A DNA stretch of 64,000 nt. Source: Desulfurococcales archaeon. Its GTDB lineage: Archaea > Thermoproteota > Thermoprotei_A > Sulfolobales > Desulfurococcaceae. Below are positions 1 through 64,000 of this stretch, in pieces. The stretch spans positions 1 to 64,000 of the forward strand of contig WAPN01000024.1 in NCBI GenBank assembly GCA_015520735.1, given 5' to 3'. Numbering within the stretch: the first letter of the stretch is position 1; the number at the start of each line of letters is the position of its first letter. Both the position numbers and the translations under genes were made by a program. Under the pieces are notes generated by a model. It had not been told where the DNA came from. It did no database searches and saw nothing but the letters and a program-made list of their open reading frames with translations.

Positions 1-200
1 TCTATACTGGCTTGCAGACCCAATTTCCTAAGAATTTCCACGTATTCTGGTCGTGACTTGGTTGCATTATTCGTTAGATACTTTATCTTAATATCTCTGG
101 CGATCAGTTGATGTAATGCCATTATGTTCTGTTTTAATGATTTACCTCCCCTCCATACTACTCCATCGAGATCAGTTACGATAAGTCTGTATTTTCTCAT
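1..200 (-). CDS. HAD-superfamily phosphatase, N-terminal part only
   Basis: The first 66 residues of a HAD hydrolase are visible; the rest lies outside the left edge. Near the N-terminus is motif I, LIVTDLDGVVWRGG, whose two aspartates are the nucleophile and the acid/base. Next comes YLTNNATKS, which matches motif II (TNN) of the NagD/PGP-type (HAD-IIA) branch. Family knowledge points to a sugar-phosphate, nucleotide or p-nitrophenyl phosphatase; the substrate cannot be read. Its ATG overlaps the TGA of the preceding gene (ATGA), so it is the last visible gene of a minus-strand operon with the two small genes upstream. Confidence 0.85.
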   Translation of the reverse strand, partial: MRKYRLIVTDLDGVVWRGGKSLKQNIMALHQLIARDIKIKYLTNNATKSRPEYVEILRKLGLQASI

Positions 201-505
201 AGAATATTCGCCTCTATTTTCTTGAGAATCTTCTTCGCTAGAACTTCAATGTTTTCTCCAAAAGCGTATAGTCCTCTCGGATCATATTCGAGCATTCTAC
301 ACTCCATTGTCGACACTTTATCTGCTTTCATGATCTTTACATAAGGTGCTTTACCTGTCATGGAAATGCATAAAATATAGTCTTTGTCGACATACCGTGC
401 TATGCACATAATGTATTTGTCCTGGTCTTCGCACAAGATTTTGTCAAAATATTTTGATAAAACAGTCCTGATACTCATAAGGATCACTCGTCGTAAGAAA
501 AACAT
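197..505 (-). CDS. Small conserved-looking hypothetical protein
   Basis: I do not recognise this 102-residue protein. It is a compact alpha/beta-looking sequence with a basic C-terminus and no membrane segment. The chosen ATG overlaps the TGA of the upstream gene (TGATG) and its own stop overlaps the start of the HAD phosphatase, so translational coupling supports it as real. An internal ATG ten codons in (MSIRTV) is the alternative start. A link with the phosphatase is inferred only from operon position. Confidence 0.7.
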   Translation of the reverse strand: MFFLRRVILMSIRTVLSKYFDKILCEDQDKYIMCIARYVDKDYILCISMTGKAPYVKIMKADKVSTMECRMLEYDPRGLYAFGENIEVLAKKILKKIEANIL

Positions 506-744
506 CAGACTAGATAGAGTTTTTTCCTCACTTCATCAGGTACGTCGTCTTCTCTCAAGATGTAGTGTGATAGTGGTGCTTCCTTGGTTTTTGGTCCAAC
601 GACTATATATCTCGTTGGATCGTTTATGTCGAATGATTCCTCTTTCTTACCCTTCTTTTTGAGCCTTATATTCAATACTCTTACCTTGACATACCATCCA
701 TCTTTTCTCTGTATGTAAATATGTTTGCCGTGTTTGCCGCCCAT
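505..744 (-). CDS. Small basic hypothetical protein
   Basis: This 79-residue protein starts MGGKHGKHIYIQ, has a lysine-rich middle (KKKGKKEE) and ends in KKLYLV. I recall similar short proteins across Crenarchaeota but cannot attach a function. A good ribosome-binding site, GGTGAT, lies about five bases before the ATG. It is the first gene of the small minus-strand operon that ends with the HAD phosphatase. The basic stretch would suit nucleic-acid binding, but that is a guess. Confidence 0.75.
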   Translation of the reverse strand: MGGKHGKHIYIQRKDGWYVKVRVLNIRLKKKGKKEESFDINDPTRYIVVGPKTKEAPLSHYILREDDVPDEVRKKLYLV

Positions 745-809
745 TTATAATCACCTGTTATTTCTGATTGGAGAAAAGTATTCATAGGCGAATATAAGGA
801 TTTATTCTC

Positions 810-1694
810 CTATTTCTTCCAGGTATAGAATCTCCCTATCAAGTAGTTCAGAATAAATCCTGCAAGTATTCCAAAAGCAGCACTAACAATCACCTCGAAG
901 TGGAGTATACCTGTGAGTAAGCCTATGGTTGCAGACTGGGCTAATAGGCTCCCAAGACTGGCTACATGATACTTAAGCCACCGCTTTATCCTCGATAATA
1001 GGCCTCTCTCTAATTCCAAGTCTCTGAAAGTCCATAGTTCGTGTAGGATAAAGTTCCAGGACAAGCTTATCTCGAAGCCTGTACACGCCATTAGAAATAG
1101 GCCTAGGGGGGATGTGAGGAGTGCAGGGTAATGTGTACTTAGAAGTTGTATTGTGCCGAGATTAACTATTGCGCCTGAGAAGCCTACGAGGCCGAATTTG
1201 ATAATGCGTATGGGCTCATGTAGAGCTATTAGGAATGTCTTCGGCAGTCTACCATATATTGTTAGGACGTAGTCATATAACGGTACATCGTATAGTACCT
1301 CAGCTATCCTTGTAGCCCTTTCTAAAAGATCATCAAGACTTGTTACATTATTGATTTTCTGGACAAGATCCTTCCTAATGATCAATGCAAGGCTTGACTG
1401 GAGTCTACCATTTTTTAATGTAATAGGGGATTTAGACAATGAAAGTAAGAGGCGTGAAAATGGAGATTTAGGCTTTCCTATCACAATGACCATATCATTA
1501 TCCTTAAACTCCTCTGCAATGCGGAGAATATCTCGCTTATATGGGTAGAGTATGTCGGGCACTATGATGTAGTAGTCAGCATTGGCTTCACCTATAATAT
1601 CATAGATCTTATTAGGATCAACTGCATCCCCGCATTTCTTAAGTCCTAGTTTGCTCGTAAAATCCGATTTAATAATGATGATCTTGTATATCAT
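810..1694 (-). CDS. GtrA-family membrane protein with degenerate GT2-like N-terminus
   Basis: The C-terminal half (about residues 160-294) has four hydrophobic segments and the GtrA look (FGLVGFSGAIVN early, LNYLIGRFYTWKK at the end). GtrA proteins are thought to flip or present polyprenyl-linked sugars. In archaea this domain is often fused to a dolichol-phosphate mannose synthase. The N-terminal half aligns loosely with the middle of such a GT2 domain (ADYYIIVPDILYPY against the usual region ending in DADLQHP), but the metal-binding DxD is gone and the nucleotide-binding beginning is missing. It is therefore probably not a catalytic transferase. The start is uncertain: an in-frame GTG lies 11 codons upstream at 1727. 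It is divergent from the uracil-DNA glycosylase gene. Confidence 0.72.
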   Translation of the reverse strand: MIYKIIIIKSDFTSKLGLKKCGDAVDPNKIYDIIGEANADYYIIVPDILYPYKRDILRIAEEFKDNDMVIVIGKPKSPFSRLLLSLSKSPITLKNGRLQSSLALIIRKDLVQKINNVTSLDDLLERATRIAEVLYDVPLYDYVLTIYGRLPKTFLIALHEPIRIIKFGLVGFSGAIVNLGTIQLLSTHYPALLTSPLGLFLMACTGFEISLSWNFILHELWTFRDLELERGLLSRIKRWLKYHVASLGSLLAQSATIGLLTGILHFEVIVSAAFGILAGFILNYLIGRFYTWKK

Positions 1695-1794
1695 CGGCTT
1701 GAGCAACACCTCGTGGTCTCTTATCACTTATATCCTTCCGGCTACCATAAAATTTTCTGGCGATAAACAAATACTGTTATTGGTGTCCGTTAAG

Positions 1795-2463
1795 TTGAGA
1801 CTAGATAACAAGAGCTGTTCTGAGGAGTGGTATAGAATAATTGAGGAAATCATGAGATGTATGAAGTGCAAGCTTCATAAAACGAGGAGGAACCCGGTGC
1901 CAGGCGAGGGTCCATGTAACGCAGAGATCATGTTTATCGGAGAAGCTCCCGGCGGTAAAGAGGATGAAACAGGACGGCCATTTGTTGGAGCCGCTGGACA
2001 ATTCCTTACGGAATTATTGTCAATGGCTGGGCTTAGAAGGGAGGATGTATTCATCACGAATATCCTAAAATGTAGGCCTCCAAACAATAGAGACCCTGAG
2101 TCCGACGAGATAGAGGCGTGTAAGCCTTATCTGATAAGGCAGGTCAAGCTTGTCTCGCCAAAAATAATTGTTACTTTGGGAAGATACGCTGGTAGAACAT
2201 TACTAGGCGACGCTGGGATAAAATGGAGCAATATGAACAGAATGCATGGCAAGGTGTTCCCGGTAGAGCTATACGGGGTTAAGCTCAAGATCATGCCGAC
2301 ATATCATCCCGCAGCCGCCCTCTACTATCCCAAGCTTAAACCCGTGATAATAAAGGACTTCAAAGAAAATCTCAAAGAACTTGTCGAGGAAATCAGGGAA
2401 GAAAAAAGGAGCACTAGCAGGGTCAAAAAGAGGCGCACCATTCTTGATTTCTTGAGCAGCTAA
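1795..2463 (+). CDS. Family 4 uracil-DNA glycosylase
   Basis: This enzyme removes uracil from DNA as the first step of base excision repair, a constant need at high temperature. Diagnostic features are GEAPGGKED (motif 1 water-activating loop), the HP of PTYHPAAA (motif 2), and four iron-sulfur cysteines: CMKC near residue 22, then the cysteines of LKCRPP and IEAC. These mark the 4Fe-4S family 4 enzymes. I place the start at the TTG at 1795, preceded by GGTG nine bases upstream; this gives 222 residues, normal for the family. The open frame continues upstream to 1651, but that part would overlap the divergent GtrA gene and has no family similarity. Confidence 0.93.
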   Translation: MRLDNKSCSEEWYRIIEEIMRCMKCKLHKTRRNPVPGEGPCNAEIMFIGEAPGGKEDETGRPFVGAAGQFLTELLSMAGLRREDVFITNILKCRPPNNRDPESDEIEACKPYLIRQVKLVSPKIIVTLGRYAGRTLLGDAGIKWSNMNRMHGKVFPVELYGVKLKIMPTYHPAAALYYPKLKPVIIKDFKENLKELVEEIREEKRSTSRVKKRRTILDFLSS

Positions 2464-4224
2464 TTAACCGTAATACTTCTTGACTGAGAAGCCGGCGAGG
2501 AAAGTTCCCAGCGATACGAGGATTATGGCTATAACATAAAACATCGTCTGGGAAGCCGGAGGAGGAGCCGTCCCCGATCCTTGTGGTAGGTGAATGGTTG
2601 AGCCACTACAGGATCCACATGAATACACAGGCGCCATATATAATGCCTTGTACATTGTTAACAATGAGAGCTCTGATACGAGGAGGCCATCTATTGTTGT
2701 AAGGTTCTCCATTTCTATAGCATATGTCCTGCCGACATCGATCGTTGTTAATGCTGATAGAATAGGTGTTCCTGACTCGTATAAGAGGTAGTTGGTGATT
2801 CTTGAAATAGTCTTGTTAAGCTCAACAATGTATTCTGGGGTCAAGTATGGCGAGAAGACAGGAGGTTGTAGGGAGAGGAGATCCGATGTTAGTATATACT
2901 GTAGGTAGGCCAACTTAGCCAACTTAATGAGAACATTATTTATGTGGTTTATTGTGGGTAGAACATCTATTGTTTGGTTACTGATATACTTCATACTTAC
3001 AAAGTAGTTTATTGTGGTTTTTGTGAAAGCATATAAGGTCTTGTAGGCTGATAACAATGTATCATAACTAATCATTTTCTTATCTATCAATGGGATGCTA
3101 GCCCATTGTTTGGCTGTTATGATCCTTGCCAGGGCGAGCACTAATTGAAGGGGAGAACCAGTAGCTTTATATAATTGGTATGCATCCACCGCTATAGAGT
3201 ATCTAATGAAAGCATTAACATATATATCGATATTCCAAAGATTTAGATGCCTATACGTGTAATTGCCCAGTCTCTCCAAACCCTTGGACGCCTGTGTATA
3301 GTTTCCCTCATACCATTTCTCGAGGCGTGCAAGGAGTTCCTTGTATTTCGTCGGGGCTTTTTCTTCGAGATAAATAGCGTATGCAGATAATGCGTCAATA
3401 TATGATCTAAAGCCATAGCTGGCCGCAGTATACCAATCTCCCTTGTTGGAGTAATTTTCGCTTAGCTTGTAGAATTTCAACGCCTCGCCAGAATATCCCG
3501 CTGGAGAGAGAAACAATATATTTGTAGTCATGTTCAGAAATTCTCTTGTGGCATTAACGAAGAATAACTGATAGTTGATTGTTTTCGGTAGGATGATCTC
3601 TTGAGTGGAGCCCAGGAGCTCTGTCTTTGTTAGGGTATCATATGCTTCGTAAGCGGTTACTGTGGGGATATAGTACACGCCCGGGGTGTTTTTTATATAT
3701 GGTCCAAAAAACAATCTAATGTTTTCTTTAATCGCTGCATTATACTTTAGTTCAATACCTGATACATTTCCTACAATAGTGTTTGGCATCAATATGCCTG
3801 TCGCTGAGAAATCTTCTCGAATAGGTGTATCTGTCAATATTGCTGCGAAGACCAGTGTAAAGGGTAGTGTTGCACTTGTCCCAGCTATATCGGTATCTTT
3901 TGGGAAAATTATCTCGTAGTTATATGAGGTTTTTTCTCTTCCTGCCATAATCGACGCTAAACTTAACGCGTATTTGATCGATAGGATTGTAGATGTGGAG
4001 ACCTTTCCGCCAGGATCAACGATCTGAATATTACCGTTGCCGGGAAATACCTTGATTGTTACAGGGATTATGATCCCTGTGTTATTGCTGGTTACTGCAG
4101 CAAGGTATAGTTTCTCTATTCTTATCGGGTAATCATTGAGCGATGATGCTGTGGTAAATGGTATTAGTATTAATAATACGAGGAGGAATGAAGACATGTA
4201 TGAGAATATTATGGTTATTTTCAT
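2464..4224 (-). CDS. Secreted, membrane-anchored Lon-like (S16-type) serine protease
   Basis: A signal peptide covers residues 1-26 and a C-terminal transmembrane helix lies about 565-583, so most of the 586 residues should sit outside the cell. Residues 35-210 resemble the Lon proteolytic domain. Ser117 lies in GTSA, where Lon has GPSAG, and Lys160 lies in GIELKYNAA, matching GVTPKVEAA of archaeal LonB. The Ser-Lys spacing is 43 residues, the same as Ser679/Lys722 in E. coli Lon. No ATPase domain is present. The rest is helical with many N-glycosylation sequons, ending in a Cys-Gly-Ser/Pro-rich linker (YSCGSCSGS) before the anchor. I believe this is the group catalogued as a predicted archaeal serine protease (COG1750). 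Its end abuts the UDG gene. Confidence 0.8.
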   Translation of the reverse strand: MKITIIFSYMSSFLLVLLILIPFTTASSLNDYPIRIEKLYLAAVTSNNTGIIIPVTIKVFPGNGNIQIVDPGGKVSTSTILSIKYALSLASIMAGREKTSYNYEIIFPKDTDIAGTSATLPFTLVFAAILTDTPIREDFSATGILMPNTIVGNVSGIELKYNAAIKENIRLFFGPYIKNTPGVYYIPTVTAYEAYDTLTKTELLGSTQEIILPKTINYQLFFVNATREFLNMTTNILFLSPAGYSGEALKFYKLSENYSNKGDWYTAASYGFRSYIDALSAYAIYLEEKAPTKYKELLARLEKWYEGNYTQASKGLERLGNYTYRHLNLWNIDIYVNAFIRYSIAVDAYQLYKATGSPLQLVLALARIITAKQWASIPLIDKKMISYDTLLSAYKTLYAFTKTTINYFVSMKYISNQTIDVLPTINHINNVLIKLAKLAYLQYILTSDLLSLQPPVFSPYLTPEYIVELNKTISRITNYLLYESGTPILSALTTIDVGRTYAIEMENLTTIDGLLVSELSLLTMYKALYMAPVYSCGSCSGSTIHLPQGSGTAPPPASQTMFYVIAIILVSLGTFLAGFSVKKYYG

Positions 4225-4426
4225 GGTTCATCCTCAGTGTAACACTGATTAATCATAGCATGGCTCATCTTTGCCGGGTATCTTCATCGGTCTAAAATAG
4301 TTGTAGTGTTTTCTAGCCTTTATAATAACTTCCTCTTAGATGTTGATCTGCTCATACAATTGTACTTTGTGATAATACCTCTTTCTTTTATGGGTTGAAA
4401 AACAAGAATAATAATAGGTGAGCTTA

Positions 4427-6247
4427 ATGGCTAGTGAGAAAGCAGTGTCCAAAGAGAACGATATGCCATTTAAGATACTAGCGGAGACATTCGAAAAAAT
4501 AGAGGTCATATCCTCGAGAACCCAGATGACAGTTCTGCTTGTCAATCTATTCAAGCAAACACCACCAACTATCATAGACAGGGTTGTCTATCTGCTACAA
4601 GGCAAGCTTTGGCCTGACTGGTACGGTATGCCAGAGCTCGGCATAGGAGAGAAGATGCTCATAAAGGCGATAGCCTTAGCAACTAATTCTACTGAGTCAG
4701 AAGTGGAAAAGCTCTATAAGACCCTAGGCGATCTAGGGAAGGCCGCCGAAAAACTCAGAGCTAAAGCTGAGAAGATAATGTCAAAAGCCTCGATCCTAGC
4801 CTTCGTATCGGTACGTCGTGAACTCACAGTTCTCCGCGTATATGAGACGTTGACAAGGGTAGCTATGGCCCAAGGAGAGGGAAGTAGGGACATCAAGCTA
4901 AAACTGCTTGCGGGACTTATTAGTGAGGCATCACCGAAAGAGGCTAAGTACATTGTGAGATTTGTCGAGGGAAGACTAAGGCTCGGCATAGGTGATGCGA
5001 CAATAATGGATGCCCTTGCCATCGTCTATGGTGGAGGTGCCCATGCAAGGCCTGTCATTGAGCGAGCATATAACCTTCGGGCAGACCTAGGTAATGTTGC
5101 TAAAATACTTGCAACTCAAGGAATAGATGCGTTAAAGAATATGAAGCCCCAGGTCGGCATACCTATTAGGCCCATGCTCGCCGAGAGGCTTAACAATCCA
5201 GTGGATATGCTCAAAAAAGTTGGTGGGAAAGCCTATGTTGAATATAAGTATGATGGTGAGAGGGCACAGATCCATAAGGATGGCGATAAGATCTGGATAT
5301 ATTCTCGTCGGCTAGAAAACATAACGAGACAATATCCGGACGTTGTAGAGTACGCGAGAGAACACATAAAGGCTAAACAAGCCATAGTTGAGGGGGAAAT
5401 AGTAGCATATGATCAGGAGACAGGCGAGCTAAGACCTTTCCAGGAGCTAATGCATAGGAAGAGAAAACACGACATACATATAGCGATTAAGGAGTACCCG
5501 GTAAAAGTGTTCCTCTTTGACCTACTATATGCTGATGGTGAAGACTACACTATGAAGCCATTGCCGATCCGTAGAGAGAAGCTAAAAGAAATAATCGAGG
5601 AAACAGACGTGTTCAGATTGGCTGAATATATCGAGACAAGTGATCCAGAGGAGCTTGAGAAGTTCTTCCTTAAGGCTATTGAGGATGGTGCAGAAGGAGT
5701 CATGGTGAAAGCGCTCCATGAGCGCTCCATATACCAAGCTGGTACAAGAGGATGGCTGTGGATAAAGTACAAGCGGGATTATAAGAGCGAGATGATCGAT
5801 ACGGTAGACCTTGTAGTTGTTGGTGCGTTCTATGGTAGAGGTAGAAGGGGAGGAAAGTACGGCGCGCTTCTCATGGCATCCTATAATCCCGAGAAGGACG
5901 TGTTTGAAACAGTATGTAAGGTTGGAAGTGGTTTCAAGGACGAGGATCTGGATAGGCTGCCCGAGATGCTCCAGCCATACATTATCAATAAAAAGCATCC
6001 TCGCGTCGTATCAAAGATGCAACCAGATGTATGGGTTATTCCGGCTCTCGTGGCAGAAATTATTGGAGCCGAGCTAACACTTAGTCCTCTGCATACCTGT
6101 TGTCTTGATAAGGTAAAACCTGGTGTGGGTATATCGATTAGATTTCCAAGATTCATAAGATGGAGACCGGACAAATCACCCGAGGATGCAACAACGAGCC
6201 AGGAGCTTCTCGAGATGTATAAGCGTCAGTTGAAAAAGATTATGTGA
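4427..6247 (+). CDS. lig: ATP-dependent DNA ligase
   Basis: This ligase seals nicks in replication and repair; the adenylated lysine is Lys274 in KYDGER (motif I). Other nucleotidyltransferase motifs are visible: VEGEIVAYD (III), [10 protein letters not shown] (IV) and LWIKYKRDY (V). The N-terminal 250 residues form the alpha-helical DNA-binding domain ([15 protein letters not shown]) and the C-terminus is the OB domain. At 606 residues it is the usual archaeal length. I choose the ATG at 4427, six bases after AGGTG; the GTG at 4418 lies inside that ribosome-binding site. It stands alone, divergent from the protease gene. Confidence 0.97.
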
Positions 6248-6359
6248 ATAATTTTTAGTATAATGTTAACTCTAGTGCATCATATAATTTTCGCCAAAAA
6301 CATCACTTCTACACTGAGGATATTTGTTACGTGAACAGCTAAAAGCGAGGATGATAACT

Positions 6360-7133
6360 ATGACATACATAGTAGTTTTTACTGGTCCAGCCGGATCGGG
6401 AAAAACCACGTTGACAAGGACATATGGTGAATGGTTAAGAATCAATATGTTCTTGAATGTGTGTCAGGTAAACATGGATCCGGGAGCAGAGTTCTTACCT
6501 TACGAGCCGTGTATGGATGTACGTGAATTCATTACTATAAAAGACATAATGAGAGAGCATGGTCTAGGCCCAAATGGCGCGTTCATGAAAGCCGTTGAAA
6601 TGATTTCCCAAATAATGGATAAGATAATGAGAAAACAGCCATTCAACGAACCTGAAAAATGGGATGTCATAATAATTGATACTCCTGGGCAGCTGGAAGC
6701 ATTTATTTTCAGGCCTGAGACTCGTGAGATACTGGGAAGACTACAGGAGAAGGGGAGAACAGTTATAGCGTATCTAATTGACTCCTCTATGATAAGAACC
6801 TCTTCTGATGCCGTTTCATTGTGGTTTCTTGGAATACTGCTTCAAGTCAAAATAGGCATTGATGTGATTCCCATAGTTACTAAGGCAGATACGCTTGACG
6901 AAACAAGAGAAAAAATAATAAAGAAATTAATAACAAGTCCCGAGAAGTTATTGGAGGATATTAAGGATTCCGAAGGCATTGTATCAGATATTCTCCCAGA
7001 ACTCATCTCGATAACGGTAAAGACGCGTGGCGCATACCGACCTGTACTTGTATCAAATAGTAATTCCGAAAGTGTTAAAGATCTTCATTTTATGCTTCAC
7101 GAAGCTACATGTTCATGCGGCGATCTAACATGA
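6360..7133 (+). CDS. GPN-loop GTPase
   Basis: The protein opens with a P-loop (GPAGSGKTTL), has the defining Gly-Pro-Asn insertion (GLGPNGAF) that reaches into the partner active site in GPN dimers, a DTPGQ switch region, and TKAD as the guanine-specificity motif. Archaeal GPN proteins are dimeric GTPases related to eukaryotic Gpn1-3, which help assemble RNA polymerase II. The archaeal role is not settled. Length is 257 residues. The start is the ATG at 6360, preceded by GCGAGGATGAT; an in-frame ATG at 6351 is too close to the GAGG. The C-terminus has a CSCG pair. It probably forms a single-gene unit. Confidence 0.93.
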   Translation: MTYIVVFTGPAGSGKTTLTRTYGEWLRINMFLNVCQVNMDPGAEFLPYEPCMDVREFITIKDIMREHGLGPNGAFMKAVEMISQIMDKIMRKQPFNEPEKWDVIIIDTPGQLEAFIFRPETREILGRLQEKGRTVIAYLIDSSMIRTSSDAVSLWFLGILLQVKIGIDVIPIVTKADTLDETREKIIKKLITSPEKLLEDIKDSEGIVSDILPELISITVKTRGAYRPVLVSNSNSESVKDLHFMLHEATCSCGDLT

Positions 7134-7216
7134 TCATGTAACTTGATTATAATACAATATTTAGTTTAGAAATTTTTATCCATTCATAATAAATGATAAT
7201 AAGCACCCGGATATTC

Positions 7217-7323
7217 ACTAGAAAAATGGGTGGGAACCCCCTTTGACGAGCACCCGTTACGGGACATGGGGATGATAAGGGGGGCCTTGCGGCCGCCAAT
7301 ACCACTGAAGTCAGTGATGGTGT
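7217..7323 (+). other. GC-rich structured RNA or 5' leader ahead of the DUF2070 gene
   Basis: After an AT-rich stretch with TATA-like sequences near 7168-7195, this segment is much richer in GC than its flanks, a classic sign of structured RNA in hyperthermophiles of modest GC. Visible elements are GGGTG/CACCC, CCCG-TTA-CGGG, GGCC-TTGC-GGCC and a final hairpin at 7301-7321 (ACCACTGA against TGATGGT). That hairpin contains CTGA and TGATG in kink-turn-like opposition and overlaps the GGTG ribosome-binding site at 7319-7322. It could be a regulatory leader or a separate RNA. I found no proper box C/D layout. Confidence 0.5.
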
Positions 7324-7332
7324 GAAGCAGAA

Positions 7333-9000
7333 TTGGTCTACAAGCCGAGGACAGGACTCGAAAAATATTATGCGGTTCTCTTCAGACTTCCCGGTATACC
7401 CACTATTGTGGTAGCAACACTTCTGATTAATATCGTTGCATATCTAGTCAATAAACGTATCTTGTTTCCGGCATTCCTCCTCTATATTTTGACGGTTTCC
7501 ATTATACTCATATACTCCAAACTATTCAATGGTCCGTTAAGATACGCTAACAGGATACTTATGGCAGGTATACTTGTAGAGATATATTCGTTGGTACTAA
7601 TGTTCATACTTGGAATTAAATATGGCTTAATAGCATCTAGCATTTTCTTGATAATAATAGTTTTAGGCATAAATGGGACGTCTATTCAAAACTATGTAGT
7701 GGCGGTGATCCCAGTAATCATTACGTATGCTGTATATTACGGGCTTGAACCAATACTATTTATTGGTGTTACGATCGCCATAGTATTGGATTTCATTATA
7801 TATAAGATAATGTCCATCCATAAACTAGCAGGGTACCCAGCCCCTGATCTTGGAACTCTTTTCGTAAAGAACTGGCTAGACAGGGACAGGGCGATCGAAC
7901 AGGTATTCAAAGAGATCAGTTCTGAACAACAAGTGAAGCCAAGGATCCTGAAGCTTGGAAAAGAATTTGTTGTGTACACTGATATACATTATGGGCCGTT
8001 CTCAAATGTCGGAAGCAGCATGTTTCCGAGAGTGCTCGAGGAATTATTGGGATATCCCGTTATAGCCCTTCATGGGGCTGGGAGCCATGATAGGGACATA
8101 CCATCTTTTGTTCTCTCTAGGAAATACGCTGAGAAAATAGCAGAATGTATAAATGGATCATGCAAATTCCATGTGCTGAAGGGATATGATCCATTCAGTA
8201 TCATGATTGAGGATGGATGGAAGTTCCTTGTTATACCGTTTGACAAGCTTAGCTTAGTGTTTATATCTAGATCTAAGGGTATTGATGATTTGCCATATGA
8301 GTATCAGTCTTGGGTCGAGAAAATATGTGAAAATAAACGTCTTCCTGATACGATAATTATTGATTGTCACAACCACGAAGTAGAGGAGCCCATGAATTTT
8401 GATGTACTGAGAAAAGGCTTAGAACAAGTGATCGAAAAAATAGGAGAGATCACGACAACTAATAAGCCCAAGGATATTTTGGGAAGAATAGTTGTCGCTG
8501 AAAACATCAGATCACTAGGCGTCATAGGAGATAAAATTTACGGAGTAGACCTCGTTTGGCCCGAGGGAGGCCATCGAGTTGTACTGATATATATTCCAGG
8601 CAATAATATGGAGCCGGGATTATCTGAGAAAATACGTAGAAGGGTTGCTGACCAGCTTAATTTGGATATTAACTATGTTGATGTACTGACTAATGATGAG
8701 CACACGGAAACAGGTGTTTATTCTACGTCGACATATTACCCTGTTATAGAGACGAGGGAACTTCTTAGAGGGATAGATATGTTGATAGAAAAGTTGAAAA
8801 CGCAGGATACCGAATATCATGTAGTCAAATATGCATTCTTCGAAAGCAGTGTTCCCCTACTTAATGATTCAGCTTATAAACTCGTTGAAATAGTTAAGAA
8901 AAATGTCCCATTATCATCGGTTCTTCTTCTAGGCTATCTGTTCCTAGGTCCATTCCTCGTTGGTTATATAACGAGCCTCATAGATTACTTCATTCATTAG
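7333..9000 (+). CDS. DUF2070 integral membrane protein
   Basis: This 555-residue protein has about six hydrophobic segments in residues 15-155, a long soluble domain, and a hydrophobic C-terminal hairpin near 525-550. The soluble part carries conserved-looking polar motifs: DIHYGPFSNVGSS, ALHGAGSHDRD, DCHNHEVEEP and NDEHTETG. I recall these as typical of archaeal DUF2070. The histidine and aspartate motifs resemble a metal-binding hydrolase or ligand site, but no activity is established. The start is the TTG at 7333, about ten bases after GGTG. It follows a GC-rich leader that may control translation. Confidence 0.8.
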   Translation: MVYKPRTGLEKYYAVLFRLPGIPTIVVATLLINIVAYLVNKRILFPAFLLYILTVSIILIYSKLFNGPLRYANRILMAGILVEIYSLVLMFILGIKYGLIASSIFLIIIVLGINGTSIQNYVVAVIPVIITYAVYYGLEPILFIGVTIAIVLDFIIYKIMSIHKLAGYPAPDLGTLFVKNWLDRDRAIEQVFKEISSEQQVKPRILKLGKEFVVYTDIHYGPFSNVGSSMFPRVLEELLGYPVIALHGAGSHDRDIPSFVLSRKYAEKIAECINGSCKFHVLKGYDPFSIMIEDGWKFLVIPFDKLSLVFISRSKGIDDLPYEYQSWVEKICENKRLPDTIIIDCHNHEVEEPMNFDVLRKGLEQVIEKIGEITTTNKPKDILGRIVVAENIRSLGVIGDKIYGVDLVWPEGGHRVVLIYIPGNNMEPGLSEKIRRRVADQLNLDINYVDVLTNDEHTETGVYSTSTYYPVIETRELLRGIDMLIEKLKTQDTEYHVVKYAFFESSVPLLNDSAYKLVEIVKKNVPLSSVLLLGYLFLGPFLVGYITSLIDYFIH

Positions 9001-9047
9001 ATATCCAGGAGCAGTATTCTGAGCATTTGATTTTAATTAAATGGGGA

Positions 9048-9095
9048 GGGAGACCGGCCGGTATCCGCCGCTCTACCAGGCTGAGCTACGGGCCC
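9048..9095 (-). tRNA. 5' half of split tRNA-Lys(CUU)
   Basis: Read on the minus strand from 9095, this gives acceptor strand GGGCCCG, TA, D-stem GCTC, D-loop AGCCTGGTA, D-stem GAGC, then G and the 5' side of the anticodon stem (GCGG) ending at about 9065. No anticodon or T-arm follows. Instead the RNA runs into ACCGGCCGGTCTCCC (9062-9048), the exact reverse complement of the leader of the 3' half at 12945-12959. The two RNAs should pair, be cut at a bulge-helix-bulge by the archaeal splicing endonuclease, and be ligated. Joining after position 30 restores a complete cloverleaf. This fits the split tRNA-Lys(CUU) known from Staphylothermus. Confidence 0.93.
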
Positions 9096-9128
9096 ATAGG
9101 CTCAACCATATTCTAGTCTTAATTCTGG

Positions 9129-9135
9129 TTATAAG
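9129..9135 (-). promoter_or_regulatory. TATA box of the tRNA-Lys 5' half
   Basis: On the minus strand the sequence reads CTTATAA, about 26 bases upstream of a likely start near 9106. That would leave a leader of about ten bases for RNase P to remove before GGGCCCG. It gives the 5' half a promoter of its own, back to back with the tbp promoter. Confidence 0.5.
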
Positions 9136-9163
9136 CGTATCGTCCGTTGTTTTCAAGGGAGTA

Positions 9164-9171
9164 TTTATAAA
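9164..9171 (+). promoter_or_regulatory. TATA box of tbp
   Basis: TTTATAAA lies about 26 bases before a likely transcription start near 9191. The tbp ATG follows at 9208, after the ribosome-binding site GGGGGA. TBP may bind its own promoter, but so would any TBP-dependent gene, so autoregulation is only a possibility. Confidence 0.55.
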
Positions 9172-9207
9172 CCATGAGATTGTTTTTAAAATCGGGGGAT
9201 TTATAAA

Positions 9208-9792
9208 ATGAGTGGTCTAGAAGGGGAGATCTCACTTAATCCTTCGACTAAAATAGAGAATATTGTAGCCACAGTAATACTTGACCAGACCCTTGATCTA
9301 AATCTGATCGAGAGCCGTGTCCCTAACGTAACCTATCAGCCGGACCAATTTCCAGGACTTATACTTAGACTAGAGCGCCCCAAGACAACTGCTCTTATTT
9401 TTAAATCAGGTAAAATGGTTGTAACTGGAGCTAAGAGTACAAGTGAGCTTATCGAGGCTGTTAAGAGAATAATCAAGCTCCTACGCAAGCATGGGATCAA
9501 AATAACATCGAAGCCGAGGATACAGATCCAAAACATTGTGGCGAGCGGGGACATCAACGCGATGGTAAATCTTGAAAGAGCAGCATATCTCCTCGAGGAC
9601 AGTATGTATGAGCCGGAGCAGTTCCCAGGTTTAATCCACCGTATGAGAAGCCCTAGAGTAGTGCTCTTAATATTTAGTAGTGGTAAAATGGTCATAACGG
9701 GAGCAAAGGAAGAGAGAGAAGTCGAGGAGGCTGTTAGAAAGATAGCTCAGAAGCTTCTCGAACTAAAATGTCTGTTTCCGAGAAGAGGATAA
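9208..9792 (+). CDS. tbp: TATA-box-binding protein
   Basis: This is the general transcription factor that bends promoter DNA and recruits TFB and RNA polymerase. The two pseudo-symmetric repeats are plain: repeat 1 about residues 15-95 ([37 protein letters not shown]) and repeat 2 about 105-188 ([36 protein letters not shown]). At 194 residues it has the usual archaeal length, with a short basic tail (LFPRRG). It is divergent from the tRNA-Lys 5' half, and a box C/D sRNA follows about 40 bases after the stop. Confidence 0.98.
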
Positions 9793-9832
9793 CCAGGCTA
9801 ATAAATCCCTTTACACAAATCCTTTTCTTTGA

Positions 9833-9892
9833 ATGATGACGTGGGCAGCCTGGGACCCTCCTACGGGGATGAAGAACCTAGTCTCACACTGA
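9833..9892 (+). ncRNA. Box C/D guide sRNA
   Basis: Boxes in order are C = ATGATGA (9833-9839), D' = CTGG (9850-9853, one change from CTGA), C' = GGGATGA (9866-9872, six of seven matches to RUGAUGA), and D = CTGA (9889-9892). The D' guide is about 10 bases and the D guide 16. The span of 60 bases is normal for archaeal methylation guides that assemble with L7Ae, Nop5 and fibrillarin. The D guide could pair with GUGAGAC, which I remember as part of a conserved large-subunit rRNA segment; this is unverified. It lies between tbp and the next gene and may be co-transcribed with them. Confidence 0.75.
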
Positions 9893-9917
9893 CAGGGTTT
9901 TCTCGAGGGTGGCCTAG

Positions 9918-10352
9918 ATGTTTGTCGAAGGCATAATTATTGTAGCAGATCTCGATAGATTCGACGAGTTCGTTGAAGAACATGGACTCAGCAGGTATAG
10001 ACCTAATTATATCACCGGTACACTTACTCACTTATTCTATAACTTCACCAATAAGTGGCGGGGAGTTGTTATTTATGGTCTAGATTTCGGAAGAGGTACT
10101 GAAGAAATCATAATAGAGATCCCTATGCCTGATGAGCTGGATAACATACTTCGTGAGCTCAAACAGATAAAGAAGACCATTAACGAGCTTGGAGCATCGA
10201 TAACTATAGTGGTCGTAAGAGACTATGTGCCATGTAGACCTGCTAGGAATCGTAGAGAAGCATATTATGGGACGCCAGGCAGAAGAAGGGCCATTAGCCT
10301 CTTAAAGAGTGTTAAACGTAAAGGAGGAAACACCATCTATGTTGAAGTGTGA
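9918..10352 (+). CDS. Conserved-looking hypothetical protein, 144 residues
   Basis: I do not recognise the family with certainty. The protein has an alpha/beta pattern without membrane segments: a strand-rich start (FVEGIIIVADLD), an acidic central helix (DELDNILRELKQIKKTIN), a second strand (ASITIVVVRDYVP) and a very basic C-terminal third with several RR pairs. The basic tail suggests nucleic-acid contact. The ATG follows GGTGG. It sits between two box C/D sRNA genes on the same strand, just after tbp, so an RNA-related role is worth considering but not shown. Confidence 0.75.
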   Translation: MFVEGIIIVADLDRFDEFVEEHGLSRYRPNYITGTLTHLFYNFTNKWRGVVIYGLDFGRGTEEIIIEIPMPDELDNILRELKQIKKTINELGASITIVVVRDYVPCRPARNRREAYYGTPGRRRAISLLKSVKRKGGNTIYVEV

Positions 10353-10390
10353 GGAAACAATATTAGTCTTCAGACCCATTGAATACGTAG

Positions 10391-10451
10391 ATGATGAGGC
10401 CGACATAGTCGGATAAACCTCATAGGTTATGAAGAGGGGTCGATTGACTGA
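10391..10451 (+). ncRNA. Box C/D guide sRNA
   Basis: Boxes in order are C = ATGATGA (10391-10397), D' = CGGA (10410-10413), C' = GTTATGA (10426-10432, six of seven), and D = CTGA (10448-10451). The D' guide is 12 bases (GGCCGACATAGT) and the D guide 15 (AGAGGGGTCGATTGA). The 61-base span and layout match the sRNA at 9833. The D' guide contains the complement of AUGUCGGC, which I recall from the conserved peptidyl-transferase region of large-subunit rRNA, making a 2'-O-methylation there plausible. It starts about 40 bases after the preceding stop codon. Confidence 0.85.
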
Positions 10452-10630
10452 AAAATAAATGTATCATTCCAAGTTTCAAGCAATGCCATGCATAAATATT
10501 TCACAGATTTATGGCATAATGTTTTATATTGTGAGCAAAATATTGAATGGTAGGTATTAATATTGAATCAAAATAAACATCATATTGAAACAAGGGTGTT
10601 TAGATATTCAATTATTTATGGTGTAGGTTT

Positions 10631-11641
10631 TTGCCTAGTGAAGACCTAGTTGAAATAAAGGTCCATGAAAGACTTGACGAGCTAAGTGAGAAAATTTGCT
10701 CAAGTTCCTTTGAAGCCCATATTACTCTTGAAGGCATATTCCAGGGGATCGAAAGAGTAATTGGTGATAAGATACCACATGTTTTCAAAATGCTTGCAGA
10801 AAAATCAAATAACACATGTATTTTCAATAGAATAAATCTGAAAAGAAGAACAAGCAACTGGGATGAAGTCGTATTACTTCTGTGTAATGGAATAGTTATA
10901 GGTGCTCATGGGGAAATTAATGGTCAGCGGCTTCATGGCTATAAGCTTTTGGAGCAGCTATCCTATAATGTAAACAATAATGTATATTCTCATATCATTA
11001 TAGAAGAGACGCTGCTTCCCTCAGAGTTCGTGAAGAAATATCTTAATCTCGAAGGCTTCGAAGAGAAAAAACAAATGCTCACACCTAGGGAACAGGAAGA
11101 AGAGTCGGCTAGGCCCATTACGAAAATAAATGGTTATGCTAAAACAACGCAACTCAACATACCTATAGCGTCGACTATTCCTGTCGAGACATCGCTTGAT
11201 AAGACCAAGATACTTCCTAGAAGACCAATACCACCTGGTTTTGTTCCCCCTAAATTTATTGCTAACACGGATACACAAAGTCGTGATACTGGAGAAGACG
11301 ATATAGTCGCCTCTAAAAAGCCGATGAACATTTATTTAGTTATCGGTCTTTCCGATAAGGTGCTGGATCTAAGTAATCGTCTTGTAGAGCTAGCTGAGAT
11401 CGAGGGCGTAGGAGTTTCTTACTCTTCATTAACATATAATGGGTCAGCATACGTTCTCGAAACAAATGTTACAAGAGTTGGGTTTATTAGAAAATATGAG
11501 AAGATACGGAAGATCGCTGAAAAAATCGCATCTATCCTTATAGAATGCATGGAGGATTCTCCGCTCGAGTTTGACCGTGTTATCGTTATCCTTAGACACG
11601 GTTTTGATACAGTTCGTGTTGTGAAAAAAAGATATAGCTAA
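10631..11641 (+). CDS. Hypothetical two-domain protein with proline-rich linker
   Basis: I do not recognise this 336-residue protein. Residues 1-145 look like one alpha/beta domain. Residues 150-235 are polar and low in hydrophobics, with a Pro-rich run (RRPIPPGFVPPKF), which suggests a flexible linker. Residues 235-336 form a second alpha/beta domain (NIYLVIGLSDKVLDL, then FDRVIVILRHGFDTVRVV). No catalytic motif, signal or membrane segment is visible. The start is the TTG at 10631, eight bases after GGTG. The gene stands alone after the second sRNA, with an AT-rich promoter region in front. Confidence 0.7.
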   Translation: MPSEDLVEIKVHERLDELSEKICSSSFEAHITLEGIFQGIERVIGDKIPHVFKMLAEKSNNTCIFNRINLKRRTSNWDEVVLLLCNGIVIGAHGEINGQRLHGYKLLEQLSYNVNNNVYSHIIIEETLLPSEFVKKYLNLEGFEEKKQMLTPREQEEESARPITKINGYAKTTQLNIPIASTIPVETSLDKTKILPRRPIPPGFVPPKFIANTDTQSRDTGEDDIVASKKPMNIYLVIGLSDKVLDLSNRLVELAEIEGVGVSYSSLTYNGSAYVLETNVTRVGFIRKYEKIRKIAEKIASILIECMEDSPLEFDRVIVILRHGFDTVRVVKKRYS

Positions 11642-11873
11642 GATAAAGTGTTTATCCATGAACGGTGCTTATAGTACGCAGACACTATGAATTCCTCGAT
11701 GGTTTTCCGGTTTTCATGGGATCTGGGAGCTTTGGTGAAACTATAACTATTCCATGGAAGCAGTAGAAGATGAACACTAATAGAGTTGTGGTGGTTTCTC
11801 AAAATGCCTCGGTCTTCATAATATCTAAATCACTATCATACAACGGTATTATTAGTGTTTTGAATAATTCCAG
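11642..11873. other. Convergent intergenic region, nothing identified
   Basis: These 232 bases lie between the stops of two convergent genes. I looked for tRNA, box C/D, inverted repeats and small open frames with a ribosome-binding site and found none that hold up. Confidence 0.5.
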
Positions 11874-12791
11874 CTAGACACCACATAATATCAAAGCAGT
11901 TTCTACATCAGAGAAATCAAGTATAATTATTCTTCTTGTCTCAAAAACATATTCCTCGAGACTTAGGAGCTCGGAGGAAAGTGAAAGAAGAGGCGATTTT
12001 AAGGCCTCTTCTGCAGGAGGATAGTCTTCGTTAGATAACCATGTTACTGGTTTTCCGCGCTCAGCTATACAGTGTCTCCTAATTATGGGAGACAAGTACT
12101 CTGATGCTGAGGGTGTAATAGTTGTTCCTGACTGGTAGGGCCCGATTGCTGGTATAACTATGACATAGTTGTCTGAACTGGTGGGGATAAATAAGAAAGA
12201 TGGAAGCTTGTAAGTACCGAAACATCTCAGGCTTGGATGTTCATGGCCAATGATCACAGCATCATATCCAGTCATATCGACATATATATGGCCATGTGTT
12301 ACAAGTAACCTCTCACTACCTGTATCAATCTCCAATTCTCTCTGGAGGTCTAGCCCATAATCTCTCAGTATTATTTTTAGATAGTTATCGTGATTTCCTC
12401 TTATAATTATTAAATCTTCAATACCTAGGTCATTGATAATAAATTCCAGGAGATCCTTTATTTCGCGCCGCTCTTGTCTCAGTAATCTGTCAAATGCGTG
12501 TTTAAGGTCGCCATTTATGATGATCCTTCGGGGCCTGACCAGCTCACATATATTCCTTAAACTTTTCTTGATCTTTTCCAACTGTATTTTTGGAACAATC
12601 ATTCCTGGAAAATACTTTGCCGCTTTATCGGAGTAGTCTAAGCCTCGTGCTAGGGCCTCTTCAAACCCTAAATGCAAGTCATTTACAATGATAGCATCAT
12701 ATTTGCTCACATATAGTGCTGGCTCACCGGGAATAATGTAGATACTCTCGAATGGTATATCTCTGGGTTTGTAGAGATTTTTGTTTAACAT
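11874..12791 (-). CDS. Metallophosphoesterase (calcineurin-like fold)
   Basis: The two-metal phosphoesterase motifs appear in order: NDLHLG (D-x-H), INGDLKH (GD), RGNHDNY (GNHD), THGH and IGHEH (GH). The whole fold is kept in about 305 residues. The sequence resembles the group related to SbcD/Mre11-type phosphoesterases (COG1407), in which no substrate is established. The second ATG (12791) is preferred because GGTG then lies at normal spacing; the ATG at 12797 is only two or three bases from it. It ends in the convergent gap and begins about 100 bases from the tRNA-Lys 3' half. Confidence 0.88.
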   Translation of the reverse strand: MLNKNLYKPRDIPFESIYIIPGEPALYVSKYDAIIVNDLHLGFEEALARGLDYSDKAAKYFPGMIVPKIQLEKIKKSLRNICELVRPRRIIINGDLKHAFDRLLRQERREIKDLLEFIINDLGIEDLIIIRGNHDNYLKIILRDYGLDLQRELEIDTGSERLLVTHGHIYVDMTGYDAVIIGHEHPSLRCFGTYKLPSFLFIPTSSDNYVIVIPAIGPYQSGTTITPSASEYLSPIIRRHCIAERGKPVTWLSNEDYPPAEEALKSPLLSLSSELLSLEEYVFETRRIIILDFSDVETALILCGV

Positions 12792-12894
12792 TAACATGAC
12801 ACCATATAATCGTCCAATAATATATTGCTACATGGCTTGATACCTGAGAGTTCCCGTAATATTCTTCGCCCCGGGATAGAAAGGTATGGGCGAG

Positions 12895-12959
12895 CGGGCC
12901 CGCCGGGATTTGAACCCGGGACCTACGGGTTAAGAGCCTCGACTACCGGCCGGTCTCCC
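12895..12959 (-). tRNA. 3' half of split tRNA-Lys(CUU)
   Basis: Read from 12959 downward, the RNA starts with GGGAGACCGGCCGGT, the exact complement of the tail of the 5' half, then a short bulge region. The 3' exon begins near 12937: G31, loop CTCTTAA with anticodon CTT at 12934-12932, stem CCCGT, variable AGGTC, T-arm CCGGG-TTCAAAT-CCCGG, acceptor CGGGCCC and discriminator G at 12895. No CCA is encoded. Acceptor and anticodon stems pair fully only with the 5' half at 9065-9095. The 3' half lies 3.8 kb upstream of the 5' half on their shared strand, with several genes between, so the two must be joined in trans. Confidence 0.93.
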
Positions 12960-12985
12960 CAGGCTCTTCTAGGTATCTCTTCTGG

Positions 12986-12994
12986 ATTATTAAA
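12986..12994 (-). promoter_or_regulatory. TATA box of the tRNA-Lys 3' half
   Basis: On the minus strand this reads TTTAATAAT, about 28 bases upstream of 12962, where the complementary leader begins. It gives the 3' half its own transcription start, so the two halves appear to be separately transcribed. Confidence 0.5.
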
Positions 12995-13000
12995 TCTTTC

Positions 13001-14044
13001 TTATAGCCTCCCTATAGTTCTCCCGATCAATAATCCATCTTGATCCTCAGTAACGTATGCGACCACCATTTCTCCTGGTTTGAGCCTACCTCTCCTGAGG
13101 GTTATGAGCCAGTCTTTACCCATCGTTACACCGATATATTCTCCTCTGAATACGCCTCTTGACAACACCTTTGCATAGACTCTATCACCCTTTTTGAAAG
13201 GGGCTGGGTAGCGACGTGCTTTCCGCATTCCCCATTCGTCCATGCTCCACCTGAGCTTCACTCCGAGTCTTGCCTCGAGCTCTTCTATTCTCTTCCAGAA
13301 ACAACGCCAGCTCAACGGCTTTACTCCCGGTATTTTTCTCCCATATTTATGGGCGTTGTACTTTTGAATAGTCACGGGAGGCCATCTCTTTCCAGCCCCT
13401 ATTCTTATAGCCCATTCGATAACCTGAACGACATCTTCATCATTCACGCCGGGAATCCATACAGGCGTCACATGCAGGTCAATATTTGTTTCTCTGACAA
13501 GGTATTCCGCCATCTCCACGACGTGTTTAACGTTATACCAAGGTGTGCCCTGGAGAAAGCGGGCCTTCTCCGGATTTAGTGTATCTATACTTAAATTGAT
13601 CCTATCAAGGCCTACATCGTCAAGCTGATCAATAGTTTTTCTTGTAAGGAGAGCGCCATGTGTTTCAAGTGCTACGCTCAAAACATATGGGCGGCATTTA
13701 AGCTCCTTAATGAGACGTGTTATCCACGGGTACGTTAGTGCTTCGCCAATAGTATCGATGAGCGCCTCTATACTTGTCTCCTTGTATCTTGCCACTATGT
13801 CAACAGTATTCAGCAGGCCATCGAGCTCAACAATGAACTCGGCCCACCTATTGATGGATAATGGACCCGCGTCTACGCTACAGAAAATACAGCTGAGAGG
13901 GCATATAGTCGTTGGTCTTACCTGTAGAACGTTTGTACCGCGATCAATTACTCCAAACCCTATATATCCCAGTAGCTTGTCTCCCTTTACAAAATAGAGT
14001 GGCCTTCTATCCCAAAGCAGTGTTTTCTCCTCGATCTCTATCAA
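13001..14044 (-). CDS. Radical SAM protein with C-terminal TRAM-like domain
   Basis: The CX3CX2C cluster motif is in CPLSCIFC near residue 48, followed by a radical SAM barrel (ALETHGALLT, INLSIDTLNPEK, TPVWIPGVND). The last 60 residues (GDRVYAKVLSRGVFRGEYIG to the end) look like a TRAM or OB-type RNA-binding domain. I believe it matches the uncharacterised archaeal radical SAM family COG2100; RNA modification is a reasonable inference from the TRAM-like tail. The start is the TTG at 14044, six bases after GGTG. It overlaps the end of the upstream methyltransferase gene by 38 bases. Confidence 0.85.
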   Translation of the reverse strand: MIEIEEKTLLWDRRPLYFVKGDKLLGYIGFGVIDRGTNVLQVRPTTICPLSCIFCSVDAGPLSINRWAEFIVELDGLLNTVDIVARYKETSIEALIDTIGEALTYPWITRLIKELKCRPYVLSVALETHGALLTRKTIDQLDDVGLDRINLSIDTLNPEKARFLQGTPWYNVKHVVEMAEYLVRETNIDLHVTPVWIPGVNDEDVVQVIEWAIRIGAGKRWPPVTIQKYNAHKYGRKIPGVKPLSWRCFWKRIEELEARLGVKLRWSMDEWGMRKARRYPAPFKKGDRVYAKVLSRGVFRGEYIGVTMGKDWLITLRRGRLKPGEMVVAYVTEDQDGLLIGRTIGRL

Positions 14045-14591
14045 GTCTCACACCCATCTGCCTAGCAATTATTTTGGGGCAAATAGGCTTTAAAGACAAT
14101 ATAGATGCTTTCGGCTCGCTTAAACCTCTAATGTAAAGGAAAATTGTCCTAATGATTCCTGCTTCATCGATCATTCTCTTGACAAGCATTGGAGTCCATG
14201 ATTTGATTGGGAAATCAATAGTTATGATTCGTGATCCAAGGACGAGTTCTCTTTCAAGCTTAGGGGCTAGTGCTTCATTAATGGATGGGTATAGGTATTG
14301 ATACACTATGGTTGCATTGCCGAGATATGCATCGTAGAAACTGGCTTCGAGGACGCTGATGTGGTCTCCTAAACCAAGCTCCTCAGCCTTATACCTTATC
14401 AGCATGGCTAGATCATGCTCTATCTCCACGGCAATAGCACGTGCTCCCATCCTCGCAGCCTCTATTACGACGCGTCCATCGCCTGCCCCTAAATCATATA
14501 GTACATCTCCCGGCCCACACCTGGATATTTCAAGGGCTTTCCTAACAACACTAATAGGTGTCGGTATAAACGGTGGTTTCTTCAAGCTCAT
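14007..14591 (-). CDS. SAM-dependent methyltransferase, aKMT-like
   Basis: A class I methyltransferase with motif I YDLGAGDGRVVIEAA and a short N-terminal helix region PFIPTPISVVRKAL. This opening matches the broad-specificity archaeal protein lysine methyltransferase (aKMT) described from Sulfolobus better than RNA methyltransferases, so protein lysine methylation is my best guess. Length is 194 residues. The start is the ATG at 14591, six bases after GGTG; two in-frame GTG codons lie just upstream. Its 3' end overlaps the radical SAM gene, which indicates one operon. Confidence 0.8.
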   Translation of the reverse strand: MSLKKPPFIPTPISVVRKALEISRCGPGDVLYDLGAGDGRVVIEAARMGARAIAVEIEHDLAMLIRYKAEELGLGDHISVLEASFYDAYLGNATIVYQYLYPSINEALAPKLERELVLGSRIITIDFPIKSWTPMLVKRMIDEAGIIRTIFLYIRGLSEPKASILSLKPICPKIIARQMGVRLDRDRGENTALG

Positions 14592-14636
14592 TAGGAACAC
14601 CACTGATCTTCATGGTTTCTATTAATAGAATCAAGT

Positions 14637-14645
14637 TTATAAAAG
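14637..14645 (+). promoter_or_regulatory. TATA box ahead of the ABC importer ATPase genes
   Basis: TTTATAAAA lies about 80 bases before the first ATPase gene and fits a start near 14665, leaving a leader of about 60 bases with the GGGGTG ribosome-binding site at its end. Confidence 0.5.
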
Positions 14646-14724
14646 AGAGGCCATAGTTTAACTACGGGGATAAAGAAAGAGTTGTATTGCGTACTCGTCA
14701 CTCCCTCTGATGGGGTGTTTATGA

Positions 14725-15693
14725 GTGTCAGAGACATTGCTAGAAGTGAGGAATCTTAAAACATATTTCTATACCACTAAGGGTGTTGTTAAAGCCGTTG
14801 ACGGTGTTTCTTTTAAGCTCAATAAAGGTGAGGTCTTGGGCATCGCGGGCGAATCGGGATGTGGTAAGAGCACTACTGCCTACTCTCTCATCAGACTGGT
14901 ACCTCCACCGGGCAAGATTGTCGATGGAGAACTGGTATTTGAAGGGCGTGACATACTCAAGCTTAGCGAAGAGGATTTCAGGAAGCAGATCAGGTGGAAG
15001 AAAATATCAATGGTTTTTCAAGGAGCAATGAACGCACTGAACCCGGTATACACCATTGGTGACCAGATAGCGGAAGTGCTAATGCTCCACAAGCATATGA
15101 CCAAAGAAGAAGCAATGAAAGAAGTTTACAAGCTCCTAGAAATGGTAGGTATAGATCCCAAGCGCGCCAAGAGCTATCCACATGAGCTCTCGGGCGGTAT
15201 GAAGCAGCGTGTGGTAATAGCAATGGCCCTAGCGCTAAGACCACCCCTAGTAATTGCGGACGAGCCGACTACGGCTCTCGACGTCGTCGTCCAAGCCCAG
15301 ATCATGAACCTGCTCAAGAGATTGCAGCGTGAACATCGGATGTCGATCATTTTGATCACTCACGACCTCAGCCTCATTGCGGAGATGGCCGAGAAAGTAG
15401 TGATCATGTATGCTGGTAAAATAGTTGAATATGGTACCGCAGAGCAGATATTCCTCAATCCCCAACACCCGTACACCAGAGGACTACTAGCTAGTATTCC
15501 GAGGCTAACAGGTGATATACACAAGCTGGAATTCATACCTGGTGTACCGCCAGACCTATCGAATCCACCGCCTGGATGTCGTTTTGCCCCGAGATGTAAG
15601 TTCAAGTTCGAACCCTGTGATAAAGAGGAGCCACCCGTGATCGAGGTGGAGCCCGGTCATTATGTATCTTGTTGGCTCCACGCAAAGAAATAA
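14725..15693 (+). CDS. Oligopeptide-type ABC importer ATPase (OppD/DppD)
   Basis: This is one of two ATPases that power a peptide/opine/nickel-type importer. It has Walker A GESGCGKST, signature LSGGMKQR, Walker B LVIADEPTTALD and the H-loop THD. The C-terminal oligopeptide-transporter extension is visible from RFAPRCKF to the end, with the cysteine set (CRFAPRC, CDKEE, SCWLH) that in related proteins holds an iron-sulfur cluster. Length is 322 residues. The start is the GTG at 14725 after GGGGTG. The second ATPase follows 13 bases later, and the other components are encoded from 18.6 kb. Confidence 0.95.
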   Translation: MSETLLEVRNLKTYFYTTKGVVKAVDGVSFKLNKGEVLGIAGESGCGKSTTAYSLIRLVPPPGKIVDGELVFEGRDILKLSEEDFRKQIRWKKISMVFQGAMNALNPVYTIGDQIAEVLMLHKHMTKEEAMKEVYKLLEMVGIDPKRAKSYPHELSGGMKQRVVIAMALALRPPLVIADEPTTALDVVVQAQIMNLLKRLQREHRMSIILITHDLSLIAEMAEKVVIMYAGKIVEYGTAEQIFLNPQHPYTRGLLASIPRLTGDIHKLEFIPGVPPDLSNPPPGCRFAPRCKFKFEPCDKEEPPVIEVEPGHYVSCWLHAKK

Positions 15694-15706
15694 AGGGTGA
15701 CCATGT

Positions 15707-16849
15707 ATGCCCAATATATACGTCCCCAAGCCGGATAGTGACACCGTCGTATACGTTAGAGACCTACGTACATGGTTCCCTGTAAGAAGAAGCTTCATAG
15801 ATGTCGTTAGGAGACGCCCTCCTTTATATGTCCATGCTGTTGATGGCGTATCCTTCGACATAAAAGAAGGTGAAACCTTTGGTCTAGCTGGAGAATCCGG
15901 ATGTGGTAAGACTACAACAGGTAAGACTATTCTCCGCCTCGTAGACCCTGTTGGAGGAATAATCGCTTATAGGCCGCGTGAAAGGCTCTTAAAGGAGTGG
16001 GAGGCGATAGGTTATCATCCAAAATTCATCGATGAATACAAGAGCGTTGATATCTCAAAAATACCTAGCAAGTACCTGAAACCGCTACGTAAAGAGATGC
16101 AGATGATATTCCAGGACCCATATGGCAGTCTTAACCCGAGATTCACGGTCTACAAGATTCTCGAGGAGCCACTCGTTATCCATGGCATTGGTGAAACCAA
16201 GGAGGAAAGATACGATCTAATTGTGCGTGTACTAGAGCAGGTGAAGTTGACTCCACCTGAAGAGTTTCTGAACAGGTATCCACACATGCTTTCAGGTGGC
16301 CAGAGACAGAGAGTAGGTATAGCCAGAGCATTGCTGCTACAGCCGAGATTCATAGTAGCGGACGAGCCCACATCAATGTTGGATGTGTCAATACGTGCAG
16401 AAATACTCGAACTAATGATGGAGTTAAAGGAGAGGTACAATCTGACCTATGTGTTCATTACACATGACCTCGCGCTAGCTAGATATATCTGTGATAGGAT
16501 CGCCATAATGTACCTGGGCAGAATAGTCGAGATGGGCAATACGCGCCGCGTTCTGGAGAACCCGTTGCATCCATATACAAAAGCGTTAATATCCGCGATC
16601 CCAGAGCCCGACCCGAGATATAGGAAGATCCTTAGAGAGCTCCCAATAAAAGGCGAAGTCCCTAGCCCCATCAATATACCGCCGGGATGTAGGTTCAGGC
16701 CTAGATGTGTAACATATGATAAGACAACCGAGATACAGAGGTATTGTGAGACAGATGAACCACCGCTGATGGAAGTCGAGAAAGATCATTACGTGTCTTG
16801 CTGGCTATATGGTACACCTGAGGAGGTAAGGGAGCTAGTGAAGAAGTAG
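15707..16849 (+). CDS. Oligopeptide-type ABC importer ATPase (OppF/DppF)
   Basis: The second ATPase of the importer has Walker A GESGCGKTTTGK, signature LSGGQRQR, Walker B IVADEPTSMLD and H-loop THD. The same C-terminal extension appears (PPGCRFRPRC, RYCETDE, SCWLYG). At 380 residues it is longer than usual because about 50 residues are inserted after Walker A, near 90-135 (a charged stretch around YRPRERLLKEW). ATG follows GGTGACC. It is co-transcribed with the first ATPase and would pair with it as a heterodimer under the two permeases. Confidence 0.95.
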   Translation: MPNIYVPKPDSDTVVYVRDLRTWFPVRRSFIDVVRRRPPLYVHAVDGVSFDIKEGETFGLAGESGCGKTTTGKTILRLVDPVGGIIAYRPRERLLKEWEAIGYHPKFIDEYKSVDISKIPSKYLKPLRKEMQMIFQDPYGSLNPRFTVYKILEEPLVIHGIGETKEERYDLIVRVLEQVKLTPPEEFLNRYPHMLSGGQRQRVGIARALLLQPRFIVADEPTSMLDVSIRAEILELMMELKERYNLTYVFITHDLALARYICDRIAIMYLGRIVEMGNTRRVLENPLHPYTKALISAIPEPDPRYRKILRELPIKGEVPSPINIPPGCRFRPRCVTYDKTTEIQRYCETDEPPLMEVEKDHYVSCWLYGTPEEVRELVKK

Positions 16850-16910
16850 TCTTCCCTGCTAAGTTTACCTCTATTTTTGGCAAATACGAGTCATAACTGC
16901 TAGGGCATGG

Positions 16911-17477
16911 TTATCTCTTCTTTTGACCATATGGAACCCTGCTTAGTGTATACTGCACTAGTAATTTGAACATTAGAGCTAATGATACTAATGCTGCCAC
17001 CATTCCTGGGATTGCTAGGATTGATAGCTTGTGTTCGCGACCATTAATGTATATGGTAATGTTTACAGTGCATTCCTGACCGGTAACTGATCCAATGGTC
17101 ATGACTGAGTCAAGCGATGATATGGGGTACTCGGCTCCTTTATAGTCATTAATCGTTAGCAATTTGCTCCTATTATAGACTACATCTGTCATTAGGATCT
17201 TTGCTGTGCCGTGTGAAGTTGGTGAAAACTTAATATATGATGTATTATCAATGATCAGAGAGGTATCCGTTATGTTTGTTAGCTGATAAATAGTATATAT
17301 TTTGCCAGGTGATAAATGAAAGTTTTCAAGAGTAACGATCTTTGTGTAGCTGAATGATATCATTGACGCAAAGCTCAGTCCTAGTGCAAGCATCATAAAT
17401 AGGAACATGAGTATCGCGTGCTTTATTAGTCTTCTTCTCTCATCATCAATGATTTTTGTCTTTTTTGAACCTGGCAT
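16911..17477 (-). CDS. Small membrane protein with external domain
   Basis: I do not recognise this 188-residue protein. A hydrophobic helix at about 20-44 and another at about 155-176 bracket a beta-rich, Asn/Thr/Ser-rich segment carrying several N-glycosylation sequons. The middle is therefore probably outside the cell. Both ends are basic. It is transcribed against the importer genes, in the gap between the ATPases and the binding protein. A surface role tied to the importer is possible from position alone. Confidence 0.65.
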   Translation of the reverse strand: MPGSKKTKIIDDERRRLIKHAILMFLFMMLALGLSFASMISFSYTKIVTLENFHLSPGKIYTIYQLTNITDTSLIIDNTSYIKFSPTSHGTAKILMTDVVYNRSKLLTINDYKGAEYPISSLDSVMTIGSVTGQECTVNITIYINGREHKLSILAIPGMVAALVSLALMFKLLVQYTLSRVPYGQKKR

Positions 17478-17613
17478 GGCTCTTCTCGCACCATTGCTTA
17501 TAATCTAATATCTAACTTAGGAATAACGAGCTTAAAGGTTAACAAATCTTTTATTTTTAATTCTCAAGTGTAAGACTATTAATGGTTAGGTTGTTTATTC
17601 AGTGGTGACTGTT

Positions 17614-18447
17614 TTGCCAGCAAGAAAAGAGCAATTGAAGAAAGAGTACAAGAAAACGATCGTTTTACTTGCGCTACTCGTTATAATCTTGTTCTCGATC
17701 CCCATCGTTTACGTATTAAATCCTGAATATAATACTCATATCAGGGTTGAACTAAAAACAAGGCCTATCGAGCAATTTGTGTATGTTCATCTGACAGGAA
17801 TTGATGTTTTGATGAAGCCACCGTTTTTATCTAATGAGACTCCTATAATGCTTAGGGTGATCATTTATCCGTACAACTCGACAAAGCCGATATATAATGT
17901 GACCCTGGCATTATTCAGATCCATAGTTGGTTTTAATCCGGCTATTGATCGTGTTCTCGTTCTTCCCATTGAACCTACTACTAAGGGTTATTCGATCAGA
18001 TTATGGGATAACTTTACGAAAATCTCTGTACCAGTGGCATATGTGTTTTATAATGGTCCTAGATTTCACACTTATCAGGGATCCAGCTTCTATAAAGCTA
18101 GTCTTATTGTTGCTCTAGTAAATAAGGGGCTTGTGATCGAGAAAATAGGTGATCCGGGCCTCGATATATATTATAATTTGACATATACTGATGGCACCAA
18201 TTATGTAGGCCATATAGCGATCGGGCCCGGAGACAATAATGTAACACTACCAAATACTAGAGAATATCTACGTGTCTCGCTAACAGCTTATCATTTATTC
18301 TTCGTATTTGCATCGAAGCTTGTAGGCAATGAATTAGTTATAGATGCTAGATCAAATTGGGCTTTATTGTTAACCGTCTCGATACTTATATTAATTGGAA
18401 TATATCTGATGTATCGTAAATATCGTAAGTTGTCGCATAGACTGTAA
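17614..18447 (+). CDS. Membrane-anchored surface protein of unknown function
   Basis: This protein has an N-terminal hydrophobic helix (about residues 17-37) and a C-terminal one (about 250-270). The region between is beta-rich and carries many N-x-S/T sequons, so it should lie outside the cell. I do not recognise it. The start is the TTG at 17614, six bases after GGTG; GTG codons at 17602 and 17605 are in frame upstream. It has the same two-helix plan as the minus-strand gene next to it. It lies between the ATPases and the substrate-binding protein of the importer. Confidence 0.68.
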   Translation: MPARKEQLKKEYKKTIVLLALLVIILFSIPIVYVLNPEYNTHIRVELKTRPIEQFVYVHLTGIDVLMKPPFLSNETPIMLRVIIYPYNSTKPIYNVTLALFRSIVGFNPAIDRVLVLPIEPTTKGYSIRLWDNFTKISVPVAYVFYNGPRFHTYQGSSFYKASLIVALVNKGLVIEKIGDPGLDIYYNLTYTDGTNYVGHIAIGPGDNNVTLPNTREYLRVSLTAYHLFFVFASKLVGNELVIDARSNWALLLTVSILILIGIYLMYRKYRKLSHRL

Positions 18448-18545
18448 GACAATAATTGAATATTTGCACCAATCTTTCTTAACTAATCCCACTATCATAA
18501 GCAAGAATATATAGATTCTATATACACAGACATGCAATGGATAAG

Positions 18546-18555
18546 CTTTTTATAG
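18546..18555 (+). promoter_or_regulatory. TATA box of the substrate-binding protein gene
   Basis: CTTTTTATAG lies about 50 bases before the ATG at 18605. The ribosome-binding site GGGGTG is at the end of the leader. It gives the binding protein its own promoter, separate from the ATPase pair. Confidence 0.5.
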
Positions 18556-18604
18556 CCACATGAAAAACACTATAGAGTGGAACCCGATTAGGGGTGTGTA
18601 ACTT

Positions 18605-21562
18605 ATGAAAAGACTCCTAGGTATAGTTCTACTAGCTGTTATACTCCTAGCATATGGAGCCTCTCTCTCATTCGCATTGCAGGCTCAGGCAATTCAGCAG
18701 AACGAAAAAGGACCTGCTGCTAATGAGTTAATATACTCGGCTCTGCCCACTGATCAGGTGCCCTACGCTATAGGGAAGTCTATCGATGTCTATCTATTCG
18801 GTCTGCGTCCACAGCAGGCGACACAGTTGCCCGCCGATGTTAAACTACTGACTCCGCCTAGCGGTATAGTTGATTTTCTACTTAATCCGGCTCCAGTGTA
18901 TACAAAGACCTACAACGGAACATACACTGCTGAGCAGATCGCTAAGATGGAGAACGTGCCGGTAGGTGCAATAGTCTACGTTAACCACACTAACGGTAAG
19001 ACCTATGTCGAGTTCGGTGCCTATCCTGGCAAGGGCATCAATCCATTCGCATTTAGAAAGGTTAGATTCGCTGTCAACTACTTGATCGATAGAAAATACA
19101 TCATTCAAAACATCTACCGCAATTATGCTGCCCCAATGTATACATTCCTGTCAATATATGACCCAACCTACACAATAATCGCCGACATTGTAGCAGAGTA
19201 CCAGTTCACGTATAACCCGACATTAGCAGCCAAGATGATAAGCCAGGCACTAACAGCGGCTGGAGCAAAGCTGGTTAATGGTAAGTGGTACTATGACGGC
19301 AAACCTGTAGTTATAAAGTTCGTCATCAGAACCGAGGACGAGAGAAAAGAGATTGGTGACATGCTAGCCAACGCACTAGTAGCGGTAGGCTTCACCGTGG
19401 ACAGAATGTATATGACTTTCGGTCAGGCAATCAGGACAGTATACTTCACCAATCCTGCGGACCTCAAGTGGCAAATCTACACCGAAGGATGGGGCAAGGG
19501 CGGTATGGACAAGTGGGACTCAGTAACAATCTGTCAGTTCGGCGCACCATGGTTCGGTTGGCTACCGGGTCTACAGAACCCTGCATGGTGGAACTACCAT
19601 AACAAAACAATTGATGAATTAACCAAGAAGATATTCAACGGCCAGTTCACCAGCAAGCAGGAGTACATCTGGCTATATAGGAACGCGACCATCCTTATAA
19701 TTCATGACTCAGTACGTGTATGGGTGGCAACCAGATTAGAGCTACAGCCATACGCCAGCTACGTGACTGGAATAACTGATGACCTAGGAAGCGGCCTAAG
19801 AAGCCCATTCAACCTACGAACCATGGACACACCCAATGGAGTAGTACGTGTAGGGCATCTACACGTATGGACGCCTAGCAGTATCTGGAACGACTGGGGC
19901 GGCTTCCAGGACGTATACAGCGTAGACATAATGAGAGCAACCACCGATCCATCAGACTGGAGGAACCCGTTCAATGGTGAGCCAATACCGTTCAGAGTAT
20001 CATGGACAGTCCAGACAGCAGGGCCTAAAGGCTCAATAACCGTGCCGAGCAATGCAGTGATCTGGGACGCCAATAAGGAGAAGTGGGTACCAGTCGGTAG
20101 CGGTGTGACTGCCAAGAGCAAGGTAACCTTTGACTTCAGCAAGCTACTGGGTAGCAAGTGGCATGACGGCACGACGATAACTTGGGCCGACATAGTTGGC
20201 TACCTAGCGCTGTTGTTCGACATAGCGTACAACCCGACAAAGAGCAGCCTAGAGAGCAGTATATCAGGCCCACTAAAGTTCAGCTTACAGCCGATCAAGG
20301 GCTACGTATTCCACTGGGACACTGGCAAGGTAGACGTGTACCTAGACTACTGGCACTTCGACCCCAACTACATTGCTGACTACGCTATCTTCAGCCCGTC
20401 TGTACCAATTGAGCTTGACATACTAGAGTTCTACCTAGCATTCGACCTCAAGACCTATGCCCTAAGCAGTGATAGAAGCGAAGCACAGGGTATACCGGTC
20501 ATCGACCTAGTAGTCCCATCAGTAGTACAGGACGTCAAGAAAGCCGCTGAGGACCTAATCGCTAAAGGCGCAATACCATCAGACTACAAGAACATATTCG
20601 ATGTAAACGGTAAGATACTAATGACCGATCAGGAGTTCGTACAGAGGCTCAAGAACCTAGTAAACTGGATCAATGAACATGGCAACGCATGGGTAAGCGA
20701 CGGGCCATTCTACCTAGACAACTTCAACAAGGACGCACAAACAGCAACCCTAAAGGCCTTCAGAGACCCAACATATCCATTCACTCCAAGCACTTGGTAC
20801 TTCGGTACACCGGTATTCACCAAGATACTGAGCATTAACCCGAGACCGATCATTGTCGGCGAGCCCTACGTGACCTTCGTATCAGTGACCGGGCAGGGAA
20901 CACTTCATGCTAAGTACCTATTAATCGACACCACAACCAATAAGGTCATCTATACAGGCGATGCAATACCATCTGGAGCAGGCCAGTTCAAGATCGAGAT
21001 ACCAGCCGACGTTACTAAGACCCTGCAGCCATACTACACCTACGAGCTACTAGTCATTGCGTACAGCGACCAGGTAGCATTACCTGCAGTCTCATCAATA
21101 CAGGTAACATCACTGCCAGCCACCCAGAAACAGCTATCACAGATGCAGCAGCAGATAGGTAACCTACAGACACAGCTAACCAACCTACAGGGCCAGATGC
21201 AGAAGCAGATAGAGGCGCTAAGGACACAGCTAGCACAGCAGCTCGGTGCTCAGGTCTCGCAGGCATTCAACAAGCTATCTTCATCAATGCAGAACTTCAC
21301 TGTCACCATGCAGCAGTCTATCTCAAAGCTCGCTGCGACACTGTCACAATCACTAGGGCAGGTCAACAATAAGATATCGGCACTCGAAGGAACAATATCA
21401 TCGCTACAAGCAAGCATTAACAGCCTCAAGTCGACATCAGAGTCAACATCATCAGATGTAAGCAGTCTCAAGGGAACAGTTGGGACACTGCAGATACTTA
21501 GCATTATAATATTGATACTAGTGATCATAAGCATAATCGTGGCCTTTGTCAGGAAACACTAA
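18605..21562 (+). CDS. Peptide-type substrate-binding protein with coiled-coil stalk and membrane anchor
   Basis: A signal peptide (about 1-25) is followed by a family 5 solute-binding domain through about residue 760 (FRKVRFAVNYLIDRKYI, then KWHDGTTITWADIVGY and SDGPFYLDNF). It continues with an Ig-like beta segment of about 70 residues, then a Gln/Ser-rich coiled coil (about 835-950; repeats such as LQTQLTNLQGQM) and a C-terminal transmembrane helix with a KH tail. The ligand-binding part is thus held off the membrane on a stalk. At 985 residues it is far longer than bacterial homologues. The ATG follows GGGGTGTG. It captures peptides or related solutes for the permeases encoded next. Confidence 0.92.
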   Translation: MKRLLGIVLLAVILLAYGASLSFALQAQAIQQNEKGPAANELIYSALPTDQVPYAIGKSIDVYLFGLRPQQATQLPADVKLLTPPSGIVDFLLNPAPVYTKTYNGTYTAEQIAKMENVPVGAIVYVNHTNGKTYVEFGAYPGKGINPFAFRKVRFAVNYLIDRKYIIQNIYRNYAAPMYTFLSIYDPTYTIIADIVAEYQFTYNPTLAAKMISQALTAAGAKLVNGKWYYDGKPVVIKFVIRTEDERKEIGDMLANALVAVGFTVDRMYMTFGQAIRTVYFTNPADLKWQIYTEGWGKGGMDKWDSVTICQFGAPWFGWLPGLQNPAWWNYHNKTIDELTKKIFNGQFTSKQEYIWLYRNATILIIHDSVRVWVATRLELQPYASYVTGITDDLGSGLRSPFNLRTMDTPNGVVRVGHLHVWTPSSIWNDWGGFQDVYSVDIMRATTDPSDWRNPFNGEPIPFRVSWTVQTAGPKGSITVPSNAVIWDANKEKWVPVGSGVTAKSKVTFDFSKLLGSKWHDGTTITWADIVGYLALLFDIAYNPTKSSLESSISGPLKFSLQPIKGYVFHWDTGKVDVYLDYWHFDPNYIADYAIFSPSVPIELDILEFYLAFDLKTYALSSDRSEAQGIPVIDLVVPSVVQDVKKAAEDLIAKGAIPSDYKNIFDVNGKILMTDQEFVQRLKNLVNWINEHGNAWVSDGPFYLDNFNKDAQTATLKAFRDPTYPFTPSTWYFGTPVFTKILSINPRPIIVGEPYVTFVSVTGQGTLHAKYLLIDTTTNKVIYTGDAIPSGAGQFKIEIPADVTKTLQPYYTYELLVIAYSDQVALPAVSSIQVTSLPATQKQLSQMQQQIGNLQTQLTNLQGQMQKQIEALRTQLAQQLGAQVSQAFNKLSSSMQNFTVTMQQSISKLAATLSQSLGQVNNKISALEGTISSLQASINSLKSTSESTSSDVSSLKGTVGTLQILSIIILILVIISIIVAFVRKH

Positions 21563-21573
21563 AATACCCACCC

Positions 21574-21579
21574 TTTTTT
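21574..21579 (+). terminator. Poly-T terminator after the binding protein gene
   Basis: A run of six T shortly after the stop codon, with further T clusters to about 21597 and no hairpin, fits archaeal T-run termination. It could make the binding protein mRNA more abundant than the permease message. Confidence 0.4.
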
Positions 21580-21775
21580 CTAAAGTACCTTTCTTTAACC
21601 CAATACTTTATACGGTATTTGATTCCTTGTTCAACAACCCTTACTGGAAGTCTGATAAGTTTTTATATTAAAAATAGAATTGAATAAGCATTGGATATTG
21701 TCTCTTTCAGTATCAGCAAGAAATTAATCCATTGAAAAACCTACACTATAAATGGCCCTGGAGGTGCAGTAGAGC

Positions 21776-23434
21776 TTGGCAGGCGTGGGCGTTATACTTG
21801 CTAGAAGAGCAGTAGCACTCACTGTTGCGCTCATCATCATAGTTTTCCTCACAGGAATAATCATGGAGGCAACTGGTTATGCTGAAGCAGTATGGAAAGC
21901 AATTATCAACGCTAAGGTGGACGCATATACAAAAGCTCTAATGCTAAAAGCTCGTGGAGGCATGTATTGTCAACCTTTAGGTGAAGAGATATCCGCAAGC
22001 ACCACAAACTTCGAGGCGATCAATAGTTCGTCGTACAAAACAGTTATGACCGTTGATCTTTCATCACCATCGCTTAATTATAAAACCATACATAACCCGC
22101 CTGGTCTACCAGAGATCACTCTGGTAAATTTGACCGTATATAAAGTAAATAACGAGTTCTATGCACCCAAGATTATTGTTATCGCTGTTAGACCAGATGG
22201 CTTAAAAGTCCCACTGTACGAGGGCTCTCCCACGATCTCTAATGCGACACAAGTGAATGGCCAATTGGTATCGATTGTCCCGATCAAGCTTAAGATAAGC
22301 AGTTCCTACGTTGCAGAACAGCTCACAAAGATATTGTCAACCAGATATCCCAGCATAAATGTGACAGCAAGCCAGGTGACAACATACCTTTACGGCGAGC
22401 CCTATAAGAACGGTACTAGTATATCGTTAAAACCGTTGATTGGCAAATATGATTTCGTCATAGACTTCATCTATCCAGCGAACATTACAGTCAGTAAGCC
22501 GGTCGACGAGGTAGCCATAAGAATACCTCCACCGCAGAACTGCATAATGATCTCACAGCTCATATCACAGTATCGTGCGAAACTTGAAGAACTATATGGA
22601 TTAAATAAGCCATGGTATGATAGAGTACTACCACTAGTATGGAGAACACTTACCTTCAATCTAGGCGAGACAAAACAGCCCACAGTAACCGGTGTTGCTG
22701 GTCTTCCAGCTCCAGCTCCAGTGTCTGCTGTAATACTCGCCTGTCTCCCGAGAACAATAGTGATGCTTACAATTGCAGAAATAATATGTTTTGCAATAGC
22801 AATACCCCTTGCGCCGAAAATAGCATATCACTATGGCACGCTTATCGATAGATTAGTCGTTAGCTACGCCGCATTGTTCAACGCCATACCAGTGTGGTGG
22901 TTAGGTATGGTATTCATATTGTTGTTTGCCTATATGATACCGATATTCCCGCCTCAGGCAATGCCGATAATTGATCATATTAACCACTTCCTCCAAAACC
23001 CACCATATCACCTAGCAATGATCACATATTACGCGGCACTACCGATCATCACTATCGTAATAACATTCCTAGGCTCATGGCTATACAGCGTAAGAGCAGT
23101 AGTACTAAGAATTGTCCGTGAAGACTACGTAATGGTAGCTAAAGCAAAGGGGCTGCCCGAACGCGACATTATCAAGAAATACATTGTAAGAGTAGCTGCA
23201 CCACCAATAGTGACATACGTAATACTAGCTCTGGCAGGCTCTCTGGGAGGAATGATAATTACAGAGTCTGTCTTTAACTATCCAGGAATGGGTTCACTCT
23301 ACTATGCAGCAATACAGGCTGGTGATGTACCAACAATACTTGGTCTAACCTATGTCTTGACCCTCGTCTATATTATCGCTAGGTTCGTCCTCGAAGTACT
23401 ATACATATACCTAGACCCGAGGGTGAGATACTAA
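21776..23434 (+). CDS. ABC importer permease (DppB-type) with large external insertion
   Basis: The C-terminal 240 residues form the permease core with five or six helices and the ATPase-contacting EAA loop (VAKAKGLPERDIIKKY). One helix lies near the N-terminus (about 10-32). Between them is a soluble insertion of about 260 residues rich in Asn, Ser and Thr, which should be extracellular. Bacterial DppB is about 340 residues, so this 552-residue form carries an extra external domain. The start is the TTG at 21776, nine bases after GGAGGTG. Its stop overlaps the next start (TAATG). Confidence 0.93.
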   Translation: MAGVGVILARRAVALTVALIIIVFLTGIIMEATGYAEAVWKAIINAKVDAYTKALMLKARGGMYCQPLGEEISASTTNFEAINSSSYKTVMTVDLSSPSLNYKTIHNPPGLPEITLVNLTVYKVNNEFYAPKIIVIAVRPDGLKVPLYEGSPTISNATQVNGQLVSIVPIKLKISSSYVAEQLTKILSTRYPSINVTASQVTTYLYGEPYKNGTSISLKPLIGKYDFVIDFIYPANITVSKPVDEVAIRIPPPQNCIMISQLISQYRAKLEELYGLNKPWYDRVLPLVWRTLTFNLGETKQPTVTGVAGLPAPAPVSAVILACLPRTIVMLTIAEIICFAIAIPLAPKIAYHYGTLIDRLVVSYAALFNAIPVWWLGMVFILLFAYMIPIFPPQAMPIIDHINHFLQNPPYHLAMITYYAALPIITIVITFLGSWLYSVRAVVLRIVREDYVMVAKAKGLPERDIIKKYIVRVAAPPIVTYVILALAGSLGGMIITESVFNYPGMGSLYYAAIQAGDVPTILGLTYVLTLVYIIARFVLEVLYIYLDPRVRY

Positions 23435-25014
23435 TGAGCAAGAAGTCTGGCATGGAAAAAGTATCAAAAAGGCTCGGGCTTACCGCTCTCAAAGAAGGGT
23501 TCAAGGAAGTATGGAGGTACGGTACGGGTAAAATAGGGATCGTGATGCTTGTCGTACTAGTATCAATTGCCATCTCAGCGGTAATAGTTTTACCTCCCAA
23601 CTTCCCCTCATTATGGAACAACATTAAGGCATGGCAAGAGAACCCCAAGCTAGTACCCCCTGCCTGGGTGTCCTACCTAGGCGTTCCCGCAATACAGCAG
23701 TTCGAGCAAACTATTCCGGGCTCTCAATATGCGGTGAATATGACGACGACACATTACTACACAGTGCCGGTACTGTACTATACGTTGAACTATAACCTGA
23801 ACAAGAAAGTATTCCCGACGGGATTGCTATTTGAGATACAGAAGATCAAGTTGTTGGATAGATATAGGGCATACAATATTACGAGTGGCGAGAGGTACAA
23901 GGTACCGACAATAATTATTACCATAACACGCCCTGACGGTATAAAAATGGTGCTCTACGACGGAACACCATCGATCCTCTATGAAAAAAACATAACGGGG
24001 GAAACATACATTTATGTAGATCATCCATTATATATATCACCGACAAATGTGATCAATGCCGATGAGGTCCAGAAGGCGTTCCAGAAAATCTATAATGTCA
24101 CCGTAAATCTTGCGGCAGGGATGGGCAATGTATATAAACTATCAAACGTAGTATTCGGCAAACCAGTTGCTAGGACGGGAGCTGCCAGTAACATTACATT
24201 TGTGCCACTCGAAGGAACATATACTGTGTCAATATACTTTGTAACACTACCGAACTTCCCCGTCGCACTGGCGACACCACCTGCGGGTAGTATCAAGGCA
24301 GTCATAAAGGGATCAGTGTATGGTGTCATGGGCACAGACACGTATGGTAGGGACTTAGCACTAGGACTTTACTTCGGATTCCCGGTAGCGCTATCGATAG
24401 GTCTTGTAGTAGCGTTCCTCGACACTGTGATCGGTGTGATCGTCGGTGCGATCAGTGGATATTACGGCGGCCTAGTTGACGAGTTCATACAGAGGACTGT
24501 TGACGTACTGGGTAACATACCATTGCTACCTATACTTATAATCATTGGTGAGATCGCTAGACAGCTTTACCCGAACAACCCCGTGCTCGTTATCTGGATA
24601 ATACTGTTGACAATAGTTATATTCTCGTGGGGAGGACTAACGATCGTAATCAGGTCAATGACATTATCGATTAAAGGAGAACAATATGTTGAGGCTGCTA
24701 AATGTCTTGGCGCGAGCAACAAACGTATCATATTCTTACATATTATACCACAAGTAATACCCTACGCTGTGGCAAGCATGGTGTTCTCAGTACCAGCAGC
24801 AATACTGACAGTTGCTGGACTTGCTGTGCTAGGCATAATTAAGAACATGCCCTCATGGGGTACAATACTCGCAGATGCAAGGGCAAATGCTGCAATCACT
24901 GACTGGTGGTGGATAATACCGCCAGGTATACTCATAGCTATAACAAGCCTAACATTCGTATTAATAGGAATGGCTCTAGAGAGGATAGTAGAGCCAAGGC
25001 TAAGAACAAGGTGA
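23434..25014 (+). CDS. ABC importer permease (DppC-type) with large external insertion
   Basis: The partner permease has the EAA loop EQYVEAAKCLGASNKR and six helices, one N-terminal (about 30-52) and the rest after residue 300. About 240 residues between helix 1 and the core form a soluble insertion, matching the design of its partner. The segment before the core (MGTDTYGRDLALGLYFG) is the conserved DppC entry motif. At 526 residues it is nearly twice the bacterial size. The ATG overlaps the stop of the upstream permease, so the two are translationally coupled. Confidence 0.93.
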   Translation: MSKKSGMEKVSKRLGLTALKEGFKEVWRYGTGKIGIVMLVVLVSIAISAVIVLPPNFPSLWNNIKAWQENPKLVPPAWVSYLGVPAIQQFEQTIPGSQYAVNMTTTHYYTVPVLYYTLNYNLNKKVFPTGLLFEIQKIKLLDRYRAYNITSGERYKVPTIIITITRPDGIKMVLYDGTPSILYEKNITGETYIYVDHPLYISPTNVINADEVQKAFQKIYNVTVNLAAGMGNVYKLSNVVFGKPVARTGAASNITFVPLEGTYTVSIYFVTLPNFPVALATPPAGSIKAVIKGSVYGVMGTDTYGRDLALGLYFGFPVALSIGLVVAFLDTVIGVIVGAISGYYGGLVDEFIQRTVDVLGNIPLLPILIIIGEIARQLYPNNPVLVIWIILLTIVIFSWGGLTIVIRSMTLSIKGEQYVEAAKCLGASNKRIIFLHIIPQVIPYAVASMVFSVPAAILTVAGLAVLGIIKNMPSWGTILADARANAAITDWWWIIPPGILIAITSLTFVLIGMALERIVEPRLRTR

Positions 25015-25110
25015 AGATAAACATCTTTATTTTAGCCTTCAATCAAACATAGAAGCGATTTTTTACTAGCACAATAATATCCTAAGACTTGAATCAAGGG
25101 TGAAACCGTT

Positions 25111-26169
25111 TTGCGTCCGGAGACAAGCGTAGGTATAATTGGCTGGGGATCATATATTCCTCGTTGGCGCTTACCATTATCAGAGATCGCAAAACTATGG
25201 GGATTCGCCCCAGAAACACCACGAGGCCTAAACGTGGTTGAAAAAGCTGTAGCAGGGAGAGATGAAGACGCTGTAACCATGGGCTGGGAAGCAGCTCGCA
25301 ATGCCCTCCTAAGAGCAGGCATAGATCCGAAGGAGATAGGAGCTGTATGGTTTGGAACAGAATCCAAGCCATACGCAGTAAAACCCTCAGCCACAATTAT
25401 TGCTGAAGCCCTAGGAATAACACCAGATACCATGGCTACAGACCTTGAATTCGCCTGTAGAGCAGGGAGCGAGGCATTGAGAATAAGCATAGGAGCCGTC
25501 GCGTCTGGCCTAGTTAAATATGCTCTCGTTATTGGTAGCGATACAGCCCAAGCCAATCCAGGCGATATACTCGAATTCACAGCCTCATCAGCAGCTACAG
25601 CCCTCATAACGGGTCCTGCGAGAGAAGCAGCGGCAGTTTTCGAGGCAAGTTACACCTATGTCACTGATACCCCGGACTTCTGGCGCAGAGCGCATCAGCC
25701 CTACCCGTTGCACGGTGAGGGATTCACCGGCGAACCAGCATACTTCCACCATATAGTAAGCGCCGTTAAAGGCCTCTTAGAGCAGACAGGGCTCAAAGTC
25801 GATGATTTCGACTACGCAGTCTTTCACCAACCAAACGGTAAATACCCATTAGCCGTAGCAAAGAGGCTGGGATTCCCCAAAGAGAAGGTACTGCCAGGCC
25901 TAGTCACACCATACATTGGTAATAGTTACAACTCATCGGCACTAATAGGCCTATCGAGAGTCCTAGACATAGCGAAGCCTGGACAGAGAATATTGTTAGC
26001 ACCATTCGGAAGCGGAGCAGGTAGTGATGCATACAGCATCGTAGTAACCGATAAAATCATTGAGAAACAGGACAAGGCACCGAGAGTTGATGATTACCTT
26101 AATAGAAAATATTTGATCGATTACGCAACTTATGCAAAATTCAGAGGAATAATCACACGTATAAGGTGA
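25111..26169 (+). CDS. Hydroxymethylglutaryl-CoA synthase
   Basis: Condenses acetyl-CoA with acetoacetyl-CoA to HMG-CoA in the mevalonate route to archaeal lipids. It is a thiolase-fold enzyme with nucleophile Cys116 in [11 protein letters not shown], and the conserved His of FHQPNGKYP. Its 352 residues match the archaeal family. The start is the TTG at 25111, after GGGTGA. The DUF35 gene follows six bases later. In many archaea this enzyme forms a complex with acetoacetyl-CoA thiolase bridged by the DUF35 protein; no thiolase gene lies in this cluster. Confidence 0.95.
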
Positions 26170-26175
26170 AAGCCC

Positions 26176-26604
26176 ATGAGGTTCTCAATCCCAAGGTACT
26201 GGAGGGAAAGACACAGCCACTACAGACTATACGCGAAGAAATGCTCTAAGTGCGGCCGAGTAAACTATCCGCCATCAAATATCTGCAGATACTGCGGCTC
26301 AACAGAACTCGAAGACTACTATCTTGACCGTGAGAAAGCCAAGATAATCTCCTGGACAATAATCTATCCAGCCCCAGAGGGCTTCGAAGAGCAGAGACCA
26401 AGGATCATAGCTTTACTAGAAACCCTAGAGACAAAAACCCGCATCATAGCGCCACTCACAGATATACTCCCGGAGGAGATAAAGGAAGGACTAATAGTAG
26501 AACCTGTCCTTAGAAGGATAAAAGAAGACAGAGAAGCCGGACTAATACACTATGCAATAGCTTATAGGCCGGTGATAGGATCAATTGGGACAAATAAGCA
26601 ATGA
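26176..26604 (+). CDS. DUF35 zinc-ribbon/OB-fold protein, partner of HMG-CoA synthase
   Basis: The N-terminal zinc ribbon has CSKCG near residue 23 and CRYCG near 38 (CX2C pairs). The OB-fold follows and carries the typical ending (IAYRPV). In archaea such a protein holds thiolase and HMG-CoA synthase together so that acetoacetyl-CoA passes directly between sites. Length is 142 residues. Its last 20 bases overlap the start of the HMG-CoA reductase-like gene, which makes that protein the likely partner in this operon. Confidence 0.9.
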   Translation: MRFSIPRYWRERHSHYRLYAKKCSKCGRVNYPPSNICRYCGSTELEDYYLDREKAKIISWTIIYPAPEGFEEQRPRIIALLETLETKTRIIAPLTDILPEEIKEGLIVEPVLRRIKEDREAGLIHYAIAYRPVIGSIGTNKQ

Positions 26605-27664
26605 AGATATCAAGAAAATATTCGAGGAAATAGGAGAATCCGATGAGACACTAAGAGAACTAGAGAAGAAACTCGACAATGAAAACCTAGCCGCACTGGT
26701 AAGGAGAAAGTTTTTTGAGAAAAGACTCGGAATATCACTTTCCGCGACAGGCTCTTCTATACTGGATTTCGTCGATACAGAGGGAAGTATATCTTACAGG
26801 CCTATTGGTGCGATACAAGTACCGGTAACAATAATTGGTCCCATTGATATTGAGGGAGAGATAGTACATGGCCCAAAATACATCCCCTTATCATCAATAT
26901 ATCCTGCACTCATGGAAACAATGGATCTAGGAGTATCCATTAGCCACAACACAAAAATAGTTGTAAAAACCGAAAAGTGCTGGATACGCCTATTCAACAT
27001 ATGTAGGCAAGAGAAATGCTCACAGATAGAATCAGTGATCAGGGCTAAGAATAAGAAACTTCACATTCTCTGCTATGGAAGAGAATCAGGAGGACTTGTA
27101 GAAACAATACTCATCGGTGAAGCTGCTCCTTGCCAAATAATCAAATCAATGATCACCAATGGAGAGATTGGTGAGCTGGTAAAAATGATTGGGCCAACAA
27201 AGATCCCAATACTTGCCCCATATATCACACTGGACTATAAACTATCGATCTTCATCCCGAGACTTACTCTCTCTTCCGCGGGTATAGGGCAATCAGAAAT
27301 AGTGAAAACATATAATGCTCTAGAAAATATGAAGGGAATAGACAATTCAATAATACCGATAACCCTTGGCGTCCTAACATCCTTTTACCTATCGATAGGG
27401 ATCAAGCCAGAATATGCGCTGAGAAGCGAGATCAGGAAATACTACCTCATAAGTGGTTTCCGCGGACTAAGACTTGGCCTGGATATACGCATAGCCCTAC
27501 CCTACGCTGTATCGAAATCAGAGCAAACCATAATAAATAGAGAGCTATACAGCATCATAGACGGTGGAAGAATTAATCCTTTAATCGTAGGAGAACTAGC
27601 ATCTTCTCTAGCGCTCATATCCTATATCGGAGAACTAGCTATGATCGCCAGAGGCGCTCCTTAA
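26585..27664 (+). CDS. HMG-CoA reductase homologue without catalytic motifs (probable pseudoenzyme)
   Basis: The N-terminal 110 residues align well with class I archaeal HMG-CoA reductase: AALVRRKFFEKRLG, then PIGAIQVPVTIIGPI and KYIPL. The catalytic Glu of the TTEGALVAS motif is replaced by Tyr106 (SSIYPALMET). The cofactor motif GDAMGMNM appears as SSAGIGQSEI. The aspartate of GQD is a lysine (SIGIKPEY). The C-terminus stops at GELAMIARGAP, before the catalytic His tail. The frame is open and well kept over 359 residues, so it is not a recent wreck. A scaffold, regulator or new activity is possible. The start is the TTG at 26585 after GGTGAT. Its last 30 bases overlap a convergent gene. Confidence 0.82.
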   Translation: MGQISNEDIKKIFEEIGESDETLRELEKKLDNENLAALVRRKFFEKRLGISLSATGSSILDFVDTEGSISYRPIGAIQVPVTIIGPIDIEGEIVHGPKYIPLSSIYPALMETMDLGVSISHNTKIVVKTEKCWIRLFNICRQEKCSQIESVIRAKNKKLHILCYGRESGGLVETILIGEAAPCQIIKSMITNGEIGELVKMIGPTKIPILAPYITLDYKLSIFIPRLTLSSAGIGQSEIVKTYNALENMKGIDNSIIPITLGVLTSFYLSIGIKPEYALRSEIRKYYLISGFRGLRLGLDIRIALPYAVSKSEQTIINRELYSIIDGGRINPLIVGELASSLALISYIGELAMIARGAP

Positions 27665-29200
27665 CAGCGATACCAACTGTTCATACTCATCAACCACAAT
27701 CTTATCGCATAGTTTATCAATAACTATTCTTGACCATGGAAGCTCTTCGCCCGGCTCATAACCATTGAATACGTAATTAATATTATAGTCTGTTATCTTC
27801 AGCGCCCTCCTCCACCCAGACAGGCCGCCACCAAGCTTGGCGGTCTGTAGTAAGGTCTCAGAAATCTTTTTTCCCGCCAATGCAATTGCAGCTTGCATCA
27901 CAGCCCATCTCACATCATAGTCTCTGAAATCAACATGTTTTCGCAGTCTATTTTTCAGTGATTTTATTAAGCGCTTGAGCTTAACAGGATCAAGCATGCC
28001 TATCCATTGAAACGGTGTCCTTGGCTTAGGGATGAGAGGATTTACACTAACAACTATTTTTCTACCCTTCCTTTTCGCCTTACTATTTAATTTTTCAATA
28101 TATTTTATTTCATCAAGATCTATATTTTCGAGCCCTTTAACTCCTACTATCATGTATATCTTTAGATCGAATCCTTTATTGAGTATTGATTCAATATCAC
28201 CAACGAATTCTCTTCCATAGTATTTCCCGAAAACATATTTCTTTGTAGGAAGAAACGATTCGGGTGCAATCGTGATAGTTTTCTGACCGAGCATACTTAT
28301 TAGTTCCAGAGAATCTTCATCAAGATGATCGATCCTCATGCTTGGAAGTACAGCACCACCATTGTTTTCCACCAGATACTCCAACAATTCCTTCTCGTAG
28401 AGATTGGCTAGGAAACATAATGAATAAATAATAACTCTATTCACATTATTCATGCGTAATCCATGTTTAACAAGATTTTTCATAACATGAAAACTACGCA
28501 TACGATACGGCTTGAATAGCCGGCCTTCCATGCAGAACCTGCACCAGTATTTGCAGCCTCTGCTTGTTTCGAGGAGGAAGCCACGGCCGTAGACGGGTTC
28601 TATTTCAGTATTTTGGATTTGTTTAACTGGATAGAACGCTTTGTCTAGATCACTGACGTAGGATTTTCTGGCATCCTCCTTAATGTCTGGAACGTAGACG
28701 TCGTTATAAGAAGCTATCTTCTCTAGGTATTCCCTCTTATTCTTGGTTTCTAGCCAATCCTTGACGAGACGCGGGATAGTGGTTTCAATTTCACCTATTA
28801 TGAATGCGTCAATGAAATCAGAGTAAGGTATAGGATTGGAAATCACTACCGGGCCACCAGCAATTATCACTTGTTTTCTCCTCTTTCTATATGGTTCTAT
28901 ACCTGCAGATAGAAGAGCTCTAAGAACATCTATTATCGAGAGTTCATAGTGGAGGCTTACGATGATCAACTCGAAGCTCCTAAGGGGGGCTCCTGTTTCT
29001 ATGCTTCTAGGAGGGGGTTCTTCTCCTTGGAACTTCTTTATATGGAAGCGCTCCAAATATGCCTCATCCACGCTGTTTACTATATAGTATATCATATGTG
29101 TTGGGAGACTGGATAGCATAGCCTCATACGTAGACGGGAATAGATAGGCTATTCTGGTCATACCAGCCCTAAATTTTTTAAGCACAAGATTGAATTCCAT
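27635..29200 (-). CDS. Radical SAM protein with B12-binding-like N-terminus
   Basis: The CX3CX2C motif is in SRGCKYWCRFCMEG near residue 217. Residues 1-150 have a Rossmann-like layout (IVSLHYELSIIDVLRALL, IIAGGPVVISNPIPYSDF) typical of the cobalamin-binding domain of COG1032-type proteins. The barrel continues (ITIAPES, YMIVGVKG). Such proteins carry out methylthiolation or other radical chemistry; the substrate is unknown. Length is 521 residues. ATG follows GGGGCGGA. Its end overlaps the HMGR-like gene by 30 bases, tail to tail. Confidence 0.85.
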   Translation of the reverse strand: MEFNLVLKKFRAGMTRIAYLFPSTYEAMLSSLPTHMIYYIVNSVDEAYLERFHIKKFQGEEPPPRSIETGAPLRSFELIIVSLHYELSIIDVLRALLSAGIEPYRKRRKQVIIAGGPVVISNPIPYSDFIDAFIIGEIETTIPRLVKDWLETKNKREYLEKIASYNDVYVPDIKEDARKSYVSDLDKAFYPVKQIQNTEIEPVYGRGFLLETSRGCKYWCRFCMEGRLFKPYRMRSFHVMKNLVKHGLRMNNVNRVIIYSLCFLANLYEKELLEYLVENNGGAVLPSMRIDHLDEDSLELISMLGQKTITIAPESFLPTKKYVFGKYYGREFVGDIESILNKGFDLKIYMIVGVKGLENIDLDEIKYIEKLNSKAKRKGRKIVVSVNPLIPKPRTPFQWIGMLDPVKLKRLIKSLKNRLRKHVDFRDYDVRWAVMQAAIALAGKKISETLLQTAKLGGGLSGWRRALKITDYNINYVFNGYEPGEELPWSRIVIDKLCDKIVVDEYEQLVSLLRSASGDHS

Positions 29201-29271
29201 TCAATCCGCCCCTATGTACGATAAGTTTATGAATTGCATGGCCTCGGATATATTATAATCGGTGGAAGGCT

Positions 29272-30486
29272 TTGGATCATTATGAGAAGTTCTATAGCCA
29301 TGTGGCAAAATCCATACAAGCCTCCGAGATCAGGGAGCTGCTCGCAATTATTAAGCAGAGACAAGACGTTATCAGCCTCGCCGGAGGCGTACCTGATCCT
29401 AGAACCTTCCCTACTGATTACCTCGCAAAAATAACCTATGATATAATCAAGAATAAAGGTGCTTATGCCCTCCAATATAGTGAGACTAAGGGTATATTAG
29501 AAGTACGCGAAATGTTGTCTGAGTTTCTTTATAAAGCGAGAGGAATAGTTGTTGATGCAGAGGACATTATAATAACTACTGGTAGCCAGCAGGGACTCGA
29601 CCTTATTGCTAGGGCTTTAATAGATCCTGGCGATATTGTGATCACTGAGAATCCGTCATACCTTGCAGCTTTAGGCGCTTTTAAAATCAGAGGCGCAGAA
29701 CTAGTAGGCATTAAGATAGACAAGAACGGTATGAGAACCGATGTCCTTGAGGATACCGTTAAGAAGCTGGTCAAAGAAGGTAAGAAGATAAAGTTTATCT
29801 ACACTATTCCGGTGGCCCAGAACCCTGCTGGAACCACGATGCCTCCTGAGAGAAAAAAGCATCTAATAGAGATTGCCAACCAGTATGATATTCTCATACT
29901 CGAGGATGATCCTTATAGTTACTTTGTCTTCGACGACACGGTAGACATAAGGCCGGTTAAAACATGGGACACGGAGGATAGAGTCATCTATATGAGCACT
30001 ATAAGCAAGATATTAGCGCCGGGGCTCAGGATAGGCTGGATTGCTGCTCCTAAAATGCTCACCCGCAAATTAGAGCTAGTAAAACAGTATATGGATCTCC
30101 ACACTCCAACGCTCAATCAGTATATAGTTGCAGAGGCCATCCGCTCGGGATTCATATTGGAGCATGCAAACAAGATCTCTCCTATATATAAAGAGAAAAG
30201 AGATGCCATGCTTAGAGCAATAGAGGACTACTTCCCCGAGAATGTATGGTACACAGAGCCTGTAGGCGGCTTCTTCGTATTCGTATATGTCAACAAGCCC
30301 GGGTTTGACACCAAAAAACTAATGAAAATAGCCCTAGACAAGTACAAGGTGGCATATGTCCCTGGCAAGAGCTTCCACACCGATGGCTCAGGAGCAAACA
30401 GTATGAGACTAAGCTTCAGCTTCCCGCCGCCAGAAGTCATTGAGGAGGGTATTAGAAGACTCGCGGAGATGATTAAGAACGAGTAA
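29272..30486 (+). CDS. PLP-dependent aminotransferase, class I/II fold
   Basis: The order of motifs is that of the 2-aminoadipate/aromatic-type aminotransferases: SLAGGVPDPRTFP at the start, TTGSQQGLDLIARAL for the cofactor phosphate, PVAQNPAG, EDDPYS (PLP-contacting Asp), the Schiff-base lysine in STISKILAPGLRIGW, and the substrate-binding arginine in SMRLSFSF. Its 404 residues fit LysN-like or multi-substrate archaeal enzymes, so branched-chain, aromatic or aminoadipate substrates are all possible. The start is the TTG at 29272 after GGTGGA. Its end overlaps the convergent MDR gene by 14 bases. Confidence 0.93.
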   Translation: MDHYEKFYSHVAKSIQASEIRELLAIIKQRQDVISLAGGVPDPRTFPTDYLAKITYDIIKNKGAYALQYSETKGILEVREMLSEFLYKARGIVVDAEDIIITTGSQQGLDLIARALIDPGDIVITENPSYLAALGAFKIRGAELVGIKIDKNGMRTDVLEDTVKKLVKEGKKIKFIYTIPVAQNPAGTTMPPERKKHLIEIANQYDILILEDDPYSYFVFDDTVDIRPVKTWDTEDRVIYMSTISKILAPGLRIGWIAAPKMLTRKLELVKQYMDLHTPTLNQYIVAEAIRSGFILEHANKISPIYKEKRDAMLRAIEDYFPENVWYTEPVGGFFVFVYVNKPGFDTKKLMKIALDKYKVAYVPGKSFHTDGSGANSMRLSFSFPPPEVIEEGIRRLAEMIKNE

Positions 30487-31351
30487 ACGATATAACAACA
30501 CCGAGCTTAGGTGGAGGCACTAATCCCAGTACATCTACAATATTATTTAGCTCTACAAAGCCTAGTAGCCTCCTAATTTTTTCGATAACACTTTTCTTAT
30601 ACTCGATCCTGGAAGGCATAGGCATAACGATCTCCACTCTGTTAATAGATGGGATCAATATGATAGAAGCCTTATTTATTAAAGGAGAAACGACAAGCTT
30701 CGAAACACCCTGCCTTAACAGGTTTCTGAGTATCCAGGGAGCATACGAGGTATACACAATCGATGAATATTCGTTTTTCAAATTTCCAAACGATTGGTTC
30801 GGGAGAAGACCAACAGATCTAGCATACTTCAGAGACTCTCTCCTAACACATATAATCTCTGGGGTACCACCATCTGAAAGAACATGCAGAGCAGTCATTA
30901 TGCCCGAAACACCGCATCCAATAATTACCGGATTAGGCCCAGCCTCCAGTGCTAGTCTATATGATAGTGAAGCAATACACGACAGGGCATATAAAGGTCT
31001 AGGCACAGTATTCGTTATACCAATAATGTGCTCTTCAGGAATAATAACATATGTAGATAAAAGCCCATCAAGATTCACAGACAATAGTCCCTTCTCTGAT
31101 ACTGGTGAGACAAATGCAATTTTACCGCTAAGCCCTTCATCGGCCGATGGTGCTTCCAAAACCCTTATAATACCCGTTGAGCCTAGAACAATCGGTTTAT
31201 CAATGGGATATATACCGTTGATAACGGCGTTTTCAATACCGTCAATAAACACATGGAGGGGTTTACCTATGACGTATCCCCTAGGAACAACTTGCGCTGG
31301 AGACTCTAAGGTTTTAACTAATCCATCATATACTATCTTCTTCACTTTCAA
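30473..31351 (-). CDS. MDR-like (alcohol dehydrogenase-fold) protein without zinc ligands
   Basis: The protein has a short GroES-like N-terminal half (PAQVVPRGYVIGKPLH) and a Rossmann half with VIIGCGVSGIMTALHVL as the dinucleotide loop. This is the medium-chain dehydrogenase plan. The catalytic zinc ligands (Cys and the GHE motif) and the structural zinc cysteines are absent, and at 292 residues it is shorter than the usual 340-350. It may be a redox enzyme of the zinc-less branch or a degenerate member. The start is the TTG at 31351, following GGGGTGG. Confidence 0.7.
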   Translation of the reverse strand: MKVKKIVYDGLVKTLESPAQVVPRGYVIGKPLHVFIDGIENAVINGIYPIDKPIVLGSTGIIRVLEAPSADEGLSGKIAFVSPVSEKGLLSVNLDGLLSTYVIIPEEHIIGITNTVPRPLYALSCIASLSYRLALEAGPNPVIIGCGVSGIMTALHVLSDGGTPEIICVRRESLKYARSVGLLPNQSFGNLKNEYSSIVYTSYAPWILRNLLRQGVSKLVVSPLINKASIILIPSINRVEIVMPMPSRIEYKKSVIEKIRRLLGFVELNNIVDVLGLVPPPKLGVVISFTRS

Positions 31352-31417
31352 ATACTAGCCACCCCAGAATACTATTAGGGTGGCAAGAAAATTAAGTAGG
31401 TTGTACTGGTGATTACA

Positions 31418-31768
31418 TTGGATGACGAATATGGGATAGTTCATTGGATCAGCAAGGATGCCAGATATAAGATTATCGAGCTACTCCTAACAACACGTAG
31501 CGTTAGACAATTGGCGAACGAGCTCGGCGTATCAGCAACGGCTGTGAAAAAATATTTAGAGCGGAAAACCCATCCAAGCGATGCAACAATGATAAAACTG
31601 CTAACAATACTTGCTCCATACGAGCAGGACAAGGTATATGAGCTGATAATAAATGATTTATTTGATGCTCTCACAAGACTAATAGAACTAATAGGGGACA
31701 ATGAGCGCCTCCTCGATATGATCAGAGAAAAATTAAAGGAGGCTGAACTACTCGTTGAGCAACGATAA
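31418..31768 (+). CDS. HTH DNA-binding protein
   Basis: A helix-turn-helix sits early in the protein, from SVRQLANELGVSATAVKKYL through residue 50 of 116, in a Cro/XRE-like arrangement. It is followed by an acidic, helical C-terminus ending in a charged coil (IREKLKEAELLVEQR). It is likely a transcription factor; the target is unknown. The start is the TTG at 31418, six bases after GGTG; a GTG at 31409 is in frame. The next gene starts inside its last codons, and four or five small plus-strand genes follow in tight order. Confidence 0.8.
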   Translation: MDDEYGIVHWISKDARYKIIELLLTTRSVRQLANELGVSATAVKKYLERKTHPSDATMIKLLTILAPYEQDKVYELIINDLFDALTRLIELIGDNERLLDMIREKLKEAELLVEQR

Positions 31769-32135
31769 ACCATTTTTCGCGACAGGCGAGATAATTCAAG
31801 ACTACTCATTACTCAAAAAATACTGGGAACTGCTCAAGAAGGAAGGAAAAGACATGGAACCCGCTCTTTTATCCAGAGAGGACTTTGATTATATCAAGAA
31901 ATTAGTTGGGCGAAGAAGGATCAAGCTTGACGAGATCTATGATGTCCTCATAAATTATTTCACTGATAGAATTGATCCCGAGACAGCGCTCAATGCATGC
32001 AGGGAAACATATGGTGTAGAAATAGACGCCGAGACAGCTAGGCGGAAAATAGCTGAGGTAATGGCTGGATGGCTTATTGAGGCCTCAAGTTATCTTGGTT
32101 ATATCAAGATAAACATTCCGTGGAAGAATAAGTAG
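31755..32135 (+). CDS. Hypothetical helical protein
   Basis: This 126-residue protein, rich in Lys, Glu and Arg, is predicted by eye to be mostly helical, with a middle section GRRRIKLDEIYDVLINYF and a WLIEASSYLGYIKI stretch near the end. I do not recognise it. The start is a TTG that overlaps the last 14 bases of the HTH gene, which indicates translational coupling and a shared role with that regulator. Confidence 0.68.
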   Translation: MSNDKPFFATGEIIQDYSLLKKYWELLKKEGKDMEPALLSREDFDYIKKLVGRRRIKLDEIYDVLINYFTDRIDPETALNACRETYGVEIDAETARRKIAEVMAGWLIEASSYLGYIKINIPWKNK

Positions 32136-32321
32136 GGGATACCGGTTCGTGTCGAGGATCTCGAGTGGATCATCCATGATGATGTCGCACCGATCATCAA
32201 AATCATCACAAATAACTAATCTTTCTTCGCAAATATTTAGAAGATTCATTAATTGCGTAGATTGTTCCATAAAATCAAGTTTCTTCAAAACTATGATCAC
32301 ATCTATGCAGGGATAACCCAT
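32085..32321 (-). CDS. Possible small antisense-oriented gene
   Basis: Between two plus-strand genes a 185-base gap is covered by a minus-strand frame of up to 78 residues. The minus strand here is purine-rich and encodes an acidic, protein-like sequence (EERLVICDDFDDRCD), while the plus-strand frame is an unconvincing run of serines. Both ends overlap plus-strand genes, and I see no good ribosome-binding site. It could equally be an untranslated gap. A shorter version would start at 32270. Confidence 0.3.
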   Translation of the reverse strand: MGYPCIDVIIVLKKLDFMEQSTQLMNLLNICEERLVICDDFDDRCDIIMDDPLEILDTNRYPLLILPRNVYLDITKIT

Positions 32322-32592
32322 GATTTCACTCCAAGATATCATAGATATTACTGCAAATATAATAAAAGAGCTAAGTTATAGGTATGGGGAGACATATGTT
32401 GAGAAGTTTAAAGATAGAGAAACAAAGATAGAAATCTATATGGTCATCAATAAACGTAGAGCTAAAATTATCGTGGATAAATATAGTGAAAAAGTAAGAG
32501 TTTATACCGGCCTTAAAGGTCAGGAAATAGCGATCAAGCGAATAATTAAGAGAGAAATAGAAAAACAGAAGAGGCTGAAAAGGTTTGCCTGA
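32320..32592 (+). CDS. Small basic hypothetical protein
   Basis: This 90-residue protein is rich in Lys, Arg and Ile and has a beta-like middle (IEIYMVINKRRAKIIVDKY) and a strongly basic helical tail (KRIIKREIEKQKRLKRF). It may bind nucleic acid; I do not recognise it. The ATG follows AGGGATAA. Its end overlaps the TTG start of the next gene by eight bases. Confidence 0.65.
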   Translation: MISLQDIIDITANIIKELSYRYGETYVEKFKDRETKIEIYMVINKRRAKIIVDKYSEKVRVYTGLKGQEIAIKRIIKREIEKQKRLKRFA

Positions 32593-33340
32593 CCGGAACC
32601 CCTACAGAAGAAGGATCCAGATCATCGTAGACCTGCTCGGCGAGATAGTCCGGCATGGGAACGTCACTACAAGAGAGAAACTACGAGAACTCATCAAACA
32701 GACATATGAGAAGCATAGGATAGTACCGATTAAAGGTAAGGCGTCTCCTCCGGACCTCTATGATAAAGAAATAGCTAGCCTATACGTTATAGCGAAGTAC
32801 GGACTAGCTCTCGATGATGAGTATCCATCTTTATTCAGCAACTTATTCTATACAGAGGAGAAATATGAAGAAGCCATAAAGAAAATCTTGGAAGGCAAAT
32901 ACGAGGAGGCAAGGAAATACCTCCTAGAAGCGTCTTCACAAGGCCAAATAGATAGCAATACCGTTGCTCGTATGTTGCGAGTAGCATTCACAAAGCTTCT
33001 CTTTGGCTTCATGACAGAAGAAGAGTTCGCAGAAATACTCCGGAAAACAGCCGAAGCAATACCTGAAGAAGAAAGAACAGTTCGGAACTTTGTAAGATTC
33101 TATATAGCCTTCAAGGTCGCCGAAATGATATCTAAAGGAGAGATAAGGAATAAAGGATTTAAAGAAGCATCCAAGAAAGCGATAGGTTTGCGTCTGGGAT
33201 TCCCACGTATAGCGCCACGCGACGACTACATAGAGGCTATAGCTAAGGAAGTATTCATGGTTCCTGACAAAATATTGGAAAAGGTGCTTGTGGTCAATCG
33301 TCGAGAAAAGAATGATAAGAGCAAAGAGAACGGCTCCTAA
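32585..33340 (+). CDS. Hypothetical helical protein, possibly DUF2192
   Basis: A 251-residue all-helical-looking protein, charged throughout, opening PYRRRIQIIVDLLGEIV. I associate this opening with the crenarchaeal family DUF2192, but from memory only. No catalytic motif is visible. It starts with a TTG inside the end of the preceding gene and is the last of the plus-strand set beginning with the HTH regulator. It is convergent with the helicase gene six bases away. Confidence 0.68.
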   Translation: MPDRNPYRRRIQIIVDLLGEIVRHGNVTTREKLRELIKQTYEKHRIVPIKGKASPPDLYDKEIASLYVIAKYGLALDDEYPSLFSNLFYTEEKYEEAIKKILEGKYEEARKYLLEASSQGQIDSNTVARMLRVAFTKLLFGFMTEEEFAEILRKTAEAIPEEERTVRNFVRFYIAFKVAEMISKGEIRNKGFKEASKKAIGLRLGFPRIAPRDDYIEAIAKEVFMVPDKILEKVLVVNRREKNDKSKENGS

Positions 33341-33346
33341 TACAGA

Positions 33347-35986
33347 CTATTTAGACAGATCAACACCTTTCATACGTAGTATTTCGAGCACTTTATCATG
33401 AAGTCTCATTATTAGTTTCCTCATATCCTCCATGAGAACCACGTCGCTGTAACCATGGGCAATTATACTGTGGGCAAATGGACTTGGAACAGTTGTTGGC
33501 CCGAACACGACAATATCGATCTCGCCCTTACTGATTTTCTCGAGCACTTCTTTAGCTGCATCTATATGCATATAGTCCTCCAGGATCTCTCTGTACGTCT
33601 CCTTTAAAACAGGGAAGTTAGGGATATCCTCGACAGCTTTCAGTAGCTCCTCAGCATTGATTTGTAGTTTATGAATACTCTTCTCGTATCTCCTATACCT
33701 TCTGAGGATCATGAACGAACGAACAGCGCAGTGTCTAAATCTTCTTTTCAGCATCTCGGTTCTTCGTAGAACCTTTTTGAGCACATCTTCGATATTATTA
33801 GGAGTGATCATTCTGAATATTGCTTTCCAGTCTCCATCTGGATGGCCCTTTATGCTCAGCATGAATCCATTGTCGGTCACAGTTATTTTGACATTGATTC
33901 CTAGCGTTTTTCCGATAAAATAGGCGTAAGCTCTTGATAAAGCAGCATTAACACGTCTCCCGAACAAGCTATGAACAATTATGTTTCTTTCATGTGGTTC
34001 GTCATACACTTCAATCACTATGAGTTTATCGCTAGGAATTACTCCTCCGGTGAACAATAGTTGTTCTCTGAAGTACTCGTATATATTCTCGGCCGCTATT
34101 TTCTGTAGCCTGTAATTCTTCCTTAGCCATTCGACAGCTCTCTCCTTAGACTCCGCCATTATCTTCTCAGCGACAAGTCTCCTAAACCTGCCAACCTCTA
34201 GTGCTGAGTCATAAGCTAATGGCAACATCTCGCTGAACCAGCTGGGAACGGTTGGACGTGCACCATCCGCTGGCTTCACTATGACGCGGAATCCATGGCT
34301 TCCCAAGTACTCATATACTCGTCCACCAAGCACGAAAAGATCTCCAGGGACAAGGTATTCCACGAAAGCCTCTTCCAGAGTCCCAACATATTTACCATCT
34401 GTTGTGAATACATGTGCTTTGCTCTCATCGGGAATGGTACCTATGTTTTGATAATAGATCATTCGCGCAGTCCTCTTTCTACCAAATACGCCTTCTTCGT
34501 CAAACCATATCTTTGAGTATACTTTTGCATGCTCGAAATAGTCACCGTATCTTCCGCTCAAATATCTTAATACGCTCATATAGTCTTCCCAGGAAAGATC
34601 ATGGAATGTATAACTTCTCCTTATAAGCCTATATGCTTCATTCACATGCCACTTCTTCTCAAGTGATAATCCAACAATATGTTGTGCAAGGACATCAAGG
34701 GGATTCCTAGGTATCCTGACACGGTCTATCTTATGCTCACACGCGGCCTTAGCGAGCACTGTACATTCAACTAGGTCGTCTCTATCGACAACAATGATCC
34801 TGCCCTTACTAACCTCTCTAATATGATGGCCTGCCCTCCCTATTCTTTGAAGCAGTCTTGAGACGCTCTTGGGGCTGCTGAGCAGGACAACGAGATCAAT
34901 GTAGCCTATATCTATTCCAAGTTCTAGGCTTGTGGAACTAACTATCACTCGGAGTTCGCCTTTTTTCAGCTTCTCTTCTATCTCTAACCGTACTTCTCTA
35001 CTGAGACTACTATGATGAGCCTCTATTTTGTCCACATCGATTATCTTCTCTTTCTCCATGATTTTTCTCAGTTTATAGACAACTCTTTCTGTTGCACTAC
35101 GGGTATTGGTGAAGATCAAGGTTGTCTTGTGGTGTCTGATCAAGTTAATGAGTGACCTATATATTTTCTCCTGGATCTCATCAGCCGTTGCATGGACAAG
35201 ATCTTTGAGAGGTGATAATACCTTGATATCTATTGGCTTGGCAAACCTAGCGTCCACAATAACACAGTCCCTGGGCTCACCGTTATCGCGGTATCCGACG
35301 AGGAATTTAGCTATCTCTTCAAGCGGCGCTATCGTGGCGCTCAACCCTATTCTTGTGAGTGGATGCCCTACAAGATTTTCTAGTCTTTCAATACTAAGGC
35401 TCAAATGACTCCCGCGCTTACTGCTAGCTAATTCGTGTATTTCATCTATGATCACTATCTCTGCAGTCCTTAGTCTTTCTCTGAATTTCGGAGCATTCAG
35501 TGCTATGGCAAGACTCTCAGGGGTAGTGATCAATATATGTGGAGGATCTCTGACCATTCTTTGTTTCTCACTGGGACTAGTATCGCTTGTTCTGACAGCT
35601 ACTTTTATTTCAGGTAGGATCTTCCCCATTTCTTTCGCTATTTCTCTTATCTCGGTAATTGGCCTTATCAGGTTTCGATACATATCATTATTGAGAGCAC
35701 GGAGTGGGCTAACATATACGACCCTTATTCCTTCGGGAAGCCCCCCGTTTTCCTCATAGTACTTGTAGAGATCATCTATTATTCCAAGGAAAACAGCCAA
35801 GGTCTTACCTGTACCGGTTGGAGACGAGATCAGGGTATTCATGCGTCGCTTAATAAGCGGAATCGCCATGCGCTGGGGTGGTGTGAAAGTCTCAAACCTA
35901 GACTTAAACCATATCCGAACATATGGTCTTAATAATCTATAGATATACATATCACTATATGCCTTCTTAGCAAATCTTATCGGCAA
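33347..35986 (-). CDS. Lhr-type superfamily 2 DNA helicase
   Basis: The helicase motifs run in order: Q-motif region FTPPQRMAIPLI, Walker A SPTGTGKT (motif I), YVSPLRALNND (Ia), TTPESL (Ib), DEIHE (II), LSATIAPLEE (III), then in the second RecA domain TNTRSATERV (IV), SSTSLELGIDIGYIDLV (V) and QRIGRAGH (VI). The long C-terminal part (after about 430) is the Lhr winged-helix and beta-barrel core. Lhr helicases unwind branched DNA and DNA-RNA hybrids in repair. The start is the TTG at 35986, because GGTGG sits five bases before it; a GTG at 35995 is in frame upstream. Size is about 879 residues. Confidence 0.94.
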   Translation of the reverse strand: MPIRFAKKAYSDMYIYRLLRPYVRIWFKSRFETFTPPQRMAIPLIKRRMNTLISSPTGTGKTLAVFLGIIDDLYKYYEENGGLPEGIRVVYVSPLRALNNDMYRNLIRPITEIREIAKEMGKILPEIKVAVRTSDTSPSEKQRMVRDPPHILITTPESLAIALNAPKFRERLRTAEIVIIDEIHELASSKRGSHLSLSIERLENLVGHPLTRIGLSATIAPLEEIAKFLVGYRDNGEPRDCVIVDARFAKPIDIKVLSPLKDLVHATADEIQEKIYRSLINLIRHHKTTLIFTNTRSATERVVYKLRKIMEKEKIIDVDKIEAHHSSLSREVRLEIEEKLKKGELRVIVSSTSLELGIDIGYIDLVVLLSSPKSVSRLLQRIGRAGHHIREVSKGRIIVVDRDDLVECTVLAKAACEHKIDRVRIPRNPLDVLAQHIVGLSLEKKWHVNEAYRLIRRSYTFHDLSWEDYMSVLRYLSGRYGDYFEHAKVYSKIWFDEEGVFGRKRTARMIYYQNIGTIPDESKAHVFTTDGKYVGTLEEAFVEYLVPGDLFVLGGRVYEYLGSHGFRVIVKPADGARPTVPSWFSEMLPLAYDSALEVGRFRRLVAEKIMAESKERAVEWLRKNYRLQKIAAENIYEYFREQLLFTGGVIPSDKLIVIEVYDEPHERNIIVHSLFGRRVNAALSRAYAYFIGKTLGINVKITVTDNGFMLSIKGHPDGDWKAIFRMITPNNIEDVLKKVLRRTEMLKRRFRHCAVRSFMILRRYRRYEKSIHKLQINAEELLKAVEDIPNFPVLKETYREILEDYMHIDAAKEVLEKISKGEIDIVVFGPTTVPSPFAHSIIAHGYSDVVLMEDMRKLIMRLHDKVLEILRMKGVDLSK

Positions 35987-36067
35987 AGCAACCACCCTTG
36001 AAAAACAGTCAGGACCGGGGAACAGTATTTGTTAGGTCTAGTTTTATTGTTTATTTCTTGCTATTCC

Positions 36068-37477
36068 TTATCGCCTGGTTATATCTTCGAACCATCTGTA
36101 GCAGGAATAAATATATCCTAGACTATATGTTACGAACCAAAGGCCTGTATATATGATGTGCGGTATTAAACAAAGATATAATCCAAATAGGAAAGCTGAC
36201 ACCCCAATGATCAGTTCCCACGGTACTCTATATCCATGGGTCTTCTCCTCATGCTTCCCCTTAGGTGTTCTCTTGTATATGAAGGGTCTCCTAAGCAGTG
36301 CTTTGAATGAAGCATAGGTTAAAGTAGGTGTCAATGAAACTGTTGTAGCAGATGATCTGCCTAGGTTCACGATTATCCGCCACGTGCTGTTATCTAATTC
36401 TCGGAGCGAGTCTATGTAGGAGTAGGCGTAGACAGCTGCTGATACTATCCATGGAATACCCATAAACCAATATAGCTGAAGATAATCAATGGGCGATAAA
36501 ATACAAGCGATCGCCAGCATCAAGACACCTATTATCCCGAGAACGGCCGGAGTATATTGTAAGAGAAACACCAAGCTATCAAGACGGGCAAACAGAGGAT
36601 ACGGTGCAAGGATTATGTCTTTGAACCTTGACAACGCAACATCTAATGCACCATAAGCCCATCTCTCTTGCTGAATCCGCAAACTTCTATATCTTCTGGG
36701 TACTTCGACCAATACCTTGTTCCTATCGAAGTACAGTATCCTCTTGCCTAGCCTCATCAGTCTGGCGCCGATCTCCATGTCATCCTGGATCCTTTTCTCA
36801 TCCCATCCTCTAAGCTCTTTTTTAAGCACCTCGGCTTTGTAGAGGGTTCCTGTACCAAGGGGGAATACTGGTAGACCTCTCCCTGCCCTCCCCTTGTAGA
36901 TTGTGTCGACAACAAATTTCATCGAATAAGCTATTGCTTCGGCTATGCGGCTATCCCTGTTTTTCGGTGCCCATCTAGCTACAACAGCGTCAGCTTCTCC
37001 TTCCTCTATTAGTTTTGCTGCGTTAACCAGGAATTCCTCATCTATACGGCTATCGACATCCATGATGTAAATGTATCTACCGCTCGAAGCATATAGGCCC
37101 ACGTTGAGGGCGCCTGTCCTGAAACCTCTTGTCTCGCTCCTCCATATTAGTGACACGTCTAAGCCCTTCTCTCTCCATTTCTCGATTATGTTTCTTATTT
37201 GGTCTAGACTTTCGGGAGGATCATCGGAGACGACTATGACCTCCTTATCGATCTTTAGTTGAGAGAGAAAAGCAAGGGCTTCATACAGTAGTTCGAACGG
37301 CTCTTTCCTAATAGGGATAATTATTGACACGCGTCCGAGACGTGCCCCATTGTACTTGGGCGTTGGAAGCCTGTACTTCTTTTTCGAGTGATACATTATT
37401 GTCTGAAACAGGAAGAGGATGGCTGATGGAACCATTATCAGTACCAATCCTATAATCCCTATTATGGCGGCATCCAT
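36068..37477 (-). CDS. Membrane family 2 glycosyltransferase, cellulose/hyaluronan synthase-like
   Basis: An N-terminal membrane helix (about 5-27) precedes a GT-A domain with SIIPIRKEP, the metal motif MDVDSR, the acceptor motif QDDME, and QQERW, which is the QxxRW motif of processive beta-glycosyltransferases. Four or more membrane helices fill the C-terminal 170 residues. It should polymerise or transfer sugars from nucleotide-sugar donors across or onto the membrane, perhaps for surface polysaccharide or glycolipid. Length is 469 residues. It is divergent from the metallo-beta-lactamase fold gene. Confidence 0.9.
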   Translation of the reverse strand: MDAAIIGIIGLVLIMVPSAILFLFQTIMYHSKKKYRLPTPKYNGARLGRVSIIIPIRKEPFELLYEALAFLSQLKIDKEVIVVSDDPPESLDQIRNIIEKWREKGLDVSLIWRSETRGFRTGALNVGLYASSGRYIYIMDVDSRIDEEFLVNAAKLIEEGEADAVVARWAPKNRDSRIAEAIAYSMKFVVDTIYKGRAGRGLPVFPLGTGTLYKAEVLKKELRGWDEKRIQDDMEIGARLMRLGKRILYFDRNKVLVEVPRRYRSLRIQQERWAYGALDVALSRFKDIILAPYPLFARLDSLVFLLQYTPAVLGIIGVLMLAIACILSPIDYLQLYWFMGIPWIVSAAVYAYSYIDSLRELDNSTWRIIVNLGRSSATTVSLTPTLTYASFKALLRRPFIYKRTPKGKHEEKTHGYRVPWELIIGVSAFLFGLYLCLIPHIIYTGLWFVTYSLGYIYSCYRWFEDITRR

Positions 37478-37877
37478 TGGGGATCACGTCGCATATTCAG
37501 CACAATAACGATTTAGCCACACCTTCATTAATTAAAAATAATACTAACTGTATCAGGTTTTGTTAGCTTTCCTCGCGGTTTCAAATCATTTTTAATGCAT
37601 TATATGCCAACATATATATTGATGCTATTGTACTCATTCTATGTGTCGTGATAGTGATAGTATTTGTTCTTCTCGATTATTACTTTATGCACATTCAATT
37701 CGTAAAACCTTATATTTTCCCTGTCTGAGTCCTTGGAGGCTATCGTACCTACATATTTCTAATAGCTATTGTAGGATAGGGCAATAAATATGAGCCCCTT
37801 TATATGGTCAGGCGTGATAATAAATCACGAACCATATAAGTATCTTGCTTGAGTAATGGTATATGGGTGGTTAAGCA
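37478..37877. other. 400-base divergent intergenic region
   Basis: This AT-rich stretch separates the divergent glycosyltransferase and metallohydrolase genes. It holds a TATA-like CATATAAG at 37833-37840 for the plus-strand gene and a perfect inverted repeat just before it. I found no open frame with a ribosome-binding site, no tRNA and no box C/D layout. Confidence 0.5.
37813..37829. promoter_or_regulatory. Perfect inverted repeat next to a promoter (possible operator)
   Basis: CGTGAT-AATAA-ATCACG is a perfect 17-base palindrome ending four bases before the CATATAAG box of the metallo-beta-lactamase fold gene. Its position over the BRE region suits a repressor or activator site. The chance of a six-base-arm repeat in 400 bases is not negligible. 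Confidence 0.35.
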
Positions 37878-38525
37878 ATGCCTATGATTAGATGGCATGG
37901 ACATGCCTGTGTGGAGATCAGGAGACTTAATGGCTATACGGTGGTGTTCGATCCCCATGACGGTTTAAGCATAGGTTTGCCTAGACCGGATGTTAAAGCG
38001 GATCTAGTTTTGATAACGCATGATCATTTCGACCATAATGCGGCAGAGATAGTTTCAAAACCAACGACAAGGGTTTTTAAGCAGTTCTATGGTGAGGCAC
38101 GGGTAGATGATATTGTAATACATGGTTATAAGACGTATCATGATAAGTTCCAGGGAAAAAGAAGAGGTGAGAACACAATATACATAGTCGAAATAGACGG
38201 TTACAGAATAGCGCATCTGGGCGATCTAGGCCACATACCCGATAAAGACATGCTGGAAAAACTAGCACAAGTAGATCTCCTAATCATACCTGTGGGAGGA
38301 GTATATACCATATATCCTGATGAGGCCTGGAGAATAGTCGAAGAAACCAAGCCCAAGAACGTTCTTCCTATACATTATTGGGTAGAAGGCCTCCGCCTAC
38401 CATTACATCCCCTCAAAGACTTTATTGCTTTTGTGAAAAAGTATAGTGTTAAAAGACTAGATAAAAGCTCGTTTGATCTACAGGACTACGAGAACTCAAT
38501 AATAGTTCCTAAGCCTCCTTATTAA
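37878..38525 (+). CDS. Metallo-beta-lactamase fold hydrolase (UlaG/UPF0173-like)
   Basis: The motif THDHFDHN supplies the HxHxDH metal ligands. An N-terminal WHGHACVEI and later HLGDLGH and PIHYW complete the site seen in L-ascorbate-6-phosphate lactonase-like and UPF0173 hydrolases. The 215-residue single domain has no beta-CASP or exonuclease part, so it is probably a small-molecule hydrolase or lactonase; the substrate is unknown. The ATG follows GGGTGG. A possible operator and a TATA box lie upstream. Confidence 0.88.
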   Translation: MPMIRWHGHACVEIRRLNGYTVVFDPHDGLSIGLPRPDVKADLVLITHDHFDHNAAEIVSKPTTRVFKQFYGEARVDDIVIHGYKTYHDKFQGKRRGENTIYIVEIDGYRIAHLGDLGHIPDKDMLEKLAQVDLLIIPVGGVYTIYPDEAWRIVEETKPKNVLPIHYWVEGLRLPLHPLKDFIAFVKKYSVKRLDKSSFDLQDYENSIIVPKPPY

Positions 38526-38550
38526 AAGAGTGGAGCTAAAGTGATCTGAT

Positions 38551-38775
38551 TTGAGAAACGAATATGGACATGCCGGAAGCGTTGAGAAAGAAGAGGCTAA
38601 ACTAAGAGAATTATCTATGAAGTTCTTGTCAAGGCTCGGAATACCCGCCCCTGCCGAGAGGGTTAACAGGGTTTTACTACTATATAATATTATTGATAGC
38701 TTATACAGAGGTAGATTGATCAGTCGTAATGATAAGAAGGCAGCGCAGACGGGTGAAGACGGATCAACCGGCTGA
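38551..38775 (+). CDS. Small helical hypothetical protein
   Basis: A 74-residue charged protein with a helical middle (EAKLRELSMKFLSRLGIPAPAERVNRVLLLYNII cannot be assigned to a family; the LGIPAPAERV turn is its most distinctive part). The frame starts at a TTG just after a weak GTGATC ribosome-binding site and runs 26 bases behind the metallohydrolase, which suggests one transcript. The C-terminal dozen residues are Gly/Asp-rich and look disordered. Confidence 0.55.
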   Translation: MRNEYGHAGSVEKEEAKLRELSMKFLSRLGIPAPAERVNRVLLLYNIIDSLYRGRLISRNDKKAAQTGEDGSTG

Positions 38776-38833
38776 ACGGTCAGGCCGCTGAAAGGTCATC
38801 ATTTTATCAGACACTGACGGTTTCTTCATCCCA

Positions 38834-38841
38834 AATATATA
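38834..38841 (+). promoter_or_regulatory. TATA-like box ahead of the twin-hairpin RNA candidate
   Basis: ATATATAA lies about 40 bases before the first hairpin at 38878, consistent with a transcription start near 38865 and an independent short RNA or the leader of the next gene. Confidence 0.4.
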
Positions 38842-38876
38842 ATATTATTTTACCAGGTCATAGTGCTAAATAATAG

Positions 38877-38947
38877 TGCGGGATGAGCGTATCCCGCCCC
38901 ATATTAGAGGCCCGGCCGATGAAATTACTAGGCCGGATGCGACCGCA
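38877..38947 (+). ncRNA. Candidate structured RNA with two perfect GC-rich hairpins
   Basis: Hairpin 1 is GCGGGAT-GAGCGT-ATCCCGC (38878-38897), seven perfect pairs. Hairpin 2 is CCGGCC (38912-38917) against GGCCGG (38931-38936) with the loop starting GATGAA. The ends TGCGG (38877-38881) and CCGCA (38943-38947) can also pair, as an alternative to hairpin 1. GC is much higher than on either side and no open frame explains it. It could be a guide RNA, another small RNA, or the leader of the zinc-finger-like gene 60 bases on. I see no convincing H/ACA or C/D signature. Confidence 0.45.
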
Positions 38948-39009
38948 TATTTAGTAGAGCTCATCAATAACTTATGATGTATCTCGACTAGTAATGAAGG
39001 TGTATGTTA

Positions 39010-39300
39010 TTGGCTTACGTCTGGGAGCCTAGGTGGGAACCATACATCGTTGAAGTAAATGGTATAAAAATAAGGACGTGCAGAGACAAGACAACAGGCA
39101 TGATCGCGTGTCCCATATGTATCCACGCGGCCTCGAAGTGCCTAGAATCGTCCAAGAAACCCCACAACTACAACTATGAGAATAGCTTCTTCTTCTCACC
39201 TGTTGACTTGATTATTCACATTAGGGAATATCATCTAAGAGGAAAGAACGCGAAGATACTGCGTGAGAAAATTGCCGGGGCAAATAAGAGTAGACATTAG
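39010..39300 (+). CDS. Small zinc-finger-like protein
   Basis: In about 96 residues there is CPICIHAASKC near the middle and HIREYH near the C-terminus. This gives cysteines and histidines suited to one zinc site (a C2H2-like treble-clef or C2HC arrangement). The tail is basic. A DNA- or RNA-binding role is plausible; I do not recognise the family. The start is probably the TTG at 39010, seven bases after GGTG, rather than the ATG at 39004, which is only one base away from it. It lies directly before the PfkB kinase gene. Confidence 0.68.
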   Translation: MAYVWEPRWEPYIVEVNGIKIRTCRDKTTGMIACPICIHAASKCLESSKKPHNYNYENSFFFSPVDLIIHIREYHLRGKNAKILREKIAGANKSRH

Positions 39301-39311
39301 GGGATATTATC

Positions 39312-40166
39312 GTGGAAATACTACTTCTTGGTAACCCCACGATAGACAAGATCTATGTTGATGGACGCTTCATAAGAGAAAGTATTGGTGGAGGCATATA
39401 CTATTCTCTGGAAGCATTGAGGGAAACCTATGGAAGACGATATAAAATAACAGTTATAACTGCTATTTCTCCACATCAATATTCCTGGTTATCTACACTT
39501 CATAGATCGGGAATAGAAATCATAGCTTATCCCTCAACCCTAACCAATGTTTTTGTCTTGAAATACAAGAACGGGAAGAGAAGGATCTATATCGAGGAAA
39601 AGTCGCCTCCTCTGATTTTTTCTATTGATAAAATGTATGATGTTACAATAGTTAATCCCGTCATGAACGAAATACTTTCCTACCAGTTAAGATTAACAAG
39701 AATAAAGACACGATTCATGGCGATAGACATACAGGGGTTTATTCGTAGATACAGAGACAAGTTTATCGAATACTACAGGCCCGCCTATCTAAAGGATCTA
39801 TTTAGATTCAGTAATGTGGTACATATGAATGATGATGAGGCACAGTATCTCACAGGAGCATCGCGTTTCGATGAGCAAGTCAAAAAACTAGTCGGGCTCT
39901 CTCCCAATACTATATTCATAGTGTCATCGCCGGAACACGTTGCGATGGGCACACAGAGCCTCTACGAGTATATTGAAGTGCCCGATATACGTTACCCAGA
40001 TACCACGGGGGCAGGCGATTACTTGCTAACGATATTTGCGGTTGAACTCTATAGATCAAATGATCCCATGGTTTCGCTTGTAAGGGCGACCAAGAAAACA
40101 CAGGAATGGCTAAATAGGAAAAATGCCTCATCGCGGCCTGTCACCCTCAACCACCACCGCCACTGA
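39312..40166 (+). CDS. PfkB-family (ribokinase-like) sugar or nucleoside kinase
   Basis: PfkB signature 2 is DTTGAGDYLLTIF, with the catalytic Asp in GAGD, preceded by the anion hole. The N-terminal substrate region has GNPTIDKIYVDG and GGGIYYSLEAL. At 284 residues it is slightly short. Members phosphorylate sugars, nucleosides or fructose 6-phosphate; the substrate cannot be told from sequence. The start is a GTG. The nearby R15P isomerase raises the possibility of a nucleoside or ribose 1-phosphate kinase, but it lies 3 kb away on the other strand. Confidence 0.85.
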   Translation: MEILLLGNPTIDKIYVDGRFIRESIGGGIYYSLEALRETYGRRYKITVITAISPHQYSWLSTLHRSGIEIIAYPSTLTNVFVLKYKNGKRRIYIEEKSPPLIFSIDKMYDVTIVNPVMNEILSYQLRLTRIKTRFMAIDIQGFIRRYRDKFIEYYRPAYLKDLFRFSNVVHMNDDEAQYLTGASRFDEQVKKLVGLSPNTIFIVSSPEHVAMGTQSLYEYIEVPDIRYPDTTGAGDYLLTIFAVELYRSNDPMVSLVRATKKTQEWLNRKNASSRPVTLNHHRH

Positions 40167-40167
40167 T

Positions 40168-40212
40168 CCCCCGGTATGGCCAGGCACTGGCTGGCCACAT
40201 AAAACCCGGGGG
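40168..40212 (+). other. Strong nested stem-loop right after the PfkB kinase stop
   Basis: CCCCCGG (40168-40174) pairs with CCGGGGG (40206-40212), and inside it TGGCCAG pairs with CTGGCCA around a seven-base loop. The structure starts one base after the stop codon and has no T-run behind it, so it is not a standard terminator. It may protect the 3' end of the mRNA or be part of a small RNA. Confidence 0.5.
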
Positions 40213-40337
40213 AAGAGCGGCTACAATTTATTCTATGTAATATGATGTTGTTTGTCTTCCGATCACTGTGCGAAAGAATTACTGTGATTATGCCTTATTA
40301 GGGTTATAGGCCCTAGCTATTGGGCTCTGCTGGATAC

Positions 40338-40345
40338 TTTATAAG
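40338..40345 (+). promoter_or_regulatory. TATA box ahead of a 25-codon frame
   Basis: TTTATAAG lies about 35 bases before the ATG of the tiny frame at 40376, with a GGTGGTGG ribosome-binding site between the two. Together they form a complete expression signal in a region with no longer gene. Confidence 0.4.
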
Positions 40346-40375
40346 AGCCATTGTTTCGCAGGCGGTGGTGGTTTA

Positions 40376-40453
40376 ATGTATTGTCCCAATTACTGTGGGT
40401 GGCAGGCCGCTCGGCATGTATTATTTTATTTAAACATTTTAATAAATGTTTAG
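40376..40453 (+). CDS. Possible 25-residue small protein
   Basis: The frame ATG to TAG encodes 25 residues beginning MYCPNYCGWQAARH and ending in a hydrophobic run (VLFYLNILINV). A TATA box at 40338 and the repeated GGTGGTGG ribosome-binding site seven bases from the ATG make it better supported than a random short frame. The Cys-x3-Cys-Gly-Trp start and hydrophobic end could be a metal-binding or membrane microprotein. It could also be the decayed start of a longer gene. Confidence 0.3.
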   Translation: MYCPNYCGWQAARHVLFYLNILINV

Positions 40454-40473
40454 ATTGCATCTCAAAGGATAGA

Positions 40474-40848
40474 TTAGTCAATCATGGCGGCACTCTCAAA
40501 GAAGCCGGTATAATATGTGGCGGCAAAAACAACACCTTCTTGTCTCGGTGGAGGAGTTTCCCCTAGCCTGTCCATTATATAGTCTATGAGCTCTTCTTCA
40601 CTAGGTGCTCTGCCGATGAACGCCGTTCTACCATTTACAAGGATCTTTGGAAGATCAGGTATCTCAAGACCTATGGGATCTGTAAGCCAGATATGTACAG
40701 GGATTATTTCTACCCATATATTCTTTTGCTCGAGAAGCTTCTTAGCCACATTCCAAGCAGTCTGGAGAGCATTATCGCTCTCGTCGTCAAATCCTAGGTA
40801 AATCGTTACTTGTACTTTTATGGGCTCTATAATTATTTCTTCACTCAT
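40474..40848 (-). CDS. Thioredoxin-fold protein lacking the CXXC motif
   Basis: The 124-residue protein shows a thioredoxin/glutaredoxin pattern: first strand VQVTIYLGFDD, a helix, a second strand VEIIPVHIW, the cis-proline segment DLPKILVNGRTAF and a final helix EEELIDYIMDRL. Where thioredoxins have CXXC there is DDESDN, so it cannot act as a dithiol oxidoreductase. The C-terminal tail after PPPRQ extends beyond the fold. The ATG follows GGGGACCAGG. The role is unknown; binding or chaperone-like functions are possible. Confidence 0.68.
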   Translation of the reverse strand: MSEEIIIEPIKVQVTIYLGFDDESDNALQTAWNVAKKLLEQKNIWVEIIPVHIWLTDPIGLEIPDLPKILVNGRTAFIGRAPSEEELIDYIMDRLGETPPPRQEGVVFAATYYTGFFESAAMID

Positions 40849-40973
40849 CCTGGTCCCCGGCTATAGAATCGTTTCCGCGCTGGGATTTAAACCCGGAAAA
40901 CAGGTATAACCGAGAGAATACCAAGTCCTAGGACTTATAAGTATGTGAAATTGAGGGGTTCCATGCGTAAAAC

Positions 40974-42356
40974 TTATTGTGTCTTTTCTTTCTTGATAGG
41001 GTGAATTGAATCTTTTGGTGCAGCTTTGAATACTTCAAGATAGGGGCGTAGAACCTTGGGTATTACAACGACTCCATCAGGCTCCTGATAGTTCTCAAGG
41101 ATAGATGTTATGGTCCTTGTGCTAGCGATAGCCGTTGAGTTCAGTGTATGGAGATATTCTTTGATCATACCTTTTCTCCGTATAAGCCTAATTCCTAGTC
41201 TGAAGGCTTGCCAGTCAGTACAGTTACTGCAGCTGACCATTTCCCTGTATCTCCCCTGTGCGGGCATCCATGTCTCTAGGTCGTATTTCTTGGCTGCTGG
41301 TGCTCCCAAATCACCGCTTGCAATGTTCACAACACGGTAGGGTAGGCCTAGGCCTTGGAATAATGTCTCGGCATTAGCGATCAGTTCCTCCATTATCTCC
41401 CAGCTCTCCTCGGGCTTAGCATATACGAATTGTTCAACCTTGTGGAACTGATGTACACGGAATATGCCTTTCAAGTCCCTGTTTCCTGCACCCGCCTCTT
41501 TTCTGAAGCATGGACTTATGCCAGCATATTTGAGTGGCAACATTTCTTCGGGGATGTCTTCTCCTGCGTGAAGTGCTGCTAGAGGATGCTCTGCTGTTGC
41601 TATTAGGTATAGGTCTTCTCCCTCGATCTTGTATATTGCGTCCTTGAATGTGTCCATGTCGATGACTCCCATCATTACATTATATCTAAGCATATAGGGT
41701 GGTAGGACGAGTACAAATCCCTTGCTCGTCAGATAGTCTAAGGCATAGGCTAGGAGAGCCATATCGAGGAACACGATATCCTTGAAGAGATAGTAGAACC
41801 TGCTGCCCGCTACTTGTCCGGCTTTAAACGTGTCTCCGAGGCGTAACACCTTTTCCAGCATATCTGCGTGTCCAATAGGCTTCCAGTCAATTACTTCATA
41901 GTCTACCTTGAACCCGTATTTCTCAGTTTGTTCTTTGAACTGATCGATGTATTCTCTCCATACCTTGGGTTTGCCCCAGAACCTTATCGGCACATTATAT
42001 GTATCATCGGGACCTATAGGTACTGATTCGTGGAGAATATTTGGTAGTTTGAATAAGAGTTTGATTCTTCTCTCTTCTAGCTCTTTGAGCTCTTTCTCTA
42101 ATTCCTCGAGCTCTGCTTTCAGATCTCTGACTTCTCTTATCTTCTCCTCTCTTTCTGGACCCTTAAGCCTAGCGATTTCTCGGCTCAACACATTATGTTT
42201 ATGTCTTATCTCTTGGATCTTAGTTAAAAGCTGGCGCCACTTGAGATCGGACTCGTAAGCTTCATCAACTATTCTGGGATCCATGAACCTCTTCTTAACA
42301 TACTCTCTGAGCTTGTCAGGATCATTACGGAGTAGCTCGAGTATACTCCACGGCAT
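40974..42356 (-). CDS. serS: Seryl-tRNA synthetase
   Basis: Charges tRNA-Ser. The N-terminal 110 residues form the long antiparallel coiled coil that grips the tRNA variable arm (around [16 protein letters not shown]). The class II core has motif 2 [21 protein letters not shown] and motif 3 [17 protein letters not shown]. It is the standard type, not the methanogen form. Length is 460 residues from the ATG at 42356, eight to nine bases after AGGTGTG; a TTG at 42374 is in frame upstream. The MIP18-family gene lies upstream on the same strand, 78 bases away. Confidence 0.96.
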
Positions 42357-42434
42357 ATGTATCCACACCTGCAAAGAAAAGATGCTTTCCTTTATGAAAA
42401 ATCTTTTTCTATCGTTAAACCATAGTATCTAGTA

Positions 42435-42803
42435 TTATTTTTGACCATAGGCCCTCCTATACTCTTCGACTATATCGTAACCGAATCTCTCCTTGAATAT
42501 TCTTCGTCCTTTCTCAGTCATGCGCTCAGGAGTCCAGGGAGGATCATAGACGAGTTCTATCTCTGCGTCGACTCCAAGCTTTTTCTTCAGCTCCTCAGTA
42601 ACCATCATTGGCAAAATATTCGCGAGAGGACAGAACGGGGTTGTTAGCCCCATTCGTATTTTCACATGTTTATCATTAATGATCTTAATATCGTAGATTA
42701 GCCCTAGATTCCATAGATCTATTCCTATCTCGGGATCGGTTATTGTTTCGAGAATCGATATGATTTTTTCCTTCAGTTCTTCATAACCCTGGTTTTCCGG
42801 CAT
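42435..42803 (-). CDS. MIP18/DUF59 family protein, iron-sulfur assembly or transfer
   Basis: The domain begins IISILETITDPEIGIDLWNLGLIYDI and contains the reactive-Cys motif TTPFCPLA, then DPPWTPERMT. These are marks of the PaaD/SufT/MIP18 group that helps mature iron-sulfur proteins. The start is the ATG at 42803, eight or nine bases after GGTG, giving 122 residues. An in-frame ATG at 42857 would add 18 residues, but those codons lie inside the GC-rich structured leader, so I do not use it. Several Fe-S enzymes in this window could be clients. Confidence 0.9.
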   Translation of the reverse strand: MPENQGYEELKEKIISILETITDPEIGIDLWNLGLIYDIKIINDKHVKIRMGLTTPFCPLANILPMMVTEELKKKLGVDAEIELVYDPPWTPERMTEKGRRIFKERFGYDIVEEYRRAYGQK

Positions 42804-42829
42804 ATTCTTTTCACCGCGGAGAAAATATA

Positions 42830-42896
42830 GTGCGGGGGACAAGTCCCCCCAAGTCATCCAATACCCCTGCAGCGGGGGCGTCGAACTTGGGGGGCG
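42830..42896 (-). promoter_or_regulatory. GC-rich leader with mutually exclusive hairpins before the DUF59 gene
   Basis: On the minus strand CCCCCCAAGT (42894-42885) pairs perfectly over ten bases with ACTTGGGGGG (42854-42845), enclosing an inner CCCC-GGGG hairpin (42878-42864). The same G-run can instead pair downstream: GGGGGAC (42849-42843) with GTCCCCC (42840-42834). The two foldings exclude each other, a switch-like arrangement. A TATA element GGATAAATAATCC (42912-42924) would start transcription right at the first stem. It lies about 30 bases before the ribosome-binding site. It may be a regulatory leader or a separate RNA. Confidence 0.55.
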
Positions 42897-42951
42897 GCGC
42901 GCATGTTAAAAGGATTATTTATCCGCCTTTTTTACTCTTACTTGAAGAAAT

Positions 42952-43239
42952 CTAGGTTTTACCGAGCAATTTGCTCCTAATGAAACTTATGTAGCTTTTG
43001 GAGGAGGGCACACTTGTTGCTTTAACAGCTATGGTATATAAGATCTTGACTTCTTCTTCAGTAGCATAATCCAGTGGTATGCCCTTTCTTTCATGTTTCT
43101 CCCATCTATCATAGAGGCTATTCAGTATTTCTTGTACCGTTGGGTTAGAATAGAACGCTATTTTCCTTCCATCTTCACGGCTATCATCAACCATTTCGAT
43201 GATTTTTTTCTTCATTAACTCTATATCCACTACGATCAC
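42952..43239 (-). CDS. Small hypothetical protein in the R15P isomerase operon
   Basis: A 95-residue charged, helical protein that I do not recognise (IIEMVDDSREDGRKIAFYS, then KSYISFIRSKLLGKT). Its GTG start overlaps the TGA of the isomerase gene (GTGA), a sign of translational coupling. It is the last gene of an operon of four. A role connected with the isomerase is inferred from position only. Confidence 0.7.
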   Translation of the reverse strand: MIVVDIELMKKKIIEMVDDSREDGRKIAFYSNPTVQEILNSLYDRWEKHERKGIPLDYATEEEVKILYTIAVKATSVPSSKSYISFIRSKLLGKT

Positions 43240-44228
43240 TCCTCCAATGTCTCCTCGAACCTAATTCTACCTATTCCTCCCTGTTTAATTTTTTCCAGAG
43301 CCCATCCAAACCTCTCAAGCAATATTAGTATTGCCGACTGAGGCGGTATAACGCCTAGCTCCGTTATTATGGCATCAATATACTCGGGCGGAGTAACATC
43401 GAATGACGGATTGAGTACACGGACATTCGGATGCGATGCGATCCAGTCAGCTGGCACTATCTCGGTAGGATCCCTGAACTCTATAGGTACAAGCTCGCCA
43501 ATAACAGTTGCCGGACTGAATTTATATGTTTCCGCCGCTACAAACACTCTGACTCGTGCCTCATGAGCTGCGAGCGCTACTTGACTGGTCCCTATTTTGT
43601 TTACAACCGCGCCGTTACTCGTAACAGTATCAGCTCCAACCACTACCTGATCAACCTCATGCATTACGTATCTTACAGCACTATCGGGTATTTGAGTTAC
43701 TGGTACCCCCTCCCTCGTTAGATGCCTAAACGTTATCCTCCCCTGGAAGAAGGGCCTTGTCTCCGTGCTATAGACATGCCTTATCTTCCCCATCTTATAG
43801 GCCTCAACAATAACTGACACAGCGGCGGTACTGTGGCAATGAGTAAGTACAATAGCATCGTCCTTGATCCTCTTAGCCCCTATTACGCCGATCTTCTTGA
43901 CTGCCTCGAGACTCTCTGCTATAAATGTGTCTACAGCACGTATAACGGCATCTCGTAGCTCGGCAACGTTTCCTTCCACCTTCTCGAGGTGGTACATGAC
44001 ATAATATACTGCATTAGGAAGGCTAACCGCTGTAGGCCTAGTTGATATGAGCAGATCTGCTACTCGCGCCATGTATCTACGGAACTCATATGAGTCATCC
44101 ACTCCTTCGTATTTCTGTGCAGCTATTTTTAATGCTTTAGCAGCAGCTCTAGCAATACGCCCAGCACCTCTTATACGCATGGTCTTTATGTCTTCCGCTA
44201 TCTTGATTACCTCTTCTGGGATTTTCAT
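43236..44228 (-). CDS. Ribose-1,5-bisphosphate isomerase
   Basis: Converts ribose 1,5-bisphosphate to ribulose 1,5-bisphosphate in the archaeal AMP pathway that feeds type III RuBisCO. It belongs to the eIF2B-alpha-like isomerase fold. Cys131 in LTHCHSTAAV and Asp200 in VGADTVTSNGAVVNKIG are spaced 69 apart, as Cys133/Asp202 of the Thermococcus enzyme. ETRPFFQGR binds the phosphate end. Length is 330 residues. The start is the ATG at 44228, five bases after GGTGAT, which overlaps the stop of the upstream paralogue. AMP phosphorylase and RuBisCO are not in the window. Confidence 0.88.
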   Translation of the reverse strand: MKIPEEVIKIAEDIKTMRIRGAGRIARAAAKALKIAAQKYEGVDDSYEFRRYMARVADLLISTRPTAVSLPNAVYYVMYHLEKVEGNVAELRDAVIRAVDTFIAESLEAVKKIGVIGAKRIKDDAIVLTHCHSTAAVSVIVEAYKMGKIRHVYSTETRPFFQGRITFRHLTREGVPVTQIPDSAVRYVMHEVDQVVVGADTVTSNGAVVNKIGTSQVALAAHEARVRVFVAAETYKFSPATVIGELVPIEFRDPTEIVPADWIASHPNVRVLNPSFDVTPPEYIDAIITELGVIPPQSAILILLERFGWALEKIKQGGIGRIRFEETLEE

Positions 44229-44233
44229 GTAAA

Positions 44234-45184
44234 TCACCACATGTACTTCTTTTCTAGGGACTCGATTATTTCGTCTACACGAAGTATTCTTGGCGGGAAA
44301 CTACCGTAGATCTGCTTAAGAATCACAGGCACAGCTTGTGGAGCGAATAAACCTGCATCAGTCGCTATCCCGTCAATATATTGTGGGGGGGTGACGTCAT
44401 AAATAGGTGCTCTCGCGCGATAATTTTCCGGAAGCATAGCGCGGACGTCAGGGCTCATCAATAGGGTCCAATCACCCTCGGGTAGCTTCAATATCTCACC
44501 ATATATTGTCTCGGGGCTAAACTTATACAGTGGCGCGATAACGTATACTCTTACCCTAGCCTCATTTGATGCTAGGCTCAATAAGCTGCTCCCAACCTTC
44601 CCAACAACGGCCCCATTCACCGCCACGGCTTCAGCACTTATGAACGACTTTGTACAGTTCTTTACGAAGAAGCGTGCTGCAGAGTCCACGATAAGATATG
44701 TCTCGAAGCCGAGCTTGTCTAGGTAGTCCGCAAGATCTATTCCTTCCATACCCGGCCTAGACTCCATAACATAAACCTTTACTTTTTTCCCTGTATCGGC
44801 AAGTATTTTGAAGAATCTTCTCAGACAAACACCGCGGCTCAACGTTATTATGACATCATCACGTAATACCCTATGAGACGCAACTTTTGCGGCTTCCCAG
44901 CATGCTTCATCGATCTTTTTCCTCAGACCCTCGATGAATGATATAAAGTAATTCTTATCATAGTTTTTTTCTATGAGGTGTCTCCCTATTTCTCGCATAA
45001 TGTTCCAAGCGCCAGCATTTACAGGCCTACGTTCTTTCAGCTCATCGACTATGCCCTTATAAGCCTCGATAACGTCTTCTGGATCACCTTTTTCGGCTAC
45101 AGCTTTGAACCTTTCAAGAATTAGAAACATGTATTCTGTCCCAGATTCTCTCCGAGAATATCCATTCTTAATTAGTTCTTCCAT
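44234..45184 (-). CDS. eIF2B-like paralogue of the isomerase, catalytic residues replaced
   Basis: The 316-residue protein has the same fold as its downstream neighbour (ESRPGMEG for ETRPFFQG; NGAVVGKVGSSLLSLASNEARV; YKFSPETIYGE; YDVTPPQYIDGI). The isomerase Cys is replaced (TLSRGVCLRR where the enzyme has THCHSTAAV), and the catalytic Asp is Glu185 in SAEAVAVNG. Both changes resemble eukaryotic eIF2B regulatory subunits (AE.V..NG). It is therefore probably not an isomerase. It may pair with the isomerase or sense a nucleotide. The start is the ATG at 45184, after GGGGAG. Confidence 0.82.
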   Translation of the reverse strand: MEELIKNGYSRRESGTEYMFLILERFKAVAEKGDPEDVIEAYKGIVDELKERRPVNAGAWNIMREIGRHLIEKNYDKNYFISFIEGLRKKIDEACWEAAKVASHRVLRDDVIITLSRGVCLRRFFKILADTGKKVKVYVMESRPGMEGIDLADYLDKLGFETYLIVDSAARFFVKNCTKSFISAEAVAVNGAVVGKVGSSLLSLASNEARVRVYVIAPLYKFSPETIYGEILKLPEGDWTLLMSPDVRAMLPENYRARAPIYDVTPPQYIDGIATDAGLFAPQAVPVILKQIYGSFPPRILRVDEIIESLEKKYMW

Positions 45185-45209
45185 CAAAAATGCTCCCCTT
45201 AAGCATAGG

Positions 45210-46112
45210 CTAACCCTCAATTCTTAATATAAATTCTGCCAGCTCGCTAACCACCTTCCGAGTTTCATCCCCAGGGCCTAGCGGTAGGTCATAGATTGCC
45301 ATGGGAGTACCTAGAATATCCAATACTTTTAACGTGGTAAGAAGCATAGGTGATGAGGTATAGGTCGTCAGCAATACTGATTTCTTGTATCTCTCGCCAT
45401 CATATACAGCTACTTTCGATGGCGCTACAACTAGCACTATTTTCGAGTCCAGCGAGCCTGGGGTGGGCGCTGCAGAGTCATTATAGCTCTCAACTAATAC
45501 TAAATCGAACATCCCGGATACAAGGCTCATAATTGAATCAATGGACTCATAGATCTTTCTAGAATCGAGTATTTTTTCGAGATAATCAGTATTTGCTTCG
45601 ACGACCATTGTGTTGGGTTTTTGTCTGAACACATCGAGGAGCTCGTCCACCGTCTTCTTTAAATACATGTTAATTCTATCATATGTATCTTTGCAGAAAA
45701 CATATGTTGATGCCCTTTCAAGTAAACGATCATTATTCGTTCTCCAAACATTAGTAATTCTCGCAATAACAGCGGAGCCGATAGGATTACTTATTCTTGA
45801 TACATATGTGGTACTGCGGAATCCGGGCGAAAACGGGTCAAGAGGCATGGTTAGAATATCAAGAGGAGAAATAGCGTCAACTATATCAAGCAACCCCAGT
45901 CTCTCAGCCACAATATATGCGTCGTGGCCTACGAGGACGCCGAGCTCCAAAGAATGGATCACTGTTTCGTACTGATACCATCCATTATGACCTCCTATAG
46001 GCTTGAAATAGCCTATCTTAAACCCTCTATTCTTCAGCTCCTCCCCCAACATAAGGGCGAGGGTTGTTTTGCCTGAGTCATATGGTAGTAGTCCCGTAAT
46101 AAGGATCTTCAT
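45210..46112 (-). CDS. P-loop ATPase/GTPase, dethiobiotin-synthetase-like fold
   Basis: The N-terminus MKILITGLLPYDSGKTTLA has a SIMIBI-type P-loop, followed by YFKPIGGHNGWYQY, like the substrate loop of BioD/AAA_26 proteins. Later FDLVLVESYND fits Walker B. About 300 residues. I believe it matches an uncharacterised archaeal P-loop family (COG4028). It is the first gene of the operon with the eIF2B-like pair. The start is the ATG at 46112 just after GGTGATCATA. The function is not known. Confidence 0.78.
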   Translation of the reverse strand: MKILITGLLPYDSGKTTLALMLGEELKNRGFKIGYFKPIGGHNGWYQYETVIHSLELGVLVGHDAYIVAERLGLLDIVDAISPLDILTMPLDPFSPGFRSTTYVSRISNPIGSAVIARITNVWRTNNDRLLERASTYVFCKDTYDRINMYLKKTVDELLDVFRQKPNTMVVEANTDYLEKILDSRKIYESIDSIMSLVSGMFDLVLVESYNDSAAPTPGSLDSKIVLVVAPSKVAVYDGERYKKSVLLTTYTSSPMLLTTLKVLDILGTPMAIYDLPLGPGDETRKVVSELAEFILRIEG

Positions 46113-46248
46113 TATGATCACCATGTAGCAATAAAGAGTAGGCATCAACATAGCGAATCTTGGAAGGGATAGGTAATCATATATTCCCTATCCAATATAC
46201 AAGCCTATATTGACATCGGATATTAATATTACAGTTGGGTGGACGATG

Positions 46249-47913
46249 ATGAAAAAACTTGTAGCAGTACTTGCATCATTAATATTCATCTCGTTGTTCG
46301 CGGCACCAATTATTAATGCTCAATATACTGTTGCCTCGTCATCTAGAACGGTATTCATATATGCTCCGTGCTTCGATCCCGAACAGAACTTGACAGGGAC
46401 GTTAAAAGAGCTGGTGAACAGTTCATCAATATATATTGTTGAGCCGCGGCCCCCATACACGCCACTATATGGATTACTAAGTCTAGTAAACGGTTCTTGG
46501 AGTATTGATAAAGGAATACCGGGGAATATAACGCTGATACTGGACAATGGTAGCAGGGTATACCCATACAAGATCATAGATCAGAAGCACCTGCAGGCGA
46601 GATTGGGAAAAGAATCAATGCTTGTAGCCGTACAGGGCATAAACCCGGAGTATTTCAACTATAGTTCAAACCCGTACTACAATATAACAAAGCAGTATAT
46701 TCCACCGCAGAGTATAGCAGTCCCGATCAACGGGACCAGTGAATGGAAACTACTTGATACCTCGATAAGCGTCTACAAGATAACAGGCGGATACCGTCTG
46801 GTCATAAAGGGATACGTGAATATCCTCGTCAGCAACGAAACTTATACCACACCAATAGTTAAACTCAATATTACAAAAGCGACGACACAAGTAGCGGCAG
46901 GTGTTTATTGGCTAAAATTCCACTTAGTACCGGAAAACGATGAAGTTCTCGTTATAACACTTGGAACCAGGGAGCCAAGAGCATGGATAGGTAAGAATTA
47001 TGGTGAATTCCACAATCCCGTGACTCCATGGCTTCCTCCAAGTTTTGCGGAAACGATAGGGTTCAACGCCACAAAGTGGGCATTAAAAGAAGTGACGTCG
47101 TTCTATATCTCATTAGCGGGCTTCATGTATTCATATACGAAGTCAAGATTCATAATGATCGATTACCCCGTTATCTACAATGCATATCTAGTCGCTAAAG
47201 CATTAGGTCTCGATGAAAAGCAGACCAATGAGCTCCTACAAATAGCACTAGATGGACTAAACAAAATACTGGATACCACTAGGAACAAATTAGGAGCTGA
47301 TACATCAATATTAATATACTCTTCCTTCAACAAACTTCCTAAGCCGCAGGAAATAAAGGGTACAATAGAGGTCGTGCCCGGACTCTACAAGATAAGCGGA
47401 GCAATTGATGTTAGTGCATTACCTGAAGGATCACAAATAATCAGTATAAATGGTAAAAAGTATCTGGCCGTGCCTAATCATGACATAAGAGGATACCTAC
47501 TAGTAAAATCACCCTACTCCGAGACGGGAGTACAAGGCACGATACCTGCAGGCGCTGTAACCGGAATATTCGGTGCACTGGCAAATGATTACGGGATAGC
47601 AGTATCGAAACTACTTGACGAGATCGTCCGCCTTCAAAATAAGGTTTCTGACCTAACCGCGGATAGCATCAAGCTTAAGGATGAGAACTCTCAGCTCAAC
47701 CAGACGGTTGAGAATCTAAAGGCCGAGCTCGGCAAATATAAGGCCGTAAACGCCAATCTCACTAGCAAGGTCTTGGACCTAGAGGATCAAATAAAGAAGC
47801 TAAAACACGACGTTGATAGTGCAATTCTTTATGCAACGGCCGGGGTAGTCGGCATAGCTATTTTCGTGCTGATACTCTACTATGCTGTGAGTAAGAGTAT
47901 TAAGAAGAGATAA
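46249..47913 (+). CDS. Secreted surface protein with coiled-coil stalk and membrane anchor
   Basis: A signal peptide (KKLVAVLASLIFISLFAAP) leads into about 420 residues of beta-rich, N-sequon-rich sequence. Next is a coiled coil (about 465-525: LQNKVSDLTADSIKLKDENSQL and onward), then a transmembrane helix and KSIKKR. The plan repeats the C-terminus of the importer binding protein. I do not recognise the external domain. The start is the second ATG (46249), six bases after GGTGG; an ATG at 46246 is adjacent. It stands alone, divergent from the P-loop operon. Confidence 0.75.
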   Translation: MKKLVAVLASLIFISLFAAPIINAQYTVASSSRTVFIYAPCFDPEQNLTGTLKELVNSSSIYIVEPRPPYTPLYGLLSLVNGSWSIDKGIPGNITLILDNGSRVYPYKIIDQKHLQARLGKESMLVAVQGINPEYFNYSSNPYYNITKQYIPPQSIAVPINGTSEWKLLDTSISVYKITGGYRLVIKGYVNILVSNETYTTPIVKLNITKATTQVAAGVYWLKFHLVPENDEVLVITLGTREPRAWIGKNYGEFHNPVTPWLPPSFAETIGFNATKWALKEVTSFYISLAGFMYSYTKSRFIMIDYPVIYNAYLVAKALGLDEKQTNELLQIALDGLNKILDTTRNKLGADTSILIYSSFNKLPKPQEIKGTIEVVPGLYKISGAIDVSALPEGSQIISINGKKYLAVPNHDIRGYLLVKSPYSETGVQGTIPAGAVTGIFGALANDYGIAVSKLLDEIVRLQNKVSDLTADSIKLKDENSQLNQTVENLKAELGKYKAVNANLTSKVLDLEDQIKKLKHDVDSAILYATAGVVGIAIFVLILYYAVSKSIKKR

Positions 47914-47936
47914 TTGTTATTTATTTCTTATTTCAA

Positions 47937-48407
47937 TTACAGATATTTTATCAACAATTCTAATCCACCAGAATAGATAAGCCAGGCCAATAACAAGATA
48001 AACGCTATTATAAAACCCGTGGCTGTCGAGGCAAGACTATTTGACCTAAAAATTCTCAATCCATAGGCCCTGTTGCTGAAAGGCCAGAATATGAATGCAC
48101 CTCTCTTTGTAAGGCTATCACAAAAAATATGTAGAAGCCAGCCAGTTGTAAATGAGAGCGTTAAAGACCATATATTATCATGGAGTAAATTGCAGGGAAA
48201 AAGATTTAACAATAAATAGAGGCTTATAGTCCCGACAAGTACGGAGAACAAATTATGTAATGATTTCCTATGTCCAAATCTTAGATCGAAATCTGGTATA
48301 TAACCCCCTATACTTCCCATGATTAGACACAATGGGACCAGATAAAGCTTAGAAGCGAAAAATAGGCCGGAGATAGCACCTATTATAACATGTATTGATC
48401 TATGCAT
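47937..48407 (-). CDS. Membrane-bound YdjM/DUF457-type predicted metal-dependent hydrolase
   Basis: Four hydrophobic segments hold the conserved polar motifs: MHRSIHVIIG at the start, GGYIPDFDLRFGHRKSLHN, and WLLHIFCDSLTKRGAFIFWPF. These form a His/Asp site on the membrane face as in the YdjM (LexA-regulated) family. The true substrate is unknown. Length is 156 residues. It ends close to the stop of the convergent stalk protein and begins about 100 bases before the end of tiaS. Confidence 0.85.
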   Translation of the reverse strand: MHRSIHVIIGAISGLFFASKLYLVPLCLIMGSIGGYIPDFDLRFGHRKSLHNLFSVLVGTISLYLLLNLFPCNLLHDNIWSLTLSFTTGWLLHIFCDSLTKRGAFIFWPFSNRAYGLRIFRSNSLASTATGFIIAFILLLAWLIYSGGLELLIKYL

Positions 48408-48507
48408 GATATTCTACCACTCATTAATGGTCAGCAGAGGACCACATCTTCATCTATCAGTTCGATCCCGGGGTATCTCTTCATCCCTACTCATAATATC
48501 CGGGGTA

Positions 48508-49878
48508 TCAGGCTATAAAGCGGCTCTTCCCCTTCAAATAAAAATTAGTCGGGGTGTATCTCTCGGGAAACCCCTTCTTTTCTTTACCGAACCTTTCAAG
48601 TGGTTTCATAAGGTGCTTGAACGCTCTTGGCGGGGGCTCATACCATCCAGGAGATATTTTTCGCTTAAGGTAAACTATCTCCTTATGTAGATCTCTTACT
48701 CTTAAGCCACATTTCGGACACTTAAAACCTTTATTCTTTCCGGCGCTTTTAAGCCTGGAACCGCAACGGGGGCACAGCGGATTCAATAACTTTACGCTAG
48801 GAGCAAGGGCTATTACATGGAGTTTTTCGAGATTTATGGTGGGTCCATGCCGGCTACTCATCGGCCGGACGACTCCCATAACCTCTACAATATCGCCTGG
48901 CAGAAGCTCCTCTACGGTGTTCCTAAAATGACCGGTTGGCTCGTATGCGGCTACATCGATTACATGAATGCCATCTGTAACACTAATTATTACGTGTCCT
49001 CCGGTTATTCTCTTAGGCTTGGAATGAATTCTTACCTTAATTCTCACGGATCTGTAAATGTATGCTTCTCTCAGACTATTAATCCTCAATAAATGCGCAT
49101 CCGTGTGTTGGTTAGTTCGAAAAATCAATGCCCCTTCTACAGGCTCCTCTATTTCTAGCATTCGAAAAGCCTCAAGTACATCCCCGGGTTCTTCGCCCCT
49201 TATCCCGAGCAATACTGGGTCTGGACCATGTGGTAGGATTAAGGGTTTATCTGTCTCCCAGTCATAGTTTAGAAACGTTCTTCCACGTGTAGCCATCGCC
49301 ATCTTCTTCACTGATTCAGATGATACTTTTCTCGGTTTTCCATAATTCTCCTCGGATCTATACGCTATTAATTCATAGGTATAATCCGTCCTAGTCATGC
49401 GATACCCTATCCCCGCAAGGCTACCTATGAGGCCTCTGTGACCACCAGTTATCCTTTTATAGATTATCTTATCGCCAAGCTTACCGATGACGCGATCTAG
49501 TAATGACGATGGTATAATATCCGATAATGCTTTACGAGAAAACCATTCGACGAGAGAGCTGATCTTGCCCTTGTATAGGATTATGCCTGGCTGGCTTTCC
49601 GGGTGCCTATACTCCGATACATACTCTTCAGCATATGCAAGGGCTTCCTCAAAAAAGTCCTCCGGATCACGGCTCGTATCTAGTCTGAGGACAAGTGCTC
49701 CATTACCTCTCGTCTTCCATGGCACGCCGGGGTTCAACCTAATGAGGTTTGGGTAATCAATAAGCTTTACTTTCGGATCATGCAACCATTTCCCGAGTAG
49801 TCTGTATATAAAATGAGTTGTGCATCCGCCACGGGGCGAGTCTATATCATCGACACCTAAATGTATGATCACATGCAT
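48508..49878 (-). CDS. tiaS: tRNA-Ile2 2-agmatinylcytidine synthetase
   Basis: Modifies the wobble cytidine of tRNA-Ile(CAU) with agmatine so that it reads AUA, an archaea-specific and essential reaction. It opens with GVDDIDSPRGGCTTHF, the kinase-like catalytic signature of TiaS. It then has an OB-fold region (ITGGHVIISVTDG) and a C-terminal zinc ribbon (CPRCGSRL and CPKCG). Length is about 456 residues. I place the start at the ATG at 49878, which overlaps the stop of the upstream deoxyhypusine synthase (TGATG) and follows GGAG; a GTG at 49881 is in frame. Confidence 0.95.
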   Translation of the reverse strand: MHVIIHLGVDDIDSPRGGCTTHFIYRLLGKWLHDPKVKLIDYPNLIRLNPGVPWKTRGNGALVLRLDTSRDPEDFFEEALAYAEEYVSEYRHPESQPGIILYKGKISSLVEWFSRKALSDIIPSSLLDRVIGKLGDKIIYKRITGGHRGLIGSLAGIGYRMTRTDYTYELIAYRSEENYGKPRKVSSESVKKMAMATRGRTFLNYDWETDKPLILPHGPDPVLLGIRGEEPGDVLEAFRMLEIEEPVEGALIFRTNQHTDAHLLRINSLREAYIYRSVRIKVRIHSKPKRITGGHVIISVTDGIHVIDVAAYEPTGHFRNTVEELLPGDIVEVMGVVRPMSSRHGPTINLEKLHVIALAPSVKLLNPLCPRCGSRLKSAGKNKGFKCPKCGLRVRDLHKEIVYLKRKISPGWYEPPPRAFKHLMKPLERFGKEKKGFPERYTPTNFYLKGKSRFIA

Positions 49879-50864
49879 CACTCCTTAGACAATAGACATT
49901 TAGCTCCAGTAACGATTATTGGTAGGAATACAGTGGCGTCACCATATACTACGACCTGTTTTCCGGATGGTTTTATCTTGTTCCAACTAATTGCTTCGCG
50001 TGGTTGTGCACCGCTGAGACTTCCATCATATTCTACAGCAGTAGTAATATATATCGCATAGTCGAGCCCGTCCTTGAACTGTGCCCACCATATCGTGTGA
50101 TGCTTGCTTATACCTCCACCGATTATCAGGCCTCCAAGCCTCTTGGACTCGAATACCATGTCAAGTATCTTCTTCTCATCGCTTAGCAGATCTAGCTTTA
50201 ATCCTGTGAAGGGCTGGTTAAAGACAAGCTGTGAACCAAAAGCACCATCCACAATACCGGGTACGAATACAGGGATCTTTTTAGCGGCTGCGGCAGCCAA
50301 TATGCTATAAGGATCTTTTATCCTTTTACCGGCTTCATAAAGTAATTCGCTCGGACTCCATTCTTTCTTATCCTTAAGTATCTCGTCAAGAAGGTTTTTC
50401 ACAAACTTCTCGATCGGTAAGCCATAATTTTCCATCGGTATGAACACGTTTCCGAGCCTATGTATTTCTAAGACCCGAAGCATAGAGTCGTCGGTCAGCC
50501 AGTCTCCTTTGTAGTACTTATAGCCTAGTCCCCTAGCAATGTCGTGGTCGATTGTGCCGCAGGTTGTTATAATGGTGTCCGCAAACCCCTCCCTGATGAG
50601 CTGGGCAAGCACACCTCTAAGCCCTGTAGAGACTAGATTGCCTGTGAACGCCAAGATCCTAGTAGCCTCTTTGTCTCTCCACATTTCTGCTAGTATTTTC
50701 GCTGCGGCGTAAACATGTCCAGCCATGAACCCATGTGATTTACCAAATGCTTCGACTAGTTTACAGACACTCATATCTTCTCTAATGAAGTAGTCCTCAA
50801 CGGGTTCTTTCAATAATATTTTTCTCGCGTCCTTCAAAACAGGCGTATTATCCACATCCGACAC
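49878..50864 (-). CDS. Deoxyhypusine synthase
   Basis: Transfers the aminobutyl group of spermidine to a lysine of aIF5A, the first step of hypusine formation. The catalytic lysine lies in IGGGISKHHTIWWAQF near the C-terminus, followed by YITTAVEYDGSLSGAQPREA. The NAD-binding region includes TGNLVSTGLRG and TTCGTIDHD. Length is 328 residues, typical. The start is a GTG after GGTGAT. It is coupled to tiaS, putting two translation-factor or tRNA modifications in one operon. The aIF5A gene is not in the window. Confidence 0.96.
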   Translation of the reverse strand: MSDVDNTPVLKDARKILLKEPVEDYFIREDMSVCKLVEAFGKSHGFMAGHVYAAAKILAEMWRDKEATRILAFTGNLVSTGLRGVLAQLIREGFADTIITTCGTIDHDIARGLGYKYYKGDWLTDDSMLRVLEIHRLGNVFIPMENYGLPIEKFVKNLLDEILKDKKEWSPSELLYEAGKRIKDPYSILAAAAAKKIPVFVPGIVDGAFGSQLVFNQPFTGLKLDLLSDEKKILDMVFESKRLGGLIIGGGISKHHTIWWAQFKDGLDYAIYITTAVEYDGSLSGAQPREAISWNKIKPSGKQVVVYGDATVFLPIIVTGAKCLLSKE

Positions 50865-50936
50865 GGTAATATCACCATTACGGGTTATAAGGAGATTATG
50901 TAACTATAACTGTTTTTCACAAAATCAGTAACTATG

Positions 50937-51620
50937 CTATGGAGTGTATTTCTTGACCTTTATGGGTTGTACACCGAGATAGTCTATAACTATGTGTATG
51001 TCTTTCAGGAAATTATTGAGCTCATATATGCTCATTATCACAACATCATCGTATGCTCTGATCTTGGGCTTAGTGAGTGTAACGATTAGCGGAATTATCG
51101 TTTTGGTATACTTGAAAAACTTCCATTTGCTGATAGCCCATGCTATATGCTCAGCAAGTCTGACGGCTCTCGCCTTATGTTTGCTCGCAATTTCCTTAAG
51201 AGCTGATGGGGACACCCCTCTTGTCCAGTGCTTACAATCAATAATGATACATCGTCCTACACCCATGTCAATCCCCACTACATCTATCTCTAGCCTCACT
51301 GGCCTAGTTAGCCGGAAATTATTATTCACAATGTAGCCGTGGCCTGACAGTATTTCTTTGGAGAATAGCTCGAAGTCATGCCAGTCAAGATAAGGAGCTA
51401 TACGTTTGTAATAAACACCCCTTCTTATCCCATAGATTGCCGCTTCTAGGGGTGCCTCGACGACAATTCTATCATTATCGCCTACAACTCTGATCCCGGG
51501 TATAGATGAACATAGTTCTAGGACTATTTCACGGGAAATACCGGTTATCCTGCTTAGCTCATCAATGCTTATCTCTCTGTGTTTGAGCAGTGTTTCTAGG
51601 AGGCTGGATAGTAGAAACAT
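50937..51620 (-). CDS. Winged-helix plus PD-(D/E)XK nuclease-like protein
   Basis: The N-terminal 60 residues look like a winged helix (ISIDELSRITGISREIVLEL). After HDFELFSKEILSGHGYIV comes a restriction-endonuclease fold of the Mrr-like type, with RLEIDVVGIDMG and CIIIDCKHW supplying the D...(D/E)xK catalytic set as Asp and Asp-Cys-Lys. It should cut or bind DNA, either in repair or as a modification-dependent nuclease. The start is the ATG at 51620, eight bases after GGTG; an ATG at 51638 is in frame. It lies head to head with the PCNA gene with about 120 bases between. Confidence 0.75.
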   Translation of the reverse strand: MFLLSSLLETLLKHREISIDELSRITGISREIVLELCSSIPGIRVVGDNDRIVVEAPLEAAIYGIRRGVYYKRIAPYLDWHDFELFSKEILSGHGYIVNNNFRLTRPVRLEIDVVGIDMGVGRCIIIDCKHWTRGVSPSALKEIASKHKARAVRLAEHIAWAISKWKFFKYTKTIIPLIVTLTKPKIRAYDDVVIMSIYELNNFLKDIHIVIDYLGVQPIKVKKYTP

Positions 51621-51743
51621 TAAGAGTACACCATACACGATATTCCTGTTCTTACACTATAATGGATGTATTGTCATGAAAAACTATTAGATTTACATGT
51701 TAGAGTATTATATTGTGATATTAGCGATTATTTGGTGGTGTAC

Positions 51744-52481
51744 ATGGTGCGAATAGTCTATCCAGAAGCAAAATACATCAAAAGCATCATTGACGTCCTC
51801 GCAAAACTAGCTGATGAAGTAGCCTTCCAGCTAACATCCGATGGCTTAAGGGTGAAGGCTTTGGACCCAGCGAGAGTTGCTCTAATCGACATCGATCTGC
51901 CACCTACAGCTTTCCTCGAATACAACGTTCCCGAGGACACCATAGCAGGTATATCAACAGCCAATTTAGCAAAGTTGCTAAAGAAGATAAAGAAAGGAGA
52001 TAAGTTCGTCATGGAGGTAACAGAAGACACTATTACGATAACCGTGGAGTCTATATCGCGGCGAAAATACCGGTTCAGAAACATGGAGGTGCCGGTACCC
52101 GATATCCCAGAGGCTAAATTAGAATTCAATGTCGAGGCCCAGCTCCTTGTCGATGTCATTAAGCACGCGATCAAGGACGCAGAGGCTGTTGGAGACACAT
52201 TAGAAATAGAGGCTCCCGACGAGGTCACTCTTTACCTTAGAGGTGTGGGTACCACGACAACAGAGACGAAACTGACCCGCGACATGGCGGCGCTAATAGA
52301 TCTTGTTGTAAAAGAGCCGAGCAAATCAGCGTATCAGCTTGAATATCTTAAACACGTGGTTAACTTGACAAGAATAGCGGAAATTGTTGTGCTGAGGTTC
52401 TCTAGTGATATGCCTCTTGAAATGGAGTTCAGTCTCGCTGAGGGCAGGGTTAAGTACCTGTTAGCGCCTAAGGCGATCTAG
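51744..52481 (+). CDS. pcn: DNA polymerase sliding clamp (PCNA)
   Basis: The trimeric ring tethers DNA polymerase, ligase, FEN-1 and family 4 UDG to DNA. The two-domain clamp fold is clear: FQLTSDGLRVKALDPARVALIDIDL in the first half, then the interdomain region with MEVPVPDIPEAKLEF, and the C-terminal LRFSSDMPLEMEF and LAPKAI. Length is 245 residues from the ATG at 51744 after GGTGGTG; the frame is open upstream to 51666 without similarity. Many Crenarchaeota have three PCNA paralogues; only one is here. The ligase and UDG of this window are likely partners. Confidence 0.96.
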   Translation: MVRIVYPEAKYIKSIIDVLAKLADEVAFQLTSDGLRVKALDPARVALIDIDLPPTAFLEYNVPEDTIAGISTANLAKLLKKIKKGDKFVMEVTEDTITITVESISRRKYRFRNMEVPVPDIPEAKLEFNVEAQLLVDVIKHAIKDAEAVGDTLEIEAPDEVTLYLRGVGTTTTETKLTRDMAALIDLVVKEPSKSAYQLEYLKHVVNLTRIAEIVVLRFSSDMPLEMEFSLAEGRVKYLLAPKAI

Positions 52482-52530
52482 CTGGTATATAACGTGGTGC
52501 TTTTAACAACTAATCTGGTGCCTCATTGAT

Positions 52531-53181
52531 TTGATGCCGTCTAGAAAAACTGATTATGCATCACATATTATTTTCCGGATAAGTCACCTAGCTAAGGAAA
52601 TAAAGGAATATGGAGGACGCTTTGTAGTTCTTAATGATATTGCGACAGCGCTTTACGGATTGGTTAAACCTATATCAGAGATACGGATACTTGTTGATGG
52701 CATAGAAGATGAAAGACTAGCGGATATTGTTGTTAACGGGCTTGGAATGACTGGTTACAAAGATGATATATTGAGAAGCTTAAAGATAATCAACAAAGCT
52801 GTTCTTAATCCATTATTCATTCCGATAACCATTGTAGAAAAGCCAAGGAAACCTGTAGATAGAGTGATTCTTGAAGAACCTATAGAGTTTGTTGATAACG
52901 AGATAGAGATGAATCTTCCTAGAATAGAATACCTGATAGCTAAGCTCCTGGGCATTGGAGAGTACCCATATATTGTTGATGCGACCGCTCTTCTACTCGC
53001 CCATATTGACGTGATAAATACAGATATCCTCATGAATTACGCAGATCTATCTCCTCTCATGGACTTGTTACGTAATATTAGAGAATTCACCAGTATTTTC
53101 CCGGAGCTTTATAAGCAGCGTGATAAAATAAGTGATCTAATAGAAAAAATAAAAAACTCCTATAAAACCATTTCTAGATGA
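52531..53181 (+). CDS. Nucleotidyltransferase-fold-like hypothetical protein
   Basis: The 216-residue protein resembles nucleotidyltransferase-type sequences at RFVVLNDIATALYGLVK followed by EIRILVDGIEDERL, but the GS and DxD metal-binding residues are missing. If related, it is inactive. A helical C-terminus follows. I cannot name a family with confidence. The start is the TTG at 52531 or the ATG right after it, with GGTG ten bases upstream. It lies between PCNA and the PhoH-KH gene on the same strand, with short gaps, so it may share their transcript. Confidence 0.6.
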   Translation: MMPSRKTDYASHIIFRISHLAKEIKEYGGRFVVLNDIATALYGLVKPISEIRILVDGIEDERLADIVVNGLGMTGYKDDILRSLKIINKAVLNPLFIPITIVEKPRKPVDRVILEEPIEFVDNEIEMNLPRIEYLIAKLLGIGEYPYIVDATALLLAHIDVINTDILMNYADLSPLMDLLRNIREFTSIFPELYKQRDKISDLIEKIKNSYKTISR

Positions 53182-53203
53182 AAAATTGATCATGGTGATG
53201 CCT

Positions 53204-54355
53204 ATGCCCCGGGAGAGCATATTTGCTCAGCTAAAACCGCTCTCACCAGGACAAAGGGAGATAGTTGAGGCTTTCAAGAATAAGAACTATGAGATAATAG
53301 GTATATTTGGGCCGACAGGGTCAGGTAAGAGCTTGTTTAGTGTACTCTATAGTATAGATGCCGTTCTCCGTGGAGAATACAATAGATTCATACTCTCCCG
53401 CCCCATAGTCGATGTCGTCACGGGGAAAGAGTTGACGGCAGCGGATATAGGCGAACTATACTATGATATTGCCATTAGTTACCTCAAAGACATTCTGCAT
53501 GGATTCGTGGACTGGGGTATAGTCAAGAACATGTTCGAGACAGGGAAGATCATTGTCGCGGACACTCATTATCTGAGGGGAAGGACATTTGATAATGCAA
53601 TAATATTTCTGGACGACGCACAGAGCATACCCCCAGAAAGCGCTGTCGAGATAATGATGAGAATAGGCAGAAACAGCAGATTCATCACTGCTGGCGATCC
53701 CGTATTCCAGAAGACGAGTAGCCGAGACGGCGCAAGTCTACTCAGAGAAATCCTGCTGAGCGAAGACACTGCCAAAGTCATTGATTTGGGGCTGAAAGAC
53801 ATAGTGAGGCCGGGAGCACGCCGTGGCATAAGGCTACTCCTAGAGATCAGAATGAGAAGGCGTGAGCTAACGGAGGTAGAAAAACAAATAATGGACTCTG
53901 CTAGGATTCATGCGCCTGATGCTGATGTTATAACGGTTGCAGAATTCGTCGATGAGAAGAGAAAATTCAATATAGAATCGGAGAACGCACCGGACGCCAT
54001 AATAGTTGTTAAGGAAGGGCATCTGGGAAGAATAATTGGTAAGGGAGGAGAGAGAATAGAGGCTATAGAAGCAGATACGGGGCTTAAGATAAGAGCGGTG
54101 GAACTATCCCTAGACTTCAAGCCATTAATAAGAGCACTACACCCGGTAGGGTGGATACACAGGCACATCATAGACGTTGACTTTGCAGGCCCGAATCTAG
54201 CAGTTAAAGTAGAGTCCGAGGGATTCGGAGCATTTGTTGGACAGAGAGGCTTCTACGTGAAATACCTCGATGCCGTAATGAATAAGATACTCGGTGTAGG
54301 TGTGAAAGCTATAGAAGTAGAAACTGGTGGAAGGCAGAGGAAGAGAAAGAAGTAA
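53204..54355 (+). CDS. PhoH-like ATPase fused to a KH RNA-binding domain
   Basis: Residues about 10-210 are a PhoH-type superfamily 1 ATPase: FGPTGSGKSLFS (Walker A), IIFLDDAQ (Walker B) and FITAGDPVFQ. Residues about 260-340 hold a KH domain with the GxxG loop in GRIIGKGGERIEAIE, then a second KH-like stretch near the C-terminus (GAFVGQRGFYV). The tail is RKRKK. An RNA helicase or RNP-remodelling role fits. Length is 383 residues from the ATG at 53204, six bases after GGTG; other in-frame starts lie just upstream. Its stop touches the convergent methyltransferase gene. Confidence 0.88.
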   Translation: MPRESIFAQLKPLSPGQREIVEAFKNKNYEIIGIFGPTGSGKSLFSVLYSIDAVLRGEYNRFILSRPIVDVVTGKELTAADIGELYYDIAISYLKDILHGFVDWGIVKNMFETGKIIVADTHYLRGRTFDNAIIFLDDAQSIPPESAVEIMMRIGRNSRFITAGDPVFQKTSSRDGASLLREILLSEDTAKVIDLGLKDIVRPGARRGIRLLLEIRMRRRELTEVEKQIMDSARIHAPDADVITVAEFVDEKRKFNIESENAPDAIIVVKEGHLGRIIGKGGERIEAIEADTGLKIRAVELSLDFKPLIRALHPVGWIHRHIIDVDFAGPNLAVKVESEGFGAFVGQRGFYVKYLDAVMNKILGVGVKAIEVETGGRQRKRKK

Positions 54356-55231
54356 TTATTTTTCAATAAATACATCGACAACAATCTGGTAAGTCCTGGG
54401 CTTTACCGTCCTAACTTTCCTGATAATTCCAAAACTGTATTTCTTTACAAGCTCACTGAGAGCATCTGCAACCATGTTCTTTGCCTTCTCGTAGGGATTC
54501 TCGCCCTTGTCAGCCTCGATGTGTAAATAGACATGAATCCATCCACAATTACGAATAGCCATTATGGCGTATCTTAAATAATCCAGTGCTAGCTCCGGAT
54601 AAGGCATTAAAACTCTGTCACTAGAGCTTTGAAGCATCTCCATAATTACTTGGGCTGCATCGCCCAGGATAGGCTTTACAAGGCCTTCTACCTTGTTTAG
54701 CTTCACATTTTCAACCATATATCTGTACGCGTCAGGATTGATGTCTATACTGTACACTTTTCTAGGCCTTGAAAGCTTAGCCGCTATAATGCTGAAAAAA
54801 CCTGCCCCAGCAAACATATTAGTAATCACTTCGCCGGGCCTGACCAAACGCGCTATTCTGCGGTGTTCATAGTTGAGTGTTGGTGAGACGTAGACCCTAG
54901 TAATGTCGACTTTAAAGAGGCATCCGTGCTCTCGGTAAATAGTCTCGCTCCTCTTCTCTCCTGCTAGATGGACATAAGGTCTCAGCCTATAAGGTCCGGA
55001 GACTCCCGGCAGTCCTCCCCACACACTTCTAATATACTTGAACTCTTCTAGTATTCGCTCAGCCAATGGTTTTAGTTCCTCAGGCTCTAACTCAAAAGGG
55101 ATTCTTATGACGGCGATGTCACCGATAATCTCTATTCTCCCCCATATAAGTGAAGCCTTATCCTCTCCTAGAATTTCCCTAGCTATTTTCTTAAGGAACC
55201 TCCCACGGGCCAAGGATACATTACCTCTCAA
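54356..55231 (-). CDS. Trm5-family tRNA (guanine-37) methyltransferase
   Basis: Methylates G37 next to the anticodon, protecting the reading frame; some archaeal members also methylate the wyosine precursor. The central SAM domain has YVSPTLNYEHRRIARLV, NMFAGAGFFSIIAAK (motif I), VYSIDINPDAYRYM and the catalytic loop MPYPELALDYL. The N-terminal domain (about 1-100) is the Trm5 D1/D2 region. Length is 291 residues. It starts inside the last 11 bases of the upstream gene; a TTG at 55213 after GAGGT is an alternative start. Confidence 0.87.
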   Translation of the reverse strand: MRGNVSLARGRFLKKIAREILGEDKASLIWGRIEIIGDIAVIRIPFELEPEELKPLAERILEEFKYIRSVWGGLPGVSGPYRLRPYVHLAGEKRSETIYREHGCLFKVDITRVYVSPTLNYEHRRIARLVRPGEVITNMFAGAGFFSIIAAKLSRPRKVYSIDINPDAYRYMVENVKLNKVEGLVKPILGDAAQVIMEMLQSSSDRVLMPYPELALDYLRYAIMAIRNCGWIHVYLHIEADKGENPYEKAKNMVADALSELVKKYSFGIIRKVRTVKPRTYQIVVDVFIEK

Positions 55232-55949
55232 TCGTTAGGTTTACCGTAGGAATTATTGCTAGTCCTGCCGCCACGTCTGGATCCAGGAGGGAAGAGTCCT
55301 CATATGCATGTGATTCTAAATAGAGGAATAGGCAGTCTATATAGACCATAAACTTCTTTCCTGAATCACACTTGATCCTCCAATACCTTTTAACATCGGT
55401 GGCGCATTTAGTTTTTGCTTCATTCAAAACATTTTCTCTATTGGGTAGGTTTCTCTGCCTTAGGGACTCGAGTATTCTTGCTGCTCTCGAGATAGAGTAC
55501 TCGTACATATCGAGGATGGTATAGTCTGCTATTCTCAGGTGAAGCTTCCAGTCTTTGTTATCAAGTTCTTTACATACATATATGGTTTCAATAGCGTGTT
55601 TTTCAAGAATGGATAAGTGTTTCGGTGAAAGAAGGAGTAATGGGGAAATGTAGGTTGAGGAAAACACCAGTGCTTCTCCCAGTATTTTCGAGCCCAGAAA
55701 CTTTCCTAGTTTCTCGGATAGTCTCTCTAGAACTTTGATCGGATAGTATAGGAGGCGGAAGGGTTTTCCATTGATCTTATCCTTAAAATAGTCTTTCCCA
55801 GCTTCCAGTAGACTTGGCGGTACACCGATGTTTCGGTATCGGAACCTCTTAGTCAACCAGTTGATCTTATTCATGGCAATTGGATCGCTGGGATCAAATG
55901 CCACGACTCCCCTGAGATTCTTAACTATCATTGCATATCTGTAGAACAA
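55221..55949 (-). CDS. Hypothetical protein between Nth and Trm5 genes
   Basis: I do not recognise this 242-residue protein. It has an alpha-helical, Lys/Arg-rich middle with EYSISRAARILESLRQ and a CATDVKRYWRIKC segment, and ends in a beta-like stretch (AAGLAIIPTVNLTIER). No membrane helix is visible. The TTG start follows GGTGG and lies three bases after the nth stop; its 3' end overlaps the trm5 start. It is therefore the middle gene of a tight operon, nth - this gene - trm5. Confidence 0.7.
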   Translation of the reverse strand: MFYRYAMIVKNLRGVVAFDPSDPIAMNKINWLTKRFRYRNIGVPPSLLEAGKDYFKDKINGKPFRLLYYPIKVLERLSEKLGKFLGSKILGEALVFSSTYISPLLLLSPKHLSILEKHAIETIYVCKELDNKDWKLHLRIADYTILDMYEYSISRAARILESLRQRNLPNRENVLNEAKTKCATDVKRYWRIKCDSGKKFMVYIDCLFLYLESHAYEDSSLLDPDVAAGLAIIPTVNLTIER

Positions 55950-55951
55950 AG

Positions 55952-56638
55952 CTAGCCACCTTTTTCCGATTTATAATATTCGCAATAATCTCTGATAGGG
56001 CATTCGCCACACTTTGGTGCCCTGGCCTTACATGTCCTCCGCCCATGTGTTATGAGGAGAAGATGTGCGTGGAGATATTTATCTTGTGGGAGATTCTTCA
56101 TCCACCAGTCCGAGATATTCCTATAGTTCTTGGATTTAACTATTCCTAGTCTCAACGATATTCTCCGTATATGAGTGTCTACAGCGAATACTGGTTTTCC
56201 GAAATATTGATTGAGGATCACATCGGCCGACTTGATCCCGATTCCTGGTAAGCTCATCAATAGGTCTCTGGCCTTCTCAGGATCGAATGCTTTTATTTTA
56301 TCGATCAACTCCTCAGCGAAATTTTCCTTACAGAATAGATTGGAGAGGGCAAGTATGTTCTTGGCTCTTTGCTTATACATTCCTGCGGGCTTTATCAGTT
56401 CTTCAATCTGCTCTAGAGAAGTCTCCTTAATCATACAGGGATTCAGAGGATCTCCAAATGCTTTCCTAAGATTGTGTAAAGCTCTTATTGCGTTCTTATC
56501 GCTTGTGTTCTGGCTTAGGAGGACGCCTATGATCATGTCAAATAATGGTCTTCCTTTAACCTTGTTTACAATGAATTCCTCCGGGTTGATCCTATATTTT
56601 CTTGATAAAAGATCTATTATTTCCTCTGCTCTGTCCAA
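55952..56638 (-). CDS. nth: Endonuclease III (DNA glycosylase/AP lyase)
   Basis: Removes oxidised pyrimidines and nicks the strand. The HhH motif LPGIGIKSADVIL contains the catalytic Lys, VFAVDTHIRRI contains the catalytic Asp, and the C-terminal cysteines of CKARAPKCGECPIRDYC form the 4Fe-4S cluster. VLLSQNTSDKNA is the helix motif near the N-terminus. I set the start at the TTG at 56638, nine bases after GGTGA, giving 228 residues; the longer frame to 56713 would overlap AsnRS. It follows asnS by 16 bases. Confidence 0.93.
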   Translation of the reverse strand: MDRAEEIIDLLSRKYRINPEEFIVNKVKGRPLFDMIIGVLLSQNTSDKNAIRALHNLRKAFGDPLNPCMIKETSLEQIEELIKPAGMYKQRAKNILALSNLFCKENFAEELIDKIKAFDPEKARDLLMSLPGIGIKSADVILNQYFGKPVFAVDTHIRRISLRLGIVKSKNYRNISDWWMKNLPQDKYLHAHLLLITHGRRTCKARAPKCGECPIRDYCEYYKSEKGG

Positions 56639-56654
56639 AGAATGTTCACCAGTG

Positions 56655-57974
56655 TTATGGATATATTCTGCCCCTGAACCTCGGGAACGGGATTGCATCA
56701 CGTATATGGTCAAGACCTGCTATCCACATGACTAGTCTCTCGATGCCTAGGCCGAACCCGCTGTGGGGTACACTCCCATACTTCCTCAGATCTAGGTACC
56801 ACGTATAGTCCTCGGGGTTAAGTCCCTGCTCCTTGATCCTCTCTAGAAGCTTGTTGTAATTGTCTTCACGCTCGCTGCCACCGATTATTTCGCCATATCC
56901 CTCGGGAGCTAATAGGTCAAATCCAAGCACTGTTTTCGGATCACCCGGAGTTAGCTTCATATAGAAGCTCTTGATATCCTTAGGGAAATGTGTTACGAAG
57001 AATGGCTTGTCGAATTCTTGTGTTAATATTCTTTCCTCGTCAGCGCCTAGGTCGTCACCCCACTCGATATTCGCGCCTTTACGCTGGAGAATATCGATAG
57101 CTTCGTCATATTTTATCCTGGGATAAGGAACCTCTACTGCTCTCCTCAGCGCATTTATGTCGCGTCCCAGAAACTCTAGCTGGGCTCTACACCTCTCCAG
57201 TACTTTCTCCACGATATAGGATACTAGTTCCTCCGCAACGCGCATCATGTCCTCCATGTCATACCATGCGGCCTCTGCCTCGAGGTGCCAATACTCGGCC
57301 AGATGGCGCCTAGTACGGGATTTCTCGGCGCGGAAGCTTGGCGTTAGGCTCCATACTTTCTCCAGAGAGAATATAAGTGCTTCAAGATAGAGCTGAGCGC
57401 TCTGGCTTAGATACGCTTTTTTCTCGAAGTATTTGACAGGAAATAGCGTTGCTCCGCCCTCGACAGCTGAAGCTGTCAGTATTGGCGGTGTAACCTCCCA
57501 CCAGTCATTCTCTGTAAAATAGTCACGACCGGCTCTGAGTACGTGGTGCTTTATCTTCATGATCTCTGTTAGTCTCCTGCTCCTGATCCAGAGGTGTCTA
57601 TTGTCGAGCAAGTACTCGATTCCTTCACCGCCCTTTATAGGGAAATCCCTGCTGTACCCTACGATATCGATCTCTTCAACGTGGACCTCGTATCCTGTAG
57701 GCGCCCTCGGTTGTTTAACTACTTTGCCTCTAAGCACTATGCTTGCTTCCAGCCCTATGTCCTTGAACTCCTTTACTTTCTCTTCGCCTACATCACGTTT
57801 ATCGGCTACCACTTGTATGATCCCCGAACTGTCCCTGAGAACTATGAATGCTTTTCCGCCTACAACTCTCCTCCTATATATCCATCCACGTAGACACACG
57901 GTCTTGCCGACATATTTGTCCGAGCTGATCTCCGAGGCTTTGCTCCATTCTGTACAGGTGATCGGCACTATCAT
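56655..57974 (-). CDS. asnS: Asparaginyl-tRNA synthetase
   Basis: Charges tRNA-Asn directly. The N-terminal OB-fold (CLRGWIYRRRVVGGKAFIVLRD) binds the anticodon. The class II core has PPILTASAVEGGATLF, AQLYLEALIFSL and FRAEKSRTRRHLAEYWHLEAE (motif 2) and ends with GFGLGIERLVMWIAGL (motif 3). The YLSQSAQL and HLEAE features favour AsnRS over AspRS, which in archaea may also be non-discriminating. Length is about 439 residues. The start is the ATG at 57974 or a GTG at 57968, both near GAGGTG. Confidence 0.93.
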   Translation of the reverse strand: MIVPITCTEWSKASEISSDKYVGKTVCLRGWIYRRRVVGGKAFIVLRDSSGIIQVVADKRDVGEEKVKEFKDIGLEASIVLRGKVVKQPRAPTGYEVHVEEIDIVGYSRDFPIKGGEGIEYLLDNRHLWIRSRRLTEIMKIKHHVLRAGRDYFTENDWWEVTPPILTASAVEGGATLFPVKYFEKKAYLSQSAQLYLEALIFSLEKVWSLTPSFRAEKSRTRRHLAEYWHLEAEAAWYDMEDMMRVAEELVSYIVEKVLERCRAQLEFLGRDINALRRAVEVPYPRIKYDEAIDILQRKGANIEWGDDLGADEERILTQEFDKPFFVTHFPKDIKSFYMKLTPGDPKTVLGFDLLAPEGYGEIIGGSEREDNYNKLLERIKEQGLNPEDYTWYLDLRKYGSVPHSGFGLGIERLVMWIAGLDHIRDAIPFPRFRGRIYP

Positions 57975-58087
57975 GTACACCTCAAGATTATTATAACTGG
58001 TTTTATTGTAGAATAGAATATGTGTTTATATCGCATATAGGTTTTTCAGACCACTAATAAAGAACTAATAATGTATAGCCATAATGG

Positions 58088-58654
58088 TTATGGTAATGGC
58101 CTAGCCATTACGTATGCATCTTCGCCGTCGAGATAATATCTATAAGCGATCTTAACCACTATGTATCCTAGCTTCTCATAGAGATTAATAGCAGGCTTAT
58201 TAGTTACTCTAACTTCAAGATATGTTTCTTCACAACCATAAGACTCATAGAGACTCTTCAGCGCGTAAGCCATGAGAGAATATCCCAGACCCTTCCTTCT
58301 ATGTCCATCCATAACAGCTATACTAACAATGTGGCCGCTCTTCACCATGAAGTGTCTAAAGAACCCCGGTTTTCTCTCAACGCGGCACATGATGTAGCCG
58401 ACAACAACACCATCAGGAGATTCTGCAACATAGAATGCATCCTTGTACCTTTCCCATAAGTCGTGGAAGAAGTAGGGAGGATAGTTTTCTGGGAGAGAAA
58501 GCCTGTTTATCTCCATTACTCTCCCAAGATCTTTTTCCTCGGCCTTCCTTATCCTATATCCCGGAGCCTTTTCTTTTAGCATGATATTGGCCAGCCTATA
58601 GACATCAACAACATTAGGTAGATCGCTAGGGGGTTTAGGTTTCTTGAACACCAA
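58088..58654 (-). CDS. GNAT N-acetyltransferase, archaeal NatA/Ard1-like
   Basis: The GNAT core holds the acetyl-CoA-binding loop RRKGLGYSLM and the flanking strands (VSIAVMDGH, YLEVRVTNKPAINLYEKLGY). The length of 188 with an N-terminal extension of about 30 residues resembles the archaeal Ard1-like N-terminal protein acetyltransferase that acetylates many cytosolic proteins. LPENYPPYFFHDLW matches the family substrate loop. The TTG start follows GGTGAT. It is a single gene. Confidence 0.9.
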   Translation of the reverse strand: MVFKKPKPPSDLPNVVDVYRLANIMLKEKAPGYRIRKAEEKDLGRVMEINRLSLPENYPPYFFHDLWERYKDAFYVAESPDGVVVGYIMCRVERKPGFFRHFMVKSGHIVSIAVMDGHRRKGLGYSLMAYALKSLYESYGCEETYLEVRVTNKPAINLYEKLGYIVVKIAYRYYLDGEDAYVMARPLP

Positions 58655-58788
58655 TCAATATCACCGTAGTGTAAGGCCTCAATCATCATCTGATTAAACA
58701 TATGTGCTGAGAAGAATTAAAACACCTGCTTTTCCGAGGCAATACTAAATACTCGTCAGTAGGGATACTAATGTGTTAGGTGAAAAAG

Positions 58789-60030
58789 GTGGAAAAAATT
58801 TCTCGCAAATACATTTTCTCTGGGCTGAGGGACAAGAAAATAATCATAGGGCTAACAGCAAGCTCTGCAATATATAGGTCGATTGATCTCGCTCGCGAGC
58901 TCATAAGACATGGTGCAGAAGTAGTTTTCACGGCGACTGAGGAGACAAAGAAATTTATAGGAGACACTCTCCTGGAGTGGGCTGTGGGTTCCAAATCAAT
59001 CTATGAAGCCACCGGGAAAGCAGAGCACATTGAGCTGGCGGAATGGGCTGACGCGATGCTGATTGCCCCGGCAACACTGGCAACCATGTCGAGAATAGCA
59101 TATGGGATCACAGAAGATATAGTTAGTCTAACCGCTGCGACTATGCTTGGCTCCGGCAAGAAACTTATAGTAGTGCCGACAATGAATGCCAAATTATACA
59201 ATTCACCGCAGTACCGGAGAACCGCAGAAACACTCAAATCACTGGGTGTCTTCGTAACACCGCCCTATATTTCTGAAGGGAAAGTCAAGTTTCCACCTCT
59301 CAGAGATCTTACACATCTCGTAGATGCTCTGATCAATAGAGGAAGAGATCTGGAGGGAATTAATGCTTTAATTACAGGAGGGGCAACAAGGGAATACATA
59401 GATCCAGTCAGAATAATAACTAATCCAAGTAGTGGTTTAATGGGGGTTCTATTAGCCCTTGAAATGGGGGCTCGTGGAGCATTTGTCGACCTAGTACTAG
59501 GAGTCTCGTCTCATCCCCCGCCTTACTATGTAGCTGTTCATAGATGTGAAACAACTATCGAGATGATAAATGTTGTCAAGAAGCTGAGCCAGAATAAAAG
59601 ATATGATGCGGCAGTCTTTGCAGCAGCGCCCAGTGATTTCAAGCCCTTGATCAAGACCAGGGAGAAAATAGATACTCATGACATTAGCGTGTTAAATCTG
59701 AGGATAAAGGTCAACCCCAAAGTAGTCAATGCGATCCCGCGTACAAAGAGACCCCGAGTCAAGATAATATTCGCAGCTGAGACCGTAGCCGATGAAACAA
59801 CACTGATCGAGAAGGCTATGAGGAAGCTCGACATCTATGACGCGGATATGGTGGTGGCAAACATTGTTGGAAAAGGATTGCCGGGATTTTCATCAGAACT
59901 CATAACAGCGTGTATAGTAACGAGAAATGAACGTATATGTCTAGGGACAATAGGTAAGAATATATTGGCACGGAGGATAGCAGATGAGATATCCAGGCTC
60001 ATTAAAGGAGGGACTACAGGTACTGGTTAA
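58789..60030 (+). CDS. coaBC: Phosphopantothenoylcysteine synthetase/decarboxylase (CoaBC)
   Basis: The bifunctional enzyme makes 4'-phosphopantetheine. Residues about 15-185 are the flavoprotein decarboxylase (ADAMLIAPATLATMSR, His in AEHIELAEWAD, PTMNAKLYN). Residues about 190-400 are the synthetase with GGATREYIDPVRIITNPSSG and the AAPSDFKP segment. The order decarboxylase-synthetase is normal. The start is the GTG at 58789, six bases after GGTG; a GTG at 58780 is in frame. The pantoate kinase gene overlaps its end by 47 bases, so the CoA genes form an operon. Confidence 0.95.
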   Translation: MEKISRKYIFSGLRDKKIIIGLTASSAIYRSIDLARELIRHGAEVVFTATEETKKFIGDTLLEWAVGSKSIYEATGKAEHIELAEWADAMLIAPATLATMSRIAYGITEDIVSLTAATMLGSGKKLIVVPTMNAKLYNSPQYRRTAETLKSLGVFVTPPYISEGKVKFPPLRDLTHLVDALINRGRDLEGINALITGGATREYIDPVRIITNPSSGLMGVLLALEMGARGAFVDLVLGVSSHPPPYYVAVHRCETTIEMINVVKKLSQNKRYDAAVFAAAPSDFKPLIKTREKIDTHDISVLNLRIKVNPKVVNAIPRTKRPRVKIIFAAETVADETTLIEKAMRKLDIYDADMVVANIVGKGLPGFSSELITACIVTRNERICLGTIGKNILARRIADEISRLIKGGTTGTG

Positions 60031-60919
60031 GGTACCATTACATGTCTCTGGAATATGGTTTCCGGTGATGAAATGCAACCTCATAAACTCTGGTAGCCTT
60101 GGTGCCGGAGTTAACCTTGATATATGGCTTTCCGCAAAACTAACCTCATCCCAAAAATCTCCTTTGCTCGTTAATGGCGAAGAGCACTTCACGCAGCATT
60201 ATAGCTATATACTAAGGAGAACAGGTGCTAAGCCTGTAAATATATGGATCGAGTCACCTATCAGGCCAGGAGCAGGCTTCGCCGTATCAGCTGCATCATC
60301 AATAGCTATTTCCCTTATACTACAATTGGTTTCAGGCACTAAGAAAACAGTGGAGAAAATGTTATGGCCTGCCCATGAAGCGGAGATAATGATGTCTACG
60401 GGTCTCGGGGATGTTCTCGCAGAATATTTTGGTGGCGCGGAGATCAGAGTGAGGCCCGGAGCACCGGGTATAGGTATGGTTGAACACATACCTTTCGATG
60501 ATAGTTTACGAGTAGTTGTGGCGGATATCGAGACGAGTCTTGGTACACCTAGAATGCTTTCCGAGATAAGTGATGCCGAATATGGTTTTGCAAGAGAGCT
60601 TTATAGCCGCTTAGTTAAGGAACCAGGTATCGAGGAGCTATTCACGTACTCCAATATGTTTACAAGAAAAATATTCGACTACAGTTCAGTGGATAAGCTT
60701 TTGCTTCCAATCAAGAATCTCGTGCTCGGATATTATTTCAAGAAATCAGCACTTGTAATACTAGTTGATAAACAAGAGGCCAGAGAAGTTAATGAATATC
60801 TCTCCTCAAAAGGCTTGAAATCCATAATAACAAGAATAAGCATGGAGGGAATAAAGATTGTATATACCTGCGAATCACCCGAGAAGAGAGAGCCTATTGA
60901 TAAGAGAGAGGATAGTTGA
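59984..60919 (+). CDS. Pantoate kinase (GHMP family)
   Basis: The archaea-specific enzyme phosphorylates pantoate to 4-phosphopantoate, replacing the bacterial PanC/PanK steps. It shows the GHMP ATP-binding motif [20 protein letters not shown] near residue 90, and [14 protein letters not shown]. Length is 311 residues. It begins within the end of coaBC and its own last 62 bases overlap the next gene in another frame. The three genes therefore look translationally linked. Confidence 0.9.
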
Positions 60920-61631
60920 GGGTTTTAAGCGAGGCCTTGTAGTGCCGGAGGGTCTCATAGCTCATGGACGGGGCGAGTGCTTTGACTACCTAATAGGGGA
61001 GAAAACACAGTACTTCGCAGAAGAGGCCCTGAGGGCTGCGGCCGCATACCTTCTGCTAGCAAAGCACCCGGTCATATCAGTTAATGGCAACACAGCTGCA
61101 CTCGTTCCAGATCATGTCGTGAGACTTGCTGATGAAATAGGAGGATACATAGAGGTGAACCTTTTCTACAGGACAAGAGATAGAGAAGAAGCTATAGCGT
61201 CCTGGCTGAAACAGCATGGCGCCAAAGAAGTGCTCGGCGTAGGCGATGATGCATCAGCAACTATCCCAGAACTGTTCAGTGAGAGAAGAAGAGTAAGCCC
61301 AAGAGGAATACTTAAGGCAGATGTCGTACTCGTACCCCTAGAGGATGGCGATAGAACAGAGGCTCTTAGAAAGATCGGGAAGATCGTGATCACCATAGAC
61401 TTGAACCCATTATCCAGGACTGCACGGGCAGCCAATGTAACCATTGTGGACAATATTATAAGAGCAATGCCTCGACTAGTAGACACTGTCAATAAACTGA
61501 AGAGTAAGCCTAAGGCAGAACTTAGGGAAATAATAGCTAATTATGATAACAACAAGATACTGAGCGAGGCTTTAGAATTCATAAGGAGACGACTAGACGA
61601 GCTAGCCAGAACAAAGCTAACACTCTTCTAA
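60858..61631 (+). CDS. 4-phosphopantoate--beta-alanine ligase (phosphopantothenate synthetase)
   Basis: Joins 4-phosphopantoate to beta-alanine using ATP, after the pantoate kinase step. The archaeal signature is [16 protein letters not shown] followed by [18 protein letters not shown], then VSVNGN-like and [14 protein letters not shown] motifs. Length is 257 residues. The start is the TTG at 60858 with GGAGGG eight bases before, which matches the beginning of homologues and creates a 62-base overlap with the kinase gene. It ends the plus-strand CoA operon and is convergent with panB. Confidence 0.93.
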
Positions 61632-61706
61632 TTTTGCTTACTAAGCGTTCCTTAGGTCATCAATAGGATCTATATTTTCATTTCCACTAAAACCATCCTA
61701 AAAATA

Positions 61707-62552
61707 TCAAGAAGACGGAAACAGCCTTTTGACAAGCTCTTTATAATCTTCATCTTTCATATGAAAATAATGTTCCTCAGCCGGAAATACAGAGTTCCTT
61801 ACATCATCAACATATCTTTTTACAGCATTAACAACTATGCTTCTTAGATCAGCATATTTTTTGGCAAATGGTGGGATCTCGCTGTTTATACCCAATAGAT
61901 CGTGTAGTACGAGAACCTGGCCATCACAGTAGGGCCCGCTTCCAATACAAATAGTCGGGACGTTAACCTCTTCGGTGATAATTTTTGCCACCTCGGCGGC
62001 TGTGAACTCAATGACTATCGCAAATACTCCTGCCTCTTCCAATGTTTTTGCATCCTCGATGATCTTTTCCGCCTCTACGATCTTTTTGCCTCTCCTCCTA
62101 TAGCCGCCCAATACTAGGTATCTCTGGGGAGTTAGACCTATATGGCCCATAACAGGTATACCGGCTTTCACCATAGCCTTTATCTTATCGGCTTGCTCGG
62201 CTCCCCCCTCTAGCTTAACAGCATCAGCTCCCGCTTTGAGCATTAACCCGGCGTTCCTAATAGCTTCCTCTGTACTGACTTCATAGCTAAGAAACGGCAT
62301 ATCGCCGATGACAAGAGCTCTGGGCTTAGCCCTCGCAACGCTGGATACGTGGAGAAGCATTGTATCCATATCTATGGGTAGAGTGGAGGATAATCCATGT
62401 ACAACCATGGCGGCGCTGTCTCCGACGAGAATGGCATCAACGCCTGCTTCATCAACGAGTCTGGCGAATGCATAGTCATAGGCTGTGACCATTGCTATTT
62501 TCTCTTTACCTTTCTTCTTGAGGAGATCCCTCACAGTGATCTTACCACGCAT
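61707..62552 (-). CDS. panB: Ketopantoate hydroxymethyltransferase
   Basis: Converts ketoisovalerate to ketopantoate using methylenetetrahydrofolate or its tetrahydromethanopterin analogue. Motifs are MVTAYDYAFARLVDEAGVD, LVGDSAAMVVHG, VKLEGGAEQ, MGHIGLTPQ and IGSGPYCDGQVLV. The 281 residues form the TIM barrel with a C-terminal extension. The ATG follows GGTGC. It is the third gene of a minus-strand set with panE and the ThiN-domain gene, and faces the phosphopantothenate synthetase gene across a 75-base gap. Confidence 0.95.
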   Translation of the reverse strand: MRGKITVRDLLKKKGKEKIAMVTAYDYAFARLVDEAGVDAILVGDSAAMVVHGLSSTLPIDMDTMLLHVSSVARAKPRALVIGDMPFLSYEVSTEEAIRNAGLMLKAGADAVKLEGGAEQADKIKAMVKAGIPVMGHIGLTPQRYLVLGGYRRRGKKIVEAEKIIEDAKTLEEAGVFAIVIEFTAAEVAKIITEEVNVPTICIGSGPYCDGQVLVLHDLLGINSEIPPFAKKYADLRSIVVNAVKRYVDDVRNSVFPAEEHYFHMKDEDYKELVKRLFPSS

Positions 62553-62594
62553 GCTATTGCACCGTTTTTCCTATTGATTATAATCCTGTATAAA

Positions 62595-63500
62595 TTAGGA
62601 TAAAATCCCTGCCTCGATCAAGTGGACTATCAACGTTATGATCTTATTGACGCCATCACCGACGATCCTCGCAACATAACCATTGATATAATCGATCTCG
62701 GTAGGCCTCCTTGAAAACAAGTCCTGCGCCATACTGCTATAGTTATTCATAGTAAAATACGCAATCCTCTTGACAAGTCTTAATAACCTCCCCTTATCCA
62801 GGGAAATGCCTTGTTTGTCCGCCGCCTCCACCACTTCATCGAGAATCAGCGAAGCGAGCTCAAGGCCTTCCCGGGTTAAAACGATTTTGTTGGGGGCACG
62901 CGCGATAGCTGTTATGGGATTAATAACGCTATTAACACCCAGTTTAAGCCATCGGTAAAACATGATCTTATCCGTAACCCTGGCATCACAGCCTCCTCGT
63001 CTTAAAATACTTGCTATCTCAAAGACATCGCGATAGATCCCTTTCTCTCTGCCAATAAATACGGGGCCAGGTCCACGTAGCTCCACGGTGTACCTGTTAA
63101 GCCTGTATGCACCAAAGTATACGGCGCCGAAAATAGTATTTGTCTTTGAGACTCTCTCCCATACGAGTTCTTGGCCGCCGAACCCGTTTTGAAGCATAAC
63201 TATAGATGTACTGTTGCTAATGATCTTTCTTAGCAGTCCGAGGGTGCTCTCTACCTGGTGCGATTTAACACAGTTAAACACTACATCATAGATTCCATTC
63301 GGCGAACTAGACAGATGGGGAGATACGGGAACAAGATATTTTCCTCCATCTATCACTACATTGATGCCTTTGTTCTTCTTGACGGCGTCAACGCTTTCGC
63401 TACTACCATAGTAGACGTCTATTTCGCTTACACCGCCCCTAAACAGGTAGTATGCTATTATGCCTCCTACCGCACCGCCTCCAATTATGGCTACCCGCAT
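62595..63500 (-). CDS. panE: Ketopantoate reductase
   Basis: Reduces ketopantoate to pantoate with NAD(P)H. The dinucleotide loop is MRVAIIGGGAVGGIIAYYL. NCVKSHQV and MLQNGFGGQELV follow, and the catalytic lysine lies in FYRWLKLGVNSVINPI, with a helical C-terminal domain. Length is 301 residues. The ATG follows GGGGA and lies nine bases after the stop of the ThiN-domain gene. In hyperthermophilic archaea this enzyme is known to be inhibited by CoA, which would control the pathway. Confidence 0.93.
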   Translation of the reverse strand: MRVAIIGGGAVGGIIAYYLFRGGVSEIDVYYGSSESVDAVKKNKGINVVIDGGKYLVPVSPHLSSSPNGIYDVVFNCVKSHQVESTLGLLRKIISNSTSIVMLQNGFGGQELVWERVSKTNTIFGAVYFGAYRLNRYTVELRGPGPVFIGREKGIYRDVFEIASILRRGGCDARVTDKIMFYRWLKLGVNSVINPITAIARAPNKIVLTREGLELASLILDEVVEAADKQGISLDKGRLLRLVKRIAYFTMNNYSSMAQDLFSRRPTEIDYINGYVARIVGDGVNKIITLIVHLIEAGILS

Positions 63501-63508
63501 AAAATCCC

Positions 63509-63994
63509 CTAGTACTTTCCAGCTATGTATCTTATAAGTGATAACATGTCATCAAGAGATTCCGCGAACAGGTATATCACAGGCTCTAGCCCCATTCCAC
63601 CCCTATCGGCTATCGCATCAGGTTTCTTAACCGCAGCTTGTTCTATGCTTCTCCAGAAATCGGCTTGAGAATTATGTGGACCAGTATAAGCTATGTTGAG
63701 CTCCTTATTGGATAAGAGACCAAGTATTTTATTATCATATTTTATATTTGAAGCTGTTCTTATCTCAGGCCTCGTCTTCGAGATCATGATGAGTACTCTA
63801 GCCAAATGTCTCGATGCACCATACATAGGATCTCCTATCGCGACAGCCCCATCCCCCTTCCTCACGATCCTGCCTGGTAACCCTATAATATCCGTAGTGT
63901 CTTGCGGTGCCCTAGGTGCGTACACAACATTCATGCCCACCTCGGGAATGAGTTTTTCGAGACCTTTAATGACAAGTAGTTTCTCTAGAAACAT
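63509..63994 (-). CDS. ThiN-domain protein, probably cut by the window edge
   Basis: The visible 161 residues match a ThiN-type thiamine-phosphate synthase domain: IPEVGMNVVYAPRAP, GLPGRIVRKGDG, GDPMYGASRHLARVLI, RTASNIKYDN and IAYTGPHNS. In archaea ThiN occurs alone, fused to the ThiD kinase, or behind a winged helix. The ATG at 63994 has no ribosome-binding site in view and the frame is open to the edge, so an N-terminal domain may be missing. It is upstream of panE in the same operon. Confidence 0.82.
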   Translation of the reverse strand: MFLEKLLVIKGLEKLIPEVGMNVVYAPRAPQDTTDIIGLPGRIVRKGDGAVAIGDPMYGASRHLARVLIMISKTRPEIRTASNIKYDNKILGLLSNKELNIAYTGPHNSQADFWRSIEQAAVKKPDAIADRGGMGLEPVIYLFAESLDDMLSLIRYIAGKY

Positions 63995-64000
63995 CCTATA

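Follow-up and report, generated by a model that had tools for sequence, protein, structure and literature searches.

A degenerate class I HMG-CoA reductase, apparently maintained by selection, in the HMG-CoA synthase operon of a Desulfurococcales archaeon

A protein derived from class I HMG-CoA reductase (HMGR) and stripped of its catalytic motifs is encoded directly behind HMG-CoA synthase (HMGCS) and a DUF35 protein in the window analysed here, a 64,000-nucleotide stretch of contig WAPN01000024.1 from a Desulfurococcales archaeon. The same genome carries an intact class II HMGR, the degenerate gene evolves under purifying selection, and both its operon and its translation signal are conserved among relatives. 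The best explanation, to which we give roughly an even chance, is that the class II enzyme displaced the class I enzyme and that the relic was kept as a non-catalytic partner of the HMGCS complex. HMGR catalyses the step that commits the pathway to isoprenoids and archaeal membrane lipids. These heat-loving archaea would make mevalonate with a second HMGR of another class and keep the broken original under selection, which suggests a structural or regulatory job.

A reductase-derived protein without a reductase active site

The pseudo-HMGR frame, which an earlier sequence-only reading of this DNA had called long and clean, runs from a TTG start through 359 codons with zero internal stops, and the overlap with the DUF35 gene that the same reading took for coupling measures 20 nt (26585-26604; Table 1). 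As a candidate partner of HMGCS and DUF35 it shows both a conserved operon position and translational coupling. At its 3' end it overlaps the convergent radical SAM gene by 30 nt (27635-27664), an arrangement repeated in relatives of the same genus. The gene for acetoacetyl-CoA thiolase lies outside this operon, its nearest copy in the window's genome being at G000:C24:86075.

Table 1. Features of the operon and of the pseudo-HMGR gene, in positions of the window
Feature	Position	Strand	Basis
Archaeal-type HMG-CoA synthase (HMGCS) of 352 aa, which opens the operon	25111..26169	+	NCBIfam TIGR00748, 510 bits, above cut-off
DUF35 protein (Zn ribbon and OB fold, scaffold), 142 aa	26176..26604	+	Pfam zf-ChsH2, OB_ChsH2_C
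Shine-Dalgarno site GGTGAT within the 3' end of the DUF35 gene, 8 nt 5' of the TTG start	26571..26576	+	Sequence
Pseudo-HMG-CoA reductase, 359 aa, derived from class I HMGR, without catalytic residues	26585..27664	+	Profiles, alignments, dN/dS
Conserved N-terminal part (helical N-domain and first L-domain strands; ...GSSILDF...IGAIQVP...YIPL), the most HMGR-like region	26585..26890	+	Identity to intact class I: 42%, against 16% for the remainder
SIYP where intact HMGR has TTEG; Tyr106 stands for the catalytic Glu and is invariant across 12 orthologues	26894..26905	+	Alignment
Collapsed cofactor (S) domain; Cys 132, 145, 163 and 183 invariant across 12 orthologues	26945..27199	+	Alignment
G-I-K where intact HMGR has G-Q-D; Lys274 stands for the catalytic Asp	27398..27406	+	Alignment
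L-domain helices at the C-terminus; unlike in intact HMGR, no catalytic-His flap comes after them	27518..27661	+	Degenerate-HMGR intermediates
B12-type radical SAM gene, convergent, downstream syntenic marker, outside the system	27635..29200	-	NCBIfam profile, synteny

Motif columns were mapped against 36 intact class I HMGRs, all of which have E, D, K, D and H there. This alignment bears out the losses listed by the sequence-only reading: the Glu of TTEG is Tyr, the Asp of GQD is Lys, the NADPH motif GDAMGMNM is absent, and the C-terminal His tail is missing, the flap His column being a gap. No catalytic Lys (DKKPA) is recognisable in the window protein; its column falls in the collapsed, poorly alignable region and varies among orthologues. 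The protein is about 60 residues shorter than class I HMGR. With HMGR homology over its length and the catalytic residues lost, its sequence marks it as a pseudoenzyme by kind. Could it still be a functional reductase whose active site goes unrecognised? It derives from HMGR and sits in the correct operon; however, the four catalytic residues, GDAMGMNM and the flap are all missing and an intact class II HMGR is present in the genome, so that this reading is hardly credible.

Profile searches place the window protein inside the HMGR family and bear out the N-terminal similarity to archaeal HMGR that had been noted before, although only the first third of the protein is readily matched. TIGR00533 (HMGR, NADPH) covers residues 11-120 only (E=4e-12, 45.8 bits vs a cut-off of 441.8), the PDB match 6hr7 (HMG-CoA reductase) spans residues 30-120 only, and the Pfam search gave no match, PF00368 scoring 19.8 vs a cut-off of 27. 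By hhalign the N-terminal part aligns with intact class I HMGR over 112 columns at 46% identity, and the C-terminal half aligns with it directly only weakly (p=0.014, score 25.5 vs a shuffled maximum of 21.8). The gap is bridged by three intermediates, G091 (407 aa) and G090 (398 aa) of family f6 and G122 (354 aa) of family f3, which show losses of catalytic residues and can still be aligned with HMGR along their full length (44%, 33% and 28% identity, respectively). Scored against these degenerate forms, the window family's C-terminal half reaches 40.3 vs a shuffled maximum of 24.3 (p=7e-5), and the whole family aligns with the intermediate profile over 340 columns. Because the intermediates strengthened p from 0.014 to 7e-5, the C-terminal half is accepted as HMGR-derived too, and sequence comparison thus traces the whole window protein to class I HMGR. 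An alignment of class II HMGRs gave no profile match to it (hhalign p=0.12).

The two f6 intermediates are near full-length class I proteins (G091, L225 6410-7633; G090, L224 1655-2851) in which TTEG has become TTRK or TTRR and GDAMGMNM is lost, in genomes that have a class II HMGR; in G091 the catalytic Glu is replaced by Arg and GQD is retained. They are an early stage of the same decay process.

Class II HMGR and the fate of the class I locus

An intact class II HMGR is encoded on another contig of the window's genome (G000:C21:16973-18112; TIGR00532, 465 bits, above cut-off), and its sequence keeps the class II catalytic motifs at what we take to be their positions in the Pseudomonas mevalonii enzyme. 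The sequence-only reading had asked for an intact hmgA elsewhere in the genome: an intact HMGR does exist, though of the other class. The idea that this genome has no other HMGR is ruled out by the same gene.

The association recurs across the order. A dead class I protein was found in 27 of 214 genomes (family f1, 13 full-length and 5 short; f6, 6; f3, 3), so relics of the same kind occur in several families, and 25 of the 27 have a class II HMGR above cut-off. In the two exceptions, the fragmented or incomplete assemblies G027 and G033, neither class of HMGR was found in intact form. Among the genomes with intact class I HMGR (about 105 of the 214), about 8 also have class II. Outside the order, no short or dead class I gene was evident among 398 genomes of the phylum, judged by frame length alone. 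Displacement of class I by class II HMGR, a cause that the sequence-only reading overlooked, is the best reading of this pattern. At four f6 loci (L191, L192, L193 and L194) the class II gene is convergent to, and directly adjoins, the class I remnant, a layout as though the newcomer had inserted beside the gene it replaced.

Gene order in family f1 is conserved as HMGCS-DUF35-X-radical SAM (reverse)-aminotransferase, and the slot X holds successive stages of loss. In G007, G008 and G011 of sister genera the occupant is an intact class I HMGR. A full-length pseudo-HMGR of 359-369 aa fills the slot in five genera, two complete genomes among them, and a remnant of 253-274 aa does so in two genera; in others it holds nothing. 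By position the pseudo-HMGR is therefore orthologous to the intact class I HMGR that sister genera carry, and in the HMGCS tree all full-length pseudo carriers form one clade adjoining the intact carriers. Several class II-bearing genera (g6, g8, g9, g13 and the Ignisphaera-like g18) have no relic left, so in some backgrounds the relic is dispensable.

Several loci show other rearrangements. In two species of one genus (G046, L079 7968-9228; G184, L196 7055-8315) class I HMGR is present as two ORFs, a 108-aa N-terminal domain that overlaps DUF35 and a remainder of 300-315 aa. In G014 (L115 4983-6458) HMGCS and DUF35 share a single 491-aa open frame and the relic is lost, whereas sister genomes have the two genes separate and a short relic present. 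Where G017 (L116) and G025 (L119) have lost the relic, the space between DUF35 and the radical SAM gene holds two small reverse-strand ORFs, which by eye resemble a HEPN/MNT toxin-antitoxin pair. In family f1 as well, G010 (L113 5953-8626) carries a divergent HMGCS-thiolase-DUF35 set whose HMGCS is 57% identical to that of the window, apparently a replaced operon.

Did the relic arise once or several times? Its arrangement is HMGCS-DUF35-relic in f1, HMGCS-thiolase-DUF35-relic in f6 and HMGCS-relic in f3, and each equals that of the intact HMGR loci of its own family. For the f6 carriers G096 and G106-G108, the class II HMGR genes cluster with those of f2 and f9, apart from f1. A tree of the short N-terminal region, with long branches, gives a single origin of all relics a p-AU of 0.26; because this tree cannot reject a single origin, independent origins are argued instead from family-specific gene order, the HMGCS tree and the separate class II clades. 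Transfer of the relic between families is possible.

What selection keeps and what it may be kept for

In close pairs within genera the pseudo-HMGR has a dN/dS of 0.04-0.28, far from the value of 1 that relaxed selection would give, compared with 0.02-0.07 for HMGCS; for the short-form relic the ratio is 0.14 (all by Nei-Gojobori). In neutral simulation at the observed distances the number of stops averaged 6.7 to 16.4, with 0 of 300 runs stop-free at any distance, whereas the real genes have zero stops or frameshifts in 12 orthologues of five genera. Orthologues are 42-47% identical across genera, and about 90 of 374 columns are invariant among the 12, including the lineage-specific SIYP, KPEY and four Cys. 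A GGTG Shine-Dalgarno site lies inside the DUF35 gene, 8-9 nt 5' of the TTG start, in 17 of 17 pseudo genes of family f1, although part of this conservation may stem from DUF35 codons. Because the dN/dS is low, the orthologues are open in five genera and the Shine-Dalgarno site is conserved, it is well supported at the sequence level that the gene is maintained by selection and is no pseudogene, in agreement with the maintained pseudoenzyme of the mevalonate operon proposed earlier. The graded series from intact to absent, the several losses and the shrinking length would also fit a slowly dying, functionless gene, a displacement relic awaiting deletion; that reading is disfavoured by the same selection data, by the identity across genera and by the conserved ribosome-binding site, and we consider it improbable.

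What the relics keep is also informative. Intact class I HMGRs are 59% identical to one another in the N-part and 67% in the remainder. In the relics this pattern is inverted: N-part and remainder are 42 and 16% identical to intact HMGR in full-length f1 forms, 31 and 14% in short f1 forms, 33 and 14% in f6, 48 and 22% in G122 and 35 and 23% in G135. Fully decayed forms have lost the cofactor domain and the flap and kept the N-domain, the IGAxQxP strand and L-domain elements, a core that we take to be the dimer-forming region of class I HMGR. A structure prediction for the window protein from five sequences was poor (mean pLDDT 35.5) and the model was set aside; that the relic keeps its fold and dimer surface is therefore predicted from the sequence.

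In full-length f1 forms the Arg of the NRG motif, presumably a CoA-contact residue in class I HMGR, is Leu or Ser. Of the roles offered at the outset, which were that the pseudo-HMGR may scaffold, regulate or channel HMG-CoA, channelling or binding of HMG-CoA becomes less likely with the NRG Arg and the cofactor domain gone. As a regulator, the dead reductase would modulate flux, either by responding to a pathway metabolite such as HMG-CoA, CoA or mevalonate or by joining HMGCS or class II HMGR in mixed assemblies. This would suit the near-constant co-occurrence with class II HMGR and the relic's stay in the operon that encodes the step before, and regulation is a frequent role of pseudoenzymes. 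Displacement by itself accounts for the co-occurrence, however; the Glu, Asp and NRG Arg of the class I substrate pocket are lost in f1, and many class II HMGRs operate in genomes without a relic, all of which leaves regulation an unlikely, if serious, alternative.

Much the same weight goes to a new enzyme or ligand-binding protein, in which the full-length f1 forms would build a site on their own invariant residues (four Cys, CW-R-F, Y-N-E, ID-S, KPEY, FR), possibly with a metal. The roughly 90 positions invariant in five genera include many polar or aromatic ones not found in intact HMGR, and the four invariant Cys lie within the former cofactor domain. These motifs are missing from the short relics found in sister genera and in other families, which keep the N-part all the same; Cys pairs in hyperthermophiles can be mere disulphides, and Pfam and NCBIfam searches found no match to a known-family motif.

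Under the preferred reading, displacement followed by retention in the HMGCS complex, the original HMGCS-DUF35-HMGR operon would have carried a class I HMGR until a class II HMGR, acquired and encoded elsewhere in the genome, assumed catalysis. Relieved of that task, the class I protein could have shed its cofactor-binding domain, four catalytic residues and C-terminal flap, with selection preserving the N-terminal and L-domain core. Probably translated together with DUF35 from the ribosome-binding site within the DUF35 gene, the pseudo-HMGR may dimerise and would most likely serve as a non-catalytic subunit that docks to HMGCS, with or without DUF35 or thiolase, and stabilises, assembles or tunes the complex. 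In Methanothermococcus, thiolase and HMGCS are held together by DUF35, whose role as a scaffold is established (PMC6996347, PMC12329534). A role specific to DUF35 fails to cover all cases because the f3 relic adjoins HMGCS without DUF35; HMGCS is the neighbour common to all relic arrangements (f1, f6 and f3).

On the same reading class I HMGR itself would also dock to the HMGCS assembly, and this docking or assembly role alone would have survived displacement. That class I HMGR has such a second, non-catalytic role, solely kept after class II takeover and independently so in at least three families, is a tentative proposal that falls somewhat short of even chances; it would make the relics an undescribed pseudo-HMGR family and imply an archaeal HMGCS-HMGR metabolon. 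A dead HMGR kept repeatedly beside HMGCS, with decayed forms that are without the cofactor domain, amounts to a natural experiment: its retention suggests that class I HMGR does more than reduction, probably in the synthase complex, and points to the part responsible. The metabolon question becomes directly testable with a small soluble protein. For annotation there is a warning here: in these genomes a protein can have an HMGR-like N-terminus without being a reductase.

Relation to known systems

In the literature searched, mostly without subscription papers, no earlier description of an archaeal pseudo-HMGR was found, nor any prior HMGR case of a pseudoenzyme that arises as a distantly related enzyme class repeatedly takes over its catalytic role. 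The closest known protein is class I archaeal HMGR (TIGR00533, PF00368, PDB 6hr7), with which the window protein shares descent, the N-terminal domain, the order of L-domain elements and the operon place behind HMGCS and DUF35; unlike it, the window protein is without the catalytic Glu, Lys, Asp and His, GDAMGMNM and the flap, has a collapsed cofactor domain and scores far below the family cut-offs. The class II HMGR of the same genome (TIGR00532) carries out the reaction of the pseudo-HMGR's ancestor, but belongs to the other class, retains its catalytic motifs and has no profile match to the pseudo-HMGR.

The archaeal acetoacetyl-CoA thiolase/HMGCS/DUF35 complex contains the direct operon partners of the pseudo-HMGR, HMGCS and DUF35. 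As described in PMC6996347 and PMC12329534, both of which cite Vogeli et al. 2018, that complex has no HMGR or HMGR-like subunit, whereas the operon of the window is without a thiolase gene and has an HMGR-like one. With pseudoenzymes that stand beside an active counterpart, as a general class, the window protein shares the loss of catalytic residues under purifying selection; here, in contrast, catalysis went to a distantly related xenologue and not to a paralogue, and the same decay is seen in three families.
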